NCBI GenBank assembly: GCA_937925855.1
Contig: CALAMO010000010.1
Span: 62,001-126,000, forward strand
DNA from: an uncultured Thiotrichaceae bacterium
GTDB lineage: Bacteria > Pseudomonadota > Gammaproteobacteria > Thiotrichales > Thiotrichaceae
Reading direction: 5' to 3'
DNA: 64,000 nucleotides
Shown: positions 1 to 64,000 of the stretch, piece by piece
Position numbering within the stretch: the first letter of the stretch is position 1
Layout of the letters: each line of letters starts with the position of its first letter
The notes under the pieces: model-generated
The model's database searches: none
What the model was told of the DNA's origin: nothing
What the model saw: only the letters and a program-made list of their open reading frames with translations
Position numbers and translations under genes: made by a program

Positions 1-45
1 ACTTGCGATTAATAGATTAGTGTTGATTCGCATGCCTGATTGTCC

Positions 46-345
46 TCAAGGTAACACTTTTTTAAAAGGTTTAACGTTTACGTTCTGATAAACACCGGCT
101 GCAAGGTAGGGGTCAGTATTGGCCCAGTCAGTTGCCGCCTGTAATGACTCAAATTCTGCGATAATGACGCTGCCGCTGAAGCCTGTGCTGCCGGGGTCAT
201 CGCTGTCTATCGCTGGGTTGGGGCCAGCAATGATAAGGCGGCCCTCTGCTTTCAACTGTACTAGGCGTTCGACGTGCGCCGGGCGAGCGGCCAAACGCTT
301 TTCCAGGCTGTTGCTGACATCTTCACCTACAATCGAATAGAGCAT
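46..345 (-). CDS. YciI family protein
   Basis: This 99-residue protein matches the small YciI/YCII-related fold (dimeric ferredoxin-like alpha/beta barrel). It opens with [10 protein letters not shown], has the conserved RPAHVERL segment near residues 21-28, then [11 protein letters not shown], and ends in an Ala/Trp-rich helix followed by NVNVKPF. Its length equals the usual YciI size, so the gene is complete. The family's His/Asp pair suggests catalysis, but the reaction is unknown. It is divergent from yciO across a gap of about 115 bp, which probably holds both promoters. Family assignment is firm; function is open. Confidence 0.85.
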
Positions 346-460
346 TTATTAGGTTCCTTATTCAAGACTTAGCCTGTAAAATCGTGCATTTTATATGATA
401 AGCAGACCCGGCGGCCATAGCATTGAATCAATATTTACCGTGTTACCCTGAGTTAAGCCC

Positions 461-1087
461 TTGAGCCAGTACTTTGAAGTGCACCCGGATAATCCACAAA
501 AACGCCTGTTGCGTCAGGCCGTACAGATTATCCGCGATGGTGGCGTTGTCGTCTACCCAACAGATTCTAGCTATGCGATAGGTTGTCATCTCGGTGATAA
601 AGCGGCGATGGAGCGCATTCGGCGTATCCGGCGCTTAAATGACAAGCATAATTTTACTTTGGTGTGCCGCGATTTGTCTGAAATCGCGCATTATGCCCAA
701 GTCGATAATATGAACTACCGCCTGTTGAAATCCCTCACGCCTGGCCCCTATACGTTTATTTTAAAAGCGACTCGTGAAGTGCCGCGCCGCCTACAAAATC
801 CACGTCGCAAGACCATTGGCCTGCGTATTCCCGACCATATTGTGGCGCAGGAATTTTTACAGGAGCTGAACGAACCCCTGATGTCGAGCACGCTGATTTT
901 GCCCGGTGATGACCTGCCGTTGAACGACCCTTTTCAGATTCGCCTCCAACTGGAACATCAGGTTGATTTAGTAATCGACGGTGGTTTTTGTGGCTACGAA
1001 CCGACGACCGTGGTTGATTTAATGGAGGGGCGCCCTGAAGTTCTTCGTCATGGGCGCGGTGATCTTGACTGGCTGGTTGAACATTGA
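461..1087 (+). CDS. yciO: Sua5/YciO/YrdC/YwlC family protein, YciO type
   Basis: A 208-residue YrdC-fold protein. The start MSQYFEVHPDNPQKRL, the PTDSSYAIGC loop, the KHNFTLVCRDLSE segment and TPGPYTFILK closely follow E. coli YciO as I recall it. The family binds ATP and threonine and is related to threonylcarbamoyl-AMP synthase (TsaC/Sua5) in tRNA t6A formation, but YciO is a paralogue whose role is less clear. The start is TTG, chosen because homology begins there. It is the first plus-strand gene of a housekeeping block and lacks the extra Sua5 domain. Confidence 0.9.
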   Translation: MSQYFEVHPDNPQKRLLRQAVQIIRDGGVVVYPTDSSYAIGCHLGDKAAMERIRRIRRLNDKHNFTLVCRDLSEIAHYAQVDNMNYRLLKSLTPGPYTFILKATREVPRRLQNPRRKTIGLRIPDHIVAQEFLQELNEPLMSSTLILPGDDLPLNDPFQIRLQLEHQVDLVIDGGFCGYEPTTVVDLMEGRPEVLRHGRGDLDWLVEH

Positions 1088-1241
1088 GGATGATGCGACG
1101 CCTGCGATGCGGCCAGATTTTATGTGGCCATTCGAGAACCACCGCGCGGCACGCCGTTACATAAGGCGTGGGTTAATCATTTAGCGGCCAGTAAATTAAA
1201 TTGGCGGACAATAAAATAGGGTAATAACGTGGATAACGATA

Positions 1242-1910
1242 ATGGGTAATTTTAGTTTGGAAGGTTTCATCTACGCTTTGGCAGTGGGTGCTATTCCAGT
1301 ATTGTTCGCGATTACGCTGCATGAAGTGGCCCACGGCTGGGCGGCCAATCGGCTCGGCGATAGCACCGCTAAGATGCTGGGGCGGCTGTCGCTCAACCCG
1401 ATTCGTCATATCGACCCCATTGGCACAGTGGCTATTCCTGCTTTCCTGTTAATTATGGGGTCGCCTTTCCTGTTTGGCTGGGCAAAGCCAGTGCCGGTGA
1501 ATTTCCGTAATCTCAAGCATTATCGACGCGATATGATTCTGGTCGCCGCCGCTGGGCCCGCCGCCAATTTTGTGATGGCGACATTTTGGATGCTGGCTTT
1601 GGGGCTTATTTACGTCATGGCCGCTGGCACGCCGGTCGGTGATGGCTTTGTGCAGATGGCTAGCGTTGGCGTGACCATTAATCTCCTGCTGATGGTATTT
1701 AATCTTATCCCCATTCCGCCGCTGGATGGTGGGCGTGTCCTGTCTGGTTTGGCACCACCGGCTATTTCAGACCTGCTGGATCGTATTGAACCCTTTGGTT
1801 TTATGATTGTTATCGCACTGATGATTTCTGGTATCCTGTGGAGCATTATTAATCCAGTCATCAGTGGATTAACCTCTCTGCTGCAAAACATACTTTTATT
1901 CTGGCTATAG
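1242..1910 (+). CDS. Site-2 protease family (M50) membrane metalloprotease
   Basis: A 222-residue polytopic membrane protein. HEVAH at residues 27-31 is the zinc-binding HExxH, embedded in the first hydrophobic segment. The second family signature, NLIPIPPLDGGR, lies near residues 150-160 and supplies the third zinc ligand (Asp). About five to six hydrophobic helices are visible. Small M50 proteins like this often sit next to trpS and scpA, as here, where trpS begins 15 bp downstream, so they are probably cotranscribed. The substrate is unknown; there is no PDZ or CBS domain as in RseP-type or sporulation proteases. Confidence 0.9.
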   Translation: MGNFSLEGFIYALAVGAIPVLFAITLHEVAHGWAANRLGDSTAKMLGRLSLNPIRHIDPIGTVAIPAFLLIMGSPFLFGWAKPVPVNFRNLKHYRRDMILVAAAGPAANFVMATFWMLALGLIYVMAAGTPVGDGFVQMASVGVTINLLLMVFNLIPIPPLDGGRVLSGLAPPAISDLLDRIEPFGFMIVIALMISGILWSIINPVISGLTSLLQNILLFWL

Positions 1911-1925
1911 GTTTAAGGAACACAA

Positions 1926-3146
1926 GTGAGCACAACGCCGTTGCAAAACCAGCGTATCGTTTCGGGCATGCGCCCAACTGGAAAACTCCACCTCGGACAT
2001 TATCATGGTGTCCTGAAAAATTGGGTGGAGATGCAAATGAACCACGAATGCTTTTTCTTCGTGGCCGACTGGCATGCCTTAACCACGCATTACGAAGCGC
2101 CGGATGGTATTTCGCAGCATGTGGAGGATATGGCGATTGACTGGCTGGCGTCTGGTATCAGCCCAAGTTCAGCGACGATTTTTGTCCAGTCCGATGTGCC
2201 AGAACACGCTGAGCTGCATCTGTTACTGTCGATGATCACCCCGTTGGGCTGGTTAGAGCGGGTGCCGACCTATAAAGATCAGCAGGAAAAGCTGAAAGAA
2301 ATGGACTTGGCGACCTACGGTTTCTTGGGCTATCCGCTGTTACAGTCCGCCGACATCCTAATGTATAAGGCGGATCAGGTGCCAGTGGGTGAGGATCAGG
2401 TCGCGCATATTGAGCTTACGCGCGAAGTGGCGCGGCGGTTTAATCATATCTATGGGCGCGAGCCGGGCTTTGAGGATAAAGCAGAGGCGGCGGCGAATAA
2501 AATGGGTAAGAAGGGTGCCCGCCTCTACCGTGAGCTGCGCAAGCAGTTTCAGGAGCGCGGTGATGAAGAGGCGCTGGCCAAAGCGCAGGCTATGCTAGAG
2601 GCGCAGCAGAATATTTCTATTGGTGATCGTGAACGTTTATTCGGTTATCTGGAAGGTTCCGGCAAGATTATCCTGCCTGAACCCCAGGCGGCCTTGACGC
2701 CTGCGGCAAAAATGCCGGGCCTGGATGGGCAGAAAATGTCTAAATCCTACGGTAATACCATTGCGCTGCGCGAAAAACCGGAGGCAGTGGAGAAGAAAAT
2801 TCGCACCATGCCAACCGATCCGGCGCGGGTACGGCGCACTGATCCGGGCGATCCAGAGAAATGTCCGGTTTGGCAGCTGCATGAAGTGTATAGCGATGCG
2901 TCAGTGAAGCAATGGGCGGATGAAGGCTGCCGCTCTGCCGGCATCGGCTGTATTGACTGTAAAAAGCCAGTGATTGCGGCGGTGCAGGCTGAACTGGAGC
3001 CGATTCAGGAACGGGCCAGAGAATACGAAGGCAATCGGCAGCGGGTGCGTGATATTTTGCATGAAGGCTCTGAAGCGGCGCGACAGGTAGCGCGGGAGAC
3101 GCTGGATGACGTGCTGGAAGCGATGCGCTTTACTCATCGTGACTGA
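1926..3146 (+). CDS. trpS: Tryptophan--tRNA ligase, long form
   Basis: This class I aminoacyl-tRNA synthetase charges tRNA-Trp. The HIGH-type motif is HLGH (residues 22-25), and KMSKS is at residues 270-274. The protein is 406 residues against roughly 330-340 for compact bacterial TrpS. The extra length lies mainly between residues 183 and 248, just before the KMSKS region, as in some gammaproteobacterial forms. GTG is the start, with AAGGA a few bases upstream. The stop overlaps the scpA start in a TGATG junction, which implies translational coupling. Confidence 0.96.
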   Translation: MSTTPLQNQRIVSGMRPTGKLHLGHYHGVLKNWVEMQMNHECFFFVADWHALTTHYEAPDGISQHVEDMAIDWLASGISPSSATIFVQSDVPEHAELHLLLSMITPLGWLERVPTYKDQQEKLKEMDLATYGFLGYPLLQSADILMYKADQVPVGEDQVAHIELTREVARRFNHIYGREPGFEDKAEAAANKMGKKGARLYRELRKQFQERGDEEALAKAQAMLEAQQNISIGDRERLFGYLEGSGKIILPEPQAALTPAAKMPGLDGQKMSKSYGNTIALREKPEAVEKKIRTMPTDPARVRRTDPGDPEKCPVWQLHEVYSDASVKQWADEGCRSAGIGCIDCKKPVIAAVQAELEPIQERAREYEGNRQRVRDILHEGSEAARQVARETLDDVLEAMRFTHRD

Positions 3147-3934
3147 TGACTGAGGTGCAAACCGAAATACCCATTGCGGTAGTACAGGGAGAACGTATGT
3201 CCGTTCTTCCGGAAGATCTTTATATTCCCCCCGACGCGCTGGAAGTCATTCTGGAGGCCTTCGAAGGGCCGCTGGATTTACTGCTTTATCTAATCAAGCG
3301 CCAAAACCTTGATATTTGTGACATTCCGATTGCGGAGATTACCGCACAGTACATGGCTTATGTTGAGCTAATGAAGGATTTTAAGCTTGATTTGGCGGCG
3401 GAGTACCTAGTGATGGCGGCAATGCTGGCGGAGATTAAGTCACGTATGTTGCTGCCCCGGCGGGAGGAACTGGAAGACGAAGATGATCCGCGTGCTGAGC
3501 TGATCCGGCGCTTGCAGGAGTATGAGCAGTGCAAACAGGCCGCCGCTGAATTAGATACGTTACCCCGCCAGGAACGTGATTTCTGGACGGTACACAGCGC
3601 TGCTGATTTTCCGGCGCAGCCTAAACCACAGCCTGAGGTGCGTCTGCATGAAATATTGCTGGCATTTCATGATGTGCTGAAACGGGCGGATATGTTTAGC
3701 AGCCATGAAATACAGCGTGAGCACCTGTCGATTCGGGAGCGGATGACCCGAGTGCTGGCTGCGTTACAGGACAAGCCATTCATTGCGTTTCCTGAGTTGT
3801 TTACCCCGGAAGAGGGGCGGCGTGGCGCGGTGGTGGCGTTAATGGCGATTCTGGAATTGCTGAAGGCGCAGCTGATTGATGTGGTGCAGGGGGAGGCGAG
3901 TTATGCGCCGCTATATGTGCGTAGTGTGGCCTGA
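3146..3934 (+). CDS. scpA: Segregation and condensation protein A
   Basis: ScpA is the kleisin subunit that bridges the SMC heads in the bacterial condensin complex and acts in chromosome segregation. The 262-residue protein has the diagnostic FEGPLDLLLYLIKRQNLDI block (about residues 39-57), followed by DIPIAEITAQY and the LVMAAMLAEIKSRMLLP helix. The C-terminal winged helix is present. An in-frame Met at residue 18 is a possible alternative start, but the TGATG overlap with trpS favours the one given. The usual partner scpB does not follow; the next genes are convergent. Confidence 0.93.
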   Translation: MTEVQTEIPIAVVQGERMSVLPEDLYIPPDALEVILEAFEGPLDLLLYLIKRQNLDICDIPIAEITAQYMAYVELMKDFKLDLAAEYLVMAAMLAEIKSRMLLPRREELEDEDDPRAELIRRLQEYEQCKQAAAELDTLPRQERDFWTVHSAADFPAQPKPQPEVRLHEILLAFHDVLKRADMFSSHEIQREHLSIRERMTRVLAALQDKPFIAFPELFTPEEGRRGAVVALMAILELLKAQLIDVVQGEASYAPLYVRSVA

Positions 3935-3991
3935 AGTGATCCGGTTGATGCGACCGCAAAGTGACCCCGACCGGCGCTGTGCGGGTTGCGC

Positions 3992-4186
3992 TTAGACAGC
4001 TGGAAACAGAAATTTTTGATGGATGCCCTGCTGTGCAGTTAAGTTAATGGGTTGGGTAATACTGACGCCGTCTGCGCGGGCATTCGCCTGATAAATCGCC
4101 GGTGGCAAGTGAAACTGCGCCTGTTTGCGGTTATTAAGCGCGGCGACAATTTCTCCGCTATGATCTCGCACTTCAACGTTTGCCAT
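3992..4186 (-). CDS. Small hypothetical protein downstream of the acyl-CoA synthetase
   Basis: A 64-residue ORF beginning MANVEVRDHSGEIVAALN and ending KFLFPAV. Its start lies 14 bases inside the end of the acyl-CoA synthetase gene, so it would be translationally coupled as the last gene of that operon. Alternating hydrophobic and polar residues predict a small all-beta domain. There is no signal peptide, Cys pair or known motif. A longer ORF reaches 4255 but would lie within the upstream gene. I do not recognise the family. It could be spurious, though composition and operon position argue for a gene. Confidence 0.45.
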   Translation of the reverse strand: MANVEVRDHSGEIVAALNNRKQAQFHLPPAIYQANARADGVSITQPINLTAQQGIHQKFLFPAV

Positions 4187-6266
4187 CAGCGGACGAAATT
4201 GAAGCAATGGCATCAAGCTGCACCAACGCATCCGCCGCCCAGGCACCCTCAGCACATACCAGCAGCGGGTTAATATCCAGCTCCACCAAATCAGGCCGCG
4301 CCAGCACCAGGTCCTGCACCCGCATCACCACATCAACCGCCGCCCGCATATCACCCGCCGGTTTGCCGCGATAGCCATTAAATAAGGGGGCAACTTTCAG
4401 CCCGGCTAAAGCGTCCTGAACTTCACGCCGCTGCGCCGGAATCAGTAAGGTCGCCGTATCTTGCAAAACCTCGACCCAAATGCCGCCCGCGCCCAGAGTC
4501 AGTACCCAGCCAAACTGCGGGTCACGCACCACGCCCACAATCAGCTCGCCGACAACATCCTGCACCATGGCTTCGATCAGTACTTCATCGACACCGTCAG
4601 TGTTTAGCAAGTCTGCCGCCGCTGACTGCACCTGTGCGCTATCTGCTAAATTCAGGCGTACCCCACCCGCTTCGGTTTTATGCGCAATACCGAGCTGTTT
4701 AACCACCCAGCGCGTGCCAGCAGGAAAGCTGTGTAGGGCAGCAGGAATCTCCTCAACTAACGGTATGCTCATCCCCGGTGGCACCGCAATTCCATGCTCC
4801 GCTAAGAGCTGCTTAGCCGCGTCTTCATACAGTGTTACTTGGGTGCTGGGATTAACCTGCTGATTCGACAGCGCGGCTAATGGCTCAGCGCCATTCTGTT
4901 GCCACGCAGCACCAATATCCGCCGCCACCTCAGCCGCCGTGACCACTTCCTCCGAGCCGCTAATCGCCACAATACCCTGTTGCATCAGGTCGTTAATATA
5001 CGGTTCCGGGATATTCTCCGGCAGCGTGGCGGTTATTGCCGCCTTTGCGCCGCTGGCTTTGACTGCCGCCGTAAATGCCCGCAGCGCGACCATCCAGTCG
5101 CGGTCATCGCAGCGCTCAGGATGCGGAAAATCCAGCAGCAAGATACTCAGATCAAAACCGATGCTCATCATCGCCTGATAGGCCGCCTGCATCCCGGTTT
5201 CATCACCCCAGATATAAGTATGGTAATCCAGCGGATTATCCACCGTCACCAGTTCACCCAGTACCGCTTCAACCGGTGCTTTTTGCTCAGGCGTCAGGGC
5301 AGGGTAGTGGACTTTATGTCCCTGTACTGCGTCTGCCATCAGACTGGCTTCGCCGCCGGAGCAGCTCATCGAGCACAGGCGGTAACCCGCCAGCGGGCCA
5401 TGCACATGCAGGAGTTTCAGTGTTTCCATGAGCGCCGGAATGCTGTCAACCTGGCCAATGCCCAGCCGCTGTAGAAATGCAGTGGACGCAGCATGTGAAC
5501 CCGCCAGCGAAGCGGTATGGGTCAGGGTGGCCTGCTGTGCCTGTGCGCTTTTGCCGACCTTTAACGCAACGATGGGTTTATTGAGGTCACGCGCCCGCGC
5601 TGCCAGCGTTTCCATCCCCGTGACGGAATCAAAACCTTCGATATGCAGGCCTAGCGCCGTAACCTGCGGGTCTTCCAATGCGGTGAGCGCGAGCTGTGAT
5701 AGCCCGACCTGTGCCTGGTTGCCTGCGGTGAGGATATACGTGATGGGCAGGCCGCGCTGCTGCATAGTGAGGTTAATCGCCAGATTTGACGATTGGGTGA
5801 TGAGCGCGACGCCTTTCTCGCCTTCGCCTAAAACACGCCCACCGTGCTGATCGGGCCACAACAGCGCGCCTGCGCCGTAGTTAATGAAGCCGTAGCAGTT
5901 TGGCCCCAGTACCGGCATATTGCCCGCCGCTTCCAGTAATGCGCCCTGCAACTGACCGCCTTCCGCGTCGGCTTCCAGAAAGCCGGAGGCATAACACACC
6001 GCGCCACCGGCACCGCGTTTGGCCAGCGCTTCAACAATGCCAATGGTGAGGCGACGATTGACGCCAATGAAGGTAGCGTCCGGTGGCGCGGGCAAGTCAT
6101 CGACGCTGCGGAAAACCGGTAAACCTTCGATGTAGTCTTTACTGGGGTGGATCGGCCAGATGTGGCCGGAGTAACCGATTTTTTGGCACTGGCGAACCAC
6201 TTCGGCAGCCTGGTGGCCGCCGACGACGGCGATGGCGTTGGGTCTTAACAGGCGTTGCAGGTTCAT
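4173..6266 (-). CDS. Acetate--CoA ligase family protein (NDP-forming acyl-CoA synthetase)
   Basis: About 697 residues, with the fused alpha-beta layout of ADP-forming acyl-CoA synthetases. An N-terminal CoA-binding Rossmann domain starts at MNLQRLLRPNAIAVVGG. Succinyl-CoA-ligase-like domains follow, with LTHTASLAGSHAAS around the expected phosphohistidine site, and then a C-terminal ATP-grasp domain (RWVVKQLGIAHKTEAGGVRL). The chosen ATG lies one base after the acyl-CoA dehydrogenase stop; a longer reading frame reaches back to 6386 inside that gene. The enzyme would activate a carboxylic acid to its CoA thioester for the dehydrogenase encoded just upstream. The acid is not evident from sequence. 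Confidence 0.88.
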   Translation of the reverse strand: MNLQRLLRPNAIAVVGGHQAAEVVRQCQKIGYSGHIWPIHPSKDYIEGLPVFRSVDDLPAPPDATFIGVNRRLTIGIVEALAKRGAGGAVCYASGFLEADAEGGQLQGALLEAAGNMPVLGPNCYGFINYGAGALLWPDQHGGRVLGEGEKGVALITQSSNLAINLTMQQRGLPITYILTAGNQAQVGLSQLALTALEDPQVTALGLHIEGFDSVTGMETLAARARDLNKPIVALKVGKSAQAQQATLTHTASLAGSHAASTAFLQRLGIGQVDSIPALMETLKLLHVHGPLAGYRLCSMSCSGGEASLMADAVQGHKVHYPALTPEQKAPVEAVLGELVTVDNPLDYHTYIWGDETGMQAAYQAMMSIGFDLSILLLDFPHPERCDDRDWMVALRAFTAAVKASGAKAAITATLPENIPEPYINDLMQQGIVAISGSEEVVTAAEVAADIGAAWQQNGAEPLAALSNQQVNPSTQVTLYEDAAKQLLAEHGIAVPPGMSIPLVEEIPAALHSFPAGTRWVVKQLGIAHKTEAGGVRLNLADSAQVQSAAADLLNTDGVDEVLIEAMVQDVVGELIVGVVRDPQFGWVLTLGAGGIWVEVLQDTATLLIPAQRREVQDALAGLKVAPLFNGYRGKPAGDMRAAVDVVMRVQDLVLARPDLVELDINPLLVCAEGAWAADALVQLDAIASISSADGKR

Positions 6267-6267
6267 A

Positions 6268-7428
6268 TCAACAACCCAATGGCCGCAACAATTCCCGCGA
6301 AATAATATGGCGCTGAATCTCCGATGTTCCATCCCAAATGCGCTCAACCCGCGCATCGCGCCACAGTCGGGCCAGCGGTAAATCACTCATCAGGCCCATA
6401 CCGCCAAACACCTGTAGCGCCTCATCCGTTACCTTCGCCAGCATCTCTGAGGCGTATACTTTCGCGCTGGCAATCTCCCGGTTTGCCGGTAAGCCCTGAT
6501 CCAGCCGCCAAGCCGCTGAGAGCGTGAGCCAGTCCGCCGCATCGGTCTCGGTAATCATATCGGCCAGTTTGAACGAGACGCCCTGAAAACGGCCAATCTT
6601 CTGGCCAAATTGCTCACGCTCTGCGGCATACGGTAGCGCCAGCTCAAATGCCCGGCGGGCACGACCCACACAGGTGGCTGCCACGGTGAGCCGGGTGCCA
6701 TAGAGCCACTCATTGGCAATATCAAAGCCCTTATGCACTTCGCCTAAAACCTGAGCAGAGGACAAGCGGCAGTCATCAAAACTCAGGATGCAGTTCTGGT
6801 AGCCGCGATGGCTGACCGAGTCATAGCCGGGGCGGATCTCAAAACCGGGCGTGCCGCGATCGACCAGAAAGCAGGTGATGAGTTTTTTGGGGCCGCGCGG
6901 GGTGTCTTCCTCACCGGTGGCAATAAACACAATGACAAAATCGGCAATATCGGCGTGGCTGATAAAGTGCTTAGTACCATTGACCACCCAGTCGCTGCCG
7001 TCCGGTTTCGCCATGCATTTCATACCGCGCACATCGGAACCGGCATCCGGCTCGGTCATCGCCAGCGCATCAAATTTTTCGCCTTTTACTGCGGGCATGA
7101 GATAGCGTTCTTTCTGTTCAGCATTACAGGCCATCAGAATGCCGGAAGGGCGGCCAAAGAACACCGACAGCCCCATCGAAGCCCGGCCCAGCTCGCGTTC
7201 CAACAGAGTGAAATCCAGATGATTTAACCCGCCGCCGCCAATTTCCTCCGGCAGATTAGCCGCGAAAAAGCCCATATCAATACACTTGTCGCGAATCTCT
7301 AAGCCCAGCTCACGCGGTACCACGCCGGTGCGTTCGACGTCGTCTTCATGGGGGTAGATTTCGTTCTCAACAAAGCTGCGGACGGTATCAACAATCATTT
7401 GTTGTTCTTCAGTTAAACCGAAATGCAT
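6268..7428 (-). CDS. Acyl-CoA dehydrogenase
   Basis: A 386-residue FAD enzyme oxidising an acyl-CoA at the alpha-beta bond and passing electrons to ETF. Visible are the N-terminal helical domain (MHFGLTEEQQMIVDTVRSF), AMTEPDAGSDV binding FAD and substrate, and the C-terminal signature QVFGGMGLMSDLPLARLWRDAR followed by ERIWDGTSEIQR. Length is normal for the family. A strong AGGAGG precedes the ATG. It is tightly coupled to the acyl-CoA synthetase downstream (one base between them), so the two probably act in sequence on the same acid. Specificity cannot be read from the sequence. Confidence 0.92.
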   Translation of the reverse strand: MHFGLTEEQQMIVDTVRSFVENEIYPHEDDVERTGVVPRELGLEIRDKCIDMGFFAANLPEEIGGGGLNHLDFTLLERELGRASMGLSVFFGRPSGILMACNAEQKERYLMPAVKGEKFDALAMTEPDAGSDVRGMKCMAKPDGSDWVVNGTKHFISHADIADFVIVFIATGEEDTPRGPKKLITCFLVDRGTPGFEIRPGYDSVSHRGYQNCILSFDDCRLSSAQVLGEVHKGFDIANEWLYGTRLTVAATCVGRARRAFELALPYAAEREQFGQKIGRFQGVSFKLADMITETDAADWLTLSAAWRLDQGLPANREIASAKVYASEMLAKVTDEALQVFGGMGLMSDLPLARLWRDARVERIWDGTSEIQRHIISRELLRPLGC

Positions 7429-7641
7429 GCGGCGTTCCTCCTTGGTTTTTTGGGCTGGCTACGCTGGATGGTTGCAGGCCTGAGTGTATTTATAGTGCCA
7501 TTGATTTTAGCGTGCGGTTTAACTGATTTGGTGGGATATTTGATGTTTTGTGCAAGTGGGTTTGACGAAGAAGGTCGGCGCTTTTTCTCATGTCAGGTGA
7601 TTAGGGCGCGGACAGGGCAATGATTCGGGCAGCGAGTGCGC

Positions 7642-8604
7642 TTAAACCAACCGATCCCCCGGTTCCTGCCCCGCAAAAAATGCATCTAAATTATCCAGCG
7701 CCCGAAAGCCCATGGCGTCCCGTGTTTCCGCCGTCGCACTCCCAATATGCGGTAGCATCATAATATTATCGTGCCTAGCAAACGCCGGGTTTCCACCCGG
7801 TTCGGTGCCGAAGCAATCCAAGCCAGCCCCAGCCAGTTTCCCGGATTCAATCGCCGCTAATAACGCAGCCTCATCCACCAATGCACCGCGCGCAGTATTC
7901 ACGATAATCGCACGATCTGGCAGCTGTGCAATCGTGTCTGCATTAATTATTCCGGTAGATGCTGGCGTTGCCGGACAGTGCAGCGATAAAAAGTCCGAGA
8001 CTGCCAACAAAGTAGCGAGGTCGGGATGGAATATCGCGCCCTGTTCCAGCTCAGGTGGCAGTCGTGTACGGTTATGATAGTGCACCGTCATATCAAAACC
8101 GCGGGCGCGTTTCGCCATCACCTGTCCGACGCGACCCATGCCGATAATCCCCAGGCGTTTACCGCTGACCTGCGTGCCGACCATAAACGACGGACTCCAC
8201 GAATCCCACTCGCCGTTGCGTACCATCAGATCGCCTTCTGGCGCACGCCGCGCTGCGCCTAATAGCAATAACATCGCAATCTCAGCGGTCGCATCCGACA
8301 GCACATCCGGCGTATTGGTGACGCAGATACCCCTAGCTTTCAATGCCACGAGGTCACAGTGATCCACCCCGACCGAGTGATTCGCGATAATCTTCAGGCG
8401 CGGGTCGAGTTGGCGCACCGTATCCGCATCGAATATCTCGGAGTGGCAGGGTAAAATCGCATCCACCTCGGCGCTCATGCGGATAATGTCTGCTGCACTG
8501 CTGACGCTGTCCTGTGGATTCAGCACGACATCATAGTCACGCTCCGCGCGTGCTTCGGTATTGGCGGAGAGTTTGCGTGTGATCCAGACGCGAGGTTTGT
8601 TCAT
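7642..8604 (-). CDS. D-2-hydroxyacid dehydrogenase (GhrB/glyoxylate reductase type)
   Basis: A 320-residue NAD(P)H-dependent enzyme of the D-isomer 2-hydroxyacid dehydrogenase family, interconverting 2-oxo acids and D-2-hydroxy acids. The Rossmann motif GIIGMGRVGQ is near residue 155. The family catalytic Arg and Glu are expected in NTARGALVDE and the following strand, and the catalytic His is in LPHIGSATAETR near the C terminus. It is followed by a 213-bp gap before the acyl-CoA dehydrogenase and starts 10 bp after the small membrane gene. It fits an operon whose TRAP importer looks like a 2-oxo-acid carrier. Confidence 0.9.
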   Translation of the reverse strand: MNKPRVWITRKLSANTEARAERDYDVVLNPQDSVSSAADIIRMSAEVDAILPCHSEIFDADTVRQLDPRLKIIANHSVGVDHCDLVALKARGICVTNTPDVLSDATAEIAMLLLLGAARRAPEGDLMVRNGEWDSWSPSFMVGTQVSGKRLGIIGMGRVGQVMAKRARGFDMTVHYHNRTRLPPELEQGAIFHPDLATLLAVSDFLSLHCPATPASTGIINADTIAQLPDRAIIVNTARGALVDEAALLAAIESGKLAGAGLDCFGTEPGGNPAFARHDNIMMLPHIGSATAETRDAMGFRALDNLDAFFAGQEPGDRLV

Positions 8605-8614
8605 CAGTGTTCCT

Positions 8615-8854
8615 TTATGGCTGTTCGGTGTGTTCAGCAGATGCAGCGTCTGCGCTTGGTTTCTTCTTCAGACAGCCCGTAAAGAAATCGTAAAACGCCA
8701 GGATCAGCACAAAACCAACAATAATCGCAAACGGTAAGCCGCCGTAAAATCCGGCGAAGCCCTGTGAAATACTGATCGACAGGCCGACAACAAAGGTGGC
8801 GAGTAGCGCAAAGCCGAGAAAGCCCGCGATAATTTGCGTCATTCGAGTTGGCAT
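8615..8854 (-). CDS. Small two-helix membrane protein in the TRAP/amidase operon
   Basis: A 79-residue protein with two hydrophobic helices, about residues 5-30 and 38-58, then a basic CLKKKPS segment and a polar tail ending HTEQP. It starts 2 bp after the amidase stop and ends 10 bp before the hydroxyacid dehydrogenase, so operon membership is strong. The helices could make it an accessory to the transporter or a quality-control peptide, but no known family was recognised. The acidic, Ala-rich tail is probably cytoplasmic by the positive-inside rule. Confidence 0.7.
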   Translation of the reverse strand: MPTRMTQIIAGFLGFALLATFVVGLSISISQGFAGFYGGLPFAIIVGFVLILAFYDFFTGCLKKKPSADAASAEHTEQP

Positions 8855-8856
8855 GT

Positions 8857-10209
8857 TTAATCCTCCAGTCGCTGGTGTAAGTCCGCTAAAAAGTGGCGCG
8901 TGGTGCGCAGCAAGCGGTCATCTTCGCGCAGCGCCCCCACCAATTGTACGCCCAGTGGTAGCGCGTTTTCACCGCTTAGCAGCGGTAAATTAATGCAAGG
9001 TAGGCCACACAGCGTCCAGATAGTGCAGCACACTGGGTCGCCGGTGCCGCCTGCGCTAATCAGCGGCGCTGTGCTCAGTGCCGACGGCGTGAGTATGGCA
9101 TCGTAGTCGTAAAAAAATTGCTGGAACCAGCTGCCGGTAGCCCGGCGGATTTCCAGTGCTTCCTCATACTGCTCAGCGGTATAGCTGCGCGCGTGTTCCA
9201 ATACGGGCTTTACCGTGGCGCTGAGCTGATCGAGACGCCCCGCGCACTCCTGTTCCAGGCGGCGCAGAATTTCGTATTCATGAATGATTTTATGACAGGG
9301 GATGAGGGCAGAAAACGATAGGGGTGCTGGAATGCGTTCGACCTTATCACCTAATAGTGTCAGTAATTCCTCAAACCCGGCATGCGCATCAGGGCTATAA
9401 CGCTCCGCATACGGCATATCGATCCAGACGATCGTAGGATCGACCGGCGGCTCCGCCTGATAGCCCGATAACATTTTTGGCTTTGGTGCGACGTAGCTGG
9501 CGCTATCGAGGTGATCATAACCGGCAACGGCATCCGCCAACAGCGCAAGATCGCCGATATCGCGTCCAAAAAAGCCGACCTGATCCAGCGTATTCGAGGT
9601 TTCCAGTGCACCGCGCCGCGACACAATGCCGCTGGATGGTTTGAAGCCGTACACACCACAAAAAGAGGCGGGTCGGATCACTGAGCCATTGGTCTGACTG
9701 CCGACGGCCAGCGGAACTTGCCCGGCCGCGACGGCGGCGGCAGAACCACTGGAGGAACCACCGGGAGTGTGTGCTGGGTTATGCGGGTTGCGGGTCGCTG
9801 CGGGGTGCATAAAGGCCATTTCAGTGGTCACCGTCTTGCCCATAATCACCGCGCCCGCTTCTTTCAGCTTGGCGACAACCGCGCAGTCGGTGTCTGGCTG
9901 GCGGCCGGTGAAAAGGTTTGAGCCGCGTTCGGTTGGCATGCTAGCGGTATCGAAGATGTCTTTAATACCGACCGGTATGCCATGGAGTGCACCGGTAGGC
10001 TGACCGCTGCGGCGGATATGGTCACAGGCTTCTGCGCCCATGAGGACCTGTTCACGATCGAGGTGTGCCCACGCGCCGATGTTTTTATCGGTTTGTTCCA
10101 CGACATTGAGGCAGTGTTCGACTAATGTCTTTGACGTTAGTGTGCCGTCGTTGATTTTTGCTACGTGATCGCGGACAGTTTGGGCCTTGTTGTCGCTGGA
10201 GTCGGTCAT
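8857..10209 (-). CDS. Amidase (amidase-signature family)
   Basis: About 450 residues of the amidase-signature superfamily, hydrolysing a carboxamide to acid and ammonia. The Lys of the Ser-cisSer-Lys triad is in GIPVGIKDIFDT. The two serines lie in GGSSSGSAAAVAAGQVPLAV, followed by SVIRPASFCGVYGFKPS. The start is placed at MTDSSDNKAQ, 28 bp after the TRAP permease stop; a longer frame runs to 10284 over the permease end. It could release an imported amide to give the 2-oxo or hydroxy acid used by the later enzymes. It is not a GatA subunit, since no gatBC genes are near. Confidence 0.9.
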   Translation of the reverse strand: MTDSSDNKAQTVRDHVAKINDGTLTSKTLVEHCLNVVEQTDKNIGAWAHLDREQVLMGAEACDHIRRSGQPTGALHGIPVGIKDIFDTASMPTERGSNLFTGRQPDTDCAVVAKLKEAGAVIMGKTVTTEMAFMHPAATRNPHNPAHTPGGSSSGSAAAVAAGQVPLAVGSQTNGSVIRPASFCGVYGFKPSSGIVSRRGALETSNTLDQVGFFGRDIGDLALLADAVAGYDHLDSASYVAPKPKMLSGYQAEPPVDPTIVWIDMPYAERYSPDAHAGFEELLTLLGDKVERIPAPLSFSALIPCHKIIHEYEILRRLEQECAGRLDQLSATVKPVLEHARSYTAEQYEEALEIRRATGSWFQQFFYDYDAILTPSALSTAPLISAGGTGDPVCCTIWTLCGLPCINLPLLSGENALPLGVQLVGALREDDRLLRTTRHFLADLHQRLED

Positions 10210-10237
10210 AGTGGCTTCATTGTGGGTGTTCACAGTG

Positions 10238-11605
10238 CTAAGGAATATACTCACCAAACAAATAATCCGGGAACCATAGCGCAATCCCAGGGAACATATA
10301 CATCAGGAACATACAGAAGATGACAATGCCTAGATACGGCATAATCCCCCTGAATATTTCCATCAGTTCAATTTCGGATTTAAGCACCCCTTTCAGGTAG
10401 TAGGCTGACATCGCCATCGGTGGGGTCAAGAAGGAGGTTTGCAGGTTGAGCGCCACCAGCATCGCGAAGAAATAAGGGTTAATGCCAAAAGTATCCAGCA
10501 TCGGCAGAAAGATTGGCACAAAGATAATCAGAATCTCCGACCACTCCAGCGGCCAGCCGAGAATAAAGATAATGAGCTGTACCATAATGAGGAACTGCCA
10601 CGGCTCCAGATTCATCGCCAATACCCAGTGCTCAATCACATCATGGCCGCCGAGGTAGGAGAACACCGAGGCGAACGTCCAAGAGCCGACAAACAGCCAG
10701 CACACCATGGCGGTGGCCTTAGCGGTGAGAAAGACCGATTCCTTTAATTTCTGCCAGCTGAGTGAGCGGTAGAGTGCAGCGAGTACTAGCCCGCCCAGCG
10801 CACCCATGGCTGCGGCCTCTGCCGGTGTTGCCAGTCCGCCTAAGATTGAACCCAGCACCAGCATGATCAGTAAAGTCAGTGGCACAAATGAGGTGAAGAG
10901 CTGCCAGTAAATTTGACCGGGGCTAATGTCATCTTCAAACGTGGGCTTGGGGGCGATGGATGGATTCAGATAAACCCGGATGATGACGTAGACGATATAG
11001 CTACCGGCCAGCAGCAGGCCAGGGAACACGGCTGCTGCGTATAGGCGCAGCGGTGATAATTCGGCAATCGCCGCATACACGATCAGCATAATCGAAGGCG
11101 GAATCAGAATGCCCAGCGTACCACCAGCGCAGATAACCCCGGCGGCGAAATCTTTGCGGTAATGGGCGTTCGCCATCGCGGGGAAGGCCAGCAGGCCCAT
11201 GAGTGTAACCACCGCGCCAACAATGCCGCTGGCGGTGGAGAATACCGCGCAGGTTAGCAGTGCCGCAATCGCCATCGAGCCCGGCAGGTTGCGCGCTGCC
11301 AGATTGAGCGATGAAAATAGCTTATTAACGATATTGGCGCGCTCAACCACATAGCCCATGAACAGGAACAGCGGAATAGCGACTAGGGTGTCGTTCTCCA
11401 TTACTGAGTAGGTGTTCTGGTTCAGCAGGTAAAAAATCTGGTTGCTAAACGCATCGGAAATGGTTTCTATCGATCCGGCCTGATAGTAAGCGTAATAACC
11501 GAAACCTACCCCCATCGCCAGCAGGGTGAATGCGATCGGGAAACCGAGCAGCACCATTAGGATGAACAGGCATAACATTAAGATGGCGACTTCAGGATTT
11601 GTCAC
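10238..11605 (-). CDS. TRAP transporter large permease (DctM/TakM-like)
   Basis: A 455-residue integral membrane protein with the 12-14 helix pattern of the TRAP large subunit. The start is VILMVLLGFPIAFTLL-like in style (actual: LFILMVLLGFPIAFTLL). FSTASGIVGAVVTLMG and GVICAGGTLGILIPPSIMLI are family hallmarks. It carries out sodium-coupled uptake with the small subunit and the periplasmic receptor. GTG is the start. It is longer than the commonest DctM (about 425), with a loop extension around LNPSIAPKPTFEDD typical of the TakP-type subgroup. It is the third gene of the operon beginning at 13524. Confidence 0.94.
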   Translation of the reverse strand: MTNPEVAILMLCLFILMVLLGFPIAFTLLAMGVGFGYYAYYQAGSIETISDAFSNQIFYLLNQNTYSVMENDTLVAIPLFLFMGYVVERANIVNKLFSSLNLAARNLPGSMAIAALLTCAVFSTASGIVGAVVTLMGLLAFPAMANAHYRKDFAAGVICAGGTLGILIPPSIMLIVYAAIAELSPLRLYAAAVFPGLLLAGSYIVYVIIRVYLNPSIAPKPTFEDDISPGQIYWQLFTSFVPLTLLIMLVLGSILGGLATPAEAAAMGALGGLVLAALYRSLSWQKLKESVFLTAKATAMVCWLFVGSWTFASVFSYLGGHDVIEHWVLAMNLEPWQFLIMVQLIIFILGWPLEWSEILIIFVPIFLPMLDTFGINPYFFAMLVALNLQTSFLTPPMAMSAYYLKGVLKSEIELMEIFRGIMPYLGIVIFCMFLMYMFPGIALWFPDYLFGEYIP

Positions 11606-11689
11606 GGCGAACTCTACTCATAGTCGGGTTGTTAATCGGGTTTACACATCAGCCAGTGGCTTGACAGCTAAATGGGGTCAGGGCGGGTA

Positions 11690-12250
11690 TCAGCTGCGAC
11701 CTTCTATCAGCGTGTCTTCCGTTTCACGGACATCATCTAACCGCTGCATCCACACGCCACTGCGCATGGCTTTCCAAGCGCGAATCAGCTCGGCAATTCC
11801 CTGTAAAATTAGCAGGCCACCGGCTAATGGAATCAGCGTCTTAAAGAAATAAATCTGAATGCGCGCCGGACTGTTCCAGCTCACTTCCTTGTAGCGCCAA
11901 GAATCTGATGCAATTTCAGCCCCGAACCAAAACAGCGCCAGCATGCCTGGAAAGAAGAACAGCAAGTAAAGGCTAAAGTCGAGGAACCCCTGTAGACGCA
12001 CCGGAAACAGGCGATACACCACATCACCGCGTACGTGGCTATCCTGCGCCAGCGCGTACGGCCCGGCCATTAAAAACAGCGCACCATACATTTGTACCAT
12101 CATGTCAAACGCCCAGACCGTGGGCTGATTCAGCACATAGCGTACAAATACCTCATACGATACGGACAGCGTCAGAATCAAAATACACCAGCCGAATGCT
12201 CTGCCGACCCAAATACTGAGGCTTTCAATGGCATAAACAAGTTTGGTCAT
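11690..12250 (-). CDS. TRAP transporter small permease (DctQ/TakQ-like)
   Basis: A 186-residue protein with four hydrophobic helices. SVSYEVFVRYVLNQPTVWAFD in the second helix is the DctQ signature, and SWRYKEVSWNSPARIQIYFFK is typical of the enlarged small subunits that accompany TakP-like receptors. It pairs with the large permease 84 bp downstream to form the membrane domain. A long interval containing a palindromic repeat element separates it from the upstream receptor gene, probably lowering its expression relative to the receptor. Confidence 0.92.
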   Translation of the reverse strand: MTKLVYAIESLSIWVGRAFGWCILILTLSVSYEVFVRYVLNQPTVWAFDMMVQMYGALFLMAGPYALAQDSHVRGDVVYRLFPVRLQGFLDFSLYLLFFFPGMLALFWFGAEIASDSWRYKEVSWNSPARIQIYFFKTLIPLAGGLLILQGIAELIRAWKAMRSGVWMQRLDDVRETEDTLIEGRS

Positions 12251-12299
12251 GGGGCGGTTGCTCCGGGTTATTGAGGTGTGGTTTTAGGTTAGTGGGTAA

Positions 12300-12386
12300 A
12301 CACCCTCATCCCCCCTGAGCCCTCTCCCACGGACGTTTCCTAAGAAACGGTGCTTTCATAGGGAGAGGGGTTGGGGTGAGGGTGTT
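12300..12386. repeat. REPIN-like palindromic repeat inside the TRAP operon
   Basis: Two arms in inverted orientation flank a short loop. The left arm begins CACCCTCATCCCCCCTGAGC and runs into CTCTCCCA. The right arm, ending GGTTGGGGTGAGGGTG after GGGAGAGG, is its near complement. The arms share the CCCTCA...CTCTCCC core with the pair at 16021-16229. Transcribed, the element forms a long GC-rich hairpin. It lies between the receptor gene and the small permease gene, where such hairpins can stabilise upstream mRNA and reduce downstream expression. Whether a RAYT transposase in this genome mobilises it cannot be seen here. Confidence 0.8.
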
Positions 12387-12393
12387 TTAACGA

Positions 12394-13524
12394 TTACCCA
12401 AAGTAATGCTTATAAGCCAGCTTGTAATCAGGCTGGTTCAGGTTCAGGTAGTTCATCACGCCCTTAGCATAAGTCTTCTGTGACTCGATGACCTTGGCGA
12501 AGAACTCATCCTGGCCGGACATACGCTCAACCACTTTATCCCATGCATCCAGCTGGCCCTGCATGACTGAATCTGGTGTGCGGTGAACGTTAACACCTTG
12601 CTCATCACGCAGCTTAACCAAGTCGTCGGCGTAGCGGCGGGTATTATGCCAGTAGAAGTTAGAGTTTTCGGCTTCTGAAGCGTACTTCAGGATGGCCTGT
12701 AGTTCCGCTGGCAGGGCGTCATACTTCTTCTTGTTGAAGGTACACTCGAAAAATTCTTGCGACTGGTGGAAACTGGCGAGGTGGTAATGCTTAGACACAT
12801 CCTGCATACCGAAATCACGGTCAGACGTTGGGTTGTTAAATTCGGCTGCGTCAATCAGACCCGACTTCATCGCAGGCTGAATTTCACCGCCGGGTAGCTG
12901 GACGACGGACATACCCATTTCTAGCAGTACGTCTGCTGCTAAACCAACGGTACGGTACTTCAGGCCGTCCATTTGCTTGGCGTCTTTGATCTCTTCTTTG
13001 AACCAGCCCAGTGGCTGTGCAGGCATTGGGCTGTTGAAGAAGCTCACCAGATTCAGGCCCAGCTTACCCATCAGCTCATCAAATAAGGCCTGACCGCCGC
13101 CGTAGTGAATCCAGCCCAGCACTTCCTGGCTTGACCAACCGAAACAGGGGCCGGTACCGAACAGGGAAGCAACCGGTGATTTTGAGTACCAGTAGGCGGG
13201 TACATAGTGCGCCGCATCTAGTACGCCACGGTGAACCGCATCCTGCATCTGGCTGGTTTTGACCACCGAGTTTACCGGCAGCAGTTCGATCTGCAGATCT
13301 TTACCGGCCATGGCGTTAACGCGCTCAACGTAAGACTGTGCGTTCTCTAGGAAAATACCACCGCCCCAGGCGGCCTGCATCTTCAGCACAACAGGATCAG
13401 CCGCTTTGGCAATCATGGGTGCGGCGATGGTTCCGGCGGCGGTTGCGCCTGCGGCTAGGGCAGAACCTTTCAGAAATTTACGGCGGCTTGCCTGTGGTTT
13501 GTCGACGTGCTGCTCACTCATCAT
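12394..13524 (-). CDS. TRAP transporter substrate-binding protein, TakP-like, Tat-exported
   Basis: A 376-residue periplasmic receptor. The N terminus carries a twin-arginine signal (ASRRKFLKGSALAAG) with cleavage expected after KAAD-type residues near 42. The mature part has the TakP-subgroup features PLGWFKEEIK, GLKYRTVGLAADV and LPGGEIQPAMKSGLIDAAE. Characterised TakP-type receptors bind 2-oxo monocarboxylates such as pyruvate, which fits the downstream hydroxyacid dehydrogenase; that ligand is an inference. GGAGGAG lies just ahead of two adjacent ATGs. It is the first gene of the operon. Confidence 0.93.
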   Translation of the reverse strand: MMSEQHVDKPQASRRKFLKGSALAAGATAAGTIAAPMIAKAADPVVLKMQAAWGGGIFLENAQSYVERVNAMAGKDLQIELLPVNSVVKTSQMQDAVHRGVLDAAHYVPAYWYSKSPVASLFGTGPCFGWSSQEVLGWIHYGGGQALFDELMGKLGLNLVSFFNSPMPAQPLGWFKEEIKDAKQMDGLKYRTVGLAADVLLEMGMSVVQLPGGEIQPAMKSGLIDAAEFNNPTSDRDFGMQDVSKHYHLASFHQSQEFFECTFNKKKYDALPAELQAILKYASEAENSNFYWHNTRRYADDLVKLRDEQGVNVHRTPDSVMQGQLDAWDKVVERMSGQDEFFAKVIESQKTYAKGVMNYLNLNQPDYKLAYKHYFG

Positions 13525-13796
13525 TATCTCCTCCGAGTTGGGTTGGCATAGCTGAGGCTACATTGCATAGCCTACTGTTCGCTAACAATAATCTTGTACG
13601 ACTGAGCTTATATTAAAGCTGTACAAAACAACAGTCGAATTATCACACAACTTTTTAACGATGCAATAACCCCTCTGTTTCCATGGAGAAAGTGCTTAAA
13701 TCCTCGTTTTGTGGTGATGGGTGATTGCTTTGCTGCGGTTTGGAAGTATGCGTTTTATGCGTTTATTGAAGCGTGAGTTTATTAATACCGCTGTTC
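13525..13796. other. Intergenic region upstream of the TRAP operon
   Basis: The 272-bp gap between the TRAP receptor gene and the isochorismatase-like gene, both on the minus strand. It is AT-richer than its surroundings (CACAACTTTTTAACGATGC and similar). It is long enough to hold the operon promoter and an operator. No clear dyad, riboswitch or RNA gene was recognised. Presence of a promoter is an inference from gene order. Confidence 0.4.
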
Positions 13797-14432
13797 TCAG
13801 CTTGCATAGTCAGCCATTGCTTTTAAGGCACGCGGCAGCGAACAGCGCGCACCCGTTTGCAGGTATTCCATAGCTTTCAGCGCGGCCTCATGCGCTGCTT
13901 CACCGGAGCCAGCGACACAGTCTTCAATCACCCGACAGAAGTAATCCGACTGGTGACCATCCACAAACGTATAATGCACGCAAACATCGGTCAAACCACC
14001 GCATAACAAGAGGGTATCGACTTTCAGCCCGCGCAGCAGGATTTCAAAATCCGTTCCGAAAAATGCGGAGTAACGCCGTTTTTTAATCAGGTAATCATTC
14101 GGCAGAAAGCCCATTTCTTCTACCGCTATGTCTGTGCCCGGATGGGTTTCAATACAATGCACCTCCTCATCACCGTCCAGTTCACGCCCAAAATCCACCA
14201 GATCGGGGCGGTGTACTTCCTGAATAAAAATGACTGGGATGTCACATTGGCGTGCTTTGTCTATCGCTGCCCGTGCTTTTAACATGCGTTCCGGGTAACC
14301 GGCCATAGTGGGGATGGCCTCATCAGTGCGGTCGTGGAAGGTTTCAGCCTGAATGTCGATCACGATGAGGGCGGGCTTGCCTTCGATGAGCTGACGCTTA
14401 GTCCGAGGAGCTGGTTTTGTTGCTGGAGTCAT
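13797..14432 (-). CDS. Isochorismatase-family cysteine hydrolase
   Basis: About 211 residues with the isochorismatase-like hydrolase fold. The catalytic Asp is in ALIVIDIQAETF, the Lys in the YLIKKRRYSAFFGTD segment, and the nucleophilic Cys in LLLCGGLTDVCVHYT (the second Cys is at the family position). Members cleave amides or vinyl ethers; this could be a biuret-, N-carbamoyl- or nicotinamidase-like amidohydrolase. The start at MTPATKPAP is 19 bp after the GST stop; an earlier in-frame ATG at 14468 lies inside the GST gene. Substrate unknown. Confidence 0.85.
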   Translation of the reverse strand: MTPATKPAPRTKRQLIEGKPALIVIDIQAETFHDRTDEAIPTMAGYPERMLKARAAIDKARQCDIPVIFIQEVHRPDLVDFGRELDGDEEVHCIETHPGTDIAVEEMGFLPNDYLIKKRRYSAFFGTDFEILLRGLKVDTLLLCGGLTDVCVHYTFVDGHQSDYFCRVIEDCVAGSGEAAHEAALKAMEYLQTGARCSLPRALKAMADYAS

Positions 14433-14451
14433 GGCGCGTTTTCCGAATTGT

Positions 14452-15051
14452 TTATGACATGCCGACATAATTAGGCTGTGCCGCTAGACGCTGACACCAG
14501 TCGCTGATATGCGGGTAGTCCGCCAGCTCAAAACCGCCTTCATGCGCCACATGGGTATAAGCATAGAGCGATATATCCGCAATCGTGAGCTGTTCGCCGT
14601 TTAGCCACGGCTGTCCGCTCAGTTTCTGTTCCATTACGCTCAGCGCTTTATGCCCGCCAGCTTGCTTAGATTCATATTCAGCTTTGCGTTCATCCGGTAG
14701 ACCCAAATACTTATTAATAAAGCGTGCTACCGCAATATAGGGTTCGTGGCTGTATTGCTCAAAAAATAACCATTCATACACCTTGGCTTTCAAATAGCGA
14801 TCAGCAGGCAAAAAGTCGGTGCCTTCCGCAAAATATCCCAGAATCGCATTCGATTCACACAGCACGCGGCCATCGTCCAGCACCGCTGCCGGAATTTGCC
14901 CATTAGGGTTAACGGCGAGGAATTCCGCCGTTTTAGTCTCCTGTTTCACCACGTCGATATGTCGCCAGTCATGCTCAACGCCGAGCAGGCTAAACAGCAG
15001 TTTGACTTTATAACAGTTGCCGGATTGTAGATCGCCGTAGATGGTTAACAC
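14452..15051 (-). CDS. Glutathione S-transferase family protein
   Basis: A 199-residue two-domain GST. The thioredoxin-like N-terminal domain contains SGNCYKVKLLFSLLG, where the Ser/Cys near residues 10-12 are candidate catalytic residues. NPNGQIPAAVLDDGRVLCESNAIL holds the cis-Pro and the Glu-Ser pair binding glutathione. The all-helical C-terminal domain has LTIADISLYAYTH, the N-capping motif. It is probably cotranscribed with the hydrolase that follows. The role may be detoxification or cleavage of a thioether; nothing fixes it. Confidence 0.9.
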   Translation of the reverse strand: MLTIYGDLQSGNCYKVKLLFSLLGVEHDWRHIDVVKQETKTAEFLAVNPNGQIPAAVLDDGRVLCESNAILGYFAEGTDFLPADRYLKAKVYEWLFFEQYSHEPYIAVARFINKYLGLPDERKAEYESKQAGGHKALSVMEQKLSGQPWLNGEQLTIADISLYAYTHVAHEGGFELADYPHISDWCQRLAAQPNYVGMS

Positions 15052-15272
15052 GTGTTTGTTCCTGAAGTTTGATTGTCAGTTATTCTGCTGGGTGTTATTC
15101 GCTGTGCTAATTTCTTATCCGAGCATGCCGCAAACACAGTGAGCTTGACAAGCCTGCTGATTAAAATGATGCTAAACCTATACAAATTTATGGCTATGAA
15201 AACCCGCCGTCGGCCAATCTGCTAATCATCATGTGATGGCATCGGTGTCAAAAACTTTGAGGAAGAGGATAT

Positions 15273-16016
15273 ATGAAGAAAATTGCTTTAGTCACCGGCG
15301 GTGGTTCCGGAATTGGTCGTGCCTGCGCCGAAACGCTGGGTGCTAACGGGTATCATGTGGTTGTCACCGGGCGGCGTATGGAAACGTTAGAGGATGCGGT
15401 AGCGACTATTGGCGCTGACTCAGCGTCGGCGATGGTCTGTGACGTGAGCGATGCAGCGGCGGTTGATGCTGTGTTCGCTAAGATTGAAGCGGAACATGGT
15501 CGCCTTGACGTGCTGTTTAATAATGCCGGAAATAATGTGCCCGCTGCGCCGATTGGCGACGTGCCGGTAGATGATTTTATCAAAGTGATTAATGTGAATC
15601 TGGTGGGGGCGTTTATTTGCGCACGGGCGGCATTTAACCTGATGCGTAAGCAGTCACCACAGGGCGGGCGGATTATTAATAATGGTTCGATCTCTGCGTC
15701 TTTGCCACGTCCGGGGTCAGCACCTTATACCTCGTCTAAACATGCGATTACGGGTTTAACCCGCACGATTTCATTGGATGGGCGTCCGTATAATATTGCC
15801 TGTGGCCAGATTGATATTGGGAATGCGGCGTCCGAGATGACGGAGCGGATGCGTACCGGTGTGCCGCAGGCCGATTTGTCGATTAAGATTGAGCCGGTGA
15901 TGGATGTTAAGCACGTAGCGGATTCGGTGTTGCATATGGCGAATTTGCCGCTGGAGGCGAATGTGCAGTTTATGACGGTGATGGCGACGACGATGCCGTT
16001 TGTGGGGCGGGGTTAA
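15273..16016 (+). CDS. SDR family NAD(P)-dependent oxidoreductase
   Basis: A 247-residue classical short-chain dehydrogenase. The cofactor loop is TGGGSGIG (residues 8-15), the structural NNAG motif is near residue 88, and the catalytic Ser and YxxxK are in NGSISASLPRPGSAPYTSSK. An Arg pair after the second strand (TGRRMETL) suggests NADP preference. GAGGAAGAGG lies before the ATG. It is divergent from the GST gene over 221 bp and precedes an acyl-CoA ligase on the same strand, separated by a repeat element. Substrate unknown. Confidence 0.9.
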   Translation: MKKIALVTGGGSGIGRACAETLGANGYHVVVTGRRMETLEDAVATIGADSASAMVCDVSDAAAVDAVFAKIEAEHGRLDVLFNNAGNNVPAAPIGDVPVDDFIKVINVNLVGAFICARAAFNLMRKQSPQGGRIINNGSISASLPRPGSAPYTSSKHAITGLTRTISLDGRPYNIACGQIDIGNAASEMTERMRTGVPQADLSIKIEPVMDVKHVADSVLHMANLPLEANVQFMTVMATTMPFVGRG

Positions 16017-16020
16017 CCGG

Positions 16021-16229
16021 CACACCCTCACCCCCAGCCCCTCTCCCTGAGGGCGAGGGGGAGCTTAGGCTTAGTTTATTTCGAGCGTTGTCTTTGTGCG
16101 TTAAGATCAGTTGACTTATCTGGTGACAAATTTAGAACTACATTTAAAGTATGGTTACGAAAACCTTTGACAAGGATACCGGTTAAACTCCCCTCTACCT
16201 CAGGGAGAGGGGGCTGGGGGTGAGGGTGA
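16021..16229. repeat. Inverted pair of REP-like sequences (REPIN/MITE-like element)
   Basis: The left arm, CACCCTCACCCCCAGCCCCT continuing with CTCCCTGAGGGCGAGGGGGAG, is matched in inverted orientation by the right arm ending GGGGCTGGGGGTGAGGGTG at about 16191-16229. Between the arms are about 125 bp of AT-richer DNA with no supported gene. The arms share their core with the element at 12300-12386, so a repeat family is present in this genome. It fills the 270-bp gap between the SDR and acyl-CoA ligase genes and could terminate or stabilise transcripts. Confidence 0.8.
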
Positions 16230-16286
16230 AGGCCTGAGGGTTTTTGTCTGCCTTCTGACCAGTAGCAATAAACAACAGGAGGAATT

Positions 16287-17906
16287 ATGTCCGGCAAGAT
16301 GATGCAGCAGCAGTTAACCATTGGCTCATTGATTAAACACGCCGCCCGTTATCACAGTGCGACCGAAGTGGTGTCGGTGGAAACCAGCGGCGGCCTCCGT
16401 CGTTCCAGCTGGGGTGAAACCGAACAGCGTGCCCGCCAGTTAGCTTCAGCGCTGGGTAAGTTGGGTGTTCAACAGGGTGAACGTTGTGCCACCATCGCCT
16501 GGAATAATACCCGTCACCTGGAGATTTATTTTGGGGTGGCGGCTGGTGGTATGGTTTGCCACACCATTAATCCGCGCCTGTTTCCCGAACAGTTGATTTA
16601 CATCATCAATCATGCGGAAGATCAGGTGCTGTTCCTCGATAAAACCTTCCTGCCGATTGCGGCCAAGCTGGGTGAGCATCTGAAGACGGTTAAGCATATT
16701 GTGCTTATGAGCGGGCGCGACGAAGAAGCGGCTGCGTTGGTCGATGGCCTGCTGTTTTTTGATGAGCTGATTGAGACGGGGGATGCGGATTATCGCTGGC
16801 CGGAGCTGGATGAGAATACGCCGTCCAGCCTGTGTTATACCTCCGGCACCACGGGTAATCCAAAGGGCGTGCAGTTTACCCATCGCTCGACGGTATTGCA
16901 CTCGATTGGCGGCAATCAGCCGGACGGTTTGGCTATATCGGCGACAGACACGGTGCTGCCGGTCGTGCCCATGTTTCATGTGTCTGCCTGGGGCGTGCCT
17001 TATGTGGCTGCTGCTGTGGGTTGTAAGCTGGTATTACCCGGCCCTGGGATGGATGGGCATAGTTTGGTTAAGCTGATTGATGGTGAGCAGGCGACGCTGG
17101 CGCTGGGTGTGCCGACGATTTGGATGGGTTTGCTGGCGGCGCTGGCGGATACCGGTAGTAAAGCGGAGAGCCTGCAACGTACTGTGGTGGGTGGCTCTGC
17201 GCTGCCGCCGTCGATGATTCCGACTTTCCGTGATAAATACGGCGTTGAGCTGATTCATGCCTGGGGGATGACGGAGACTAGCCCGCTGGGCACGCTGAAT
17301 CAGCTGCTCCAGGTGCATCAGGATTTATCCGCCGAAGAACAGGCGGCGATTCGACTTGGACAGGGGCGGCCACCGTGGGGGGTGGAGCTGCGCATTGTGG
17401 ATGCGGACGGTGCGCTGCTACCGGAGGACGGTGAAACCCAGGGCCAGCTCCAGATTCGCGGACATTGGATCGTCGATACCTACTTTGGCATGGAAGAGAC
17501 CGCGCTGACTGAGGATGGTTGGTTTGATACCGGTGACGTGGCGACGATCAATGCGCAGGGCTATATGGTGATTCGGGATCGCTCGAAGGACATTATTAAA
17601 TCGGGCGGCGAGTGGATTTCTACGGTGGAGCTGGAGAATACCGCGATAGCGCATCCCGGCGTGGCGAATGCGGCGGCGATTGCGGCGCGGCATGAGAAAT
17701 GGGATGAGCGCCCGGTCTTAGTGGTGGTGAAGGCGGCGGGGGCTGATCCGTCGGAGGAAGAATTGCTGGCGTTTTATGAGGGGAAAGTGGCGAAGTGGCA
17801 GGTGCCGGATAAGGTGATTTTTGTGGATGCCTTGCCGTTGGGGGCTACGGGGAAAGTGCTTAAGAATAAGCTGCGCGAGGCCTATGGGGATGTGCTGTTG
17901 GCGTGA
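16287..17906 (+). CDS. AMP-forming acyl-CoA synthetase (short/medium-chain fatty acid--CoA ligase type)
   Basis: A 539-residue member of the ANL superfamily that activates a carboxylic acid through an acyl-adenylate. The P-loop is YTSGTTGNPKGV (about residues 188-199). VPMFHVSAWG and HAWGMTETSP (motif A5) follow, then the hinge region DRSKDIIKSGGEWIS and the C-terminal catalytic Lys in LPLGATGKVLKNKL. Length and motifs fit the AlkK/DmdB-like group, which includes 3-methylmercaptopropionate-CoA ligase, but specificity is not decided by motifs. AGGAGG precedes ATG at good spacing. The last 25 bp overlap the convergent glgB. Confidence 0.9.
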   Translation: MSGKMMQQQLTIGSLIKHAARYHSATEVVSVETSGGLRRSSWGETEQRARQLASALGKLGVQQGERCATIAWNNTRHLEIYFGVAAGGMVCHTINPRLFPEQLIYIINHAEDQVLFLDKTFLPIAAKLGEHLKTVKHIVLMSGRDEEAAALVDGLLFFDELIETGDADYRWPELDENTPSSLCYTSGTTGNPKGVQFTHRSTVLHSIGGNQPDGLAISATDTVLPVVPMFHVSAWGVPYVAAAVGCKLVLPGPGMDGHSLVKLIDGEQATLALGVPTIWMGLLAALADTGSKAESLQRTVVGGSALPPSMIPTFRDKYGVELIHAWGMTETSPLGTLNQLLQVHQDLSAEEQAAIRLGQGRPPWGVELRIVDADGALLPEDGETQGQLQIRGHWIVDTYFGMEETALTEDGWFDTGDVATINAQGYMVIRDRSKDIIKSGGEWISTVELENTAIAHPGVANAAAIAARHEKWDERPVLVVVKAAGADPSEEELLAFYEGKVAKWQVPDKVIFVDALPLGATGKVLKNKLREAYGDVLLA

Positions 17907-19798
17907 TTTAGCTGCAAATATAACGCCCCCAGTGGCGGCAGCGTAAGCATCAGCGACTGCTCAAAGCCCATGTTGGGCTGAGCCAGCGTGCTCAGCTCGC
18001 CGCCGTTGCCGCAGTTACTGCCGCCGTAAAACTCACTGTCGGTATTCAATAGCTCGTGATACGTCCCGGCTTGCGGCACGCCAATCGTATAATGCTCCCG
18101 CACCACGGGGGTGAAGTTAAAGACCATCAATAGATGGTTCCCGGCTTTGTCGTAGCGCAGCAGGCTTAACACAGATTGTTCGGTGTCATTGCAGTCAATC
18201 CAGCGAAAGCCTTCACTGTGAAAATCCAGTTCATGCAGCGCGCTTTCAGTGCGATACAGGCCGTTTAAATCTTTTAATAATGTCCGCAGCGCATCGTGTG
18301 CGGGGTACTGCGTCAGCGTCCAGTCGAGTTCGGTTGCCTCGTTCCATTCTGTCCACTGGCCAAATTCGCCGCCCATGAAGAGCAGCTTTTTACCGGGATG
18401 CGCGTAGTGCCAGGCATAGAACAAGCGCAGGTTGGCGAATTTCTGCCAGTAGTCGCCGGGCATTTTATCCAGCATGCTGCGCTTGAGGTGGACGACTTCA
18501 TCATGTGACAGCGGCAGCACAAAGTTTTCTGTCCAGGCGTACATTTGGCTGAAGGTCATTTTATTGTGGTGGAATTTACGATAAACCGGGTCTTGCGCCA
18601 TATAGTCTAGGTTGTCGTTCATCCAGCCCATATTCCACTTCATGGAAAACCCCAGGCCGCCAATTTCAATCGGTCTGGACACGCCGGGCCAAGAGGTCGA
18701 CTCTTCTGCCATGGTGACCACGCCAGGGTATTGCGCATGCACAACGCGATTCAGCTCCTGTAGTAAGGTGACAGCCTCCAGGTTTTCGCGCCCGCCGTAT
18801 TGATTGCTAACCCATTGCCCGCTAGCCCGCGCATAGTCCAAGTGCAGCATCGCGGCGACTGCATCAACGCGCAGGCCGTCAATATGAAATTCTTCCAGCC
18901 AGTACAGTGCGTTTGCCAATAGGAAATTACGCACCTCATGGCGGGCATAATCAAAAATCAGCGTGCCCCATTCTTTGTGTTCACCCTTGCGCGTATCGGC
19001 GTATTCGTACAGTGGTTCACCAATGAAATTGGCTAGGGCGAAGGCGTCTTTGGGGAAATGTGCAGGTACCCAGTCGAGAAACACGCCCAGCCCGGCCTGA
19101 TGACACTGATCGATAAAATAGCGGAAGTCTTCTGGCGTACCGTAGCGAGCACTGGGCGCATAATAACCTGAAACCTGATACCCCCAAGAAGCATCCAGTG
19201 GGTGTTCGCTCACCGGCAGCAGTTCGATATGCGTGTAATTTAAGTCGGTGACATAAGGAATCAGCTCTGCTGCCAGTTCGCGCCAGTTGTAAAACCGCTG
19301 ATCCTCCTCTTTCTCGGGATGGGTGCGCCAAGAACCGGCGTGTAATTCATAAATGCTAATCGGCTGATGCAGCCAGTCAAACTGAGTGCGCTGCTGTAGC
19401 CAAGTGCTATCCTGCCAGTCATAGCGCGTTGCCGTGGGCACGCAGGCCATGGTTTCTGGGCGCAGAAACATTTGGCGCGCATAAGGGTCAGTTTTGCTGA
19501 GCTGCTGCCCCGTCCGGCTGGTAATGCTGTATTTGTAGCCGGTGCCGGGCGTGATCTTTGGAATAAAGAGCGTCCAGAGGCCGCTGGATTTGACCGCTTG
19601 CATCACATGGGCGTGTTGGTTCCAGCCATTAAAGTCGCCCACAACGCTGACGGACTGTACGCCCGGCGCCCACACCGTGAAGCGACAGCCTGTGATGCCG
19701 TCTTCCGCGCCGGGATGTGCCCCCATAAGCTGCCAGATTTGGTAATGTCGGCCTTCTGCAAATAAGTGTAGGTCAATATCACCGGGGGGCTGGGGCAT
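17882..19798 (-). CDS. glgB: 1,4-alpha-glucan branching enzyme
   Basis: A 638-residue GH13 enzyme that introduces alpha-1,6 branches into glycogen. The N-terminal CBM48 domain begins LHLFAEGRHYQIWQLMGAHPG. The catalytic barrel shows ELLPVSEHPLDASWGYQVSG, the nucleophile Asp in IDGLRVDAVAAM, the acid Glu in VTMAEEST and the third Asp in LPLSHDEVVHLK. Length suits the form without the first N1 module. No other glycogen genes (glgA, glgC, glgP, glgX) are in the window, so this is a lone copy. It starts 44 bp downstream of the PhyH gene on the same strand and may be read from that operon. Confidence 0.96.
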   Translation of the reverse strand: MPQPPGDIDLHLFAEGRHYQIWQLMGAHPGAEDGITGCRFTVWAPGVQSVSVVGDFNGWNQHAHVMQAVKSSGLWTLFIPKITPGTGYKYSITSRTGQQLSKTDPYARQMFLRPETMACVPTATRYDWQDSTWLQQRTQFDWLHQPISIYELHAGSWRTHPEKEEDQRFYNWRELAAELIPYVTDLNYTHIELLPVSEHPLDASWGYQVSGYYAPSARYGTPEDFRYFIDQCHQAGLGVFLDWVPAHFPKDAFALANFIGEPLYEYADTRKGEHKEWGTLIFDYARHEVRNFLLANALYWLEEFHIDGLRVDAVAAMLHLDYARASGQWVSNQYGGRENLEAVTLLQELNRVVHAQYPGVVTMAEESTSWPGVSRPIEIGGLGFSMKWNMGWMNDNLDYMAQDPVYRKFHHNKMTFSQMYAWTENFVLPLSHDEVVHLKRSMLDKMPGDYWQKFANLRLFYAWHYAHPGKKLLFMGGEFGQWTEWNEATELDWTLTQYPAHDALRTLLKDLNGLYRTESALHELDFHSEGFRWIDCNDTEQSVLSLLRYDKAGNHLLMVFNFTPVVREHYTIGVPQAGTYHELLNTDSEFYGGSNCGNGGELSTLAQPNMGFEQSLMLTLPPLGALYLQLNHANSTSP

Positions 19799-19842
19799 GA
19801 GAGTATCCGTTGGTTGTTAGTGTGATGCAGTGGAGGTTTTAA

Positions 19843-20673
19843 TTAGTAAGACCGTACCTGCTTCGCCCCATGATACAGAATCCGTGAGAAGTTCTCATTG
19901 ACCTTTTGGCGCTGGGCGACCGCGTGGGGTTCCCTATCATAGCGTGGGCGCTGTAGTTCAATCATCTCGCCATGCTCACAGTCACCGCGCATCGGCAGCC
20001 AATAATTATCGCCAATCACCTGTCTGCCCCCGGAGGCGACGTAGCTCTGTAGCGCGAACCCAATGCGGCGGTACGCGCTGTGATTAGGCTGGGAGGCATG
20101 AATGGTGCGGGCGTGATGGATCGACATCTGGCCGGGGCGTAGGATGAGGTCAACGCCGTTGCGGGTATCAATATCGCTAATATTCTGGCCACGAGTCAGG
20201 ATATTGTCCGCGCCGTAGGTATCATGGTGCGGACGGATGCCGTCGCGATGGGTGCCTGGGAGCATGGTCATGCAGCCGCTTTGGCGCGTGCTGGGTGTGA
20301 GTGCAATCCAGGGCGTGAGGTAATCATGCGGTTCTACCCCGGCGTAGGTTGAGTCTTGATGCCAGCTGACGAAATGTTTGCTCTGGGGTTCTTTAGCGAA
20401 CAGGACGCTGCCCCAGAGTGAAAAATGCGGGCCGAGTAAATCTTCCACCGCATCGAGAATAATAGGGTGGTGTGCCAACTCATCGAAGCAGCTTAAGCTG
20501 AGGTGTAGATTATTCCGGTTTTCGGCGTGCAGCTCGGCGGGATAAGCGGCCTCGGCCTGCTCAAATCTTGCCAGATAGTGGGCGGCTTCTTCTTCTGCCA
20601 TCACATCGATGGGCGCGATGAACCCCTCGGCATGATAGCGCTTGATTTGCTGTTGGGTCAGTACTTTTCCCAT
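19843..20673 (-). CDS. Phytanoyl-CoA dioxygenase (PhyH) family 2-oxoglutarate oxygenase
   Basis: A 276-residue Fe(II)/2-oxoglutarate-dependent oxygenase. The iron ligands HxD are His105 and Asp107 in VSWHQDSTYAG; the distal His lies in QMSIHHARTIHASQPN (about residues 186-192). An Arg pair in YRRIGFALQS probably binds 2-oxoglutarate. The conserved GCMTMLPGTH strand is present. It is the third gene of an operon after an aminotransferase and a DoeB-like deacylase, so a modified amino acid may be hydroxylated. It lacks the ectoine hydroxylase (EctD) signature, so I do not call it EctD. Confidence 0.9.
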   Translation of the reverse strand: MGKVLTQQQIKRYHAEGFIAPIDVMAEEEAAHYLARFEQAEAAYPAELHAENRNNLHLSLSCFDELAHHPIILDAVEDLLGPHFSLWGSVLFAKEPQSKHFVSWHQDSTYAGVEPHDYLTPWIALTPSTRQSGCMTMLPGTHRDGIRPHHDTYGADNILTRGQNISDIDTRNGVDLILRPGQMSIHHARTIHASQPNHSAYRRIGFALQSYVASGGRQVIGDNYWLPMRGDCEHGEMIELQRPRYDREPHAVAQRQKVNENFSRILYHGAKQVRSY

Positions 20674-20715
20674 GGGGTGTTCCTCAATTAACCGAGGCGG
20701 CGGCGGGCGGGGTTA

Positions 20716-21705
20716 TTACACCGGCACCGCAACCACCGCCAAGAAATCGCCGATTTTAATCAGGCCCGGAAAATGCCGCCCCGCCAGCACGCCGTCAATC
20801 TTGGCGCGATATTCCACGGCGGCCAGCCCGGTGCGCTCGATATTATGCACCCGTGCCAGCACATCACCGGCTTGAACCGTGCTGCCTATGTCCATACAGG
20901 GTTCTAACAGGCCGTTGGAGCTGCTGAACACGTAGCATTGTTCATCCGGCATATCCAGTTTGAGCGTGTCCGTAATCTCGGGTTCACCCCGCATGATACC
21001 GGCGTGCCGCAATAAATTACGCACGCCCTTTTTGGCAATGCCGACGGTTTTGGCGCTGCTAGTACCGCCGCCGCCAAGCTCAGTGCTGATGAAGACCTTG
21101 CCCATATTTTCTGCCGCCGTGTCGTACATACTGGCGGCTTCGATCTCTAACAGCATCAGCGAGTAGGGCGCATTATAGGCCTGCATCGCCGCGACACAGC
21201 GTGCCTGCTGCGCCTTGTCGTCTAGTAGGTGCGCGGCGCAAAACGGGATAAATTCCAGCGTCTTGCCCCCGGAATGCATATCCAGCACATAGTCAGCCAT
21301 TGGCAACAGCGTTCTCTGGAAATAGTCGGCAATCTTTTGGGTGAGCGTGCCCGCCGGATTGCCGGGGAAAACGCGATTCATATTGCCGCCATCGATGGGT
21401 GAGGTGCGCTTGCCCGCTTGCAAGGCTGGGTAGTTCATCCCCGGCACAATAATCACGCGGCCATTAATGTCTTCTGCTTTGAGCGTAGCCGCCAGATCCC
21501 ACAGCGCGATCGGGCCTTCGTATTCATCACCGTGATTACCACCGGTGAGCAGGGCCGTTGGGCCCGCGCCGTTTTTGACTACGGTGAGCGGGATCATCAG
21601 CATGCCCCAGGCAGAGTCATCATGCGAGTGCGGCAGGCTGAGGAAGCCGTGCTGCACACCATCTTGCTCAAAATCGAGCGTAGTGCTAACCGGGGAGACG
21701 TCCAT
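20716..21705 (-). CDS. Succinylglutamate desuccinylase/aspartoacylase family deacylase, DoeB-like
   Basis: A 329-residue zinc carboxypeptidase-like amidohydrolase. Zinc ligands are in GGNHGDEYEGP (His and Glu) and YVLDMHSGGKTLEF (His). The C-terminal biotinyl/lipoyl-like beta domain (GSTVQAGDVLARV) is typical of DoeB, the N-alpha-acetyl-diaminobutyrate deacetylase of ectoine breakdown. However, no DoeA ectoine hydrolase, ectoine transporter or class III aminotransferase is nearby, so the substrate could be another N-acyl amino acid. It starts 6 bp after the aminotransferase gene and is clearly in the same operon. Confidence 0.88.
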   Translation of the reverse strand: MDVSPVSTTLDFEQDGVQHGFLSLPHSHDDSAWGMLMIPLTVVKNGAGPTALLTGGNHGDEYEGPIALWDLAATLKAEDINGRVIIVPGMNYPALQAGKRTSPIDGGNMNRVFPGNPAGTLTQKIADYFQRTLLPMADYVLDMHSGGKTLEFIPFCAAHLLDDKAQQARCVAAMQAYNAPYSLMLLEIEAASMYDTAAENMGKVFISTELGGGGTSSAKTVGIAKKGVRNLLRHAGIMRGEPEITDTLKLDMPDEQCYVFSSSNGLLEPCMDIGSTVQAGDVLARVHNIERTGLAAVEYRAKIDGVLAGRHFPGLIKIGDFLAVVAVPV

Positions 21706-21711
21706 GCCTGC

Positions 21712-22899
21712 TTAGCCCACCACCGCCGCTATGGCATCGGCTAGCTCACTGATGCGCGTTTCCTGTAATCCAGCGATATTCATCCGGCCATCACCCACCA
21801 TGTAAATCGCATGCTGGTCCCGCAGTTGGTTGACCTGCTCTGAGCTAAGGCCCGTTAGCGAGAACATACCGCGATGCTCGGCGAGAAAGTCGAAGCGGCC
21901 ATGGCCGAGCTTGGCATGTAGCTGCTGGGCTAAGGACTGACGTAAGGTGAGGATGCGTTCAGTAATAGCGCTCAGTTCGGCAAACCACTGCTGCCGCAGC
22001 TCGGCGTCATGCCAGATAATACTGACCACGGCGGCTCCGTGATCCGGCGGCATGGAGTATAGGCCGCGTCCGATCTTCTGTAGCTGCTTGAATGCGACCT
22101 GCGCATGCTCCGCCGTTTGTGCTTTCACCAGGGCGCAGCCGACTCGCTCGCGGTAGATGCCAAAATTTTTGGAGCAGGACGCGGCAACGGCCATTTCAGC
22201 CACGCTGGCAGCCAGCTTGCGCGTGCTGTAGGCATCGGTGTCGAGGTCATCCCCAAAGCCCTGATAGGCGAGGTCAACAAAGGGGAAGAAGCCGGTTTGC
22301 TGGGCGATGGTGATGACTTCATCCCACTGCGCCTGTGTGAGGTTGACGCCAGTGGGGTTGTGGCAGCAGCCGTGTAAGACGACGACATCGTCTGGCCCCA
22401 GCTGCTGTAGTGCGGCTTTCATGCCCTCGAAATCAACCGCGTTATGGGTCGCATCGAAATAAGGGTAGTAGTTGATTGACAGCTCACCTACGCCGACTAA
22501 GGCTTCGTGATTGGGCCAAGTCGGCGTGCTGAACCACAGGCGTGAGTTCGGGCGGTTACGCCCAATCAGCTCAGCGATTAGCCGCAGCGAACCGCTGCCG
22601 CCCGGTGCCTGTACGCCCTGAATCAGGTCGTTATCGGCATTCTCAGCCCCGAACACAATTTCTTTCATGGCCTGATTAAAATCCATGTCTCCGGCGAGAC
22701 CTACATAGGTCTTTGTGGTCTGGCGGGTGAGCAGGCGTGTTTCCGCCTCTTTCACCGTATCAAGAATGATGGTCTCACCGTGGGTGTCGGCATAAACGCC
22801 TACGCTGAGATTCATTTTATTAGCACGCGGATCGGCGCGAAACTGGCGTGCGATACCCAGAATTTTGTCCTCAGCCGGGACAGGAAGATCGGCAAACAT
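21712..22899 (-). CDS. Aromatic/aspartate-type aminotransferase (class I, TyrB/AspC-like)
   Basis: A 395-residue PLP enzyme of the aminotransferase class I alpha subgroup. It shows LSVGVYADTHGETIILDTV at the N terminus, GGSGSLRLIAELIGR, the CCHNPTGVNLTQAQWDE motif, the PLP Lys in AASCSKNFGIYRERVG, and a C-terminal Arg (NIAGLQETRISEL) that binds the alpha-carboxylate. CCHNPTG replaces the commoner ACCHNPTG of AspC without consequence. It is the first gene of the aminotransferase-deacylase-PhyH operon, so it probably acts on the amino acid released by the deacylase. Substrate not fixed. Confidence 0.92.
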   Translation of the reverse strand: MFADLPVPAEDKILGIARQFRADPRANKMNLSVGVYADTHGETIILDTVKEAETRLLTRQTTKTYVGLAGDMDFNQAMKEIVFGAENADNDLIQGVQAPGGSGSLRLIAELIGRNRPNSRLWFSTPTWPNHEALVGVGELSINYYPYFDATHNAVDFEGMKAALQQLGPDDVVVLHGCCHNPTGVNLTQAQWDEVITIAQQTGFFPFVDLAYQGFGDDLDTDAYSTRKLAASVAEMAVAASCSKNFGIYRERVGCALVKAQTAEHAQVAFKQLQKIGRGLYSMPPDHGAAVVSIIWHDAELRQQWFAELSAITERILTLRQSLAQQLHAKLGHGRFDFLAEHRGMFSLTGLSSEQVNQLRDQHAIYMVGDGRMNIAGLQETRISELADAIAAVVG

Positions 22900-23067
22900 G
22901 AGTTTTGTCCTGTGTTTTAGTCAATCGGGTTAACAACTCGGACAAGGTTACTATGAAAACCAGAGACTTTCACCGTTTGTGCTGTAATCTGTGCTTAAAC
23001 GGAGTGGGGCGTCAGTGCTGCGCCGCTCGGCTGTTGCCGGGCGGCGTGAATGGGGCGGGAGTATTGC

Positions 23068-23922
23068 TTAGGCCACGGATTTTTCGGCGGCCTCAACCGT
23101 CTGGCGAATCAGCGTGGAAATCGTCATCGGGCCAACGCCACCGGGTACCGGCGTATAGGCCGCACAGCGCTCAACCAAGGGGGCGAGTTCAATGTCGCCC
23201 ACACCACCTTTGTCGGTGTTGTGATAACCGGCGTCGACGACGACTGCGCCGTCTTTAACCCAGTCGGCTTTAATAAATTCGGGTTGACCGAGTGCGCCTA
23301 CAATAATGTCGGCCTGCCCCACGATTTCCGCCAGATTTTGCGTGCGTGAATGGCAGATGGTGACGGTCGCATTCGCATTCAGCAGCATCAGGGACATGGG
23401 CTTACCTAAAATCGCGCTGCGCCCAACAACGACGGCATGCTTACCGCTTAAGGGGATCTCATAGTGGTTTAACAGGTGCATAATGCCCTGTGGCGTGGCT
23501 GATCCATAGGCTTCTTCCTGCATCGCCATGCGGCCAAAGCCGAGCGAGGTGACGCCATCCACATCTTTTTCCAGAGCGATGCGGTCGAAACAGGCGCGCT
23601 CATCAATTTGGGCGGGGACTGGATGCTGTAGCAAAATCCCGTGTACTAGTGGATTGGCGTTCAGCTTGTCGATTTCAGCCTGTAACTGTTCGGTTGTGGT
23701 ATCGCCACCCAGCACGACTTTGATGGAATCCATGCCGATGCGCTGACAGGCGTTGCCCTTCATTTTAACGTAAGTCGCGGAAGAGGAGTCATCACCGACC
23801 AGAATCGTCGCCAGGATTGGGACTTCACCATTCAGCTGTGCTTTGATTTTTTCGACACGGACCGCCAATTCGGCTTCCAGTTGCTTGGACAGCGCTTTGC
23901 CATCGAGTACGATTGCTGACAT
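23068..23922 (-). CDS. folD: Bifunctional methylene-THF dehydrogenase/methenyl-THF cyclohydrolase
   Basis: A 284-residue FolD that interconverts 5,10-methylene- and 10-formyl-tetrahydrofolate in the cytoplasm. [14 protein letters not shown] holds the catalytic Tyr and Lys; [15 protein letters not shown] is the cofactor loop; [15 protein letters not shown] closes the protein. The segment [14 protein letters not shown] replaces the more common QLPLP. The chosen ATG has AAAGGAA upstream; a longer frame reaches 24069 without homology. The gene stands alone but lies among genes for methylated compounds (DmdA/GcvT-like, dimethylglycine dehydrogenase remnant) that would feed one-carbon units to it. 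Confidence 0.96.
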
Positions 23923-24125
23923 GGTTCGATTCCTTTGTGCGTGGTCAGAATAAATGCTCAGCGCGAAATGTAATGGAGAGTTCGGGGTATTGGCAAGAGG
24001 GAATAGAGCCATAAGGCGCTGCGTATCACTAAAGAGGTAATATCTAGGCGTCGCTGAGTGCTGTTTCACGGTTTTCGCCGTTGGAACCTGCGCTTAGCCA
24101 TTCATTTATCTTTGGAGAAGTTATT

Positions 24126-24491
24126 ATGCCAATTAAGAGTGAGATTGAGCGTAAAATTGATTATATAGAACTGCCCGCTACTGACTTCGATGCGGTACAG
24201 GCTTTTTATGAAGCGGTCTTTGGCTGGACGTTCACCGATTATGGGGCAGACTACCGGGCGTTTAATGACGGCCGTCTCGACGGTGGCTTTTATCGCACTG
24301 AGGTGAAATCCACCCCATTGAATGGCGGTGCGCTGGTCATTTTTTACAGTGCTGAGTTGGAACAAGTGCGCGCTGATGTCCTCGCTAACGGCGGTGAGAT
24401 TGTGGCGGATATTTTCACTTTTCCCGGTGGGCGGCGCTTTCAGTTTGCTGACCCGCACGGTAATGAGCTGGCGGTTTGGTCCGATCAATAA
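24126..24491 (+). CDS. VOC family protein (glyoxalase/bleomycin-resistance fold)
   Basis: A 121-residue single-module vicinal-oxygen-chelate protein. It starts KIDYIELPATDFDAVQAFYE, where the first metal-ligand position is not His but within YIELPA, as in the YdcB/CTC-like subgroup. FGWTFTDYGADYRAF and FTFPGGRRFQFADPHGNELAVWS complete the fold. GGAGAAG precedes the ATG; a longer frame from 24081 is not supported. Such proteins may bind small ligands or metals. It is unlinked in function to its neighbours as far as I can see. Confidence 0.88.
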   Translation: MPIKSEIERKIDYIELPATDFDAVQAFYEAVFGWTFTDYGADYRAFNDGRLDGGFYRTEVKSTPLNGGALVIFYSAELEQVRADVLANGGEIVADIFTFPGGRRFQFADPHGNELAVWSDQ

Positions 24492-24633
24492 ATTGGCGAG
24501 TGTGCGTTGGGCGCGGTGTGGCCGGTGATCTTGGTGGTTATCTGCTGCAAGCTGCACAGCCTGGAGTTGTGCACGGTGCAATGGGGCAGTATGCTGCGAG
24601 TTAATTTCAGCTTAGCCCGTAGAGGACAAAAAT

Positions 24634-25023
24634 ATGACACAGCTTAGCCTGCTGGATTTTATTAAAGACGCTAAATCCAGAATTAATGAAGTGGATATTG
24701 AGGCGGCGGAAGCACTGATTACCCAGGGTTATAAGGTGCTGGACGTGCGCGAACCGGCTGAACATCAAGCCGGAGCGATTGCCGGGGCGCTGAATATCCC
24801 GCGTGGCACCCTAGAGCCTGCCGCTGATTTACAGTATGCCAAGGGCAATCCAGCGCTGCGCGATGAGCGGGATGCGCAGTGGTTAATTGTATGCGCCACT
24901 GGCGGGCGTTCGGCTTTGGCCGCCGACACGCTCCAGAAAATGGGTTTTACTGGGGTGACTAATATGTTGGGCGGCATGAGTGCTTGGGTTAAGGCCGGTA
25001 AGCCGACGGTTAAAGCGCAGTAA
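24634..25023 (+). CDS. Cytoplasmic rhodanese-like domain protein
   Basis: A 129-residue single rhodanese domain. VLDVREPAEHQAGAIAGALN is the substrate-fold motif and LIVCATGGRSA holds the active-site Cys in a CATGGRS loop. There is no signal peptide. The family carries persulfide sulfur, for example from thiosulfate. AGGACAAAAAT lies upstream. The stop overlaps the next start in TAATG, so it is cotranscribed with an EamA exporter. A second, exported rhodanese with the same active loop lies at 30866. Confidence 0.93.
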   Translation: MTQLSLLDFIKDAKSRINEVDIEAAEALITQGYKVLDVREPAEHQAGAIAGALNIPRGTLEPAADLQYAKGNPALRDERDAQWLIVCATGGRSALAADTLQKMGFTGVTNMLGGMSAWVKAGKPTVKAQ

Positions 25024-25943
25024 TGCGGATTGCTGGCTTGAGCACGACCGCCCCCAGCCCAGGTTTTGCGTCGCTCGTTGTTTTTCTATCCGCTTCGATT
25101 TGGGGCCTGTATTGGGTGCCGCTGCGTTATCTGAATAGCCAGGGCATTGAGGGTGGCTGGGCGGTTGCGCTATTGAATTTACCAGCGGCGCTAGTCTTAG
25201 CCGGGGTATTTATCGCGCAGTGGCAGCAGCAGCGTCATTATCTCAAGCACGCGGTGATCATTGGCTTTTTCACCGGTTTGGGGCTGGCGCTGTATACCTG
25301 CGGTATTTTGTACTCGTCCGTGGTGCGGGTCACGCTGCTGTTTTACGTCACCCCGGTTTGGGCTACTTTAATCGGTATTGTCTGGCTGGGAGAGCGTGCT
25401 GGCTGGCAGCGCTGGGCGGCGATTGGCATCGGCTTGCTCGGGCTGCTGCTGTTGGTGTCTGCGGGTGAGGGGGCGATGCCATTGAATATCGGTGATGCGT
25501 TTGCGCTGTTATCCGGTATGGCTTGGGCCATCGGTGCGGCAATGATTAAGCGCTATGACGATGTGCCGCTGGCAGGGATGAATATGTTTCAATTTTTATT
25601 CACTGCCTTGTTGGCGGTGTTGTTGGGTTCTGCCGCTGTCAGTATGCCGTTCGCGTCTGAGATGCTGCTGCGGGCGATTCCGGCGGCGGCGCTGGTGTCT
25701 GTGTTGATTATTCTGCCTTCAGTTTGGGTGATATTTTGGGCGCAGAAGTTTCTCTTTCCGGGGCGGGCCGGGTTGTTAATGATGTCAGAGGTTTTGGTCG
25801 CGGTGGTAAGCGCCAGTATTTTTCTGCCGCAGGAGCAGCTGTCCTGGCTGGAATGGGGCGGGGCGGCGCTGATTATCAGTGCCTGTTTGATTGAAGTGCT
25901 GGCGACGCCGAGTGAGGCGCCAATGCCGCAACGGCTGGGTTAA
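25023..25943 (+). CDS. EamA/DMT family transporter
   Basis: A 306-residue membrane protein with ten predicted helices in two EamA repeats. The first starts at FASLVVFLSASIWGLYWVPL, the second at GDAFALLSGMAWAIGAAMIK, each ending with a Pro/Glu-containing helix (YVTPVWATLIGIVWLGER in the first). The family exports metabolites or amino acids. Its start overlaps the rhodanese stop (TAATG), so the two are co-regulated; the link might be export of a sulfur compound, which is speculation. Confidence 0.92.
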   Translation: MRIAGLSTTAPSPGFASLVVFLSASIWGLYWVPLRYLNSQGIEGGWAVALLNLPAALVLAGVFIAQWQQQRHYLKHAVIIGFFTGLGLALYTCGILYSSVVRVTLLFYVTPVWATLIGIVWLGERAGWQRWAAIGIGLLGLLLLVSAGEGAMPLNIGDAFALLSGMAWAIGAAMIKRYDDVPLAGMNMFQFLFTALLAVLLGSAAVSMPFASEMLLRAIPAAALVSVLIILPSVWVIFWAQKFLFPGRAGLLMMSEVLVAVVSASIFLPQEQLSWLEWGGAALIISACLIEVLATPSEAPMPQRLG

Positions 25944-26051
25944 CCGGCGAAAACTCGCCTGCGGCCCAGGCAGTTCTGGGCTTTCAGCCGTTACGGTCTG
26001 CTTTTTCCTGGTGCGAACTTGCAGCGTTCGGGGTAATATTTTTCGTGCGAA

Positions 26052-27239
26052 TTACTGCGGTCGCTGAGGAATATCTACTTTTTTGCCGCGTGGAATTTCA
26101 CCCGCTTTATCATACAGCGGTAATTCAACTAACTGGCCGTGGTGCAGTTCACCATCAATCCCACCGATCATGACCGCAGTGCCTGCCGTATGGCCGCTAG
26201 CATCCATGAGCGCGATCCCTATTCCATGCTGCAAATACGGTGATATTGCCCCAGCCGTTACTTTACCTATAGCACGGCCATCTAGCTGAATCTCAGCCCC
26301 GATATGCGGCTCAGCGTCACAGTGAAGGCCGATTAAACGTGGCTCCTTTGCTGCGCGCTGGAGGGCCGCTTTTCCGATAAAGTCACCTTTGTCTGCATCG
26401 ACAAATGCGCCTAAACCGGCGGCATAAGGCGTGGTGGTATGATTGAAGTCTGAGCCTGCATTTAAAATGCCTGCTTCGATGCGGCGGATATGCATGGCAT
26501 CTAACCCGAATAGGCTCATGCCAAAGGGTGCGCCTGCTGTGCTCAGATGCGTCCACAACGCCTCAGCATCGTGGTGTGGCTCGGTATAAAACTCCCAGCC
26601 CAGTTCATTGGTGTAGCCAGTGCGAGAGATTATGACGTCCTGGCCGCCGAGTTTAACGCGGGCCAGCGCAAAGTACCCAAATGGCTCGGGCATGCCGTCA
26701 TCGCTGGCGGTTGCCAATATCTTGAGTGCGTTCGGGCCCTGTACCTGTGAGACATAGACCTGTGGGTCAGTAATCGCGACATCTAGCCCAACTGCATGTG
26801 CTCTGGCCCAGCTGTAGAAATCACCGTCTGCCTGTGCGTACCAAAAGGTTTCGGCATCTAAGCGTAGTAGAATACCGTCGACTAATAAGCCACCGTCTTC
26901 ATAACAAGCCAGTCCGTATCCACAGCGGCCAACCTTAAGCCGGGTGATGTCTTTAGTGAATAGTTGATCTAATAATTTCTCGGCGTCTGGCCCCTTGAAC
27001 TGGAGCGGCCATTCGCCGGTATTTAAAACGGCTGCCTGCTGGCGTAGCTGCCAGTAGCCGTCCTCGGTGGATAGCTTATCAAAGCAACAGGCCATGAGTC
27101 GCCGATTATAGACGCAGTAATGCGGGCCAAACGGTCTTTCAATCTCATGATAAGGATGGCGGGATAGCGCAAAATCCCAGCCTGCACCGGGAAGGGATGA
27201 GACTAAATCGCGGGTTTTACCATCGCTGGAATGCGGCAT
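26052..27239 (-). CDS. Aminomethyltransferase family protein (GcvT/DmdA-like folate-dependent demethylase)
   Basis: A 395-residue GcvT-fold protein. VYNRRLMACCFDKLSTEDGYWQLR and FKGPDAEKLLDQLFTKDI resemble DMSP demethylase DmdA and its relatives. The tetrahydrofolate-binding core includes VQGPNALKIL, ISRTGYTNELGWEFY and AMHIRRIEAGILNAGSDF. The GcvT C-terminal domain follows. It would move a methyl group from a methylated N or S compound to tetrahydrofolate. It is not certainly DmdA: several residues differ and paralogues are common. It stands alone on the minus strand, divergent from the aldehyde dehydrogenase across about 200 bp. Confidence 0.85.
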   Translation of the reverse strand: MPHSSDGKTRDLVSSLPGAGWDFALSRHPYHEIERPFGPHYCVYNRRLMACCFDKLSTEDGYWQLRQQAAVLNTGEWPLQFKGPDAEKLLDQLFTKDITRLKVGRCGYGLACYEDGGLLVDGILLRLDAETFWYAQADGDFYSWARAHAVGLDVAITDPQVYVSQVQGPNALKILATASDDGMPEPFGYFALARVKLGGQDVIISRTGYTNELGWEFYTEPHHDAEALWTHLSTAGAPFGMSLFGLDAMHIRRIEAGILNAGSDFNHTTTPYAAGLGAFVDADKGDFIGKAALQRAAKEPRLIGLHCDAEPHIGAEIQLDGRAIGKVTAGAISPYLQHGIGIALMDASGHTAGTAVMIGGIDGELHHGQLVELPLYDKAGEIPRGKKVDIPQRPQ

Positions 27240-27285
27240 ACTGGTCTCTAGATCGTATTAAATAAATCAGTTTAGGGATCGACTC

Positions 27286-27420
27286 ATGGAAAAGCTTCAT
27301 GGGCAAGCTCATGCTTCAATGGCGGAAGAAACGCACGGTGACATTCAAAAAAGGGTAGCACCTTATTTTGGCTTCGACAATTGGCAAAGGCAGTATCTTA
27401 TGATACTACCTCCTATTTGA
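27286..27420 (+). CDS. Possible 44-residue small ORF upstream of the aldehyde dehydrogenase
   Basis: An ATG-initiated frame of 44 codons with TTTAGGGA about 7 bases ahead. The peptide begins MEKLHGQAHASMAEETHGD and ends RQYLMILPPI. It has no signal or known motif. It covers most of the gap between the GcvT-like gene and the aldehyde dehydrogenase, ending 16 bp before the latter. It might be a leader peptide, a small gene or a chance frame. Confidence 0.25.
   Translation: MEKLHGQAHASMAEETHGDIQKRVAPYFGFDNWQRQYLMILPPI
27392..27407. promoter_or_regulatory. Inverted repeat upstream of the aldehyde dehydrogenase gene
   Basis: AGTATC and GATACT form a perfect 6-bp dyad around TTAT, about 30 bp before the ATG. 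Its position suits an operator or an RNA hairpin near the ribosome-binding site. No regulator is encoded next to it. Short dyads arise by chance, so support is weak. Confidence 0.3.
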
Positions 27421-27436
27421 ATTAGAGAATCATGCT

Positions 27437-28933
27437 ATGCCTGCCATGCTGAATCAGGGCGCGATCGATGCGCTGCGCCACCAAGCCGTTGCGCCACAAC
27501 AGTTATTCATCAACGGCCAGCCCCAAGCGGCGGTGAGTGCTGCCACACTTGATATTATTAGCCCCATTGATGGGCAGGTGATCACGACCACCGCTGATGC
27601 AGGCGCAGAAGATGTGGATCGGGCGGTGGTTGCGGCGCGGAATGCATTTGAGCGGGGTCATTGGGCTAAGCTGGCACCGGCGCAGCGCAAGGCAATTATG
27701 CACAGGATTGCGGATAAAATTCAGGCTCATGCGCTGGAATTAGCGGTGCTGGGGGTGCGCGATAATGGCACTGAAATTGGGATGGCCCTGAAAGCAGAGC
27801 CGGGTTCAGCGGCTGCGACGTTTCGTTTTTATGCTGAGTCGATTGATAAAGTATACGGTGAAATTGCGCCGACTGATCCATCGGTCTTGGGGCTGATTCA
27901 TCGCGAGCCAGTGGGCGTGGTGGGTGCGATTATTCCGTGGAATTTCCCGCTGATGATTGCGGCGTGGAAGATTGCCCCGGCGCTTGCGACCGGTAATTCG
28001 GTGGTGGTTAAGCCGTCGGAAATGGCATCGTTGAGCTTATTGCGGCTGGCTGAGCTGTGTGCTGAGGCCGGTTTGCCGGATGGCGTGTTAAACATTGTGA
28101 CCGGGCAGGGCGCGGTGTGCGGCGCGGCGTTGGGCTTACATAACGCTGTGGATGTGTTGGCATTTACCGGTTCGGGTGGGGTTGGGCGTCAATTATTGGA
28201 ATATTCGGCGCGTTCTAATCTGAAGCGGGTGTACCTGGAGCTGGGGGGTAAGTCACCGAATATTGTGTTCGCAGATGCGCCTGATTTGCAGCAGGCCGCA
28301 CAGGTTTCTGCGCTGGGCATCTTCCGTGATTCTGGGCAGGTCTGTGTTTCCGGTTCGCGCCTGCTGGTGGAAGACAGCGTGCACGATGAGTTTATGGACT
28401 ATCTACAGGCTGCTGCGGAAAGCCTGCGCGTGGGTGATCCGTTGAATCTTGCAAATCAGGTTGGGGCAATTAATAACGCCGCGCAGCTCACAAAGAATCT
28501 GGGGTTCGTAGCGACGGCGCTGGCTGAAGGCGCTGAGCTGGTTACCGGCGGGCAGCAAATTCAGCAGGAGAGCGGTGGCTATTATATGGCCCCAACTATT
28601 TTTAGGGCGGTGCGGCCTGAGATGCAGCTCGCGCGGGAAGAGGTGTTTGGGCCAGTGTTAGGCGTGATGACGTTCAAGGATGAGGCCGAAGCGGTAAGGC
28701 TGGCGAATGACACGGAATATGGGTTGGCGGCGGGCGCATGGACGGGAAATTTAGCGCGTGCACACCGAATAGTGCGGGCGCTGAAAGCGGGGGTGGTGCA
28801 TATTAATACTTATGGCGGGCCGGATGTGACAGTGCCGCTGGGTGGAGTGAAACAGTCTGGGAACGGGGTGGATAAGTCGCTGCATGCGCTGGATAAATAT
28901 GTGGATTTGAAGACGGCTTGGATTCAACTGTGA
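27437..28933 (+). CDS. NAD(P)-dependent aldehyde dehydrogenase (PuuC/BetB-like)
   Basis: A 498-residue aldehyde dehydrogenase. IIPWNFPLMIAAWKIAPALA carries Asn169 for oxyanion binding; TGSGGVGRQLL binds the cofactor; Glu268 in LELGGKSPNIVF is the general base and Cys303 in SGQVCVSGSR is the nucleophile. Best resemblance is to the PuuC group (gamma-glutamyl-aminobutyraldehyde or aminoaldehyde dehydrogenases), but the substrate is not fixed. The stop overlaps the ATG of a broken phzF gene (TGATG), so the pair was once cotranscribed. Confidence 0.93.
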   Translation: MPAMLNQGAIDALRHQAVAPQQLFINGQPQAAVSAATLDIISPIDGQVITTTADAGAEDVDRAVVAARNAFERGHWAKLAPAQRKAIMHRIADKIQAHALELAVLGVRDNGTEIGMALKAEPGSAAATFRFYAESIDKVYGEIAPTDPSVLGLIHREPVGVVGAIIPWNFPLMIAAWKIAPALATGNSVVVKPSEMASLSLLRLAELCAEAGLPDGVLNIVTGQGAVCGAALGLHNAVDVLAFTGSGGVGRQLLEYSARSNLKRVYLELGGKSPNIVFADAPDLQQAAQVSALGIFRDSGQVCVSGSRLLVEDSVHDEFMDYLQAAAESLRVGDPLNLANQVGAINNAAQLTKNLGFVATALAEGAELVTGGQQIQQESGGYYMAPTIFRAVRPEMQLAREEVFGPVLGVMTFKDEAEAVRLANDTEYGLAAGAWTGNLARAHRIVRALKAGVVHINTYGGPDVTVPLGGVKQSGNGVDKSLHALDKYVDLKTAWIQL

Positions 28934-29626
28934 TGAAGATTCCAATGTATCAAGTCGATGCTTTTACCGGCGTTTATTGTGCCCGCAGAGAATGGGCATG
29001 ATTATTCTCTGCGTTGGTTTACGCCAACAGTTGAGATGGATTTATGCGGTCATGCCACGCTGGCTAGTGCCTATGTGGTCTTTGAGTTTTTGCAGCCGGG
29101 CTTGGGTTCGGTTGCGTTTCATACGCTGAGTGGCACGCTGCGTGTGACAAAAATAGCTGAGGGCAGGCTCAGCATGAACTTTCCGACTAGAGCGCCAGAG
29201 TTGGCTCCGGCGAGTGTGGTGGGGCAGGTACGTAATGTGTTTGGCGAGCAGGCCCAGGAAGTGTGGCAGGCGCGGGATTTACTCGTACTGATGCCCTCTG
29301 AAACCGCCGTGCGCGAGTTTGAACCGGAGATGACGGTGTTGGCGGAGTTTAAGGATCATTTCGCGGTGATAGTGACCGCAGTGGGCGATGAGGTTGATTT
29401 TGTGTCGCGCTTTTTTGCGCCGAACGCGGGTATTCCTGAAGATCCGGTCACGGGGTCGGCACATTGTACGCTGATTCCGTTTTGGGCGGAGCGGTTAGAT
29501 AAACAGGCTTTGCATGCCCGCCAGCTCTCTAAGCGCCGCGGTGATTTATTCTGTGAGCATGCGGGTGAGCGTGTACTGATCAGCGGTGATGCCTGTTTGT
29601 TTTTGCAGGGTGAGATTTACTTATAA
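28933..29626 (+). pseudogene. PhzF-family isomerase, broken by an internal deletion and frameshift
   Basis: The frame starting at 28933 reads MKIPMYQVDAFTG, the standard PhzF N terminus, then shifts and stops after about 23 codons. The rest continues in another frame from about 28972 (IVPAENGHDYSLRWFTPTVE, then MDLCGHATLASAYVVFEF and a full C-terminal domain with EDPVTGSAHCTLIPFW). Compared with normal PhzF (about 260-280 residues), some 35 residues are missing between TFTG and IVP: the GGNPAAV...ENNLSETAF region that holds the catalytic Glu. The gene cannot give active enzyme unless the gap is an assembly error. A frame from an internal ATG at 28958 gives a 222-residue product lacking the catalytic part. 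Confidence 0.85.
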
Positions 29627-29720
29627 ACTGAGAGCAGCTTAGCGGGTGTGTGACATGAGGGCTGAGCTAGGCTGTTTGAGTAAGCAGCCACCACGATTAA
29701 GCGTATGAGAAGGATTTAAG

Positions 29721-30830
29721 ATGACTGAAACAAAGCGCCTGTTTGTAGAAAATATATGGTATGCCGCCGCCTGGGAATACGAGGTGCAAGCGGCGGATAA
29801 TAAGCTGGCCCGCACGATTTGTGAGGTCCCACTGGTCTTTTTTGCCAGGGAAAGCGGTGGCTACGTGGCGCTGGATAATCGCTGCTGTCATCGGGCAGCT
29901 CCGCTGCACACCGGGCGGGTGGAGGGTGATTGTATCCGCTGTATGTACCACGGTATGTTATATAACCCGCAGGGTGAAGTGATTGAAATTCCGGGGCAGG
30001 ATCGCATCTCGAAATCACACCGCGTTCGCAGCTATCCGGTGGTGAGTAAGGGCGGCATGATCTGGATTTGGATGGGTGACCCGACGCTGGCGGATGAGCA
30101 GGCTATTTATGATTTTCCGCCGCTCAGTGACCCGGATAACTGGCGGGGTTTTCCGCAGGAGTCCTATCTGCATTACGCGGCGAACTGGCTGTTGATTGTG
30201 GATAATCTGGCAGATTTCTCCCATGTGGCTTTCGTGCATACTAATACGCTCGGCGGTTCGGAGGCTTATGCTTACAGTACGGTGGCGGAAAATATTGAGA
30301 AGCTAGACGATGGTTTTTCTATGGTGCGCTGGCATCGCGGCAGTCCGCCGCCGCCCTACCACAAGGCGGTGATTCCACCCGCCGAGCGGGATAAGCCAGT
30401 GGATCGCTGTAATACTATTAGTATGCATTTGCCCGGTATCTTCTTAATGGAAACCCTGTTTGCCCCGGCGGGCTGGGATGCGGCGGCGAATGACCGCAGT
30501 GTTTGCCGTGAGTACCGCAACTGCCAGTTTATGACGCCGGAAACGCGCCATACCACGCACTTCTTCTGGAACTATCTGCATAATACCGACCGGGATAAGC
30601 CTGAGGTGACGGCGTCGTTGCAAAATTCGCTGCTAGAGGGCTTTATGGAGGATAAGGTGATTATTGAGGCGCAGCAGAAGCTGTTGGAACAAAGTCCAGA
30701 TTTTGTGCCAGTGGGCATTAAGGCGGATGAAGCCTTTGTGCATTTTCGCCGGGTCTGGGCCAAGCGCTTACAGGCTGAAGATGCGGCGCAGCCGCTGGTG
30801 TTTAAAGATAATCCGCGGCGGATATTGTAA
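29721..30830 (+). CDS. Rieske non-haem iron oxygenase, VanA-like (aromatic ring-hydroxylating/O-demethylase type)
   Basis: A 369-residue oxygenase alpha subunit. The Rieske [2Fe-2S] ligands are C55-x-H57 in NRCCHRAAPLH and C74-x2-H77 in CMYHG. The mononuclear iron site lies in VDNLADFSHVAFVHTN (His residues and the bridging Asp). Length and layout match vanillate demethylase oxygenase rather than the large dioxygenase subunits (about 450). No ferredoxin reductase partner gene (VanB-like) is adjacent, so it must draw on one elsewhere. It is followed 35 bp later by an exported rhodanese. Substrate unknown. Confidence 0.92.
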   Translation: MTETKRLFVENIWYAAAWEYEVQAADNKLARTICEVPLVFFARESGGYVALDNRCCHRAAPLHTGRVEGDCIRCMYHGMLYNPQGEVIEIPGQDRISKSHRVRSYPVVSKGGMIWIWMGDPTLADEQAIYDFPPLSDPDNWRGFPQESYLHYAANWLLIVDNLADFSHVAFVHTNTLGGSEAYAYSTVAENIEKLDDGFSMVRWHRGSPPPPYHKAVIPPAERDKPVDRCNTISMHLPGIFLMETLFAPAGWDAAANDRSVCREYRNCQFMTPETRHTTHFFWNYLHNTDRDKPEVTASLQNSLLEGFMEDKVIIEAQQKLLEQSPDFVPVGIKADEAFVHFRRVWAKRLQAEDAAQPLVFKDNPRRIL

Positions 30831-30865
30831 GCTTAATCATAATCACTGCGTTACGGAGAAAAATA

Positions 30866-31330
30866 ATGCACAAGAGGTTACGTGAGGTCGCTCTGCTGCT
30901 GGTCTGCTTACTTGGGTTCAGCAGCTTACAGGTCGTATTTGCCGCCCCGCAAATTATGTCTGCCCCCGCAGCGCAGGCTGCGCTTGCCGCAGATGAGCTG
31001 TTTCTGCTGGATATTCGCACTGAGGACGAATGGCAAGCAGATGGGATTGCGGAAGGTGCTTTCCCGGTCAGTATGCATAAAGCAGATTTCGGTCAGCAGC
31101 TAAATAAAATATTGCGCCAGCTCGGTGACAGAAAACTTGGGCTGATCTGTGCGACTGGTGGGCGGACGCAGCATGTGGCTGCAATTTTAGCGCGCAGCGG
31201 GCTGACGAATCTGGTCGATGTATCGGAGAGCATGCATGGGAATGTGCACGGGCCGGGTTGGATTAAGCGCCAGCTGCCGGTGGTGAGCTTGGAAGCGGCG
31301 CAGCAGCACTATCGCGAGGTTATTAAGTAG
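30866..31330 (+). CDS. Exported rhodanese-like protein
   Basis: A 154-residue protein. A signal peptide (basic MHKRLRE, hydrophobic VALLLVCLLGFSSLQVVFA, cleavage near AFAAP-type residues 26-28) precedes a rhodanese domain with LFLLDIRTEDEWQADGI and the active Cys in LICATGGRTQ. It would act in the periplasm on sulfane sulfur. It lies 35 bp after the Rieske oxygenase and is probably cotranscribed. Immediately downstream, an IS3-family remnant abuts the gene. Confidence 0.9.
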   Translation: MHKRLREVALLLVCLLGFSSLQVVFAAPQIMSAPAAQAALAADELFLLDIRTEDEWQADGIAEGAFPVSMHKADFGQQLNKILRQLGDRKLGLICATGGRTQHVAAILARSGLTNLVDVSESMHGNVHGPGWIKRQLPVVSLEAAQQHYREVIK

Positions 31331-31361
31331 GCGGTTAGGTGTTTAGGTGTAAAACTCCAGA

Positions 31362-31752
31362 CCTGATTAGGGTTTTCAGGATTAAAGTCTTGATTAATCA
31401 GGTTATCGGCCACCTTGTCCGTGTGCTTACGCTGTGTGGTCACCTTGTAAGCCTGACGTTGAATCACTTTGAGCTTCAGGCTTTTCATTAACGTACGAAC
31501 CCGGTAACGGCCAATCTGAAAGCCTTCTTTACGAAGTTTCTTTACCCTTTTTCCTTGATCCTAAACTATCCCGTCTCGCTGAAAATAACTGCTTCATACG
31601 ACGATAGAGGTGCAACTCATATGCCGTGATCACCTGAGCGGGCCGCTTCAGCCAGTCATAATAAGCAGCATGACTGACTTGCATAACCCGGCAAGCCAGC
31701 CGGGTATGGCGCTTAAAGGGTAGGTCTTTGATAAATTGAAACTTTACCTCAT
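31362..31752 (-). pseudogene. IS3-family transposase OrfB, N-terminal fragment with frameshift
   Basis: In the -1 frame from orfA the sequence reads VKFQFIKDLPFKRHTRLACR, then VMQVSHAAYYDWLKRP and LYRRMKQLFSARRDSLGS, which is the HTH_21 region of OrfB. A one-base shift at the AAAAAGGG run near 31547 moves the match to another frame (VKKLRKEGFQIGRYRVRTLM, then QAYKVTTQRKH). It ends at about NPNQVW, exactly before the rve integrase domain. So all three DDE residues are lost. Two independent lesions show that it is dead. Confidence 0.85.
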
Positions 31753-32040
31753 TTCTTTCGCAAAGAAGGCGCTGGCCTTTTTTAGAATTTCTTTCTCCAT
31801 GCGTAACTGCTTCACTTCTTTACGCAAGCCCAGCAGCTCGGCTTTTTCATCAGGTGTTAATAAATTATCAGCCTTCGACTCCTCCTGCTTTTTCTTCCAG
31901 CTATAAAGCTGATTGGTACGAATACCCAGCGAAGCCGCTGCTTCAGAGACACTGTCGCCTTGCCCTGTCACTAGGGCGATAGCTTCTTCCTTAAATTCCT
32001 GACTGTAGCTTTTGTACGGTCGTTTCTTGCTCATAGACAC
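31744..32040 (-). CDS. IS3-family transposase OrfA
   Basis: A 98-residue HTH protein: KSYSQEFKEEAIALVTGQG, then VSEAAASLGIRTNQLYSWKKK (recognition helix) and a leucine-zipper-like coiled coil LLGLRKEVKQLRMEKEILKKA, ending SAFFAKEMR. This is the standard OrfA, which normally joins OrfB by -1 frameshifting. With OrfB broken it cannot support transposition, although the protein may still bind terminal repeats. A start two codons in (second Met) is equally possible. Confidence 0.92.
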   Translation of the reverse strand: MSMSKKRPYKSYSQEFKEEAIALVTGQGDSVSEAAASLGIRTNQLYSWKKKQEESKADNLLTPDEKAELLGLRKEVKQLRMEKEILKKASAFFAKEMR

Positions 32041-32236
32041 CTCGATTGATAATCACATTATCCTATTTCGATGTGTCAGGTTCCATTAGACCAGAACATG
32101 CGGTGGTGGTGGAGGCTTTGTAAACTTTAATTCGCCCAAAGCATACTCATACGCTCCAGCAATTGTATTAATCTGCCTCGATAGATCCTTGACTTCTGGC
32201 GCATAAGTGACGGATATTAACACTTTGTAGCTGTTT

Positions 32237-32258
32237 TGGCGGATAAATGGCGGATAAA
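32237..32258 (+). repeat. Tandem 11-bp duplication over the fic start codon
   Basis: TGGCGGATAAA occurs twice in direct succession, at 32237-32247 and 32248-32258. The start codon ATG (32247) sits across the junction. The G-rich GGCGGA in the first copy is the only Shine-Dalgarno-like sequence ahead of the gene. A slippage event may have created or moved the start. Confidence 0.6.
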
Positions 32259-33605
32259 TCACAGCTGATTCTTAATATTCTGGCACAGGCTAATGGCCCG
32301 CTTGCGCTTTCTGAAATAAGCGTTAAGTTAAGCGATTTAATTCCCAATCGTACGCTACAGCGTATCTTGAGGCAGCTTGCTGATTCAGGAAAAATAGTTG
32401 CTACGGGAAAAAACCGAAACAGACAATATCAATTGCCGTTATCGAAGCCTGGAATCAATCCGCCAAAAAGTAGCGGATTCAACTTTTCTGCTTATGCTGC
32501 GCCTGCGATTCGGCAAATTCGCCAGCCAATGATGATGCGTGAACCTTGTACCTACCGTACGGAATGGTTGGCTTCCTATATTCCAAACCAACGGTTTTAT
32601 CTGCCGGAAGACCTGCGGCAGCAGCTTATGTTACAGGGGCGTCAAGTAAGCGCTGGACTGCCCGCTGGTACATATGCGCATCAGATTTTCAGCCATTTAT
32701 TGATTGATCTGTCGTACAACTCATCCCGGTTGGAAGGTAATACTTATTCTTTGCCGGATACGAAGCGTCTGTTACTGGATGGCGAAGCGGCAACAGATAA
32801 GCCAGACCTTGAAAGTATTATGTTGCTGAATCATAAGGAGGCGATTCGGTTTTTGGTTGACGGGATTAGCCGCCTGGAAATCACCACGACCAATGTCTGT
32901 GCTTTACACATGCTACTAGCCAGCGATTTGGTTGCGCCCGGTGAGGCGGGTGAGATTCGTGAGGGGATGGTGCGGGTGTCTTCTACGGCATATATCCCAA
33001 TGACAGGGCAGGAAAAGCTGGCGCAGCAATTGGCGCTGATTATGCAGAGAGCGCGCCAGATTCATGACCCGTTTGAGCAGAGTTTTTTCCTGTTGGTGCA
33101 TATTTCTTATTTGCAGGCTTTTGTAGACGTTAATAAACGTACGGCGCGCCTGTCCTGCAATATCCCGTTGGTGCAGCAAAATCTGGTGCCGCTATCGTTC
33201 AACGATATTGAGCAGGATGATTATGCATCGGCTATTTTGGTGGTTTATGAGCAGAACGATACGCAGCCGCTGGCTGAGTTGTATGCCTGGTCTTACCTGC
33301 GCTCCTGTAAACAGTATGCTGCTGCCGCTGAGTCATTGACAATTGATCCGATACGGGCGCACTATCGCCAGCTGCGACGGGATATTATTCGCCAGGTTGT
33401 GCAGCAAAGTAAGCATGGAGCTGTTGCTGAGCAGTTTATGCTGGCGGAGGTAGAGCGGTTGGTGTCGGAGGAGCATCGGGAAAAGGTGCTGGCGGATTTG
33501 CAGTTTGAGGTTGAGCGGCTGGCACCGCATCGGATAGCGGGGATGGGGATTACACAGGGGGAGTTGGCGGATTGGTTGGGCAAAAACGAGTCCACATGTG
33601 ATTGA
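32247..33605 (+). CDS. Fic-domain protein with N-terminal winged helix and altered active-site motif
   Basis: A 452-residue protein. Residues 1-65 form a winged helix (LSEISVKLSDLIPNRTLQRI). The inhibitory helix motif of class II Fic proteins, SSRLEGN, is at residues 159-165. The Fic motif is QAFVDVNKRTAR at 290-301, where the usual HxFx(D/E)GNGR has Gln in place of the catalytic His and NKR for NGR. Loss of the His should abolish classical AMP transfer, so it may be inactive, regulatory or use another chemistry. It ends with a short winged helix (GITQGELADWLG). It borders an IS remnant and an HNH gene, suggesting horizontal acquisition. Confidence 0.85.
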   Translation: MADKSQLILNILAQANGPLALSEISVKLSDLIPNRTLQRILRQLADSGKIVATGKNRNRQYQLPLSKPGINPPKSSGFNFSAYAAPAIRQIRQPMMMREPCTYRTEWLASYIPNQRFYLPEDLRQQLMLQGRQVSAGLPAGTYAHQIFSHLLIDLSYNSSRLEGNTYSLPDTKRLLLDGEAATDKPDLESIMLLNHKEAIRFLVDGISRLEITTTNVCALHMLLASDLVAPGEAGEIREGMVRVSSTAYIPMTGQEKLAQQLALIMQRARQIHDPFEQSFFLLVHISYLQAFVDVNKRTARLSCNIPLVQQNLVPLSFNDIEQDDYASAILVVYEQNDTQPLAELYAWSYLRSCKQYAAAAESLTIDPIRAHYRQLRRDIIRQVVQQSKHGAVAEQFMLAEVERLVSEEHREKVLADLQFEVERLAPHRIAGMGITQGELADWLGKNESTCD

Positions 33606-33613
33606 TTGGTGAC

Positions 33614-34471
33614 TCAATCTGCAGATTTTTCAAATTCATTATCCCTATGATATTTCAAATATTCTTGCAATGAGTCATGGACTTTTGTTAGTCGAGATTC
33701 TGGGGTAACCCCTAGGCAGGCCAATTCGTCAGTAGTTAATATTTGAGATTTTATTAACTTACCTTTCCGGTCAAATGACACAAATCCTCTGTCAAAAAGC
33801 CGGTCAATTGTAGGCTGGAGCAGTAGCCCATTGTATGGGTCAAGGCGTTCTTTGTTTGTGGATACTTTCCAAGGTTTTATATGTGAGGCCAAAAGCAGTG
33901 AACGCCTTTGATAACCAGTCACAGCACAACCACCCCATATACGAAGAAGGCCATCACGAAAGACCCCTTGGCCCACTCTGCTTTTGACGATTGCATTTTT
34001 TTCGGTCACCGTAATTGATGTATCTGCTGCTACGCCAGCTTTGGCTTTATACGACCCGGCTTCTTCTTTAACCTCATTGCTAGTTAAGGTGAATATGAAT
34101 TGGCTGGGCGAGTCTACCAAGCGGTTATGCTGCTCTAATTCAATCCTGCCCATGTAGGTAAATGGAGAGTGGTGTCTTTTGCGATGAAACAGGTGTATTT
34201 CATCATCGTTTGTTGCAGAGTTTATAATTCTGTTGTCACTAGAGTGTTTGGTTTCTCCTTCCCAATGCAGGCAGGAGTCTTCCAGATAGTCATTGTATTG
34301 TGTCTCTGAACTTTGTTTTTCTTCAGTCACAAATAGAATGATAAATTTGGTTTTTGCTGGAGTAATTACACCACGAGCTATTGCCTGAACTCCTCGATAG
34401 CCCCAAAGTTCAGCTAAGTGAGGTCTGTCGTATTGCTGACCTTCAACCAAATTATTAAAACTTACTGCCAT
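33614..34471 (-). CDS. DUF3427-like domain fused to HNH endonuclease
   Basis: A 285-residue protein. The N-terminal part (residues about 1-130) with LHWEGETKHSSDN, DDEIHLFHRKR and SPFTYMGRIEL resembles the DUF3427/YDG-related DNA-base-reader region found at the end of some restriction helicases. The C-terminal HNH_2 domain has GGCAVTGYQRRSLLLASHIKPW and DPYNGLLLQPTIDRLFDRGFVSFD, with the His and Asn expected for metal-dependent cutting. The architecture suits a stand-alone modification-dependent nuclease. It is convergent with fic (8 bp apart), and this stretch is AT-richer than the flanking operons. Confidence 0.82.
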   Translation of the reverse strand: MAVSFNNLVEGQQYDRPHLAELWGYRGVQAIARGVITPAKTKFIILFVTEEKQSSETQYNDYLEDSCLHWEGETKHSSDNRIINSATNDDEIHLFHRKRHHSPFTYMGRIELEQHNRLVDSPSQFIFTLTSNEVKEEAGSYKAKAGVAADTSITVTEKNAIVKSRVGQGVFRDGLLRIWGGCAVTGYQRRSLLLASHIKPWKVSTNKERLDPYNGLLLQPTIDRLFDRGFVSFDRKGKLIKSQILTTDELACLGVTPESRLTKVHDSLQEYLKYHRDNEFEKSAD

Positions 34472-34564
34472 ATTTTAGATCTCTAAAAAGATAAGGAATA
34501 CTATATCTGATTCGAGTTTAAAATATTATCAACGGATCGTATTATTTTACACTGGACATAGATG

Positions 34565-34604
34565 CAAAAAAGCCCCAGCGAACGTGTAATCCACCAGGGC
34601 TTTC
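34565..34604 (-). terminator. Rho-independent terminator of the LLM/TRAP operon
   Basis: On the minus strand AAAGCCC pairs with GGGCTTT across a loop of about 20 bases and runs into TTTTTTGC. It lies about 25 bp after the stop of the TRAP receptor gene, at the end of the six-gene operon that begins at 40231. Confidence 0.8.
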
Positions 34605-34629
34605 GCAGAAACTAAAGTCCAATCAGAAC

Positions 34630-35697
34630 TTACTTAATATCCGCGTAATCACCTTCAATCGCAGTCTCAGCCTTATTCGCCGCATCACGCAGCAAGCCTA
34701 ACCACTTTTCGCCGTCTTTTACGTTCTTACCAAACCACTCATAAACCGGTGTGGCTGCTTCAGCGAACTTAGCCTTGTCTTCTGGCGTTGGGACATACAG
34801 ATTACCACCACCCTTCACAAAGTCAGCATAGGCTTGAATCGACTTACGCTTTGGTGAAGCAAAGGTCGCCTGCTGCAGCGCAGAGAAACCGTCAACCACA
34901 ACCTTACGCAGGCCTTCGTCCATCTTCATGAAAGAATCCTGACTCATGAACCAAAGCGCACCCATATAAGCATGTCCATCCAACGTAACGTTCTTCAGGC
35001 CCGCATCCGGGAATTTCATCCCCATAATGTCAGTAATACCGTTCTTAGACCCTTCAACCACGCCGGTCTGGAAAGAAGTAAACAGCTCAGGCCATGGAAT
35101 CGGCGTCGGGCTTGCACCCAGTGCTTTCACCAGCTCCTGCGGCAGATCGGCCACAACGGTACGAATCTTCAGACCTTTCATATCTTCCGGGGTCTTCACC
35201 ACACGCTTGGTGTTAGCAAAGTTACGCCAGCCACCCGTGTTACCAATAGTCATCAGGCGAACTTTATTATCGGAATCCGCCAGAATTGACTTACGCATTT
35301 CGCGGGTAAAGTTGCCGGTAAATACATGCTCAGCGACACGGTCATCACGCAAAATGTACGGCAGATCCAAGACCTGAACATAAGGATACATATTCGCGGT
35401 ACCGCCCGAGGTCGAGATATAAATATCAACCGAGCCATCTTCCAGCGCCTGCATACATTCCGTACCGTTCGCACACAGCTGGGTACCAATGAACAGTTCA
35501 ACTTCGATCTTGCCGTTGGAACGGCTTTCTACGAAATCTTTGAATACAACAAGACCATCATAGTCTTCGTCATTTTCATTCGAGTTTGCGACTGCGCGTA
35601 GTTTGAAATCAGCCGCTTGCGTTGCCGCAATCGGACTGATCAGAAGTGCTGCACCTAAGACGGCAGCAGCGGTTTTTTTAGCTAAATCAGAAAACAT
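34630..35697 (-). CDS. TRAP transporter substrate-binding protein (DctP family)
   Basis: A 355-residue periplasmic receptor. A Sec signal (MFSDLAKKTAAAVLGAALLI) ends near ATQAAD. The mature part shows FKDFVESRSNGKIEVELF, then KRVVKTPEDMKGLKIRTV, with the arginine that clamps carboxylates in DctP proteins. GVVEGSKNGITDI is also typical. AGGAGGAG precedes the ATG. It is the last gene of the operon, after both permeases, which is less common than the receptor-first order. The ligand is probably organic anionic; the operon suggests a sulfonate or sulfosugar. Confidence 0.94.
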   Translation of the reverse strand: MFSDLAKKTAAAVLGAALLISPIAATQAADFKLRAVANSNENDEDYDGLVVFKDFVESRSNGKIEVELFIGTQLCANGTECMQALEDGSVDIYISTSGGTANMYPYVQVLDLPYILRDDRVAEHVFTGNFTREMRKSILADSDNKVRLMTIGNTGGWRNFANTKRVVKTPEDMKGLKIRTVVADLPQELVKALGASPTPIPWPELFTSFQTGVVEGSKNGITDIMGMKFPDAGLKNVTLDGHAYMGALWFMSQDSFMKMDEGLRKVVVDGFSALQQATFASPKRKSIQAYADFVKGGGNLYVPTPEDKAKFAEAATPVYEWFGKNVKDGEKWLGLLRDAANKAETAIEGDYADIK

Positions 35698-35730
35698 GGT
35701 TTTCTCCTCCTATTGAAAAACAAATCTATC

Positions 35731-37020
35731 TTACGTCACCAAACCCAACCACCTCGGCACCGTCATCGACAACGCCGGGAAAAACGTAATCAAAAATATA
35801 ACGACCACCTCCATCGCCAGAAACGGCAAAATGGCTTTCGAGATGGTTTCGACTTTCTCCCCGGACACGCTGGAGGCGACAAACAATACCAATCCCATTG
35901 GTGGCGTTGCCAGCCCCACGGTCAGGTTTACACTCATAATAATAGCAAAATGCACCGGATCGACGCCAAGGCTAATAAATACCGGCCCCAGTATTGGCCC
36001 GAGAATAATAATAGCAGGCCCGGCATCCAGAAACATACCGACAACAAACAGCAGTAGATTAATCAGGAATAATAAAATCAGCACATTAGCGGTCAGGCTC
36101 AACACAAAATCAGCCAGATTCTCCGCAACATGGCTCAGGCTAACCACCGTTTTGAATGCAATCGCCGAACCCACCAACAGCAAAACGACCGCTGATGAAA
36201 TCGCTGATTTGGTCAAAATGTCGGGTAATTCCCTGAAAGTCAGCGTGCGCATGAAAAACAGACCCAGTACCAGCGCATAGGCAACAGCCACCGCCGAGGC
36301 TTCCGTGGGCGTAAAGATACCGCCTAAAATACCGCCAAGAATGATGACCGGAGCCATTAGCGGTGGGATGGCGCTAATAGTCGCTTTGGCACGCTCACGC
36401 CCGGTAGACTTGACGCCGCTCTGCGGCAGATCATAACGGTTAGCCAGCAACCTAACCACCAGCATCAGGCCTAAACCTACCATCAGTCCCGGAATGATAC
36501 CCGCCGCAAACAGCGCAGCCACCGACACTTCCATGGTATAGGCGTAGATAATCATAATGCCGGACGGTGGAATAATCGGCCCAATTACTGAGGAAGCTGC
36601 GGTAACCGCCGTGGCAAACTTACGCGAGTAGCCGTTTTTCTCCATCGCCGGAATCAACATCGACCCCAGCGCGGAGGTATCCGCTACCGCTGAACCCGAC
36701 AGGCCGGCAAATAACATCGACGCCATAATATTCACATGCGCCAGACCGCCACGCACATGCCCAATCAACGCCCGGCTAAACTCCACCAGCCGCAGCGTAA
36801 TCCCACCCCGATTCATTAACTCACCCGCCAGCATAAAGAACGGAATCGCCATTAAGGGGAAAGAATCAAGGCCGTTGTAAATATTACGGAATAACAGCGG
36901 AATATCGCGCTCCATCCCTTCGGCATAAATCAGTACGCCCGGCGCTACCAGCATCGCGAAAAATACCGGCATACCAATCAGCAGCAGAATGAGAAACAGC
37001 ACCAAAAATAATTGCAGCAT
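35731..37020 (-). CDS. TRAP transporter large permease (DctM family)
   Basis: A 429-residue membrane protein, standard for DctM. It opens FLVLFLILLLIGMPVFFAML and carries GGLAHVNIMASMLFAGLSGS, AVTAASSVIGPIIPPSGIMI and VNLTVGLATPPMGLVLFV. About 12 helices are expected. It forms the sodium-driven translocation unit with the small permease, whose stop is 2 bp upstream of its start. Gene order in this operon is monooxygenase, reductases, small permease, large permease, receptor. Confidence 0.95.
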   Translation of the reverse strand: MLQLFLVLFLILLLIGMPVFFAMLVAPGVLIYAEGMERDIPLLFRNIYNGLDSFPLMAIPFFMLAGELMNRGGITLRLVEFSRALIGHVRGGLAHVNIMASMLFAGLSGSAVADTSALGSMLIPAMEKNGYSRKFATAVTAASSVIGPIIPPSGIMIIYAYTMEVSVAALFAAGIIPGLMVGLGLMLVVRLLANRYDLPQSGVKSTGRERAKATISAIPPLMAPVIILGGILGGIFTPTEASAVAVAYALVLGLFFMRTLTFRELPDILTKSAISSAVVLLLVGSAIAFKTVVSLSHVAENLADFVLSLTANVLILLFLINLLLFVVGMFLDAGPAIIILGPILGPVFISLGVDPVHFAIIMSVNLTVGLATPPMGLVLFVASSVSGEKVETISKAILPFLAMEVVVIFLITFFPALSMTVPRWLGLVT

Positions 37021-37022
37021 GA

Positions 37023-37604
37023 TCAGGATTCCTGTGCCACAAGCGCAGCGGGTTTAACCGGTGCAGGGAAATCTTCTTCTCGGCCTAAGCGTATGCCAAT
37101 TTCACGCAGTAATAGCTCAATGTTTATAAGCAACATGCCGCCAAAACAGACCGGCATCGCCAGATAAACCCAGGCGCGCTTCAGTTTTTCAGTGGGATCC
37201 CATGGCAATCGAATGGAGGCCGTGTAAGTACGGAAGCCCCGGTCAAAGAAATTAATCGCCAGCTCCAGCAGTTTTGCCAAAACCACACCCGCGATAAGCA
37301 GCAGCGCAATAATCAGCGCGGAACGCAACACGGCGGGTAGATACCCCTGCAGCATATCAATCGAGACAAATCCACCGTGGCGATAAGCCGTTGGTGCGGC
37401 GAGCGCCGTCATCCAAATCATTAGCGCCCGTGCCGCTTCTTCCGGCCAGGGCAGCGCATTATTGAGGCCGTAACGATAAAAAACCTGTAACAGGATAATC
37501 AGCGTCATTAGCGCAACACACATCCAGGCCAACTGTTGCCCGATTAATAATAGCGCAGAATTTAAACGACACAAATTACGGTACAGGGCGCTTAAAAAGC
37601 CCAT
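37023..37604 (-). CDS. TRAP transporter small permease (DctQ family)
   Basis: A 193-residue protein with four helices. The DctQ signature is VFYRYGLNNALPWPEEAARALMIW-like and spans residues about 46-69; MTALAAPTAYRHGGFVSIDM follows. A 26-bp gap with GGGAGGAGGG separates it from the flavin reductase gene. It pairs with the large permease. Close packing with the enzymes upstream ties transport and catabolism in one unit. Confidence 0.93.
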   Translation of the reverse strand: MGFLSALYRNLCRLNSALLLIGQQLAWMCVALMTLIILLQVFYRYGLNNALPWPEEAARALMIWMTALAAPTAYRHGGFVSIDMLQGYLPAVLRSALIIALLLIAGVVLAKLLELAINFFDRGFRTYTASIRLPWDPTEKLKRAWVYLAMPVCFGGMLLINIELLLREIGIRLGREEDFPAPVKPAALVAQES

Positions 37605-37629
37605 GAAAACCCTCCTCCCGACGAGCGGC

Positions 37630-38175
37630 TTATGCCGCTGCCTTTAGCGTGCCAAAACGGCTGCGCTCAAAAATCAAACCCTCACCCTGCGCACATTCGT
37701 AGGCCTGCACATTGCCTAATAAAATATCATGATCGCCAGCGGTCACAACCTGATGTAAATCGCAATCAAACCATGCGACACAATCACGCACGATGATACG
37801 CCCACTGGGGGCCTGCTCGGTTGCTATCGCAGCAAAACGTTCTTCCTGACTGCCACGCGCAAAATGCATCGCCAACGCAGCCTGTTTCGCGGATAACACA
37901 CTCACCGTATAACCGCCGCCGCCCAAATAAGCGTCACGACTGCCACAGGCTTGCTGCAAGCTCCATAGCACTAAAGCCGGATCAAGCGATACCGCATTAA
38001 ACGAAGAACAGGTCATGCCATAATCCTGTCCCTCAAACTGCGTCGTGACCACGGTAACACCGGTGGCAAAACAGCCCAACGCCTGGCGCAGCGAACGCTG
38101 ATCGTTAGCGGGCTGGCCTGCCTGCTGATTATGCTCTGCCTGATCGGTGTGCTCCATGGCGCTACCCGAACTCAT
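37630..38175 (-). CDS. Flavin reductase family protein (SmoA/HpaC-like)
   Basis: About 181 residues of the FMN-binding split-barrel flavin reductase family, which supplies reduced FMN to two-component monooxygenases. Key blocks are LRQALGCFATGVTVVTT, YGMTCSSFNAVSLDPALVLWSL and the C-terminal AGDHDILLGNVQAYE. The start is set at the ATG whose ATGA overlaps the aldo/keto reductase stop; a longer frame starts at 38205. The Ser/Gln-rich first 25 residues are probably disordered. Partner: the LLM monooxygenase two genes upstream. Its position fits smoA of the sulfoquinovose monooxygenase cluster. Confidence 0.9.
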   Translation of the reverse strand: MSSGSAMEHTDQAEHNQQAGQPANDQRSLRQALGCFATGVTVVTTQFEGQDYGMTCSSFNAVSLDPALVLWSLQQACGSRDAYLGGGGYTVSVLSAKQAALAMHFARGSQEERFAAIATEQAPSGRIIVRDCVAWFDCDLHQVVTAGDHDILLGNVQAYECAQGEGLIFERSRFGTLKAAA

Positions 38176-39074
38176 GGCACTTCCTGTCCCGCTGCCGCTG
38201 TCCATAGCTCATACCAGGTTTCGCGGTCGATGCTGACGTTTAGTGACTTGTGCGCATCCTTGATCCGCTGCAGGTTGTTAGTTCCCACGATCGGTAAAAT
38301 TCCCGCCGGGTGGGCGAGTAGCCATGCCATTGCCACATGATCAATGCCACAATCATTTTCACCCGCAATACGCGCTAATAATGGCCGCACACGCTGTGCT
38401 GCTGCATCATCGCCAAACAAGCGCCCACCTGCCAGCGGCGACCACGCCATTGGTTGACAACCCAGACGCTGCTGTTGCGCTAACGTGCCGTCGAGGAAAG
38501 TATCATGCGTCAACACGCTCATCTCAATCTGGTTAGTCACCAGCTGATGGTGCATTTTACTTTGCAGTAAATCCCAGTCCCACGGTTTAAAATTAGACAC
38601 GCCGACCGCTTTCACTTTACCGGCATCAATCATCTGATCCAGGGTACGTCCCGTCGCTTCCGCATCCATAAACGGATCAGGCCGGTGCAATAACAGTAAA
38701 TCCAGGTGACCGGTGTGTAAGTGACGCAGACTTTCATCCAGGGAGAAAGTGATATGCGCGGGCGAGCTGTCGTAATACTTGACCCGGCGCTCCGGGTGTT
38801 TGTCCGTCGTCAGCATAATGTCGCACTTACTGATCAGCTGCATCTGGTCGCGTAATTCAGGCGCCTCGGCCAAGGCTTTGCCGAAGAGCGCCTCGCACTC
38901 ATAGCCGCCATAAATATCAGCGTGATCAAAACTAGTCATACCCTGTGCCAGACAGGCATCAATCTTGGCACGCACATGACTGGTGGAGGTATCTTCATCA
39001 TCACCTAAACGCCACACACCATAAATCAGGCGGCTCAGGGATAGTTGCGAATTGAGTTCTACTGCCGGGATCAT
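38172..39074 (-). CDS. Aldo/keto reductase, YdhF-like (SmoB candidate)
   Basis: A 300-residue TIM-barrel NADPH oxidoreductase. The AKR tetrad is visible: Asp and Tyr in FDHADIYGGYECE, Lys in LISKCDIM and His in LLLLHRPDP. The C-terminal cofactor region has GTNNLQRIKDA. It lies between the LLM monooxygenase (1-bp overlap) and the flavin reductase (ATGA overlap), so the three are translated together. In the sulfo-SMO pathway an aldo/keto reductase (SmoB) reduces the 6-oxo-glucose made by SmoC to glucose; an equivalent aldehyde-reducing step is the best guess here. Confidence 0.9.
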   Translation of the reverse strand: MIPAVELNSQLSLSRLIYGVWRLGDDEDTSTSHVRAKIDACLAQGMTSFDHADIYGGYECEALFGKALAEAPELRDQMQLISKCDIMLTTDKHPERRVKYYDSSPAHITFSLDESLRHLHTGHLDLLLLHRPDPFMDAEATGRTLDQMIDAGKVKAVGVSNFKPWDWDLLQSKMHHQLVTNQIEMSVLTHDTFLDGTLAQQQRLGCQPMAWSPLAGGRLFGDDAAAQRVRPLLARIAGENDCGIDHVAMAWLLAHPAGILPIVGTNNLQRIKDAHKSLNVSIDRETWYELWTAAAGQEVP

Positions 39075-40231
39075 TAACGACGCTCTCCAATACCTAACGG
39101 GGTGGCGGGTGTGCTGGCGGGAACCCGGCCATACACTTCGGGCAGGGAACAGGTCTTCAGTTCCGGCAGCACCTTCTCACCAAAAATTTTGCATTCTTCG
39201 ATATGCGGGTAGCCGGAAAAGATAAACGCCCGCATGCCCATTTTGTGGTATCGCTCGATTTTACTCAATACCTGATCAACGCTGCCGACTAAAGCCGCCC
39301 CGCAGCCGGAACGGGCGCGACCAATACCTGTCCATAAATGCGGCTCACTAAAACCGTCATCATCGGCGATTTTACGCTGCTCAGACTGGAGTGAAACACC
39401 AAAGCTTTTGGCATCCAGCGAACGATTGCGAATCTCATCGCCCTTATCCAGATCCAGCTTCGACAATAATTCCTGTGCGTATTCACGCGCTTCTGCTTCG
39501 GTATCACGCACCACCATGTGAACACGCAGCCCATAATCCAGCGTGCGACCGTATTCTTCGGCTTTATCCGCCACCGCTTTCATGCGCCCGGCAAGATTTT
39601 CTTCATTCTCCGGCCACATGAGGTAAACATCGCAGTGTTGGGCGCATAAATCCACTGCGGGGGGTGAGTAACCCCCAAAGTACAGCAACGGCCCACCGTT
39701 TTGCTGATACGGTTTCACGGCCTCGGTGGATAAGTTGGCGAGCTGATAGAATTGGCCGTCGTAGTTGATTTCGTCCTGCGTCCAGGCCTGGCGCAAAATT
39801 TCCACCACTTCGCGTGAACGCTGATAACGGTCGGCGCTGTCTTCCTTCATGCCCGGCATGTCGGAAGAAATAATATTAAGTGTCAGCCGCCCTTTCAGGA
39901 TGTGATCCAGCGTCGCCACCGTACGCGCCAACATCGGCGGATGCACTTCGCCGCAGCGAATCGCGGCCAGTAAATTAATATGCTGCGTTAGCGGCGCAAC
40001 AGCTGAGGCGAAAGTCAGGGTATCCTGACCCGCCTGATAGGATGAGGGGCAAAGAATATTGCGAAAACCCAATTTGTCGGCACTCAGCAGGATATTGCTG
40101 GTGTTCTCCCAACTGCTGCGATAATCGCCGTCGTGTACACCGAGATAACGAAAGTCTTCATTACACAGCGGCGCAAACCACGCTACTTCAGCAGCATCCA
40201 GATCGGGACTGTGAATCCTTACAGCAGTCAT
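39074..40231 (-). CDS. LLM-class FMNH2-dependent monooxygenase, SsuD/SmoC-like
   Basis: A 385-residue luciferase-like monooxygenase. It has the SsuD-type pattern: FRNILCPSSYQAGQDTLTFA, AAIRCGEVHPPMLARTVATLD, GRLTLNIISSDMPGMKEDSA, LYFGGYSPPAVDLCAQHCDVY and ARSGCGAALVGSVDQVL. Such enzymes cleave C-S bonds of sulfonates with O2 and FMNH2, releasing sulfite and an aldehyde. Flavin reductase and aldehyde reductase genes follow in smoC-smoB-smoA order. The gene starts the operon; AAGGAT lies 7-8 bases before the ATG. Substrate (sulfoquinovose or another sulfonate) is inferred. Confidence 0.9.
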   Translation of the reverse strand: MTAVRIHSPDLDAAEVAWFAPLCNEDFRYLGVHDGDYRSSWENTSNILLSADKLGFRNILCPSSYQAGQDTLTFASAVAPLTQHINLLAAIRCGEVHPPMLARTVATLDHILKGRLTLNIISSDMPGMKEDSADRYQRSREVVEILRQAWTQDEINYDGQFYQLANLSTEAVKPYQQNGGPLLYFGGYSPPAVDLCAQHCDVYLMWPENEENLAGRMKAVADKAEEYGRTLDYGLRVHMVVRDTEAEAREYAQELLSKLDLDKGDEIRNRSLDAKSFGVSLQSEQRKIADDDGFSEPHLWTGIGRARSGCGAALVGSVDQVLSKIERYHKMGMRAFIFSGYPHIEECKIFGEKVLPELKTCSLPEVYGRVPASTPATPLGIGERR

Positions 40232-40307
40232 GAGCGTCGCATCCTTCGCTAATTAGAAGGCTAGAATCTCATAATCCACAGCATGAATCAATGGTAAATG
40301 AATTTTG

Positions 40308-40333
40308 GCAGAGCGTGTTGGTCAACGCTCTGC
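40308..40333 (-). terminator. Hairpin between the diguanylate cyclase and LLM genes
   Basis: GCAGAGCGT pairs perfectly with ACGCTCTGC over an 8-base loop. It lies just after the diguanylate cyclase stop on its transcribed strand and before the LLM operon start. A weak A/T stretch follows, so it is a probable terminator, though it might serve as an operator for the LLM operon. Confidence 0.55.
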
Positions 40334-40351
40334 AAGCCTAGAAAGTAAGGA

Positions 40352-42373
40352 TCATGCGATAATTTCAGTGATCCCAGCCTGCTCCGTAGTTGGCGCGTAT
40401 TCGATTTCCAAGCGATTTCGGCCATTGCCTTTAGCACGATACAAAGCTTCATCAGCCGCTGCAATAATCGATTCTTGGCTGCTGTAATCGGCTGAATTGG
40501 CTAAGCCTAAACTGACGGTGAGCGATTCCACAGGGTCAAAGTCAGAATGTGCAATTTGTGCGCGCAATTGATCCAATACCATAGCCGCTTGTTCTAAAGA
40601 GGTGTGCGGCATGATAATGATGAATTCTTCACCTCCCCAGCGGCCTACAATATCTGCTTCTCTGACTCGGCGGCGCATGATGGCTGCGACGCTAACTAAG
40701 ATGCTGTCGCCGACCTGATGACCATACGTGTCGTTGACTCGTTTGAAGTGGTCTATATCCACCAGCGCAACGCTGAAATGATTATGATAGCGTTTAGCTT
40801 CAGTGATAGCCGCGATCAGGATGTCATCCAGCTTGTGGCGGTTGTACAGGCCAGTTAAGTTGTCGGTTACCGCCAGGGTTTGTAACTGATTATTCTTCTG
40901 CTCCAGCTCGCTATTCAGCTGGCTGAGGCGGCTGCGTGCCAGCTGAATTTCAGTGCCTGAGGCGATGAGGCGATCTAATTCTCTGATCCCAACTTGCATA
41001 ACCGGTAGTGGTTTGTTATTGCCCAGTTTGTTGAGGCGTGAAATATATTCAGTTACCAGCTCTACCGGGTTGCTTAGTAGTGCTGCCAAACGATTGGCTT
41101 GTTTTTTCAAGTAGGTAAAAAACAAGACGAAAAATAAGCTGGTCAATAGTATGAAGTAGACGCCCAGGTTTCTGATAAAACTCTGGTATTGCGTCACTTG
41201 CTGAGTGACTTTATCAAGACGTGTCAGGATGATCAGGTGCCACCCGGTTTCTTCGACGTGCTGCTGACTTAGTAAGTATTCTTCATCCTTGATTTTTACA
41301 CAACAGGACGCCTTATTCTTGGCATTGGCTGTGCCGTCGAACTGAAGTCCTGCGGTGTTGAAAACGCTATGCTGTAATAGGTTATTCGGCTGTGCCTTAA
41401 GTTTTTCAGTATTCGCATCAGGTGCTTTGGCGGAATGTTCCGCCGCCCCCGCCATATTGAGCAACTGTCCGGCCTTGCCAGAAAAAGCCAATACATCACC
41501 TTTTGGGTTGGAAATTAATACTTTACTGTCCCAGATAAGTCGGTTGTTCAACAGGTTGGCCGCAAACTTATCCAGGACAACATTGACACCGATGATGCCT
41601 TCTAAAAAACCATAGCGGTAGACTGGGGTGATGCTAGACAGTAGCCAACGCTGCTTTTTCTCATCCAGGTAAGCCTCAGTCCAGATTGTTTTTCGATTCG
41701 GATTATTGCGGGTATCGGCCAAGTAATAGTATTTGAAAAAGCTCGGGTATTTTGCTGCCTCATAAGCCGCTGGCATATTGGTGATCGGCGGGTACATGCG
41801 GTTAATTTGATCCCACGAACTGAAGTAGGCGCTGTCTATACTTGGGTTGCTATCGACCGTGCGTTGGAAATGTAAGTCAAGTTCTTCGGTTAGGCGCAGG
41901 CGCTGTTGCAGTGATTCACTGCTTTCAGCTTGTGCAGAAACGTAAAGGCTGGAGGGAAGTGACGAGCCGTAAATCGTCGAACCGTCCATCAAGGTATTTA
42001 AATCGCGATACAAAAAGCCGCTCTCTGCCCGCTCTAATTGAAGTTCAGCCTGCTCTGTAATGACAGCGCTATCTGCCTGAAACAGACGCTCAGCCACCGT
42101 GCGTAGGTAGCTCGTGTCTAGTGCTATCGATTGCAGCCTTTGATTCAAGTTACGTGCTTTGTTGCGTGCAATTTCATCGACGGTTGATTGGGCGCGCTCC
42201 CGCATTTCCGTCAGACTGCTCTGATAGGTGTAGTAAGTGCCACCAAAATACAGTAGCAGCATGAGCACAATCAAGCTGCTTAGAGGGATGACCGCAGACT
42301 TCAGGAAGTGCCGGTAGACGACATGGCGCAATCCTGGTTCTGTATCGGGTTTATTTTTCAACAAAGTAAACAT
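40352..42373 (-). CDS. Membrane diguanylate cyclase with periplasmic Cache-type sensor
   Basis: About 673 residues. Helix 1 (AVIPLSSLIVLMLLLYFGGTY) and helix 2 (LGVYFILLTSLFFVLFFTYL) flank a periplasmic region of about 370 residues with double-Cache features (WTEAYLDEKKQRWLLSSITPVY, EGIIGVNVVLDKFA). A coiled coil leads into the GGDEF domain. GGEEF at about residues 580-584 is intact and preceded by the RxxD inhibitory site (READ, five residues ahead), so the enzyme should make c-di-GMP under product control. No EAL domain. An ATG is chosen over the GTG nine bases upstream. The signal is unknown; neighbours suggest a nutrient. Confidence 0.92.
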   Translation of the reverse strand: MFTLLKNKPDTEPGLRHVVYRHFLKSAVIPLSSLIVLMLLLYFGGTYYTYQSSLTEMRERAQSTVDEIARNKARNLNQRLQSIALDTSYLRTVAERLFQADSAVITEQAELQLERAESGFLYRDLNTLMDGSTIYGSSLPSSLYVSAQAESSESLQQRLRLTEELDLHFQRTVDSNPSIDSAYFSSWDQINRMYPPITNMPAAYEAAKYPSFFKYYYLADTRNNPNRKTIWTEAYLDEKKQRWLLSSITPVYRYGFLEGIIGVNVVLDKFAANLLNNRLIWDSKVLISNPKGDVLAFSGKAGQLLNMAGAAEHSAKAPDANTEKLKAQPNNLLQHSVFNTAGLQFDGTANAKNKASCCVKIKDEEYLLSQQHVEETGWHLIILTRLDKVTQQVTQYQSFIRNLGVYFILLTSLFFVLFFTYLKKQANRLAALLSNPVELVTEYISRLNKLGNNKPLPVMQVGIRELDRLIASGTEIQLARSRLSQLNSELEQKNNQLQTLAVTDNLTGLYNRHKLDDILIAAITEAKRYHNHFSVALVDIDHFKRVNDTYGHQVGDSILVSVAAIMRRRVREADIVGRWGGEEFIIIMPHTSLEQAAMVLDQLRAQIAHSDFDPVESLTVSLGLANSADYSSQESIIAAADEALYRAKGNGRNRLEIEYAPTTEQAGITEIIA

Positions 42374-42382
42374 GATTTGCAC

Positions 42383-42685
42383 GCATCTATTATTTATTTT
42401 AATTATTTGTCGGCCACTATTTATTTGTCCTTAATGGCGCTATATCAGTTTTCACTGATATCTTGAGCGTTGTGGTGCTGCTGTGCAAGTTATATTCGAT
42501 TGATGGTGAAACTTTTTCGTAACGTTTTTTTACGGTTGTTCCGGCCTGCCTTAATGGTTCGGCCAAGGTCAGCACACTTTTTTTGAAAGATAACTGAGAG
42601 CAGGGTATGTTGGTGTAAATGACAGTGGGTGCAAGCCATTTTAGTAGATTTACTGTGTGCAGCATGCGTTGCTAAAGGATGGGAT
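42383..42685. other. Divergent intergenic region between the diguanylate cyclase and GntR genes
   Basis: About 300 bp without a supported gene. It contains a perfect dyad at 42442-42461: ATATCAGT and ACTGATAT around a four-base TTTC loop, about 70-90 bp upstream of the cyclase start. This could be an operator, perhaps for the adjacent GntR protein. Promoters for both genes must lie here. An 82-codon minus frame in the region has no recognisable features and is not called. Confidence 0.5.
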
Positions 42686-43390
42686 GTGCCGGAAAAGTTA
42701 CCGCTTTACTTACAGATAAAAGAGCTTTTACTGCGTGAACTCGGTGCCGGTAAATGGTTGCAGGGCGAGCGCCTGCCTGCAGAAGCAGTGCTGGCCGAGC
42801 AGCTGGGTGTTGCCGTAGGTACGCTGCGTAAAGCCCTGGCAGGCCTAGAAGATGACGGTATGCTCGAGCGGCGTCAGGGGTCTGGGACTTATGTGGCGGC
42901 CAGTCAGGCTGGGCAGGCGATTTATCATTTTTTTCGCCTTGAAAATCTTAATGGGAAAACCGGTATACCACAGGCTGATGTGGTGTCATTGGAGCGTATG
43001 CGGCATGAACCAACGGCCCAGTACATGCAGCTGCCGGTGACACAACTGTTTTGGCGGGTGCGCCGCCATCGCCTGTTGGATACGGTGGTGGTCGCGATTG
43101 AGGATGTGATGCTACCAGTGCAACGCGCACCAGAGTTACAGCTGGAGCAGCTACATGAATCACTGTATTTGCATTACCGTGAACAGCTGGGGTTTTGGAT
43201 CGCTCATGTAGTTGATGCGGTGACGGTCGGTGCTATGCCGGACTGGGGGAATACCGCGCTGGGGCTCAGTGTGGGTGAGGCCTGTGGCATGGTGCAGCGC
43301 CAGTCATTTGATCAATACGGTGAGATCGCGGAGTTTTCTTTACTGTGGTTTAATCCGCAAAGAGCACGTTATATGGCGCGCTGGGCCTAA
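42686..43390 (+). CDS. GntR-family transcriptional regulator (HutC/UTRA type)
   Basis: A 234-residue regulator. The N-terminal winged helix has LYLQIKELLLRELGAGKWLQ, LPAEAVLAEQLGVAVGTLRK and DDGMLERRQGSGTYVA. The C-terminal UTRA ligand domain follows (residues about 90-230). GTG at 42686 is chosen because AAAGGA lies 7 bases ahead and homology begins at LPLYLQIK; a GTG 57 bases upstream has no site. It is followed closely by an Fe-S protein and an MFS transporter, which are the likely targets. The ligand is unknown. Confidence 0.9.
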   Translation: MPEKLPLYLQIKELLLRELGAGKWLQGERLPAEAVLAEQLGVAVGTLRKALAGLEDDGMLERRQGSGTYVAASQAGQAIYHFFRLENLNGKTGIPQADVVSLERMRHEPTAQYMQLPVTQLFWRVRRHRLLDTVVVAIEDVMLPVQRAPELQLEQLHESLYLHYREQLGFWIAHVVDAVTVGAMPDWGNTALGLSVGEACGMVQRQSFDQYGEIAEFSLLWFNPQRARYMARWA

Positions 43391-43436
43391 GGTGATTTCC
43401 CGCAATGACTAGGCAGCCCGTAGCGGGCGGAGTACG

Positions 43437-44324
43437 ATGCGTAGCATGAGCCAAAGAGAACGACCATTAGCCTTATTAGACCCGCAGCAGCTCGCCCCCC
43501 TGTGGGAGGTGTTGGCAGAGCATGGGCTGGTGCTGGCAAGCATCGTGAATGTCGCCTCATTGCCGCCTGAAATTTGGCTCGCGGAGACAACGTCGCGCCA
43601 GCAAGGTGCGTTGTTATTGCTGGGGCATGGTGGGCGTTTGTTTTGGGAGCAATACCGGCGTGATGCCGCGCTGAACATTGCTGACCCCGTTGATAATTAT
43701 AGTGCCACGGTTTCAGAACGGGCGCTGCGCCAATACCTACCTGCTTTTAGCTATGAGCGACTTTTCCCCTTGACTGATTGTCCGGTTAATTTAATGGCAC
43801 TAGGGCGTGTGCTCGGTTGGCACACACCCTCACCGCTGGGTATGGGGATTAATGCTCGGTATGGTTTATGGAGTGCCTATCGAGCGCTGTGGTGGTTGGA
43901 TGCTGAGCTGGCAACGGTGTCGGATGAGACCGGGCACCCCGTGGCTTATCCGCCTATTGCCGTATCAGCTAATGCATCTGCTGCGCCTGATATTTGCGGT
44001 CAGTGCGCGACGCAAGCGTGTATTGCGGCCTGCCCGGCACAGGCAGTAGCCGCTGCGGCGCTGCCGAATCTACAGCGCTGTGCGGACTATCGCCTGACGG
44101 CGCAGAGTGCCTGTGCTGAGACCTGTTTGGCGCGAATGGCCTGCCCCGTGATGCCGGCGCAGCGGTATACCGCTGCGCAAATGGCTTATCACTATGACCT
44201 GACGCGCAGCCAAATTCATCTTTTTTCCAGCCGTGCCGCCGCAGACAAACGCAGTGGTCATGTCAGCGCAGCCGCGCAGACAATGGACGCAGGGGCGTCT
44301 ACCCCGGAGGCAAACTATGATTGA
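43437..44324 (+). CDS. 4Fe-4S protein with QueG-like ferredoxin region
   Basis: A 295-residue protein. The C-terminal part has a [4Fe-4S]-type motif CGQCATQACIAACPAQAV and a second, irregular group (RCADYRL, then CAETCLARMACP). The N-terminal 150 residues contain RALRQYLPAFSYERLFPL and a GINARYGLWSAYRALWW segment, with no flavin or cobalamin motif I can name. The layout recalls shortened epoxyqueuosine-reductase-like ferredoxins of unknown role. GGAG precedes the ATG. The last 8 bp overlap the MFS gene, so it is coupled to it. Confidence 0.75.
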   Translation: MRSMSQRERPLALLDPQQLAPLWEVLAEHGLVLASIVNVASLPPEIWLAETTSRQQGALLLLGHGGRLFWEQYRRDAALNIADPVDNYSATVSERALRQYLPAFSYERLFPLTDCPVNLMALGRVLGWHTPSPLGMGINARYGLWSAYRALWWLDAELATVSDETGHPVAYPPIAVSANASAAPDICGQCATQACIAACPAQAVAAAALPNLQRCADYRLTAQSACAETCLARMACPVMPAQRYTAAQMAYHYDLTRSQIHLFSSRAAADKRSGHVSAAAQTMDAGASTPEANYD

Positions 44325-45516
44325 TGATCGTATCGCCAAGCGAAATGTCGTCGTGTTGGTGTTGGGCCAGATGTTTTTTGGCGCGCAAATGCCCATGTTA
44401 TTTATCTTTGGCAGTCTGGCAGGTGCCTTTCTGGTCGAGGAGAAGGCGCTGGCGACACTGCCGATTTCGATTATGATGCTGACTACGATGCTGGTAGCCG
44501 GGCCGATCTCGCTGTTCATGGGTAAATATGGGCGGCGTGCGGGGTTCCTCTTTGGAGTCGCCATGGGTGCGCTTGGGGGCTTGATCGGTGCGTTGGCTCT
44601 GTTTGAGCGCGAGTTTTATATTTTGCTTATCGCCGCCGTATTTTCTGGCATATACCAGTCTTGCCATGGTTTTTTTCGTTTTGCGGCAGCGGATACCGCC
44701 TCAGATGATTTTAAGCCGAAAGCCATTTCCTGGGTGCTGGCGGGTGGCTTGGGGGCGGCACTGATAGGCCCTGAGTTGGGCGCGCGGCTGCATGATTATT
44801 TTCAGCTCACGCCTTTCGCCGGGGTTTATTTAGCGATTGCGGCCTTGAATCTGCTGTTTGCTCCGATCCTACTGTTCTTGAATATTCCACTGCCACCACC
44901 ACCGTCAGCGGCGCAAAACAGCCTGGCCGTGCCGCTGATGACTATTTTACGCCGCCCGGCGGTCATCGTGGCGATTTTGTGCGGTATGGTGTCGTTTGCG
45001 CTGATGAATTTGGTGATGACGGCAACGCCACTGGCGATGCAAGCCTGTGGTTTCAGCCCGGAAGCCTCAGCGGATGTAGTGCGCTGGCATGTGATTGCGA
45101 TGTTTGCGCCTAGCTTTTTTACCGGTAACCTGATTAAACGCTTTGGTGCGCCCAAAGTAATTAGCAGCGGACTGTTGCTGCTTGGTCTGTGTGGCGTGGT
45201 GGCTTTACTGGGTGTGGAGCAAGTGAATTTTTATGTGGCCTTAGTTTTGCTCGGGCTGGGCTGGAACTTTGGTTTTATCGGGGCGACAGCGTTTTTGACG
45301 AGTATCGTAGAACCGGAGTACCGTGCGCGTGTACAGGGCTTTAATGATTTTTGTGTCTTCGGCCTAGTAGCCTTTGCCTCGTTCAGTTCCGGCGGATTGT
45401 TGAGTTGGTTTGGCTGGGACGCGGTGTTAATGGCGATGCCACCGTTTTTATTATTGGCGGCAACCGCGCTGATTTGGCTAGCGGGGCAGAATAAAAGCAG
45501 GCCCACAACAGGTTGA
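44317..45516 (+). CDS. MFS transporter
   Basis: A 399-residue 12-helix permease. The first helix is VVLVLGQMFFGAQMPMLFIF. The loop 2-3 motif appears as GKYGRRAGFLFGVAMG, a good MFS signature A. A hydrophilic centre (LNIPLPPPPSAAQN) divides the halves, and GFIGATAFLTSIVEPEYRAR is typical of the YnfM/DHA1-like and anion-type groups. CGGAGG precedes the ATG at 44317; a frame from 44233 would add 28 unsupported residues. It overlaps the Fe-S protein by 8 bp. Substrate unknown. Confidence 0.9.
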   Translation: MIDDRIAKRNVVVLVLGQMFFGAQMPMLFIFGSLAGAFLVEEKALATLPISIMMLTTMLVAGPISLFMGKYGRRAGFLFGVAMGALGGLIGALALFEREFYILLIAAVFSGIYQSCHGFFRFAAADTASDDFKPKAISWVLAGGLGAALIGPELGARLHDYFQLTPFAGVYLAIAALNLLFAPILLFLNIPLPPPPSAAQNSLAVPLMTILRRPAVIVAILCGMVSFALMNLVMTATPLAMQACGFSPEASADVVRWHVIAMFAPSFFTGNLIKRFGAPKVISSGLLLLGLCGVVALLGVEQVNFYVALVLLGLGWNFGFIGATAFLTSIVEPEYRARVQGFNDFCVFGLVAFASFSSGGLLSWFGWDAVLMAMPPFLLLAATALIWLAGQNKSRPTTG

Positions 45517-45594
45517 ACAGGTTGAAGCGTTTTGCGACGTTCGCTAGTTTTTGATGCGCATCCCTGCTTGTCAGGATCTCCTGTAAGGGGGCAA

Positions 45595-45903
45595 TTAATA
45601 AAATTTGCGTGTGCTGACTTTAATGGCCGTACCTTCTTTGTCGATTTGTACTGATTTACGTCCCTGCGTATCGCCATCGACGCTGACAATATACAATCCT
45701 GGCTTTAGCTTAGCGTAGATAGAACTGCCTTCGCCTTCTAACACAGGCGTAAAGTTCTGCTCATTTAAAACCACCCAGTTGATTTTACCGATAGCGCCAC
45801 CATTTTCTTCCACAATAGTGACCTTTAATTCACCGGCGTGTACGCCGCTGAGTACGGCAAAGAGCAGTGAGGTGGTTCCTAACATTCGTCTGATTATTTT
45901 CAT
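45595..45903 (-). CDS. Small exported hypothetical protein
   Basis: A 102-residue protein with a signal peptide (MKIIRRMLGTTSLLFAVLSG, cleavage near VHAGE). The mature part is a predicted beta sandwich: ELKVTIVEENGGAIGKINWV, SSIYAKLKPGLYIVSVDG and a final KVSTRKFY. The GLYIVSVDG strand resembles carboxypeptidase-regulatory-like or transthyretin-like modules. No Cys, no lipobox. It is convergent with the MFS gene and divergent from lipA. Function unknown. Confidence 0.75.
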   Translation of the reverse strand: MKIIRRMLGTTSLLFAVLSGVHAGELKVTIVEENGGAIGKINWVVLNEQNFTPVLEGEGSSIYAKLKPGLYIVSVDGDTQGRKSVQIDKEGTAIKVSTRKFY

Positions 45904-46123
45904 GTATGATTCCTCGTTGTGAAAGCCATTTTGTCAGTATAAAAGCGACTTTCCCGCCTAGCTGTGACAAAACTCATATTGTTCACTTAATGAGCATAGT
46001 TGACTATTGGTCTACACGCTAATTGATCAGGTTCATGGATATTGCGGTAATTTTTATTCGAGTTTTATAGCGACTATGCTATGAGCACACGCATTTTAAA
46101 CTGTTTCCAGCAAGGTAATTAAT

Positions 46124-47092
46124 ATGTCTACCACACCCGTGAGGCCCCCCCGTCCAGAGCCAGGAGTCCCGTTGCGCCGGGCTGAGAAGGTAGCGCGTAT
46201 TCCCATTAAAGTGGTGCCTAAAGCGCAGCCGTTGAAAAAACCGCCCTGGCTTAAAGTGAAATTACCCAGTGCATCCCAAGCGGCGAAAGTCCGCAGTATG
46301 TTACGTGGAAATAAATTGTTTACGGTCTGTGAAGAGGCGTCTTGCCCGAATTTACCGGAATGTTTTGGGCACGGTACCGCGACGTTTATGATTCTGGGTC
46401 AAGTCTGTACCCGGCGCTGTCCATTCTGTGATGTCGGACATGGCCGCCCGCTGCCGCTGAGTGATTTAGCCAGTGAACCGGCGCACTTGGCTGATGCGAT
46501 TAAAAACATGAACTTGAGCTATGTGGTGATTACCTCGGTTGATCGTGATGACTTGCGAGATGGCGGTGCGCGTCACTTTGCCGACTGCATTAAAGCCGCT
46601 CGTGCTGCTCAGCCTGGCATTAAAGTAGAAATTCTAACCCCAGATTTTAGGGGCCGGATGGAGGTCGCGCTGGATATTATGGCGACCGAGCCGCCCGATG
46701 TGTTTAACCACAATATGGAAACGGTGCCGCGCCTATATAAACAGGCACGTCCCGGTGCGGACTATCAGTGGTCGCTCGACCTGCTGCGTAAATTTGGCGA
46801 ACGTCATCCCACCGTGCCGACTAAGTCAGGCTTAATGGTGGGACTGGGCGAAACCCCGGAAGAGATCAAAGCAACCATGCGCGATTTGCGCGCTAATGAC
46901 TGTAATATGCTGACCATCGGGCAATACCTCGCACCGTCTGATTCCCACCTGCCGGTAGAGCGTTATTATGCGCCGGATGAGTTCGACGCACTGCGGGTTT
47001 ATGGTGAGAAAATTGGCTTTGAGCACGTCGCTAGCGGGCCATTGGTGCGTTCCTCTTACCATGCGGATCAGCAAGCAAAAGCCTTGGTTTAG
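46124..47092 (+). CDS. lipA: Lipoyl synthase
   Basis: A 322-residue radical SAM enzyme that inserts two sulfurs into octanoyl groups on lipoate-dependent proteins. The auxiliary cluster ligands are Cys69, Cys74 and Cys80 ([12 protein letters not shown]). The radical SAM ligands are Cys95, Cys99 and Cys102 (CTRRCPFC). [15 protein letters not shown] and the C-terminal [12 protein letters not shown], with the Ser that caps the auxiliary cluster, are intact. The usual lipB neighbour is absent. The N-terminal Pro-rich segment is poorly conserved. AGCAAGGTAA lies upstream of the ATG. Confidence 0.97.
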
Positions 47093-47354
47093 CCGGTCAA
47101 CAAGGTTCAAAACAGACACAAGCTATCCGCGCAGAATGCCATCTGCGCGTGCTGCGACACCTCTTTGAAACAGCAAATCATCATGCAGACACAGCGCACG
47201 GTAGCGCTTAGAAAGATCGCAATACTCTAGGCTTTTTAATAGATTTTATGGGCAGTAATCCATTAAAAAAGGCATAAAATTTAGACTATGTTTTGGGATT
47301 TGAACAAAATCTATATAGGAAAAGCCAAGTGTCTAACAACAGAAGGAGTCAGGG

Positions 47355-48170
47355 ATGATGTATTCACTGCGTGGTCGTCATTTATTGAACGTTATTGCGA
47401 TTATTATCATAGGCCTATTTGTACTAGGCGTAGTATTAAGTTCCAGTATCTATCAACATAAAGCGGCAGCTGTGAGTGAGGAGTTGGAGCGCACTGCGCT
47501 TGATTTGCTGGTTTACCTTGAATACGACGCCGGGCGTTTTACTATCGCTGAGTCTAACAAAGCCGCCGCCGAAACGTTCCTGAATGAACGCAAGCTACGC
47601 ACTGGGGGTAAAGAACGCTTCGCCTATTTGTGGGATGTGACACAGCAGAAAATTACCTGGGACTCAGTGGATAGCAACGCTGTTGATCAACAGGCCGTGC
47701 AGGATAACTTCGCACTGTTTGATGTTGACGCGCTGTTGCAAACCCTTACGGTAACGGGGCAGGGCTTGATTCCAGCCTCTACCCGCGTGCTGAAGGCCTT
47801 GCCGCAGACTGCGGGGCAGGCCGCTGTGCCCTATTGGGTGGCCGTACAGAAGTTTACGGCCCAGGTCGGTAACGAACAACAACATTACCTGCTGTTGGTG
47901 GCGACAACCGCTGCTGCGGTGGATGAGGCGGTCTATGCATTACTGCCAACGCCGTTATTAATGCTGCTGAGTGCAGCGGTGCTGTTGCTGTTAGCACAAA
48001 TATTCTTTAGCCGCTGGGTGATGACTCCGCTGAGGACGTTTGAACAGGAGGTGCAGGCAATTGCGCGCGGTGAGCAGGCTACGTTTGAGCGCCATTATCC
48101 GGCTGAATTACAGGCGATTCAGCAGGCAATCGCTGTGCTTAAAACACCACCGGATACAGCGATAAAATGA
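47355..48170 (+). CDS. PhoQ-like membrane sensor without kinase domain
   Basis: A 271-residue protein. TM1 (LLNVIAIIIIGLFVLGVVLS) and TM2 (LLPTPLLMLLSAAVLLLLAQ) flank a periplasmic domain of about 150 residues, as in PhoQ-type histidine kinases (SEELERTALDLLVYLEYDA). After TM2 comes the HAMP-like WVMTPLRTFEQEVQAIARGE and ATFERHYPAELQAI, where kinases continue into the His-containing dimerisation helix. Here the protein stops, and its last 32 bp overlap the convergent LysE gene. No response regulator is nearby. It is either a truncated kinase or a free-standing sensor. GAAGGAG precedes the ATG. Confidence 0.75.
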   Translation: MMYSLRGRHLLNVIAIIIIGLFVLGVVLSSSIYQHKAAAVSEELERTALDLLVYLEYDAGRFTIAESNKAAAETFLNERKLRTGGKERFAYLWDVTQQKITWDSVDSNAVDQQAVQDNFALFDVDALLQTLTVTGQGLIPASTRVLKALPQTAGQAAVPYWVAVQKFTAQVGNEQQHYLLLVATTAAAVDEAVYALLPTPLLMLLSAAVLLLLAQIFFSRWVMTPLRTFEQEVQAIARGEQATFERHYPAELQAIQQAIAVLKTPPDTAIK

Positions 48171-48732
48171 GTAAGCCCGCCATTAGGCCATTAAAGAGTC
48201 TGAGGCGCAGGTGACTGGTTAGCAAACGTTGAAGCTGTTGCCCCAGCAGTGTCCACAGGCTGACTGATGGCAGGTTAACTAGCCCAAATACCAGTGCTAC
48301 GATCATGATCGATTGCAGCGTGCGCTCTGGCGAATAAATGCTCATGGCGGTTAACGCCATCGTCCACGCTTTTGGGTTGACCCACTGAAACGAAGCGGCC
48401 TGTAAAAAGCTCAGCGGTGTGGCGGTCGATGGCGTATTGACGGTTGGCGGGGTGGTATGGGCAATTTTCCACGCCAGATATAACAGGTAAACGATACTCA
48501 CTCCTTTCAGCAGGTCATAGCTCAGGGGGAAAGCATCAAAGACCTGCAACAGTCCTAGCCCAACCATGACCAGCATAAACACAAAGCCAAAACCAATACC
48601 TAGCATATGGGGGATGCTGCGTTTAAAACCAAAGTTTGCCCCCGATGACAACAGCATCAGGTTATTGGGGCCGGGCGTAATCGAGGAGACGAAGGCAAAG
48701 GCGGTGAGCGCGGTGAGTAATTCTACTGTCAA
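48139..48732 (-). CDS. LysE/RhtB family exporter
   Basis: A 197-residue, six-helix exporter. The family start is LTALTAFAFVSSITPGPNNLML, followed by GFKRSIPHMLGIGFGF and FQWVNPKAWTMALTAM. These proteins expel amino acids or related metabolites. Its start overlaps the uxuA stop by 4 bp (ATGA), so it belongs to the uxuBA operon, an unusual partnership. The 3' end overlaps the convergent sensor gene. Confidence 0.93.
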   Translation of the reverse strand: MTVELLTALTAFAFVSSITPGPNNLMLLSSGANFGFKRSIPHMLGIGFGFVFMLVMVGLGLLQVFDAFPLSYDLLKGVSIVYLLYLAWKIAHTTPPTVNTPSTATPLSFLQAASFQWVNPKAWTMALTAMSIYSPERTLQSIMIVALVFGLVNLPSVSLWTLLGQQLQRLLTSHLRLRLFNGLMAGLLILSLYPVVF

Positions 48733-49898
48733 TGGGAAAGCGCCTGGATAACACCGCGTAGCTCAGCCTGACCGCGCATACGCCCGATTAAAGGATAGCC
48801 GGGATGGGTGCCCGCTGTTTTGTCTGACAGCAGTTCATGGCCGTGGTCGGGCCGAAAGGGAATCGAATAATCTGCCCGTCCGGCTCCGCGCCGCCGTGTT
48901 TCTTCTTGTAACAGCTCATGCACCAGCGCGACCATATCGGTATCCCCCGCCAGATGGGCCGCTTCCTCAAACGAACCGTCCTGATCTTTACGCACATTGC
49001 GCAGATGTGCGAAGTGAATCCGTTCCGCAAACTGTCCGGCCATTTTGGGCAGGTCGTTGGCCCAATTCGCGCCCAGCGACCCGGCGCAGAAGGTTAGGCC
49101 ATTCGCAGGGCTATCTACCGCTGCCAGAATCCAGGCAATATCCTCCGCATCTGACACGATACGCGGCAGCCCCAGAATATCGCGCGGTGGATCGTCGGGA
49201 TGGACGCAAAAACGCATGCCGAGTGCTTCCGCCGTCGGAATAATTTCCTCTAAGAAGCGCTTATAGTTAGCGCGCAGCGTCGCCCGGTCAATGCCGTGAT
49301 AAGGAATCAGAGCTTGGCGCAGACCTTCGACATCGAAGCGCTCAAAGGCACCGGGTAATCCGGCCATAATCGAACGCAGCAACACGTCACGGTCCTGCGG
49401 CGTCGATTGCTTAAACCAGTCTTCCGCCTGCTGCAAAATGGCGGGGCTATAATCGGCTTCTGCCCCGTCGCGCTGCAACATATGCACTTCAAACGCGGCC
49501 ATTTTCTGCTGGGAGAAACGGAGGCAGGTACCGCCGCCCGCGACCGGTTCACTCAGGTCGGTGCGCGTCCAGTCCAACAGCGGCATAAAGTTATAGCACA
49601 CCGTATACACCCCCTCCGCTGCCAGATTACGCATCGATGCGCGGTAATTATCAAACAGCGGCGTCAGGTCGCCTGCGCCGCGTTTAATCCGTTCATGAAT
49701 CGGCAGGCTTTCGACCACACTCCAGACAAAGCCCGCGTCTTCAATAGCCCGTTTATGTTTAGCAATAGCGGCCTGTGGCCACACTTCGCCGTAGGGAATC
49801 TCATGCAAGGCGGTGACAATGCCCTGCGCCCCGGTTTGCGCAATGTCGCTCAGGCTGATCTTGTCAAAATCGCCGTACCAACGCCAACTGTCTAACAT
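48729..49898 (-). CDS. uxuA: Mannonate dehydratase
   Basis: A 389-residue TIM-barrel dehydratase that converts D-mannonate to 2-keto-3-deoxygluconate in hexuronate breakdown. It has WRWYGDFDKISLSDIAQTGA, the ALHEIPYGEVW loop, VYTVCYNFMPLLDWTRTDL, the metal site around MRFCVHPDDPPRDILGLPR and IHFAHLRNVRKDQDGSF. Length is normal. The start overlaps the end of uxuB by 7 bp. Neither uxaC, kdgK nor a hexuronate transporter lies nearby, so the pathway must be completed elsewhere. Confidence 0.95.
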   Translation of the reverse strand: MLDSWRWYGDFDKISLSDIAQTGAQGIVTALHEIPYGEVWPQAAIAKHKRAIEDAGFVWSVVESLPIHERIKRGAGDLTPLFDNYRASMRNLAAEGVYTVCYNFMPLLDWTRTDLSEPVAGGGTCLRFSQQKMAAFEVHMLQRDGAEADYSPAILQQAEDWFKQSTPQDRDVLLRSIMAGLPGAFERFDVEGLRQALIPYHGIDRATLRANYKRFLEEIIPTAEALGMRFCVHPDDPPRDILGLPRIVSDAEDIAWILAAVDSPANGLTFCAGSLGANWANDLPKMAGQFAERIHFAHLRNVRKDQDGSFEEAAHLAGDTDMVALVHELLQEETRRRGAGRADYSIPFRPDHGHELLSDKTAGTHPGYPLIGRMRGQAELRGVIQALSH

Positions 49899-51412
49899 AA
49901 TGATGTTCCTTCTAGTGTTTGAGTGACGGTGCGGTGTGCCCCGTGCTGCAACAATGCGGTATAAGCGGCGATTACCGCGTCGCGGAAATGCGTATTAGCC
50001 GCTAATGTGGGTTCAAATACCGCCTGTATGGCCAGCAGGGCATCGACGGTTTCAGCGGGCGTGCTGCTACGGTCGACTGCCGCGCGTAGGGCTGCTGCTA
50101 ATGGGTCACGCACCTCAATCGGCTGGCCGTCCTCAGCCACGCCGCCGACATAACGCATCCAACCCGCTACGGCTAATGATAGCAAAGGAATGGCCCGGCC
50201 CGCTGCCAGATTATCAGTAACCGTCCCCAGCAGGCGCTGCGGCAATTTTTGCGAGCCGTCCATCGCAATTTGCCACGTCCTATGCTGAATTGCTGGGTTT
50301 AGATAGCGCTGCTTGAGTGCAACACAGTACGCCGTTAAATCAGCGCCTTCTGGCGGTGGCACCGTTGGAATAATTTCTTGCGTCCACAGCTGATCAAGCA
50401 GCGCTGCAAACGTTGGGTCGGCTACCGTCTCCGCGATGGTGGCATAGCCTGCGAGATAGCCGAGATAAGCCAGGGTGGAGTGCGTGCCGTTAAGACAGCG
50501 TAGCTTCATGGTTTCAAATGCGGCAACCCCGCGGGGGGGCGCAGCAGTTTCTTGGCCGATAGCTGTCTGTTCTTGTGGACGCTGCTTGATAAACTGAGCA
50601 CCCGCAGCATCCCAGTCGGGGCGGCGACCAGCGACAAAATTATCCTCAATCACCCACTGGCGGAACGGTTCATGGACCACACAGCCCTGGTCAAGATAGC
50701 CTGCGTCTGCTGTTAGCTGTGCACTGTCAGCCTCGGTGGTGGCGGGCGTAATGCGATCCACCATGGTGCATGGAAAACGTCCTTCCTGTGCAATCCATGC
50801 GGCTAATTCAGGCTGTACGGCCTGCGCAAAGTCGAGCACGACGCGGCGCGTCAATACCCCATTGGCCGGTAGATTGTCACAGGATAAAACGCTCAATGGC
50901 GGCAGCCCAGCCGCATAGCGCTGCGCCAGCGCATAAACCAGGAAGCCGGGGGCTGAGCGCGGGGTGTTGGGGTGTTGCAGGTCGTGCAGAATATCGGGGT
51001 GGTCCAACTGTAACGCGCCGCTGGCCGGATGATGGCAATAGCCTTTTTCGGTGATAGTGAGGCTGATAATGTGAATATTGGGGTCGGCTAGGGCACTGAG
51101 CACGGCTGCCGGATCTTCTGGCGCGACCAGTATATCGTTGATTACCTCAATTATGGTGTGCTGCTTGCCCTGCGGGGTCAGGGCAATCGAGGTGTAGGCG
51201 TAACCCTGTGGGGCCAGTTTGTCGCGACTGTCTGCGTGGCGCAGACTGACGGCACGGATGCCCCAATCACCGCCCTTAGCGGCCATTGCTTCAGCCGTGT
51301 AAGGGGCGTTAAAGGCGCGGAAAAAAGCACCGGGGCCAAAGTGGATAATGCCGGGTTGTGTGGCTGGAGTGCTACTGCGCTGGATTCGGGGTGTTGCTGC
51401 GGTTATTGCCAT
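49892..51412 (-). CDS. uxuB: Mannitol dehydrogenase family protein, fructuronate reductase
   Basis: About 506 residues of the polyol-specific long-chain dehydrogenase family. The N-terminal Rossmann region starts GIIHFGPGAFFRAF (residues about 31-44 from a longer start). SLTITEKGYCHHPA, LSCDNLPANGVLTRRVVLDF and EPFRQWVIEDNF are family signatures, and MKLRCLNGTHSTLAYLGYLA carries the catalytic Lys/Asn/His. Paired with uxuA it should reduce D-fructuronate to D-mannonate. The start is the ATG at 51412; a TTG 30 bases upstream is possible. The GC-rich N-terminal extension before GIIHFG is non-conserved. Confidence 0.92.
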   Translation of the reverse strand: MAITAATPRIQRSSTPATQPGIIHFGPGAFFRAFNAPYTAEAMAAKGGDWGIRAVSLRHADSRDKLAPQGYAYTSIALTPQGKQHTIIEVINDILVAPEDPAAVLSALADPNIHIISLTITEKGYCHHPASGALQLDHPDILHDLQHPNTPRSAPGFLVYALAQRYAAGLPPLSVLSCDNLPANGVLTRRVVLDFAQAVQPELAAWIAQEGRFPCTMVDRITPATTEADSAQLTADAGYLDQGCVVHEPFRQWVIEDNFVAGRRPDWDAAGAQFIKQRPQEQTAIGQETAAPPRGVAAFETMKLRCLNGTHSTLAYLGYLAGYATIAETVADPTFAALLDQLWTQEIIPTVPPPEGADLTAYCVALKQRYLNPAIQHRTWQIAMDGSQKLPQRLLGTVTDNLAAGRAIPLLSLAVAGWMRYVGGVAEDGQPIEVRDPLAAALRAAVDRSSTPAETVDALLAIQAVFEPTLAANTHFRDAVIAAYTALLQHGAHRTVTQTLEGTSLC

Positions 51413-51479
51413 AAGTATTATAAAACACCTCGATAGATTCAAAAAAGTCTACTCAGCTTACTCCTGTGAGGGGTCGTCA

Positions 51480-51653
51480 TCAAACGTGCTGCGCCCATCC
51501 TAGGCAGCGTGTTCTGCGTTTCTTAAGTCGTACTATACTGCCCGACGCCACGACCGCCAGCAGACGCTGCATCTCTCGTAGCACCAGGTGTTCAGTCAGC
51601 TTGCCGTCAATCATCAACAGCCCAGTATCGGTGGCTTCAAAGGCGCTAATGAT
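51480..51653 (-). pseudogene. Possible C-terminal fragment of a HpcH/HpaI (CitE-like) CoA ester lyase
   Basis: A stop-bounded minus-strand frame without a suitable start reads ISAFEATDTGLLMIDGKLTE, then HLVLREMQRLLAVVASGS, before drifting into basic, unconserved sequence. The block FEA...DGK(L/M)...R...RLLA resembles the C terminus of malyl-CoA/citryl-CoA lyases. Nothing of the N-terminal barrel is visible. It lies between uxuB and the alpha/beta hydrolase, in a stretch rich in broken genes. The match rests on memory of the family and is weak. Confidence 0.35.
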
Positions 51654-51663
51654 TTAGCGCTAA

Positions 51664-52605
51664 TTATGCCGAGGTATTCACCCAGTCAGTAATCATAGCG
51701 GCAAACAATTCGGGTTGATCAGCCCAGGAAAGATGGCCTGCCGTGGGCAGAATCTGTAAGGTGCTGTGCGGCAGCGCGGCATGGAGCTGTCTCGCATTAC
51801 TGACATCAAACATAACATCAAGCTCGCCCCAGAAAATCAGGGTGGGTATATCAATTTCGCCCACGCGATCGGCAAGCCCAGCAGCTTTGGAGCGTAGGTC
51901 CTTGAACCAGTGCATCACCTCAGCGGCCCGCCCTGAGTAAGCGCGTTTATAATCATCGATTTGTTTAGCGTTCGCCCGATGACGGATGGCACCCAGTTTT
52001 GCAGAGTAAGCTAACAGCGGCCCTGCGCCCAACAGCGCGGTGGAGAAACGCATAAAGCCAAATTTAGCCAGCATGTTTATCATGAATGCCAGTTTGAATG
52101 GGCCGGGAGCACCCGGTCCATGGCCTATGGCTAGGCTGGATACGCGATGTTGGTGGTTCAGGACATAAGCGAGCGCCGCGCCCATGCCGACATCGGGCCC
52201 AACAAGGTGGATATTGTGCAGATCAAGTTCATCGAAAATGGCAGCGAGGTGCGCTCCCTGTGCAGCGGGTGACATGTCGTGGCGGTCACCTTCAGAAGCG
52301 CCAAAGCCCGGCAGGTCGATAGCTAGCACGCGACATTTTTGAGTTAGTGCTGTCCAGGAGCCTGCAAAGCTCAGGATACTTTCTGGGAAGGGGCTGAGCA
52401 ATACGACGAGTGGCGCATCGGCTGGCCCGGCCTCAGCAAGCCGGATTTCGCGACCCGCTATAGTTCGGGTTTCAGTTGGAATAGTGATGTCCGGTGTTTC
52501 AAACGACGCTGCCGCCTTCTGGGCTGCCTTAACTTTGCGCCATTCTGGTGACAGCAACAGTAGGGTCGATGCGTTGAGTTGGTCGTAGGCATTAAGCTTT
52601 TTCAT
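51664..52605 (-). CDS. Alpha/beta hydrolase with Asp nucleophile (haloalkane dehalogenase/epoxide hydrolase-like)
   Basis: About 313 residues. The nucleophile elbow is HLVGPDVGMGAAL, with Asp where esterases have Ser, as in haloalkane dehalogenases and epoxide hydrolases. The oxyanion region is LVVLLSPFPESILSFAGSW, which lacks the plain HGxP of epoxide hydrolases. The acid is in FWGELDVMFDV and the catalytic His in TAGHLSWADQPELF. The start MKKLNAYDQL is chosen since upstream codons overlap the operator-like palindrome region. A TetR gene lies 95 bp upstream and a TAGAC-N5-GTCTA site in between suggests it is repressed by it. Confidence 0.87.
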   Translation of the reverse strand: MKKLNAYDQLNASTLLLLSPEWRKVKAAQKAAASFETPDITIPTETRTIAGREIRLAEAGPADAPLVVLLSPFPESILSFAGSWTALTQKCRVLAIDLPGFGASEGDRHDMSPAAQGAHLAAIFDELDLHNIHLVGPDVGMGAALAYVLNHQHRVSSLAIGHGPGAPGPFKLAFMINMLAKFGFMRFSTALLGAGPLLAYSAKLGAIRHRANAKQIDDYKRAYSGRAAEVMHWFKDLRSKAAGLADRVGEIDIPTLIFWGELDVMFDVSNARQLHAALPHSTLQILPTAGHLSWADQPELFAAMITDWVNTSA

Positions 52606-52661
52606 CGGGCTTCTCCAGCAGGTGAATAGGCCTGCCATTAGGGTATACATGTTAAAAATAA

Positions 52662-52676
52662 TAGACCGGTCGTCTA
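52662..52676. promoter_or_regulatory. TetR-type operator upstream of the alpha/beta hydrolase
   Basis: TAGACCGGTCGTCTA is a near-perfect palindrome (TAGAC, five bases, GTCTA; core GACCGGTC). It lies between the tetR stop and the hydrolase start, about 57 bp upstream of the latter. A second copy of GACC(G/A)GTCGTCT occurs at 53695-53706 on the other side of tetR. The shared sequence on both flanks of a TetR gene supports its being the binding site. Confidence 0.7.
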
Positions 52677-52700
52677 AATCGCAGTAAAATTTTTTAGGTG

Positions 52701-53306
52701 CTATTTTTCAGCGGGCACCAACAGCTGTTTGAACAGGGTGCTCAGCACTCTCTTAGCCACTACGGCATCGCCGTCTACCTGCATCCTAAGTAAAATACCC
52801 TCCCAGGTATGCCATAAAATTTCCGCTATGGCGTCTGGCGCTAAATCTGTTCTGATGCTGCCTTCTTGCTGTGCCAACATAATCAGGCTAGTGAGTCGGG
52901 TTTGCCAGTTATTGATGCTTGCTTGCAGCGCGGTTTGGCACAGCGCATAGCGATGCCCAATCTCAGCCGCTAAGTTGCCCACTAAGCAGCCCTTTTGATA
53001 TTGTGCGTCAGCATACCTTGCCAGCATATGCTGGTATAAAATTTCCAGCTTTTCAACAGCGGTCAGTGTGGAATCAGCCACTAGCTGATCAAACAATAGC
53101 ATTGATTGCTGGTTGTATTCTCTAATTATTTCAGCAACATAAGCCTCCTTGGACGCGAAATAATTATAGAATGACCCCTTCGGTACATGCACAACATCAA
53201 GTATTTTTTTGATGCCGGTACCATGATAGCCATGCGCAGCAAGCTGCTGAATGCCTTCCTGGAGCAGTGCGGTTTTTGTGAGTGTTGTTTTAGCGGAGTG
53301 TGCCAT
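52701..53306 (-). CDS. TetR/AcrR family transcriptional repressor
   Basis: About 201 residues. The N-terminal HTH is LLQEGIQQLAAHGYHGTGIK, continuing into ILDVVHVPKGSFYNYFASKE, a very typical TetR domain of the group that senses electrophiles or xenobiotics. The C-terminal part has a Cys in QKGCLVGNLAAEIG, the block found in NemR/AcuR-like regulators. The start is uncertain: several in-frame Met codons (53306, 53315, 53336) precede the HTH. It probably represses the hydrolase downstream and the lipoprotein gene upstream through two matching palindromes. Confidence 0.88.
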   Translation of the reverse strand: MAHSAKTTLTKTALLQEGIQQLAAHGYHGTGIKKILDVVHVPKGSFYNYFASKEAYVAEIIREYNQQSMLLFDQLVADSTLTAVEKLEILYQHMLARYADAQYQKGCLVGNLAAEIGHRYALCQTALQASINNWQTRLTSLIMLAQQEGSIRTDLAPDAIAEILWHTWEGILLRMQVDGDAVVAKRVLSTLFKQLLVPAEK

Positions 53307-53439
53307 GAGATCCATCGTAGGGTTGGTCATCTGGCGCATCAACTGCAGTTTCAAACCTTAGCGGGTTTAACTGGCGGCTAGTCGAAGGTGGTCATTGAGC
53401 TGAGCCCCCCTACAACCAGGCGCACTGGCAGAGGATGTG

Positions 53440-53658
53440 TCAATGGCAGTGACGTCCAAGCCTGCTGTGGCGGTGGCATTTTCTATGCCATTTTTTACCC
53501 ATGTGATGCCTTTTGGGCTTAACGTGTATGGCTTTACCTCCTGGTTTGACCACAACCTTTCCAGGGCCTGTCGGGTTGATCACCGTTGTGCCACAGCCTT
53601 GAAGTAGCCCAATTAACAGGGGTACGGCTAGGAAGATGCCTAAGCTTGTTGGTTTCAT
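53440..53658 (-). CDS. Small His-rich lipoprotein
   Basis: A 72-residue protein. The lipoprotein signal MKPTSLGIFLAVPLLIGLLQ ends in a lipobox with the acylated Cys at about residue 22 (LLQGC). The mature part is basic and rich in His near the end (KPKRHHMGKKWHRKCHRHSR), suggesting metal binding. Another frame at 53367-53555 over the same DNA also lacks stops and gives a less biased composition, so a frameshift in the C-terminal half cannot be excluded. The palindrome at 53693-53706 lies 35 bp upstream of the ATG, so TetR control is likely. Confidence 0.6.
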   Translation of the reverse strand: MKPTSLGIFLAVPLLIGLLQGCGTTVINPTGPGKVVVKPGGKAIHVKPKRHHMGKKWHRKCHRHSRLGRHCH

Positions 53659-53692
53659 TATCAGTTTCCCGAAATTTATGAATTTAAACGAT

Positions 53693-53706
53693 ACGACCAG
53701 TCGTCT
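53693..53706. promoter_or_regulatory. Second TetR-type operator, upstream of the lipoprotein gene and PhyH gene
   Basis: ACGACCAGTCGT is a perfect palindrome (ACGAC, CA, GTCGT). The stretch GACCAGTCGTCT differs in one base from GACCGGTCGTCT at 52665-52676. It lies between the divergent lipoprotein (start 53658) and PhyH (start 53832) genes, so binding could affect both. Confidence 0.68.
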
Positions 53707-53831
53707 TAAGTGTCAAGCGCATGGGTAGTGATCAACAGGGCGAATAAGGGTATGAAAGGCATGACTTAACTTTGTTCATCAGATCATATATTGTATCTGT
53801 TTAGCTTTTTCATCGAATCTGGAGTTAAACG

Positions 53832-54698
53832 ATGAACACTGAACTACCGCGAGATATCACTGCGGCTGAAATCGAGTCTTATCATCGAGAGGGTGTGGTG
53901 CTACTTAAAGGGATGTTTGATGGCGATTGGATTACATTGCTGCGCCAGGGTTTGCAGGTGAACACCGAGCACCCAACGCACCGCGCGCGCACTTGGTCGC
54001 GGGATGCCGCAGGGCGTACGATGTTTTGGGATAGCCAAGCGTGGCAAAACATCAAGGAGTATCAACAGTTTATTTTTGACTCGCCCGCCGCCGCTGTTGC
54101 GGGCAAGTTGCTCAAGGCCACTGAGATTAATTTTTTCTTTGACGCGGTCTTTGTGCGTTCTCCCGGTACGCAGTTCACAACGCCTTGGCATCAGGATGAA
54201 CCGTATTGGTCTATAGAGGGTTACGATACCTGCACTATCTGGATGCCGCTGGTGCCGGTGAAAAAAAAGAACGCCTTGGCGTATGTGCCCGGCTCGCATC
54301 TAAATCCGCAAATTTTTGATCAATACAACTTTGGCGAGCTTAATCCCGACGGGAAAGCAGCGGTGGATCAGGTTGATTTTTCCGGTATTGCCGAACAATC
54401 GATTCCCGATATTGATGCGGACCCCGAACGCTATGGCGTTATCAGCTGGGATATGCAGCCCGGTGATTGTGTCGCCTTCAACAGCCGTATCCTACACGGC
54501 GGCTCGGGTCAACTCGACGCTGATACCGGATTGAGTGTCTTTACCAGCAAGTGGCTAGGAGACGATGCACGTATCAAGTTCCGGGCGTGTGGTATGGACC
54601 CAGACCATAGCGCCATTATGACCCAGCACGGCCTCAAACCTGGGGATCGTCCAGGGACTGCACTCTATCCAAGAATTTGGCAGCGTAGCGCGGATTGA
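53832..54698 (+). CDS. Phytanoyl-CoA dioxygenase (PhyH) family oxygenase
   Basis: A 288-residue Fe(II)/2-oxoglutarate oxygenase. The iron ligands His120 and Asp122 are in TTPWHQDEPYW. WMPLVPVKKKNALAYVPGSH is the family core strand. The distal His is in NSRILHGGSGQ. A likely 2-oxoglutarate-binding residue follows. GGAGTTAAACG precedes the ATG. It is followed after about 100 bp by a ruined FAD-dependent demethylase, so both may have served one pathway for a methylated or aliphatic substrate. It is only distantly like the PhyH at 19843. Confidence 0.9.
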   Translation: MNTELPRDITAAEIESYHREGVVLLKGMFDGDWITLLRQGLQVNTEHPTHRARTWSRDAAGRTMFWDSQAWQNIKEYQQFIFDSPAAAVAGKLLKATEINFFFDAVFVRSPGTQFTTPWHQDEPYWSIEGYDTCTIWMPLVPVKKKNALAYVPGSHLNPQIFDQYNFGELNPDGKAAVDQVDFSGIAEQSIPDIDADPERYGVISWDMQPGDCVAFNSRILHGGSGQLDADTGLSVFTSKWLGDDARIKFRACGMDPDHSAIMTQHGLKPGDRPGTALYPRIWQRSAD

Positions 54699-54802
54699 GG
54701 CTTGCAAGGATCCGGGGGGGGTAGCGCTTAGTCCCGTAGACATTAATGCTTAATATCATGAGCGCGCGGGACATGGCGCTCAGATTAGATGAGGATTCAG
54801 CT

Positions 54803-55447
54803 ATGAAATCAGAGGTACAGGTCGCGGTTATCGGCGGTGGCATCGTTGGAGCCTCCGTGCTTTATTGGTTAGCGAAGATGGGGTGGACAGATTCAGGAAA
54901 TGATCACCGCACCGATTCCTACGCTTGAAGCCATGGCGCACGAGGTGCCTGCGTGGCGTGATAGTTACGCTTCTTGTAGCGTACGGCTGGAAGGCAAAGA
55001 CGTTTTGGCGAGCGTTTATGAGGCAGAGCCGCAGTTCTGGGCGTTGGATGGTATCCCAACGGATTTTAAAGAAGACCTATTTCCAGCGGAATTGGAGCGC
55101 ATTATGCCGCACCTGGAGAAGCTGATCGAGCGCATGCCGAGTTTTGGTGAGGCCGGGATTAAAGTCATAAACAATGGCCCGATGTGTTGGACACCGGATG
55201 GTTTACCTATACTTGGCCCTATGCCTAGGCATGAAGGGCTGTGGCTGGCCGCCGGATTTAATGTCGGCATCGGCACGGGCGTTGGCAGCGGTGAATTTCT
55301 GGCTCAATGGATGACCACCGGCAGCCCACCGCCCGGCTTACGGTCGTGCATGCGGATCGATTTGGCAATGACTTGAGCCGGGAAGCGGCGTTGGCAGTGA
55401 TCCGTCGGGTATATGCGGTGGGTTATGAGCTACCTGATCGTATTTGA
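54803..55447 (+). pseudogene. Sarcosine/dimethylglycine dehydrogenase-like FAD oxidoreductase, deletion remnant
   Basis: The first frame reads MKSEVQVAVIGGGIVGASVL, then YWLAKMGWT, the FAD-binding start of the family, and shifts at about 54885. A second frame carries IQEMITAPIPTLEAMAHEVP, then YEAEPQFWALDGIPTDF and GPMCWTPDGLPILGPMPRHE, GLWLAAGFNVGIGTGVGSGE, the middle of the protein. A third frame from about 55345 gives LTVVHADRFGNDLSREAALA and VIRRVYAVGYELPD. Intact relatives have about 800 residues including a GcvT-like C-terminal region, which is absent. At least one large deletion (some 200-300 codons after residue 29) and one further frameshift are needed. No functional product is possible. 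Confidence 0.85.
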
Positions 55448-55459
55448 GTGCGTGATGTG

Positions 55460-55805
55460 TCACCAATCGCTTAAACGCAAGGCTGGCTGCCTAAATACAC
55501 CGCCCAAGTCGGGTTCGCGGTGCCACTTTATAAATTCGATTCCTACCCTTGATTCGCGCTGAAGCGGCTCTCTGAGCGGCTTGCCATGCAAAGAACGCAC
55601 TTTTTCAATCGCTTCATCACTGCCAGTAAATTCACTGAAAAGTCAGTTCGCGCTTACCTTCAAGTAAAGCACCTATTGCAATCAGTAATAGCAACGGCTT
55701 ATGCGGCGCACGTCTGTCACCACTCCTGAACGTTTTCAGGTTTGCAATTCTTTCTAAAATTGGAATTGTTCCATATAACATAAGTAAATCATCCAAATCG
55801 ATCAT
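55460..55805 (-). pseudogene. Remnant of a restriction-endonuclease-like protein (sulfur-binding-domain type N terminus)
   Basis: From the ATG at 55805 the frame reads MIDLDDLLMLYGTIPILERI, then LKTFRSGDRRAPHKPLLLLI and GALLEGKRELTFQ before a TGA at 55632. The RRAPHKPLLLL block is characteristic of N-terminal domains in HNH restriction enzymes of the ScoMcrA/SprMcrA group that read phosphorothioate DNA. After a +1 shift the frame continues to 55460 (EAIEKVRSLHGKPLREPLQR), weakly conserved. No HNH domain remains. It begins 14 bp after the unrecognised gene on the same strand, so the two may once have formed an operon. Family call rests on this block. Confidence 0.55.
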
Positions 55806-55819
55806 ACCGCTGAACTTAA

Positions 55820-56686
55820 CTAAGCTAAGGTCTGTGCCCCGGTACTTAGTACATAGTCATCATGCAAACGCATAATCGCCAGAGCGGGCTCAACCGTGCC
55901 TGAACGACCTAATTCATTGATTAATCGACACACAGCATAGTCCTTAGTCTTTTGCTCATACTGGTTTAACCAGTCAAGATAACGTTGCTCTGCCTGCTCA
56001 TCTTGGCGTGGGTAAGTATTCGGCGGATTTTTAGAGCCACAGCGCCAAGGTTTAGGGGTTAATCGCGCCCGAAAACAGGCTTGTGATCGGCATAGCTGTC
56101 TATACAAGCGATCACTGTTTAACCGTTTAAGGAGCGCTTCAGTCTCATCACTGAGTGGGTCAAACAGTTTATTAATGACCATAAGTCTGAAACCCGCAGC
56201 TGTTTCATAGACACGTAACATTAAATCTGGGTGCTGCTGGTGGAAATCAACAAAGTGCTGTTGATATTCTTCCCGTAGGCTTTGCCTATCATCGGGTTGT
56301 TTGTGGCTAAACCATGAGGCAAGTCTGCTGATAAGTCCAGGCCGAACTGCTATCGGTAGATCAACATCGGCAAATAATACCTGCGCTGAATTGAGCACAA
56401 GTGCACCGTAGCGATTGCGGGTAATGGCCGCAATTAGCTTGCCTTCGGCATCATGCAGTTCTTGTATCAGTTCCTCTTTAATCTCATCTTTATCTGCGTA
56501 ATGATAATCACCCAGAAACTGACCAGCTTTTAGCTGTGCTTGCCAGCGCCCTAGTTTTTCTAGCGCTTTATTCTTCGCCGCAACGACGCTTTGATTAGAT
56601 CCTGACCAGCTAATCAGATGATATTTGCACCCTTTTACATCCTCTACTTCCGCACTTTCGCGAGCCCAATACTTCGCTATTTTCAT
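55820..56686 (-). CDS. Conserved hypothetical protein with DxD and TPKPWRCG motifs
   Basis: A 288-residue protein. It reads as a real, conserved gene: an N-terminal alpha/beta part (KYHLISWSGSNQSVVAAKNK), then RYGALVLNSAQVLFADVDLP, a helical insert, AGFRLMVINKLFDP, and a strongly conserved-looking SQACFRARLTPKPWRCGSKN near residues 203-222. The tail has KDYAVCRLINELGRSG. FADVD is a DxD-type motif that may bind metal, and the whole recalls the motif order of primase-like proteins, but I cannot support that. I recognise it only as a widespread hypothetical family. No export signal. Confidence 0.75.
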   Translation of the reverse strand: MKIAKYWARESAEVEDVKGCKYHLISWSGSNQSVVAAKNKALEKLGRWQAQLKAGQFLGDYHYADKDEIKEELIQELHDAEGKLIAAITRNRYGALVLNSAQVLFADVDLPIAVRPGLISRLASWFSHKQPDDRQSLREEYQQHFVDFHQQHPDLMLRVYETAAGFRLMVINKLFDPLSDETEALLKRLNSDRLYRQLCRSQACFRARLTPKPWRCGSKNPPNTYPRQDEQAEQRYLDWLNQYEQKTKDYAVCRLINELGRSGTVEPALAIMRLHDDYVLSTGAQTLA

Positions 56687-56948
56687 GTTGTTAACCTGAT
56701 TAGACTTGAATTTTGTCGACCCTTACACGCTATTCTCGCCAATATAATGCCTGAAGTAGTCACAAGAGGTAAAATGGACAAGCAGTTGCCCATCGTGCCT
56801 ATCGCGCAGTAGGGGCAAGCATTTTGTGGGGAAGGGCAGGGCTTATCTGTGTCATGCGTCCTACTGTTATCGGTATCGCACCTCTAGTAGCGTACCCTAT
56901 CCCATCATTGTGTTGAACGCGATAGTTGATGGGGCGCGTTAGGTCTGC
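56687..56948. other. Intergenic region before the recN stop
   Basis: About 260 bp between the unknown gene and the recN end. It contains GGGGCAAGCATTTTGTGGGG and similar low-information sequence. Both flanking genes are on the minus strand, so a promoter for the unknown gene should be here. No dyad with a T-run, repeat or RNA gene was seen. Confidence 0.35.
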
Positions 56949-58616
56949 TTATTGTGCACGGCGTAGCATCTCGGTAGCCAAGGCGCGTGTAGCAGCGGTC
57001 AGGTCAATGCCGCCAATCATACGGGCAATTTCTTCTGTTCGCTCGCTGGCGCTGAGCTGTTGTATGCCGGTACTGGTTGAGGCATCGTCCTTGAGTTTGG
57101 TGACTTTGTAGTGCTGATGGGCCTGTGAAGCGACTTGCGGCAGGTGAGTGACGCATAGCACCTGACGGTTATGGCTGAGGGTGCGTAGCTGTGCGCCGAC
57201 AACTTCTGCAATGCCGCCGCCAATGCCGGTATCGACTTCATCAAAAATCAGGGCTGGCAGGGTGAGTGTTTGGGCTGCAATCATCTGGATGGCGAGGCTG
57301 ATGCGCGATAATTCACCGCCGGAAGCGACTTTGTTGATGGGCTTTAACGGTTGGCCGGGATTGGCGCTGACGGTAAATTCGATTTGGTCGTTGCCCTGTG
57401 GGGAGAACTGTTCGTGATCGGTGTTGATTTGAATCACGAGGCGTCCACCCTGCATGCCCAGTTCCTGCATAGCTTGGGTGACACCCTCCGACAATTGGGA
57501 GGCGAAACGGCGGCGGTTCTTGCTGAGGGCTGCTGCGTGCTTTTGATAGTGTGCTGCGGCCTTATCCAGCTGTTGCCTAACCGTCTCTATATTATAATCA
57601 CCGCCCTGTAGTGCGGCTAATTCTTGCTGCAGGCTGAGGAGGTGTTCGACTAACTGTTCCGGTTCGAGCTGATGTTTGCGCGCAATCGCCCGAATATCGG
57701 CAATGCGGTCTTCCACTTGTTTCAGCTGCTGTGGGTCGCCTTCTAGGCCCTCCGCATAGTCGCGTAACAGGTAGGCTGCCTCCTGGAGTTGCACCTGGGC
57801 ATTCTGCAATAGCTCAAGTGGCGTATGCAGCGCAGGGTCTGCGCTTAGCAGCTGCTGTAGTGCTTGGATGTGTTGGCTGAGGCTGGAGTAGGCCGATGCT
57901 TCGGCATCATAGAGCTGATGGTAGCTTTGCTCGGTGGCAGCTTGTAACTGTTCCGCATGCGCCAGCCGGTTCAAGGCTTCATCCAGGCGCTCGGTTTCGC
58001 CAACATCTAGCGCCAGCTCTTCCAGCTCATGGGTTTGAAAGCTTAGTAGGTCGATGCGTTCCTGGTGCTGTTGATTCTCATCGGTCAGTTTATCCAGCCG
58101 TTCCTTTAGTGTTTTCCAGGCTTTCCAGCTCGTGCGGGTTTTGTCGAGCAAGTCGGCATTAGCAGCAAAATCATCCAGCATTTGGCGCTGCATGCCTTTC
58201 TTCATCAGAGATTGATGCTCATGCTGACCATGGATATCCACCATTTGCTCACCCAGTTCCCGGATGAGTGCCAAGGTGACGGGTGCACCGTTGATCGTGG
58301 TTCTGGATTTGCCGGTAGTGGCAATAATTCGACGTAAAATGCAGTCGTCTTCATCGCTATCCAAGGCATGGGCGATGAGCCAGTCATGGGCGTGTGGTGC
58401 CTTGCTTATATCGACGGTGAGTGCAATTTCTGCTTTTTTGGCCCCGTGTCGTACCGTATTGCTATCGGCCTTATCGCCCAGTACTAACCCAATAGCATCC
58501 AGCAGAATGGATTTGCCCGCACCAGTTTCGCCGGTTAATGCGGTCATGCCGGCATGCAGTTCCAGTTCCAATTCTTCAATAATGGCAAAGTTACGGATGT
58601 GGATGTGAGTCAGCAT
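56949..58616 (-). CDS. recN: DNA repair protein RecN
   Basis: A 555-residue SMC-like ATPase acting in double-strand-break repair. Walker A is GETGAGKS at residues 29-36. The coiled-coil arms span residues about 150-345. The ABC signature is in ASGGELSRISLAIQ and Walker B in PALIFDEVDTGIGG. The start MLTHIHIRNFAII is chosen because TAATG overlaps the nadK stop. In this position it follows nadK directly, as in many gammaproteobacteria. No LexA box was identified ahead of nadK. Confidence 0.96.
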   Translation of the reverse strand: MLTHIHIRNFAIIEELELELHAGMTALTGETGAGKSILLDAIGLVLGDKADSNTVRHGAKKAEIALTVDISKAPHAHDWLIAHALDSDEDDCILRRIIATTGKSRTTINGAPVTLALIRELGEQMVDIHGQHEHQSLMKKGMQRQMLDDFAANADLLDKTRTSWKAWKTLKERLDKLTDENQQHQERIDLLSFQTHELEELALDVGETERLDEALNRLAHAEQLQAATEQSYHQLYDAEASAYSSLSQHIQALQQLLSADPALHTPLELLQNAQVQLQEAAYLLRDYAEGLEGDPQQLKQVEDRIADIRAIARKHQLEPEQLVEHLLSLQQELAALQGGDYNIETVRQQLDKAAAHYQKHAAALSKNRRRFASQLSEGVTQAMQELGMQGGRLVIQINTDHEQFSPQGNDQIEFTVSANPGQPLKPINKVASGGELSRISLAIQMIAAQTLTLPALIFDEVDTGIGGGIAEVVGAQLRTLSHNRQVLCVTHLPQVASQAHQHYKVTKLKDDASTSTGIQQLSASERTEEIARMIGGIDLTAATRALATEMLRRAQ

Positions 58617-59500
58617 TAAAGTGGAGTTCCCCAATGGAGTTTCGAGCGCAGTATCTGGTAATAATCATAACTTTTTGGGTGCAGGAGACGCATCTTTTTC
58701 TGCCCGGCTTGGATACTAACACGGTCGCCTGAGACTAATTCAATATCATTGTGGCCATCAAAGGAAATGCTGGAATCGACGGGAGAATCCACGAGGTGCC
58801 CGCGCTCGCTGCATAGACTGATTTCAATTTGGCTTTGACTATTGATCACCAGTGGGCGGTTACTTAGGGTGTGCGGACAAATAGGCACTAGCACATTGGC
58901 ATCGAGTGAAGGGTGTAAAATGGGGCCTCCACTGGAGAGCGCGTAGGCGGTAGAGCCGGTGGCAGTGGCGACGACTAGGCCGTCTGCACGCTGTTTGATT
59001 ACAAAATTACCGTCGATGTGAGTTGTAAATTCAATCATGCGCACAGCATTGCGTGAGTGCAGCACCACGTCATTAAGCGCGCTGCCTTTACCCAATAGCT
59101 GCTCGCCTCTGAAGGCGCTGGCCTGTAATAGGCCCCGTTGTTCTTCAACAAAATGGCCTGCGAGAACCAGACTGAGCTGTTGAATCATTTCTTCCGGCAG
59201 AACATCCACCAGAAATCCAACGCGCCCCAGATTAATGCCAACAATGGGTAGGTCATGGGCGGCTAATAAACGCCCGGCCTGGAGTAGAGTGCCATCTCCA
59301 CCGACCACAATGGCCAGATCAGCCTGTTGAGCAATATCTGTATCTGGGCAGGCCGGGCAGCCAAGAATCGCTGCCGGGTGCGCGGAGGTCATGATGTTAA
59401 GTGATTGTTGCTGCAAAAATTGATGCAGCGTGTGCAGCGACTTCCCGACAGTCGTCGCCTCCGCTTTGGAAAAAATACCGATTGTCGAGAATGGATTCAT
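58616..59500 (-). CDS. nadK: NAD kinase
   Basis: A 294-residue enzyme phosphorylating NAD to NADP. The ATP/NAD motif GGDG is at residues 67-70 (IVVGGDGTLLQAGR). ALNDVVLHSRNAVRMIEF is the NE/D region, and VVATATGSTAYALSSGGPIL binds the substrate. Length is standard. It overlaps recN by one base (TAATG) and is divergent from hrcA over about 120 bp. The linkage nadK-recN-hrcA is common in proteobacteria. Confidence 0.96.
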   Translation of the reverse strand: MNPFSTIGIFSKAEATTVGKSLHTLHQFLQQQSLNIMTSAHPAAILGCPACPDTDIAQQADLAIVVGGDGTLLQAGRLLAAHDLPIVGINLGRVGFLVDVLPEEMIQQLSLVLAGHFVEEQRGLLQASAFRGEQLLGKGSALNDVVLHSRNAVRMIEFTTHIDGNFVIKQRADGLVVATATGSTAYALSSGGPILHPSLDANVLVPICPHTLSNRPLVINSQSQIEISLCSERGHLVDSPVDSSISFDGHNDIELVSGDRVSIQAGQKKMRLLHPKSYDYYQILRSKLHWGTPL

Positions 59501-59621
59501 AGATAGATGCGTTAGCTGACGGTAGGATTTAATTATGCCATTAAAGAATTAAAGTCTATTGTAGCGATCCACAGGCAAAAAGGCTAAAGTGTAACGAGGT
59601 TTTAGTCTTTGTGGAACTGCC

Positions 59622-60689
59622 ATGAAAAACCAGCAACAGGTGCCAGAATTAAATGATCGTGCTCAGCATATTCTGAAAGTACTGGTTGAAGATTATATTC
59701 AGGATGGTCAGCCGGTAGGTTCAAGAAAACTTGCGAAAAGCAGTGGGTTGGCGCTCAGTGCGGCGACTATTCGCAATGTGATGGCTGATCTAGAAGACAT
59801 GGGTTATATCCGTGCGCCACATACCTCTGCTGGGCGTATTCCCACCTCGCAGGGCTACCGCGTTTTTGTTGACTCATTGCTTAAAATTGAACCTTTAGAG
59901 ACCAAGGCGGCTAGCCATCTCCAGGGACAGCTGAGTACCGGGCAGGATGCCAATGCGCTGATCCAGTCTGCCTCCAATCTATTATCCGGCATTACCTCAC
60001 TCACCGGCCTGGTCACGATCCCCCGGCATAATCCCTCTTCCATTCGGCAGATTGAGTTTTTGCGACTCAACAGTGATCAGGTGCTGGTAATTCTAGTGTT
60101 TAGCCGCAATGAGGTGCAGAACCGAATTATCCAGATCAAACAAGATGTTACCGCCGATGAGTTGCAGCAGGCAGCTAATTTTTTGAATGAACACATGATT
60201 GGCAAGGACATCACGACTGCTCGGCAGGCGCTCTTGGAGGATATGCGCCAGTACCGAGAAGAGATGAATCAGATTATGTTGTCTGCGATTGAGCTGGGCG
60301 AAATGGCTTTTGCGGATATGAGCGTTTCGGCTGAACATGATTATGTGATTGCGGGCGAAACTAATCTGATGGGTTATGATGATTTATCCGACATTGATAA
60401 GTTGCGCGAGCTGTTCGGTGCGTTTAATGAAAAACGTGATATTTTGAATTTATTTGATAAAAGCATTCAGGCTGAAGGCGTTAAAATCTTTATCGGCCGC
60501 GAATCGGGCTATGATGTATTTGGTGATTGCAGTTTGGTCACTGCACCTTATTCCATGGGGGAAGATCAGCTCGGTGTGCTGGGCGTTATTGGGCCAAAGC
60601 GGATGCCTTATGAGCATGTCATTCCCGTGGTTGATCTGACTTCTCGCCTGCTGAGTGTGGCGTTTAACCATCGGGCTGATGCTGAATAA
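59622..60689 (+). CDS. hrcA: Heat-inducible transcription repressor HrcA
   Basis: A 355-residue repressor that binds CIRCE elements and is aided by GroEL. The N-terminal winged helix is LKVLVEDYIQDGQPVGSRKL, then SAATIRNVMADLEDMGYI and APHTSAGRIPTSQGYRVFVD. The C-terminal region has FIGRESGYDVFGDCSLVTA and GVIGPKRMPYEHVIPVVD. Length is normal. In many bacteria it leads a grpE-dnaK-dnaJ operon; here rpoH follows instead, preceded by a CIRCE element. Confidence 0.97.
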   Translation: MKNQQQVPELNDRAQHILKVLVEDYIQDGQPVGSRKLAKSSGLALSAATIRNVMADLEDMGYIRAPHTSAGRIPTSQGYRVFVDSLLKIEPLETKAASHLQGQLSTGQDANALIQSASNLLSGITSLTGLVTIPRHNPSSIRQIEFLRLNSDQVLVILVFSRNEVQNRIIQIKQDVTADELQQAANFLNEHMIGKDITTARQALLEDMRQYREEMNQIMLSAIELGEMAFADMSVSAEHDYVIAGETNLMGYDDLSDIDKLRELFGAFNEKRDILNLFDKSIQAEGVKIFIGRESGYDVFGDCSLVTAPYSMGEDQLGVLGVIGPKRMPYEHVIPVVDLTSRLLSVAFNHRADAE

Positions 60690-60743
60690 TTTAGGTGCTT
60701 CCGGCGTGAATAAGGGGGCGTGTACCACCGCTGAGTGTGTGAA

Positions 60744-60770
60744 TTAGCACTCCGGCTTGCAGAGTGCTAA
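60744..60770 (+). promoter_or_regulatory. CIRCE operator (HrcA-binding site) upstream of rpoH
   Basis: TTAGCACTC, nine bases, GAGTGCTAA: a perfect match to the CIRCE consensus. It lies 36 bp before the rpoH ATG and 54 bp after hrcA. HrcA encoded directly upstream should repress rpoH transcription from a promoter overlapping the site and so link the sigma-32 response to GroEL-controlled repression. Confidence 0.97.
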
Positions 60771-60805
60771 AATGACATAAATGATAACTCAAGGAGACAG
60801 AAAAA

Positions 60806-61678
60806 ATGGCTAACGCATTGATGGTTCGTGGACAGACTTTACCAGTTCCGGTTGGGAATCTGGAAAGTTATATTCACGCTATCCACGCGATACCCGTACT
60901 GAATGCTGAAGAAGAACGTGATCTGGCACACTGCTTACGTGCAGACAACGATCTTGAATCCGCGAAACAGCTCATTCTGCATAATCTGCGTTTTGTAGTG
61001 AAAGTTGCCCGTGGCTACAACGGTTACGGCTTGCCGCTGAGTGATTTGGTGCAGGAAGGGAATGTTGGCCTGATGAAAGCGGTGAAACGCTTTGATCCAA
61101 CGATGAATGTGCGGCTGATTTCCTTTGCGGTGCATTGGATTCGAGCAGAGATCCATGAATTTATCTTGCGCAACTGGAAAATCGTTAAGGTGGCGACCAC
61201 TAAAGCCCAAAGAAAACTATTTTTTAACCTGCGTAGCAGTAAAAAGCGCCTCGGCTGGCTGTCTAACGATCAGGCACAAGAAGTGGCGAATGACTTGGGT
61301 GTGACCAAGGCAGATGTGTTGGAAATGGAAAAACGGCTGGGTGCGCACGATGTATCGTTTGAGTTGCCGACCGACAGTGACGATGATGAACAGGCGTATT
61401 CACCGAGCCAATATCTGGCTTCCGACGTAGCTGATCCCGCGGATGCCTTAGAAGCTGAGCAGTGGGAAGCTTACACCCGCCAGCGTTTTCAGGGTGCTTT
61501 AGCGCAGTTGGATGCGCGCAGCCAAGATATTTTGGCGAGTCGCTGGCTGGTAGAAAGAAAAGCCACGCTCCAGGATTTAGCCACTAAATACAACGTTTCT
61601 GCTGAGCGGATTCGCCAGCTAGAAAATGCGGCAGTCAAAAAACTGAAGCTGGCAGTGATGGAACCTGAAGCGGCGTGA
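60806..61678 (+). CDS. rpoH: RNA polymerase heat-shock sigma factor sigma-32
   Basis: A 290-residue sigma-70 family factor directing heat-shock promoters. Region 2 has [38 protein letters not shown] and [18 protein letters not shown]. The RpoH-specific box QRKLFFNLR is at residues 135-143. Region 4.2 is [20 protein letters not shown], ending [21 protein letters not shown] lies before the ATG. CIRCE upstream implies HrcA control; the known RNA-thermometer and DnaK-dependent controls cannot be judged from primary sequence. Confidence 0.97.
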
Positions 61679-62017
61679 TGCTTGCTTGATAGTGATAGTC
61701 TTACGGCCTGCCGAATTGTTTTGTGCAGGCCATGCAAGCACAGTGCTTTAACTACCCGTTTAAATAATATTTTGTCAAAACGCCCCGATTCTGCCTGCTA
61801 ATTGCCTAGCGTTTCTGCTATTCCAACCCCGCCTCTGTTGTCGTCTGCTATGATCTAAGCTGCTATTTTACCGACGCTTGACCTTAATTTAGCGTACCGT
61901 TTCGAAGCATGGATAACTTGATTTTTTCCGATAAATAGTGGATATAAAAGGAGTGTTATGTCAGGGCATTTGGTCCAGTACTAGCGGTGTAATGAAAACG
62001 AGCAGGAGTAGCCCTTT
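61679..62017. other. Intergenic region after rpoH
   Basis: About 340 bp without a supported gene. Just after the rpoH stop, GGCCTGC and GCAGGCC (61705-61731) form a 7-bp hairpin with a 13-base loop. It has no T-run, so it is at best a weak terminator. The rest is AT-rich near 61900-61960 and probably holds the promoter of the HNH gene. A plus-strand frame from 61938 has no recognisable features. Confidence 0.45.
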
Positions 62018-62602
62018 ATGTCTGATTTGCAACAACTCATATTACGCACAGATATTAGCGGTATGCCGTTGGAATGGATTCATTACCAAAGTGCAGTCAA
62101 GCTGTATTACACCCAGCAGGTGGCTTATACCTGTGGTACACCATTGCTGGAGATTAAAGGCGGGATTAATGCCAAAACTGGGGTGCGCAGTGAATTAACC
62201 TTAAATTCTATTATTGCCACGGTTGGCAGTAAGCAGCGGTTTTTTTCAGGCGCGTATGCGCCACCATTGAATAATCCCACTTTATTCAAACGCGATAACC
62301 ATGTCTGCCTTTATTGTGGTAAGCATTACAACAGCTCGGCATTGTCGCGTGATCACATTATTCCGACGGTGAAAGGCGGCGAGGACATTTGGACTAATGT
62401 GGTGACGGCGTGTAAGAGCTGCAACAGCCATAAGGGTGGCCGTACCCCAGAGCAGGCCGGCATGCCGCTGTTAGCGGTGCCGTTTATGCCGACCTATGCG
62501 GAATATGTATTTCTTCAGGGCAGAAATATTTTGTCTGACCAAATGGAGTTTCTCAGTGCGCATTTTCCACGGGGCAGCTGCCTGCGTGAAAGGTGTCACT
62601 GA
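62018..62602 (+). CDS. HNH endonuclease family protein
   Basis: A 194-residue protein. The HNH zinc-finger nuclease core is CLYCGKHYNSSALSRDHIIP, continuing with GGEDIWTNVVTACKSCNSHK: two CxxC pairs hold zinc, DHI gives the first catalytic His, and Asn and Lys lie in the second half. The N-terminal 95 residues (MPLEWIHYQSAVKLYYTQQV) are typical of a widespread family of solitary McrA-like HNH proteins. No methylase or other defence gene is adjacent. It lies 115 bp before the amidase effector. Confidence 0.9.
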   Translation: MSDLQQLILRTDISGMPLEWIHYQSAVKLYYTQQVAYTCGTPLLEIKGGINAKTGVRSELTLNSIIATVGSKQRFFSGAYAPPLNNPTLFKRDNHVCLYCGKHYNSSALSRDHIIPTVKGGEDIWTNVVTACKSCNSHKGGRTPEQAGMPLLAVPFMPTYAEYVFLQGRNILSDQMEFLSAHFPRGSCLRERCH

Positions 62603-62716
62603 TTGCCCTATGCTTTATTAGGCGTACCATACCCATCGTTGTCACACATAATGCGGGTATGTGTTTTTGATTGATGATAGGTGCTTGTGATTAATTAATT
62701 GATAGGAGTAGGTGCA

Positions 62717-63504
<788 letters not shown>

Positions 63505-63526
<22 letters not shown>

Positions 63527-64000
63527 CACTGCGCGGCCGCCTCGCCACTGGCGCATGTAAACTGCGGGTTTATGTGACTTTTCTGCTGATTGCTGCAGGG
63601 AGTACTGCCTGTGACCAGCCTAATTCTATGGCTTTGAATACCTTAGCTATCCCTGAGCGTGCTGAAACGGTTTATATCACTGATCAGATCTATGTGGCGG
63701 GCAATAGCCTGTCACTCTGGACGCAGGCGTCGGACGGCGGCGGCTGTCAGCTTCAGGTCGCCCAGGATAAGAGTCAGCATAATAGTAGCCAGCAGGTGCT
63801 AAAGCCCATGTCGCCCTGCTATTTTGTCAAATCACCGGGGTCAGACAAGGTACAAATCTTCCAACAGGACAAGACCACGCGCATTATCGCGGTATTAGGC
63901 ACAGGAGTGAAGGACGATGCCGCACAGCGCTGTGGCAGCGAAGTTCAGGGGCTTATTATCGACCGAAACGGTAAGGTGCGCTTATCTGATCATTTGTTGC
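63505..64000 (+). CDS. Exported protein, candidate immunity partner of the Tae4-like effector (partial)
   Basis: A frame that runs off the right edge after about 165 codons. Starting with GTG at 63505 (GAGGA just ahead) it overlaps tae4 by 22 bp; GTG at 63574 is an alternative. The N terminus has basic residues (LRGRLATGACKLR), a hydrophobic segment VYVTFLLIAAGSTA and a Cys, so it looks exported, perhaps as a lipoprotein. The mature part contains paired Cys (GGGCQLQVAQD, SPCYFVKSPG, RCGSEVQGLI). Tae4 immunity proteins are periplasmic and encoded directly after the effector, so this is the natural candidate, but sequence homology to Tai4 was not recognised. Confidence 0.6.

Follow-up and report, generated by a model that had tools for sequence, protein, structure and literature searches.

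A probable sulfolytic sulfoquinovose operon with TRAP transporter genes in an uncultured Thiotrichaceae bacterium

Sulfoquinovose (SQ) is among the largest organosulfur pools, at about 10 billion tons per year according to passages in PMC10755693 and PMC12890257, and the sulfosugar-pathway importers named in passages of PMC9594981 and PMC12421959 are ABC systems. The Agrobacterium smo cluster is described in part of PMC9594981 as carrying an ABC transporter for SQ-glycerol. The locus discussed here lies in a window of 64,000 nucleotides, the whole stretch of DNA that was analysed, from an uncultured Thiotrichaceae bacterium. We read it as probably a sulfo-SMO operon, for the sulfolytic breakdown of sulfoquinovose, in which SQ and/or SQ-glycerol would enter through the TRAP system and the GH188 sulfoquinovosidase is encoded elsewhere. 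The reading is built on how the genes are related and ordered, on their recurrence, on a conserved motif and on co-occurrence, from which we infer every catalytic, transport and regulatory activity.

The operon is made up of six genes on the minus strand, and ORF calls together with family profiles confirmed the order LLM-AKR-FR-DctQ-DctM-DctP reported in the first-pass annotation. It opens with a smoC-like gene for a putative FMN-dependent sulfoquinovose monooxygenase of the LLM class (39074-40231; PF00296, with PDB and NCBIfam comparison). This is followed by a smoB-like aldo/keto reductase (AKR; 38172-39074; PF00248), which would convert 6-oxo-glucose to glucose, and a smoA-like flavin reductase (FR; 37630-38205; PF01613), a candidate for the dedicated SmoA and itself inside the operon. 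All three TRAP subunits were found by profile matches: the small permease DctQ (37023-37604; PF04290), the large permease DctM (35731-37020; PF06808, with TIGR00786 above its cut-off) and the solute-binding protein DctP (34630-35697; PF03480), which has a signal-peptide-like start as judged by eye. The LLM and AKR genes overlap by 1 base, and the ATGA overlap also noted earlier in the enzyme part holds if the flavin reductase starts at an ATG inside its ORF, which the sequence shows at 38175 and which is the probable start. A probable intrinsic terminator, a hairpin followed by TTTTTT, lies at the operon end on the same strand (34560-34607); folding 66 bases of the hairpin region gave -24.1 kcal/mol, with a z of -3.5 against 200 shuffles, which bears out the terminator proposed at first pass as a probable one. 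This hairpin was not among the hits of a simple terminator scan limited to loops of 3 to 8 with a T-run required close behind the hairpin; that scan found 9 sites against 7.1 expected and is therefore uninformative about the hairpin either way. The promoter scan was, like the terminator scan, at chance level.

The LLM is 67-68% identical over 384 aa to the PDB chains 7oh2 and 7olf, which we take to be SmoC of Rhizobium oryzae and Agrobacterium. For the AKR, the best PDB match is 7bbz/7bby, presumably SmoB, at an E of about 4e-107, followed by 4r9o at 2.6e-71 and YdhF at 1e-69. With the PF01613 gene in the operon, these matches support the SmoC-SmoB-SmoA identity first assigned from gene order. 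The LLM phylogeny that had been suggested as a check puts the protein in a group with the solved chains 7oh2 and 7olf, separate from an annotated SsuD (L105), in trees whose deep forks are weakly supported and in which SsuD is a single row on a very long branch. A sulfo-SMO cluster is defined in a passage of PMC13372026 by homologues of SmoC and SmoB no more than 10 ORFs apart; in the window the two are directly adjacent.

A smo operon in which an ion-driven TRAP module replaces the ATP-driven importer of Agrobacterium is an arrangement common to other bacteria. The related set consisted of the 80 nearest SmoC loci retained, 30 of which have the TRAP module and 20 of which have ABC parts, while the two never occur together at the thresholds used. 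Neither was found in another 30, 13 of which have less than 3 kb of sequence beyond the enzymes. An ABC importer is thus not universal for sulfo-SMO clusters, and gene content confirms the earlier observation that it is missing from the window cluster, where the SQ-glycerol importer of Agrobacterium gives way to a TRAP system. Since LLM, AKR, FR, DctQ and DctM follow in the same order on one strand in 28 of the 80 related loci (25 of these with DctP as well), the operon order is not due to chance. A flavin reductase match is present in 28 of the 30 TRAP loci and 40 of the 50 others, and GH188 in 28 of the 30. Rhizobium sp. SL42 has a SmoC that is 89% identical to the 7olf chain and is linked to both the TRAP module and GH188. 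The window DctP is 61-83% identical to DctP in 23 other aligned loci. Across the class, DctP of this type was found in 3 of 369 genomes, one of them the window genome; all three have smoC on the contig that carries dctP, and in one of them a contig end cuts the locus. The transporter label is scattered over the SmoC tree with 13 changes, which indicates that the transporter moves independently of SmoC. Five non-TRAP loci have another TRAP system, more distantly related (DctM 37-43% identity) and roughly 2.6-6 kb away from the smo enzymes, so some TRAP neighbours may be incidental, a point against the sulfo-SMO/TRAP reading.

A TRAP system for isethionate exists, and part of PMC11668362 describes its binding protein, IseP, with a clamp of Arg156, Arg177 and Asn217. 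The corresponding residues of DctP are Arg158, Arg179 and Asn219, which are invariant in an alignment of 24 sequences, as are W202, C75 and C81. Clamps of this Arg/Arg/Asn type are also common to carboxylate-binding TRAP proteins (a passage of PMC11668362), and in a passage of PMC4646407 this arginine is said to restrict TRAP receptors to carboxylates. With the predicted DctP model (pLDDT 81.5), Foldseek placed IseP first, and VIA-align ranked 4p47 first and IseP fourth among many TRAP proteins with nearly equal scores. Identity to IseP is 22-24% in structural alignments, and this value, the clamp shared with carboxylate binders and the carboxylate restriction in PMC4646407 are counted against the sulfo-SMO/TRAP reading. 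The further IseP sulfonate contacts Ser95, Asn98 and Tyr153 are replaced by Thr96, Gly99 and Gly155 in 24 of 24 sequences, and His244 by Ala247 in DctP. The exchange of Asn98, Tyr153 and His244 for Gly, Gly and Ala, likewise counted against that reading, is consistent with a larger ligand. The invariant Cys75/Cys81 pair is absent from the printed IseP and 4p47 sequences.

A sulfoquinovosidase, reported missing at first pass, is indeed absent from the cluster but present in the genome, where a GH188 homologue is encoded on another contig (G000:C2:104160-105287) with an E of 2.7e-143 to 8zn9. Its R-L-K sulfonate residues are kept, as judged by eye, and this candidate would make a sulfoquinovosidase available to the host from outside the cluster. 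SmoC, DctP and GH188 occur together in exactly the same 2 of 9 congeneric genomes, a pattern that rests on two positive genomes and has a chance probability of 1 in 36 with relatedness ignored. A glucokinase gene is also present in the window genome. A GH31 gene of the genome (C31) was unsupported as a sulfoquinovosidase: its best models are of the MalA type and under their cut-offs (MalA 316.9 against 800; PRK10426, which we take to be YihQ, 137.7 bits against an equivalog cut-off of 553), and its neighbours are unrelated. Nine smo loci of the non-TRAP group, eight of which have ABC parts, nevertheless contain GH31 genes with 40-42% identity to C31.

A GntR/UTRA regulator gene (42629-43390, plus strand; PF00392, PF07702) lies upstream, and its product clusters with the regulators of 63 other loci; elsewhere this regulator family is divergent from smoC. 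In the window, a gene for a Cache-GGDEF diguanylate cyclase (40352-42382, minus strand; PF00990 over its cut-off, dCache_1 below its own) sits between gntR and smoC. It has no counterpart at 35% identity among the 80 related SmoC loci and is apparently an insertion outside the pathway. The predicted GntR operator, AATTCATTTACCATTGATTC, lies upstream of smoC at 40285-40304 on the minus strand and was found by PWM and pattern match. The PWM was built from 85 upstream regions, all outside the window, 79 of which contributed sites. It scores the predicted operator at 30.0 against a null maximum of 12.3, and the motif has no other high-scoring site in the window. The motif is common to TRAP and ABC clusters. 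The site is also the only match in the genome to the operator pattern with 0 mismatches; at 3 mismatches or fewer there are 31 matches against 18 for the reversed pattern, so that the weaker matches are mostly noise, and further regulon members were rejected. Sharing of the operator with the GH188 gene was likewise rejected, with no site at threshold in the 19 kb around that gene (L099); a 6 kb stretch from a congener (L112) also had none at threshold. The unlinked GH188 gene, with no operator in its 19 kb, is counted against the sulfo-SMO/TRAP reading. Taken together, the GntR partner, the operator and the GH188 co-occurrence indicate a sulfo-SMO system.

The operon might instead serve ordinary SsuD-type scavenging of alkanesulfonates for sulfur, since TIGR03565 (SsuD) leads the NCBIfam matches of the LLM. 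That match reaches 255.6 bits against an equivalog cut-off of 518.2, however, and the annotated SsuD is 35% identical in the comparison and stands on its very long separate branch; AKR and TRAP proteins are, to our knowledge, not ssu partners, and we consider this explanation next to negligible. The enzymes could also act on another sulfonate, such as sulfofucose, isethionate or an alkanesulfonate, with the AKR reducing its aldehyde and the TRAP system importing it. There is precedent in the isethionate system and in the use of sulfofucose by another bacterium through another pathway (described in part of PMC12421959). The identity of the LLM to the solved SmoC chains speaks against such a substrate, as do the TRAP-linked SmoC of strain SL42, the presence of GH188 in most TRAP loci and in the window genome, and the operator motif common to both kinds of cluster, and we regard it as improbable.

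More plausible, though still unlikely, is that the enzymes are for SQ while the cargo of the TRAP module is some other compound, for instance a sugar acid, its position beside them being accidental or serving a related sugar. In favour of this are the clamp, which carboxylate-binding TRAP proteins have (PMC4646407, in part), the scatter of the transporter label over the SmoC tree, and the occurrence of unrelated TRAP systems close to some smo loci. Against another cargo stand the repeated adjacency of a closely similar DctP, the separation of TRAP module and ABC parts in all 80 loci at the thresholds used, and the constant company of smoC in the class genomes that have this DctP. The original suggestion of a variant for free SQ or for a different sulfonate is supported: SQ is favoured over another sulfonate, and uptake of free SQ only is weakened by the GH188 protein encoded on another contig.

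Under the preferred sulfo-SMO reading, DctPQM would import SQ and/or SQ-glycerol from the periplasm, and Arg158, Arg179 and Asn219 of DctP would clamp the sulfonate. A cytosolic, NAD+-dependent GH188 sulfoquinovosidase, encoded outside the operon, would free SQ from its glycosides. SmoA would supply FMNH2, SmoC would cleave the C-S bond to give sulfite and 6-oxo-glucose, and SmoB would reduce the latter to glucose, which glucokinase would pass to central metabolism. Control of the operon is predicted to lie with the GntR/UTRA regulator, acting at the site 40285-40304.

The sulfolytic chemistry is expected to be that of the sulfo-SMO (sulfo-ASMO) pathway of Agrobacterium tumefaciens, whose smo cluster shares SmoC, SmoB and SmoA; the window differs in its TRAP system in place of ABC, its unlinked GH188-type sulfoquinovosidase and its gammaproteobacterial host. 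Sulfo-SMO clusters with GH188 are described for the Roseobacter clade in part of PMC10755693. On the megaplasmid of Ruegeria sp. TM1040, GH188 and GntR genes are divergent to smoCBA-dctQMP, and the window shares the operon and the regulator family, whereas its GH188 is on another contig and the GGDEF gene separates gntR from smoC. A cytochrome c peroxidase-like gene and an exporter trail the TM1040 operon, and both are absent from the window cluster; no YeiH-type exporter (PF03601) was found in the window genome, which is counted against the preferred reading. A 58% homologue of the peroxidase-like gene lies on contig C2 of that genome. Its case as a partner is not clean, because a homologue also occurs in a congener (G006, 74% complete) with no SmoC match.

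Sulfo-SMO is listed for alpha- and beta-proteobacteria in Table 1 of PMC12890257, to which the window adds Gammaproteobacteria; a passage of PMC13372026 gives earlier reports in Actinomycetota, Spirochaetota and one Vibrio genome. A broader proposal, to which we give an even chance, is that SmoC-linked DctP forms a distinct, sulfosugar-specific family of TRAP receptors, marked by the invariant Cys75/Cys81 and a pocket opened by Gly99, Gly155 and Ala247. Its module would have replaced the ABC importer more than once, while the sulfo-SMO core and regulon stayed common to both versions. It would be the first sulfosugar TRAP system, and its partner may be a di-haem peroxidase-like protein that occurs only next to the TRAP version. 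If this holds, the SmoC-linked receptor family would offer a marker gene by which uptake could be traced in metagenomes, and would lend itself to a direct test of binding.

The operon of the window has the gene order put forward in the first-pass annotation, with all six genes on the minus strand: the LLM-class monooxygenase (39074-40231), the aldo/keto reductase (AKR; 38172-39074), the flavin reductase (37630-38205), DctQ (37023-37604), DctM (35731-37020), and DctP (34630-35697), as called from open reading frames and family matches. The LLM and AKR genes share one base as described there, and the ATGA overlap also claimed for the enzyme part holds if the flavin reductase starts at an internal ATG at 38175, as read from the sequence. 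The proposed terminator is present as a hairpin followed by six T residues at the operon end (fold -24.1 kcal/mol, z -3.5); it is absent from the listing of a general promoter/terminator scan that itself performed at chance level. Past the operon end, a Fic-domain gene on the plus strand and an HNH endonuclease gene on the minus strand (32247-34471) separate the operon from a unit at 29721-31330, in which a rhodanese-domain protein comes after a Rieske oxygenase whose C-terminal domain is vanillate demethylase-like.

In a PDB search, the LLM is matched over its full length by 7oh2 and 7olf (E about 1e-177; 261 and 259 of 384 residues identical by count), and the next entry is 7jv3 at 2.4e-58. 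The two entries carry the labels "Alkanesulfonate monooxygenase" and "Methanesulfonate sulfonatase", and we take them to be SmoC of Rhizobium oryzae and Agrobacterium. The AKR is best matched by 7bbz and 7bby (E about 4e-107; next 4r9o, 2.6e-71), labeled aryl-alcohol dehydrogenase and presumably Agrobacterium SmoB. The top NCBIfam match of the LLM is the SsuD equivalog model, yet its score of 255.6 bits is far under the cut-off of 518.2. The phylogenetic check suggested earlier, SmoC against SsuD, places the window LLM among proteobacterial SmoC-like proteins and apart from SsuD in two trees, the second of which joins it with both reference SmoC chains, 7oh2 and 7olf. Because the deep forks are weakly supported and SsuD is a single annotated row (L105, Pantoea) on a very long branch, what can safely be read from these trees is a placement with SmoC and not SsuD; finer placement is not safe. 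In the trees, the closest relatives of the window LLM are one from a congener (90% over 224 columns) and one from an uncultured gammaproteobacterium. Both trees separate the window LLM from the proteins of Novosphingobium humi (L103) and Rhizobium sp. WSM4643 (L104), at 48-50% identity. These may themselves be sulfoquinovose (SQ) monooxygenases, since SquD of Novosphingobium aromaticivorans is one according to passages of a review (PMC12890257). SmoC-like proteins without this TRAP module also occur in Saprospiraceae, Anaerolineales, and an Emticicia plasmid (L044, L066, L082, L083, and L106); the plasmid gene adjoins a sodium/solute symporter and an annotated GH95 gene.

The importer was compared across the best 80 of 335 confirmed SmoC relatives from a scan of one species-genome collection, so the counts describe near relatives only. 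At the set thresholds, the window's type of DctM/DctP module was found in 30 loci, ABC parts in 20, and neither in 30, with no locus carrying both; ABC parts were sought with proteins from Burkholderiales loci, so ABC systems of other kinds would escape. In 13 of the 30 loci with neither, the importer may be cut off, as less than 3 kb of sequence follows the enzymes. The window's gene order is kept on one strand in 28 of the 30 TRAP loci, 25 of these with all six genes; the TRAP genes of L031 are inverted and some kilobases off, and L030 gave no AKR or flavin reductase match. Weaker TRAP matches occur in 10 of the 50 non-TRAP loci, one being the cut-off L078. In five others of the ten (L016, L019, L023, L025, and L047), a different TRAP system (DctM identity 37-43%) lies a few kilobases from the smo enzymes and could be a second, independent TRAP association. 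Named carriers of the module include the megaplasmid of Ruegeria sp. TM1040 and Rhizobium sp. SL42, the SmoC of which is 89% identical to the 7olf chain. Since the Agrobacterium smo cluster is described, in passages of PMC9594981, with an SQ-glycerol ABC transporter, two types of importer appear to serve nearly the same SmoC enzyme. Mapping the TRAP label onto the SmoC tree takes 13 changes, at least 10 of them forced by well-supported branches; the total is too high, since truncated contigs such as L078 are labeled as having none. TRAP and ABC rows are nevertheless interleaved on this tree, which makes repeated exchange of the importer module probable.

The window DctP shares 61-83% of its residues with 23 other smo-linked homologues, in an alignment of 24 from which two further cluster members with overlong mechanical ORFs were omitted. 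Its predicted model has a TRAP receptor fold (pLDDT 81.5). The first Foldseek match is the isethionate-binding receptor IseP at 24% identity, nearly tied with many other TRAP receptors, and in VIA-align IseP comes fourth, with the receptor structure 4p47 at the top. IseP, as described in passages of PMC11668362, contacts the sulfonate through Arg156, Arg177, and Asn217, plus Ser95, Asn98, and Tyr153, and equivalents of the first three also hold carboxylates in other TRAP receptors. These three correspond to R158, R179, and N219 of DctP and Ser95 to Thr96, all invariant in 24 of 24 sequences, while Asn98, Tyr153, and His244 are replaced by invariant Gly99, Gly155, and Ala247. This distant alignment suggests that smo-linked DctP may keep the anion clamp of IseP within a larger pocket, which a hexose sulfonate would require. 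Against a sulfonate ligand, the conclusion in the abstract of PMC4646407 is that this arginine limits TRAP receptors to carboxylates, a rule to which IseP is itself an exception. The smo-linked family also has an invariant Cys75/Cys81 pair, whereas the aligned residues of IseP and 4p47 at these two positions are not cysteines.

The first-pass annotation described a sulfoquinovosidase as missing. This stands for the window, in which tblastn found none, but not for the genome, which encodes a homologue of GH188 on another contig (C2:104160-105287, equal to L099:8161-9288). After the AKR, regulator, and reductase, the commonest smoC neighbor is a 377-residue Gfo/Idh/MocA family protein that matches 8zn9, 8qc2, and 8qc3, and 8QC2 is named as a GH188 structure in passages of PMC11465081. 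Of the 30 TRAP loci, 28 carry GH188, as do 31 of the 50 others. The window-genome protein is 62% identical to that of L007 and matches 8zn9 with an E value of 2.7e-143; by eye, the R, L, and K of EHRFPFLEK line up with R166, L170, and K172, the sulfonate residues named in the same passages. No signal peptide is apparent by eye at its start and GH188 enzymes depend on NAD+ (passages of PMC10755693), and therefore glycosides would have to enter the cell before cleavage. On that order of events, SQ-glycerol should be a ligand of DctP, either alongside SQ or in its place. Among nine genomes of the genus, SmoC, DctP, and GH188 (E 1e-3, 1e-60, and 1e-40 or better) each occur in exactly two, that of the window and G008, where GH188 and the operon lie on separate contigs and the 6,000-base stretch covered around GH188 has no smo gene. 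Ten non-TRAP smo loci (L012, L017, L021, L022, L034, L040, L050, L054, L056, and L079), eight of them with ABC parts, carry a GH31 family that may or may not be a sulfoquinovosidase, and a GH31 protein of the window genome (contig C31; L003/L095) is 40-42% identical to those of nine such loci.

A GntR/UTRA regulator gene (42629-43390) belongs to a protein cluster that spans 64 loci including the window, and in other loci it is divergent to smoC. Within the window the two are separated by a GGDEF diguanylate cyclase gene (40352-42382), which none of the 80 related loci shows at 35% identity. Upstream regions from the 80 loci, from two plasmids, and from three additional genomes, 85 in all, served to train a motif made up of two half-sites with the consensus AATTGATATACTATTGATTT; the window was excluded and its relatives were included, L121 repeats L007, and some other regions are near-copies. 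Sites were found in 79 of the 85 and not in L031, L044, L055, L066, L082, or L083, with L106 outside that scan. The window has one strong predicted site, at 40285-40304 on the minus strand, with a score of 30.0; the next best in the 64 kb scores 8.8, and the maximum over 1700 regions of 260 bases with single bases shuffled is 12.3. It is the sole zero-mismatch match to the derived pattern in the whole genome. The putative operator thus remained next to smoC even though the regulator gene is set apart from it.

In a 369-genome sample of the class, SmoC (E 1e-130 or better) was found in five genomes and this DctP (E 1e-110 or better) in three, both counts including the window's genome. All three dctP genes share a contig with smoC, which is cut by the contig end in G302. 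The SmoC of G197 is identical to that of L007, from the gammaproteobacterial family Granulosicoccaceae, and the sequence covered in this genome carries GH188 and GntR but lacks this TRAP module. The short contig of G068 likewise carries GH188 and GntR, and in G361 SmoC is the one part found. The window genome has a glucokinase gene and lacks the YeiH-type exporter family, which is found in 6 of the 30 TRAP loci. In the stretch of sequence available for each locus, a gene of the di-haem cytochrome c peroxidase/MauG type (PF03150) accompanies 19 of 30 TRAP loci (e.g., L013:16084-17847 and L005:16174-17556) and 0 of 50 others (Fisher test 5e-11, ignoring kinship and cut-off contigs). In L120 and L124, both of one genus, it sits within the operon itself, and in the congener G008 it comes after dctP; a 58% homologue is on contig C2 of the window genome, and likewise in a congener without a SmoC match. 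The gene possibly serves sulfite or redox handling.

The sulfo-SMO pathway is already described (passages of PMC13372026, PMC12890257, and PMC9594981), and GH188 is reported as near-universal in Roseobacter sulfo-SMO clusters (passages of PMC10755693). The term TRAP is absent from the passages of these four papers, and none of the titles and abstracts listed in searches of one literature library linked a TRAP system with SQ, with Sharma 2022 and Liu 2023 outside this coverage. The novelty is modest, because TRAP versions resembling the TM1040 cluster are probably among the Roseobacter clusters that those two studies may treat. What is claimed is that a known operon recurs in a form equipped with a TRAP importer, and that a gammaproteobacterium carries this form with GH188 encoded elsewhere in its genome.
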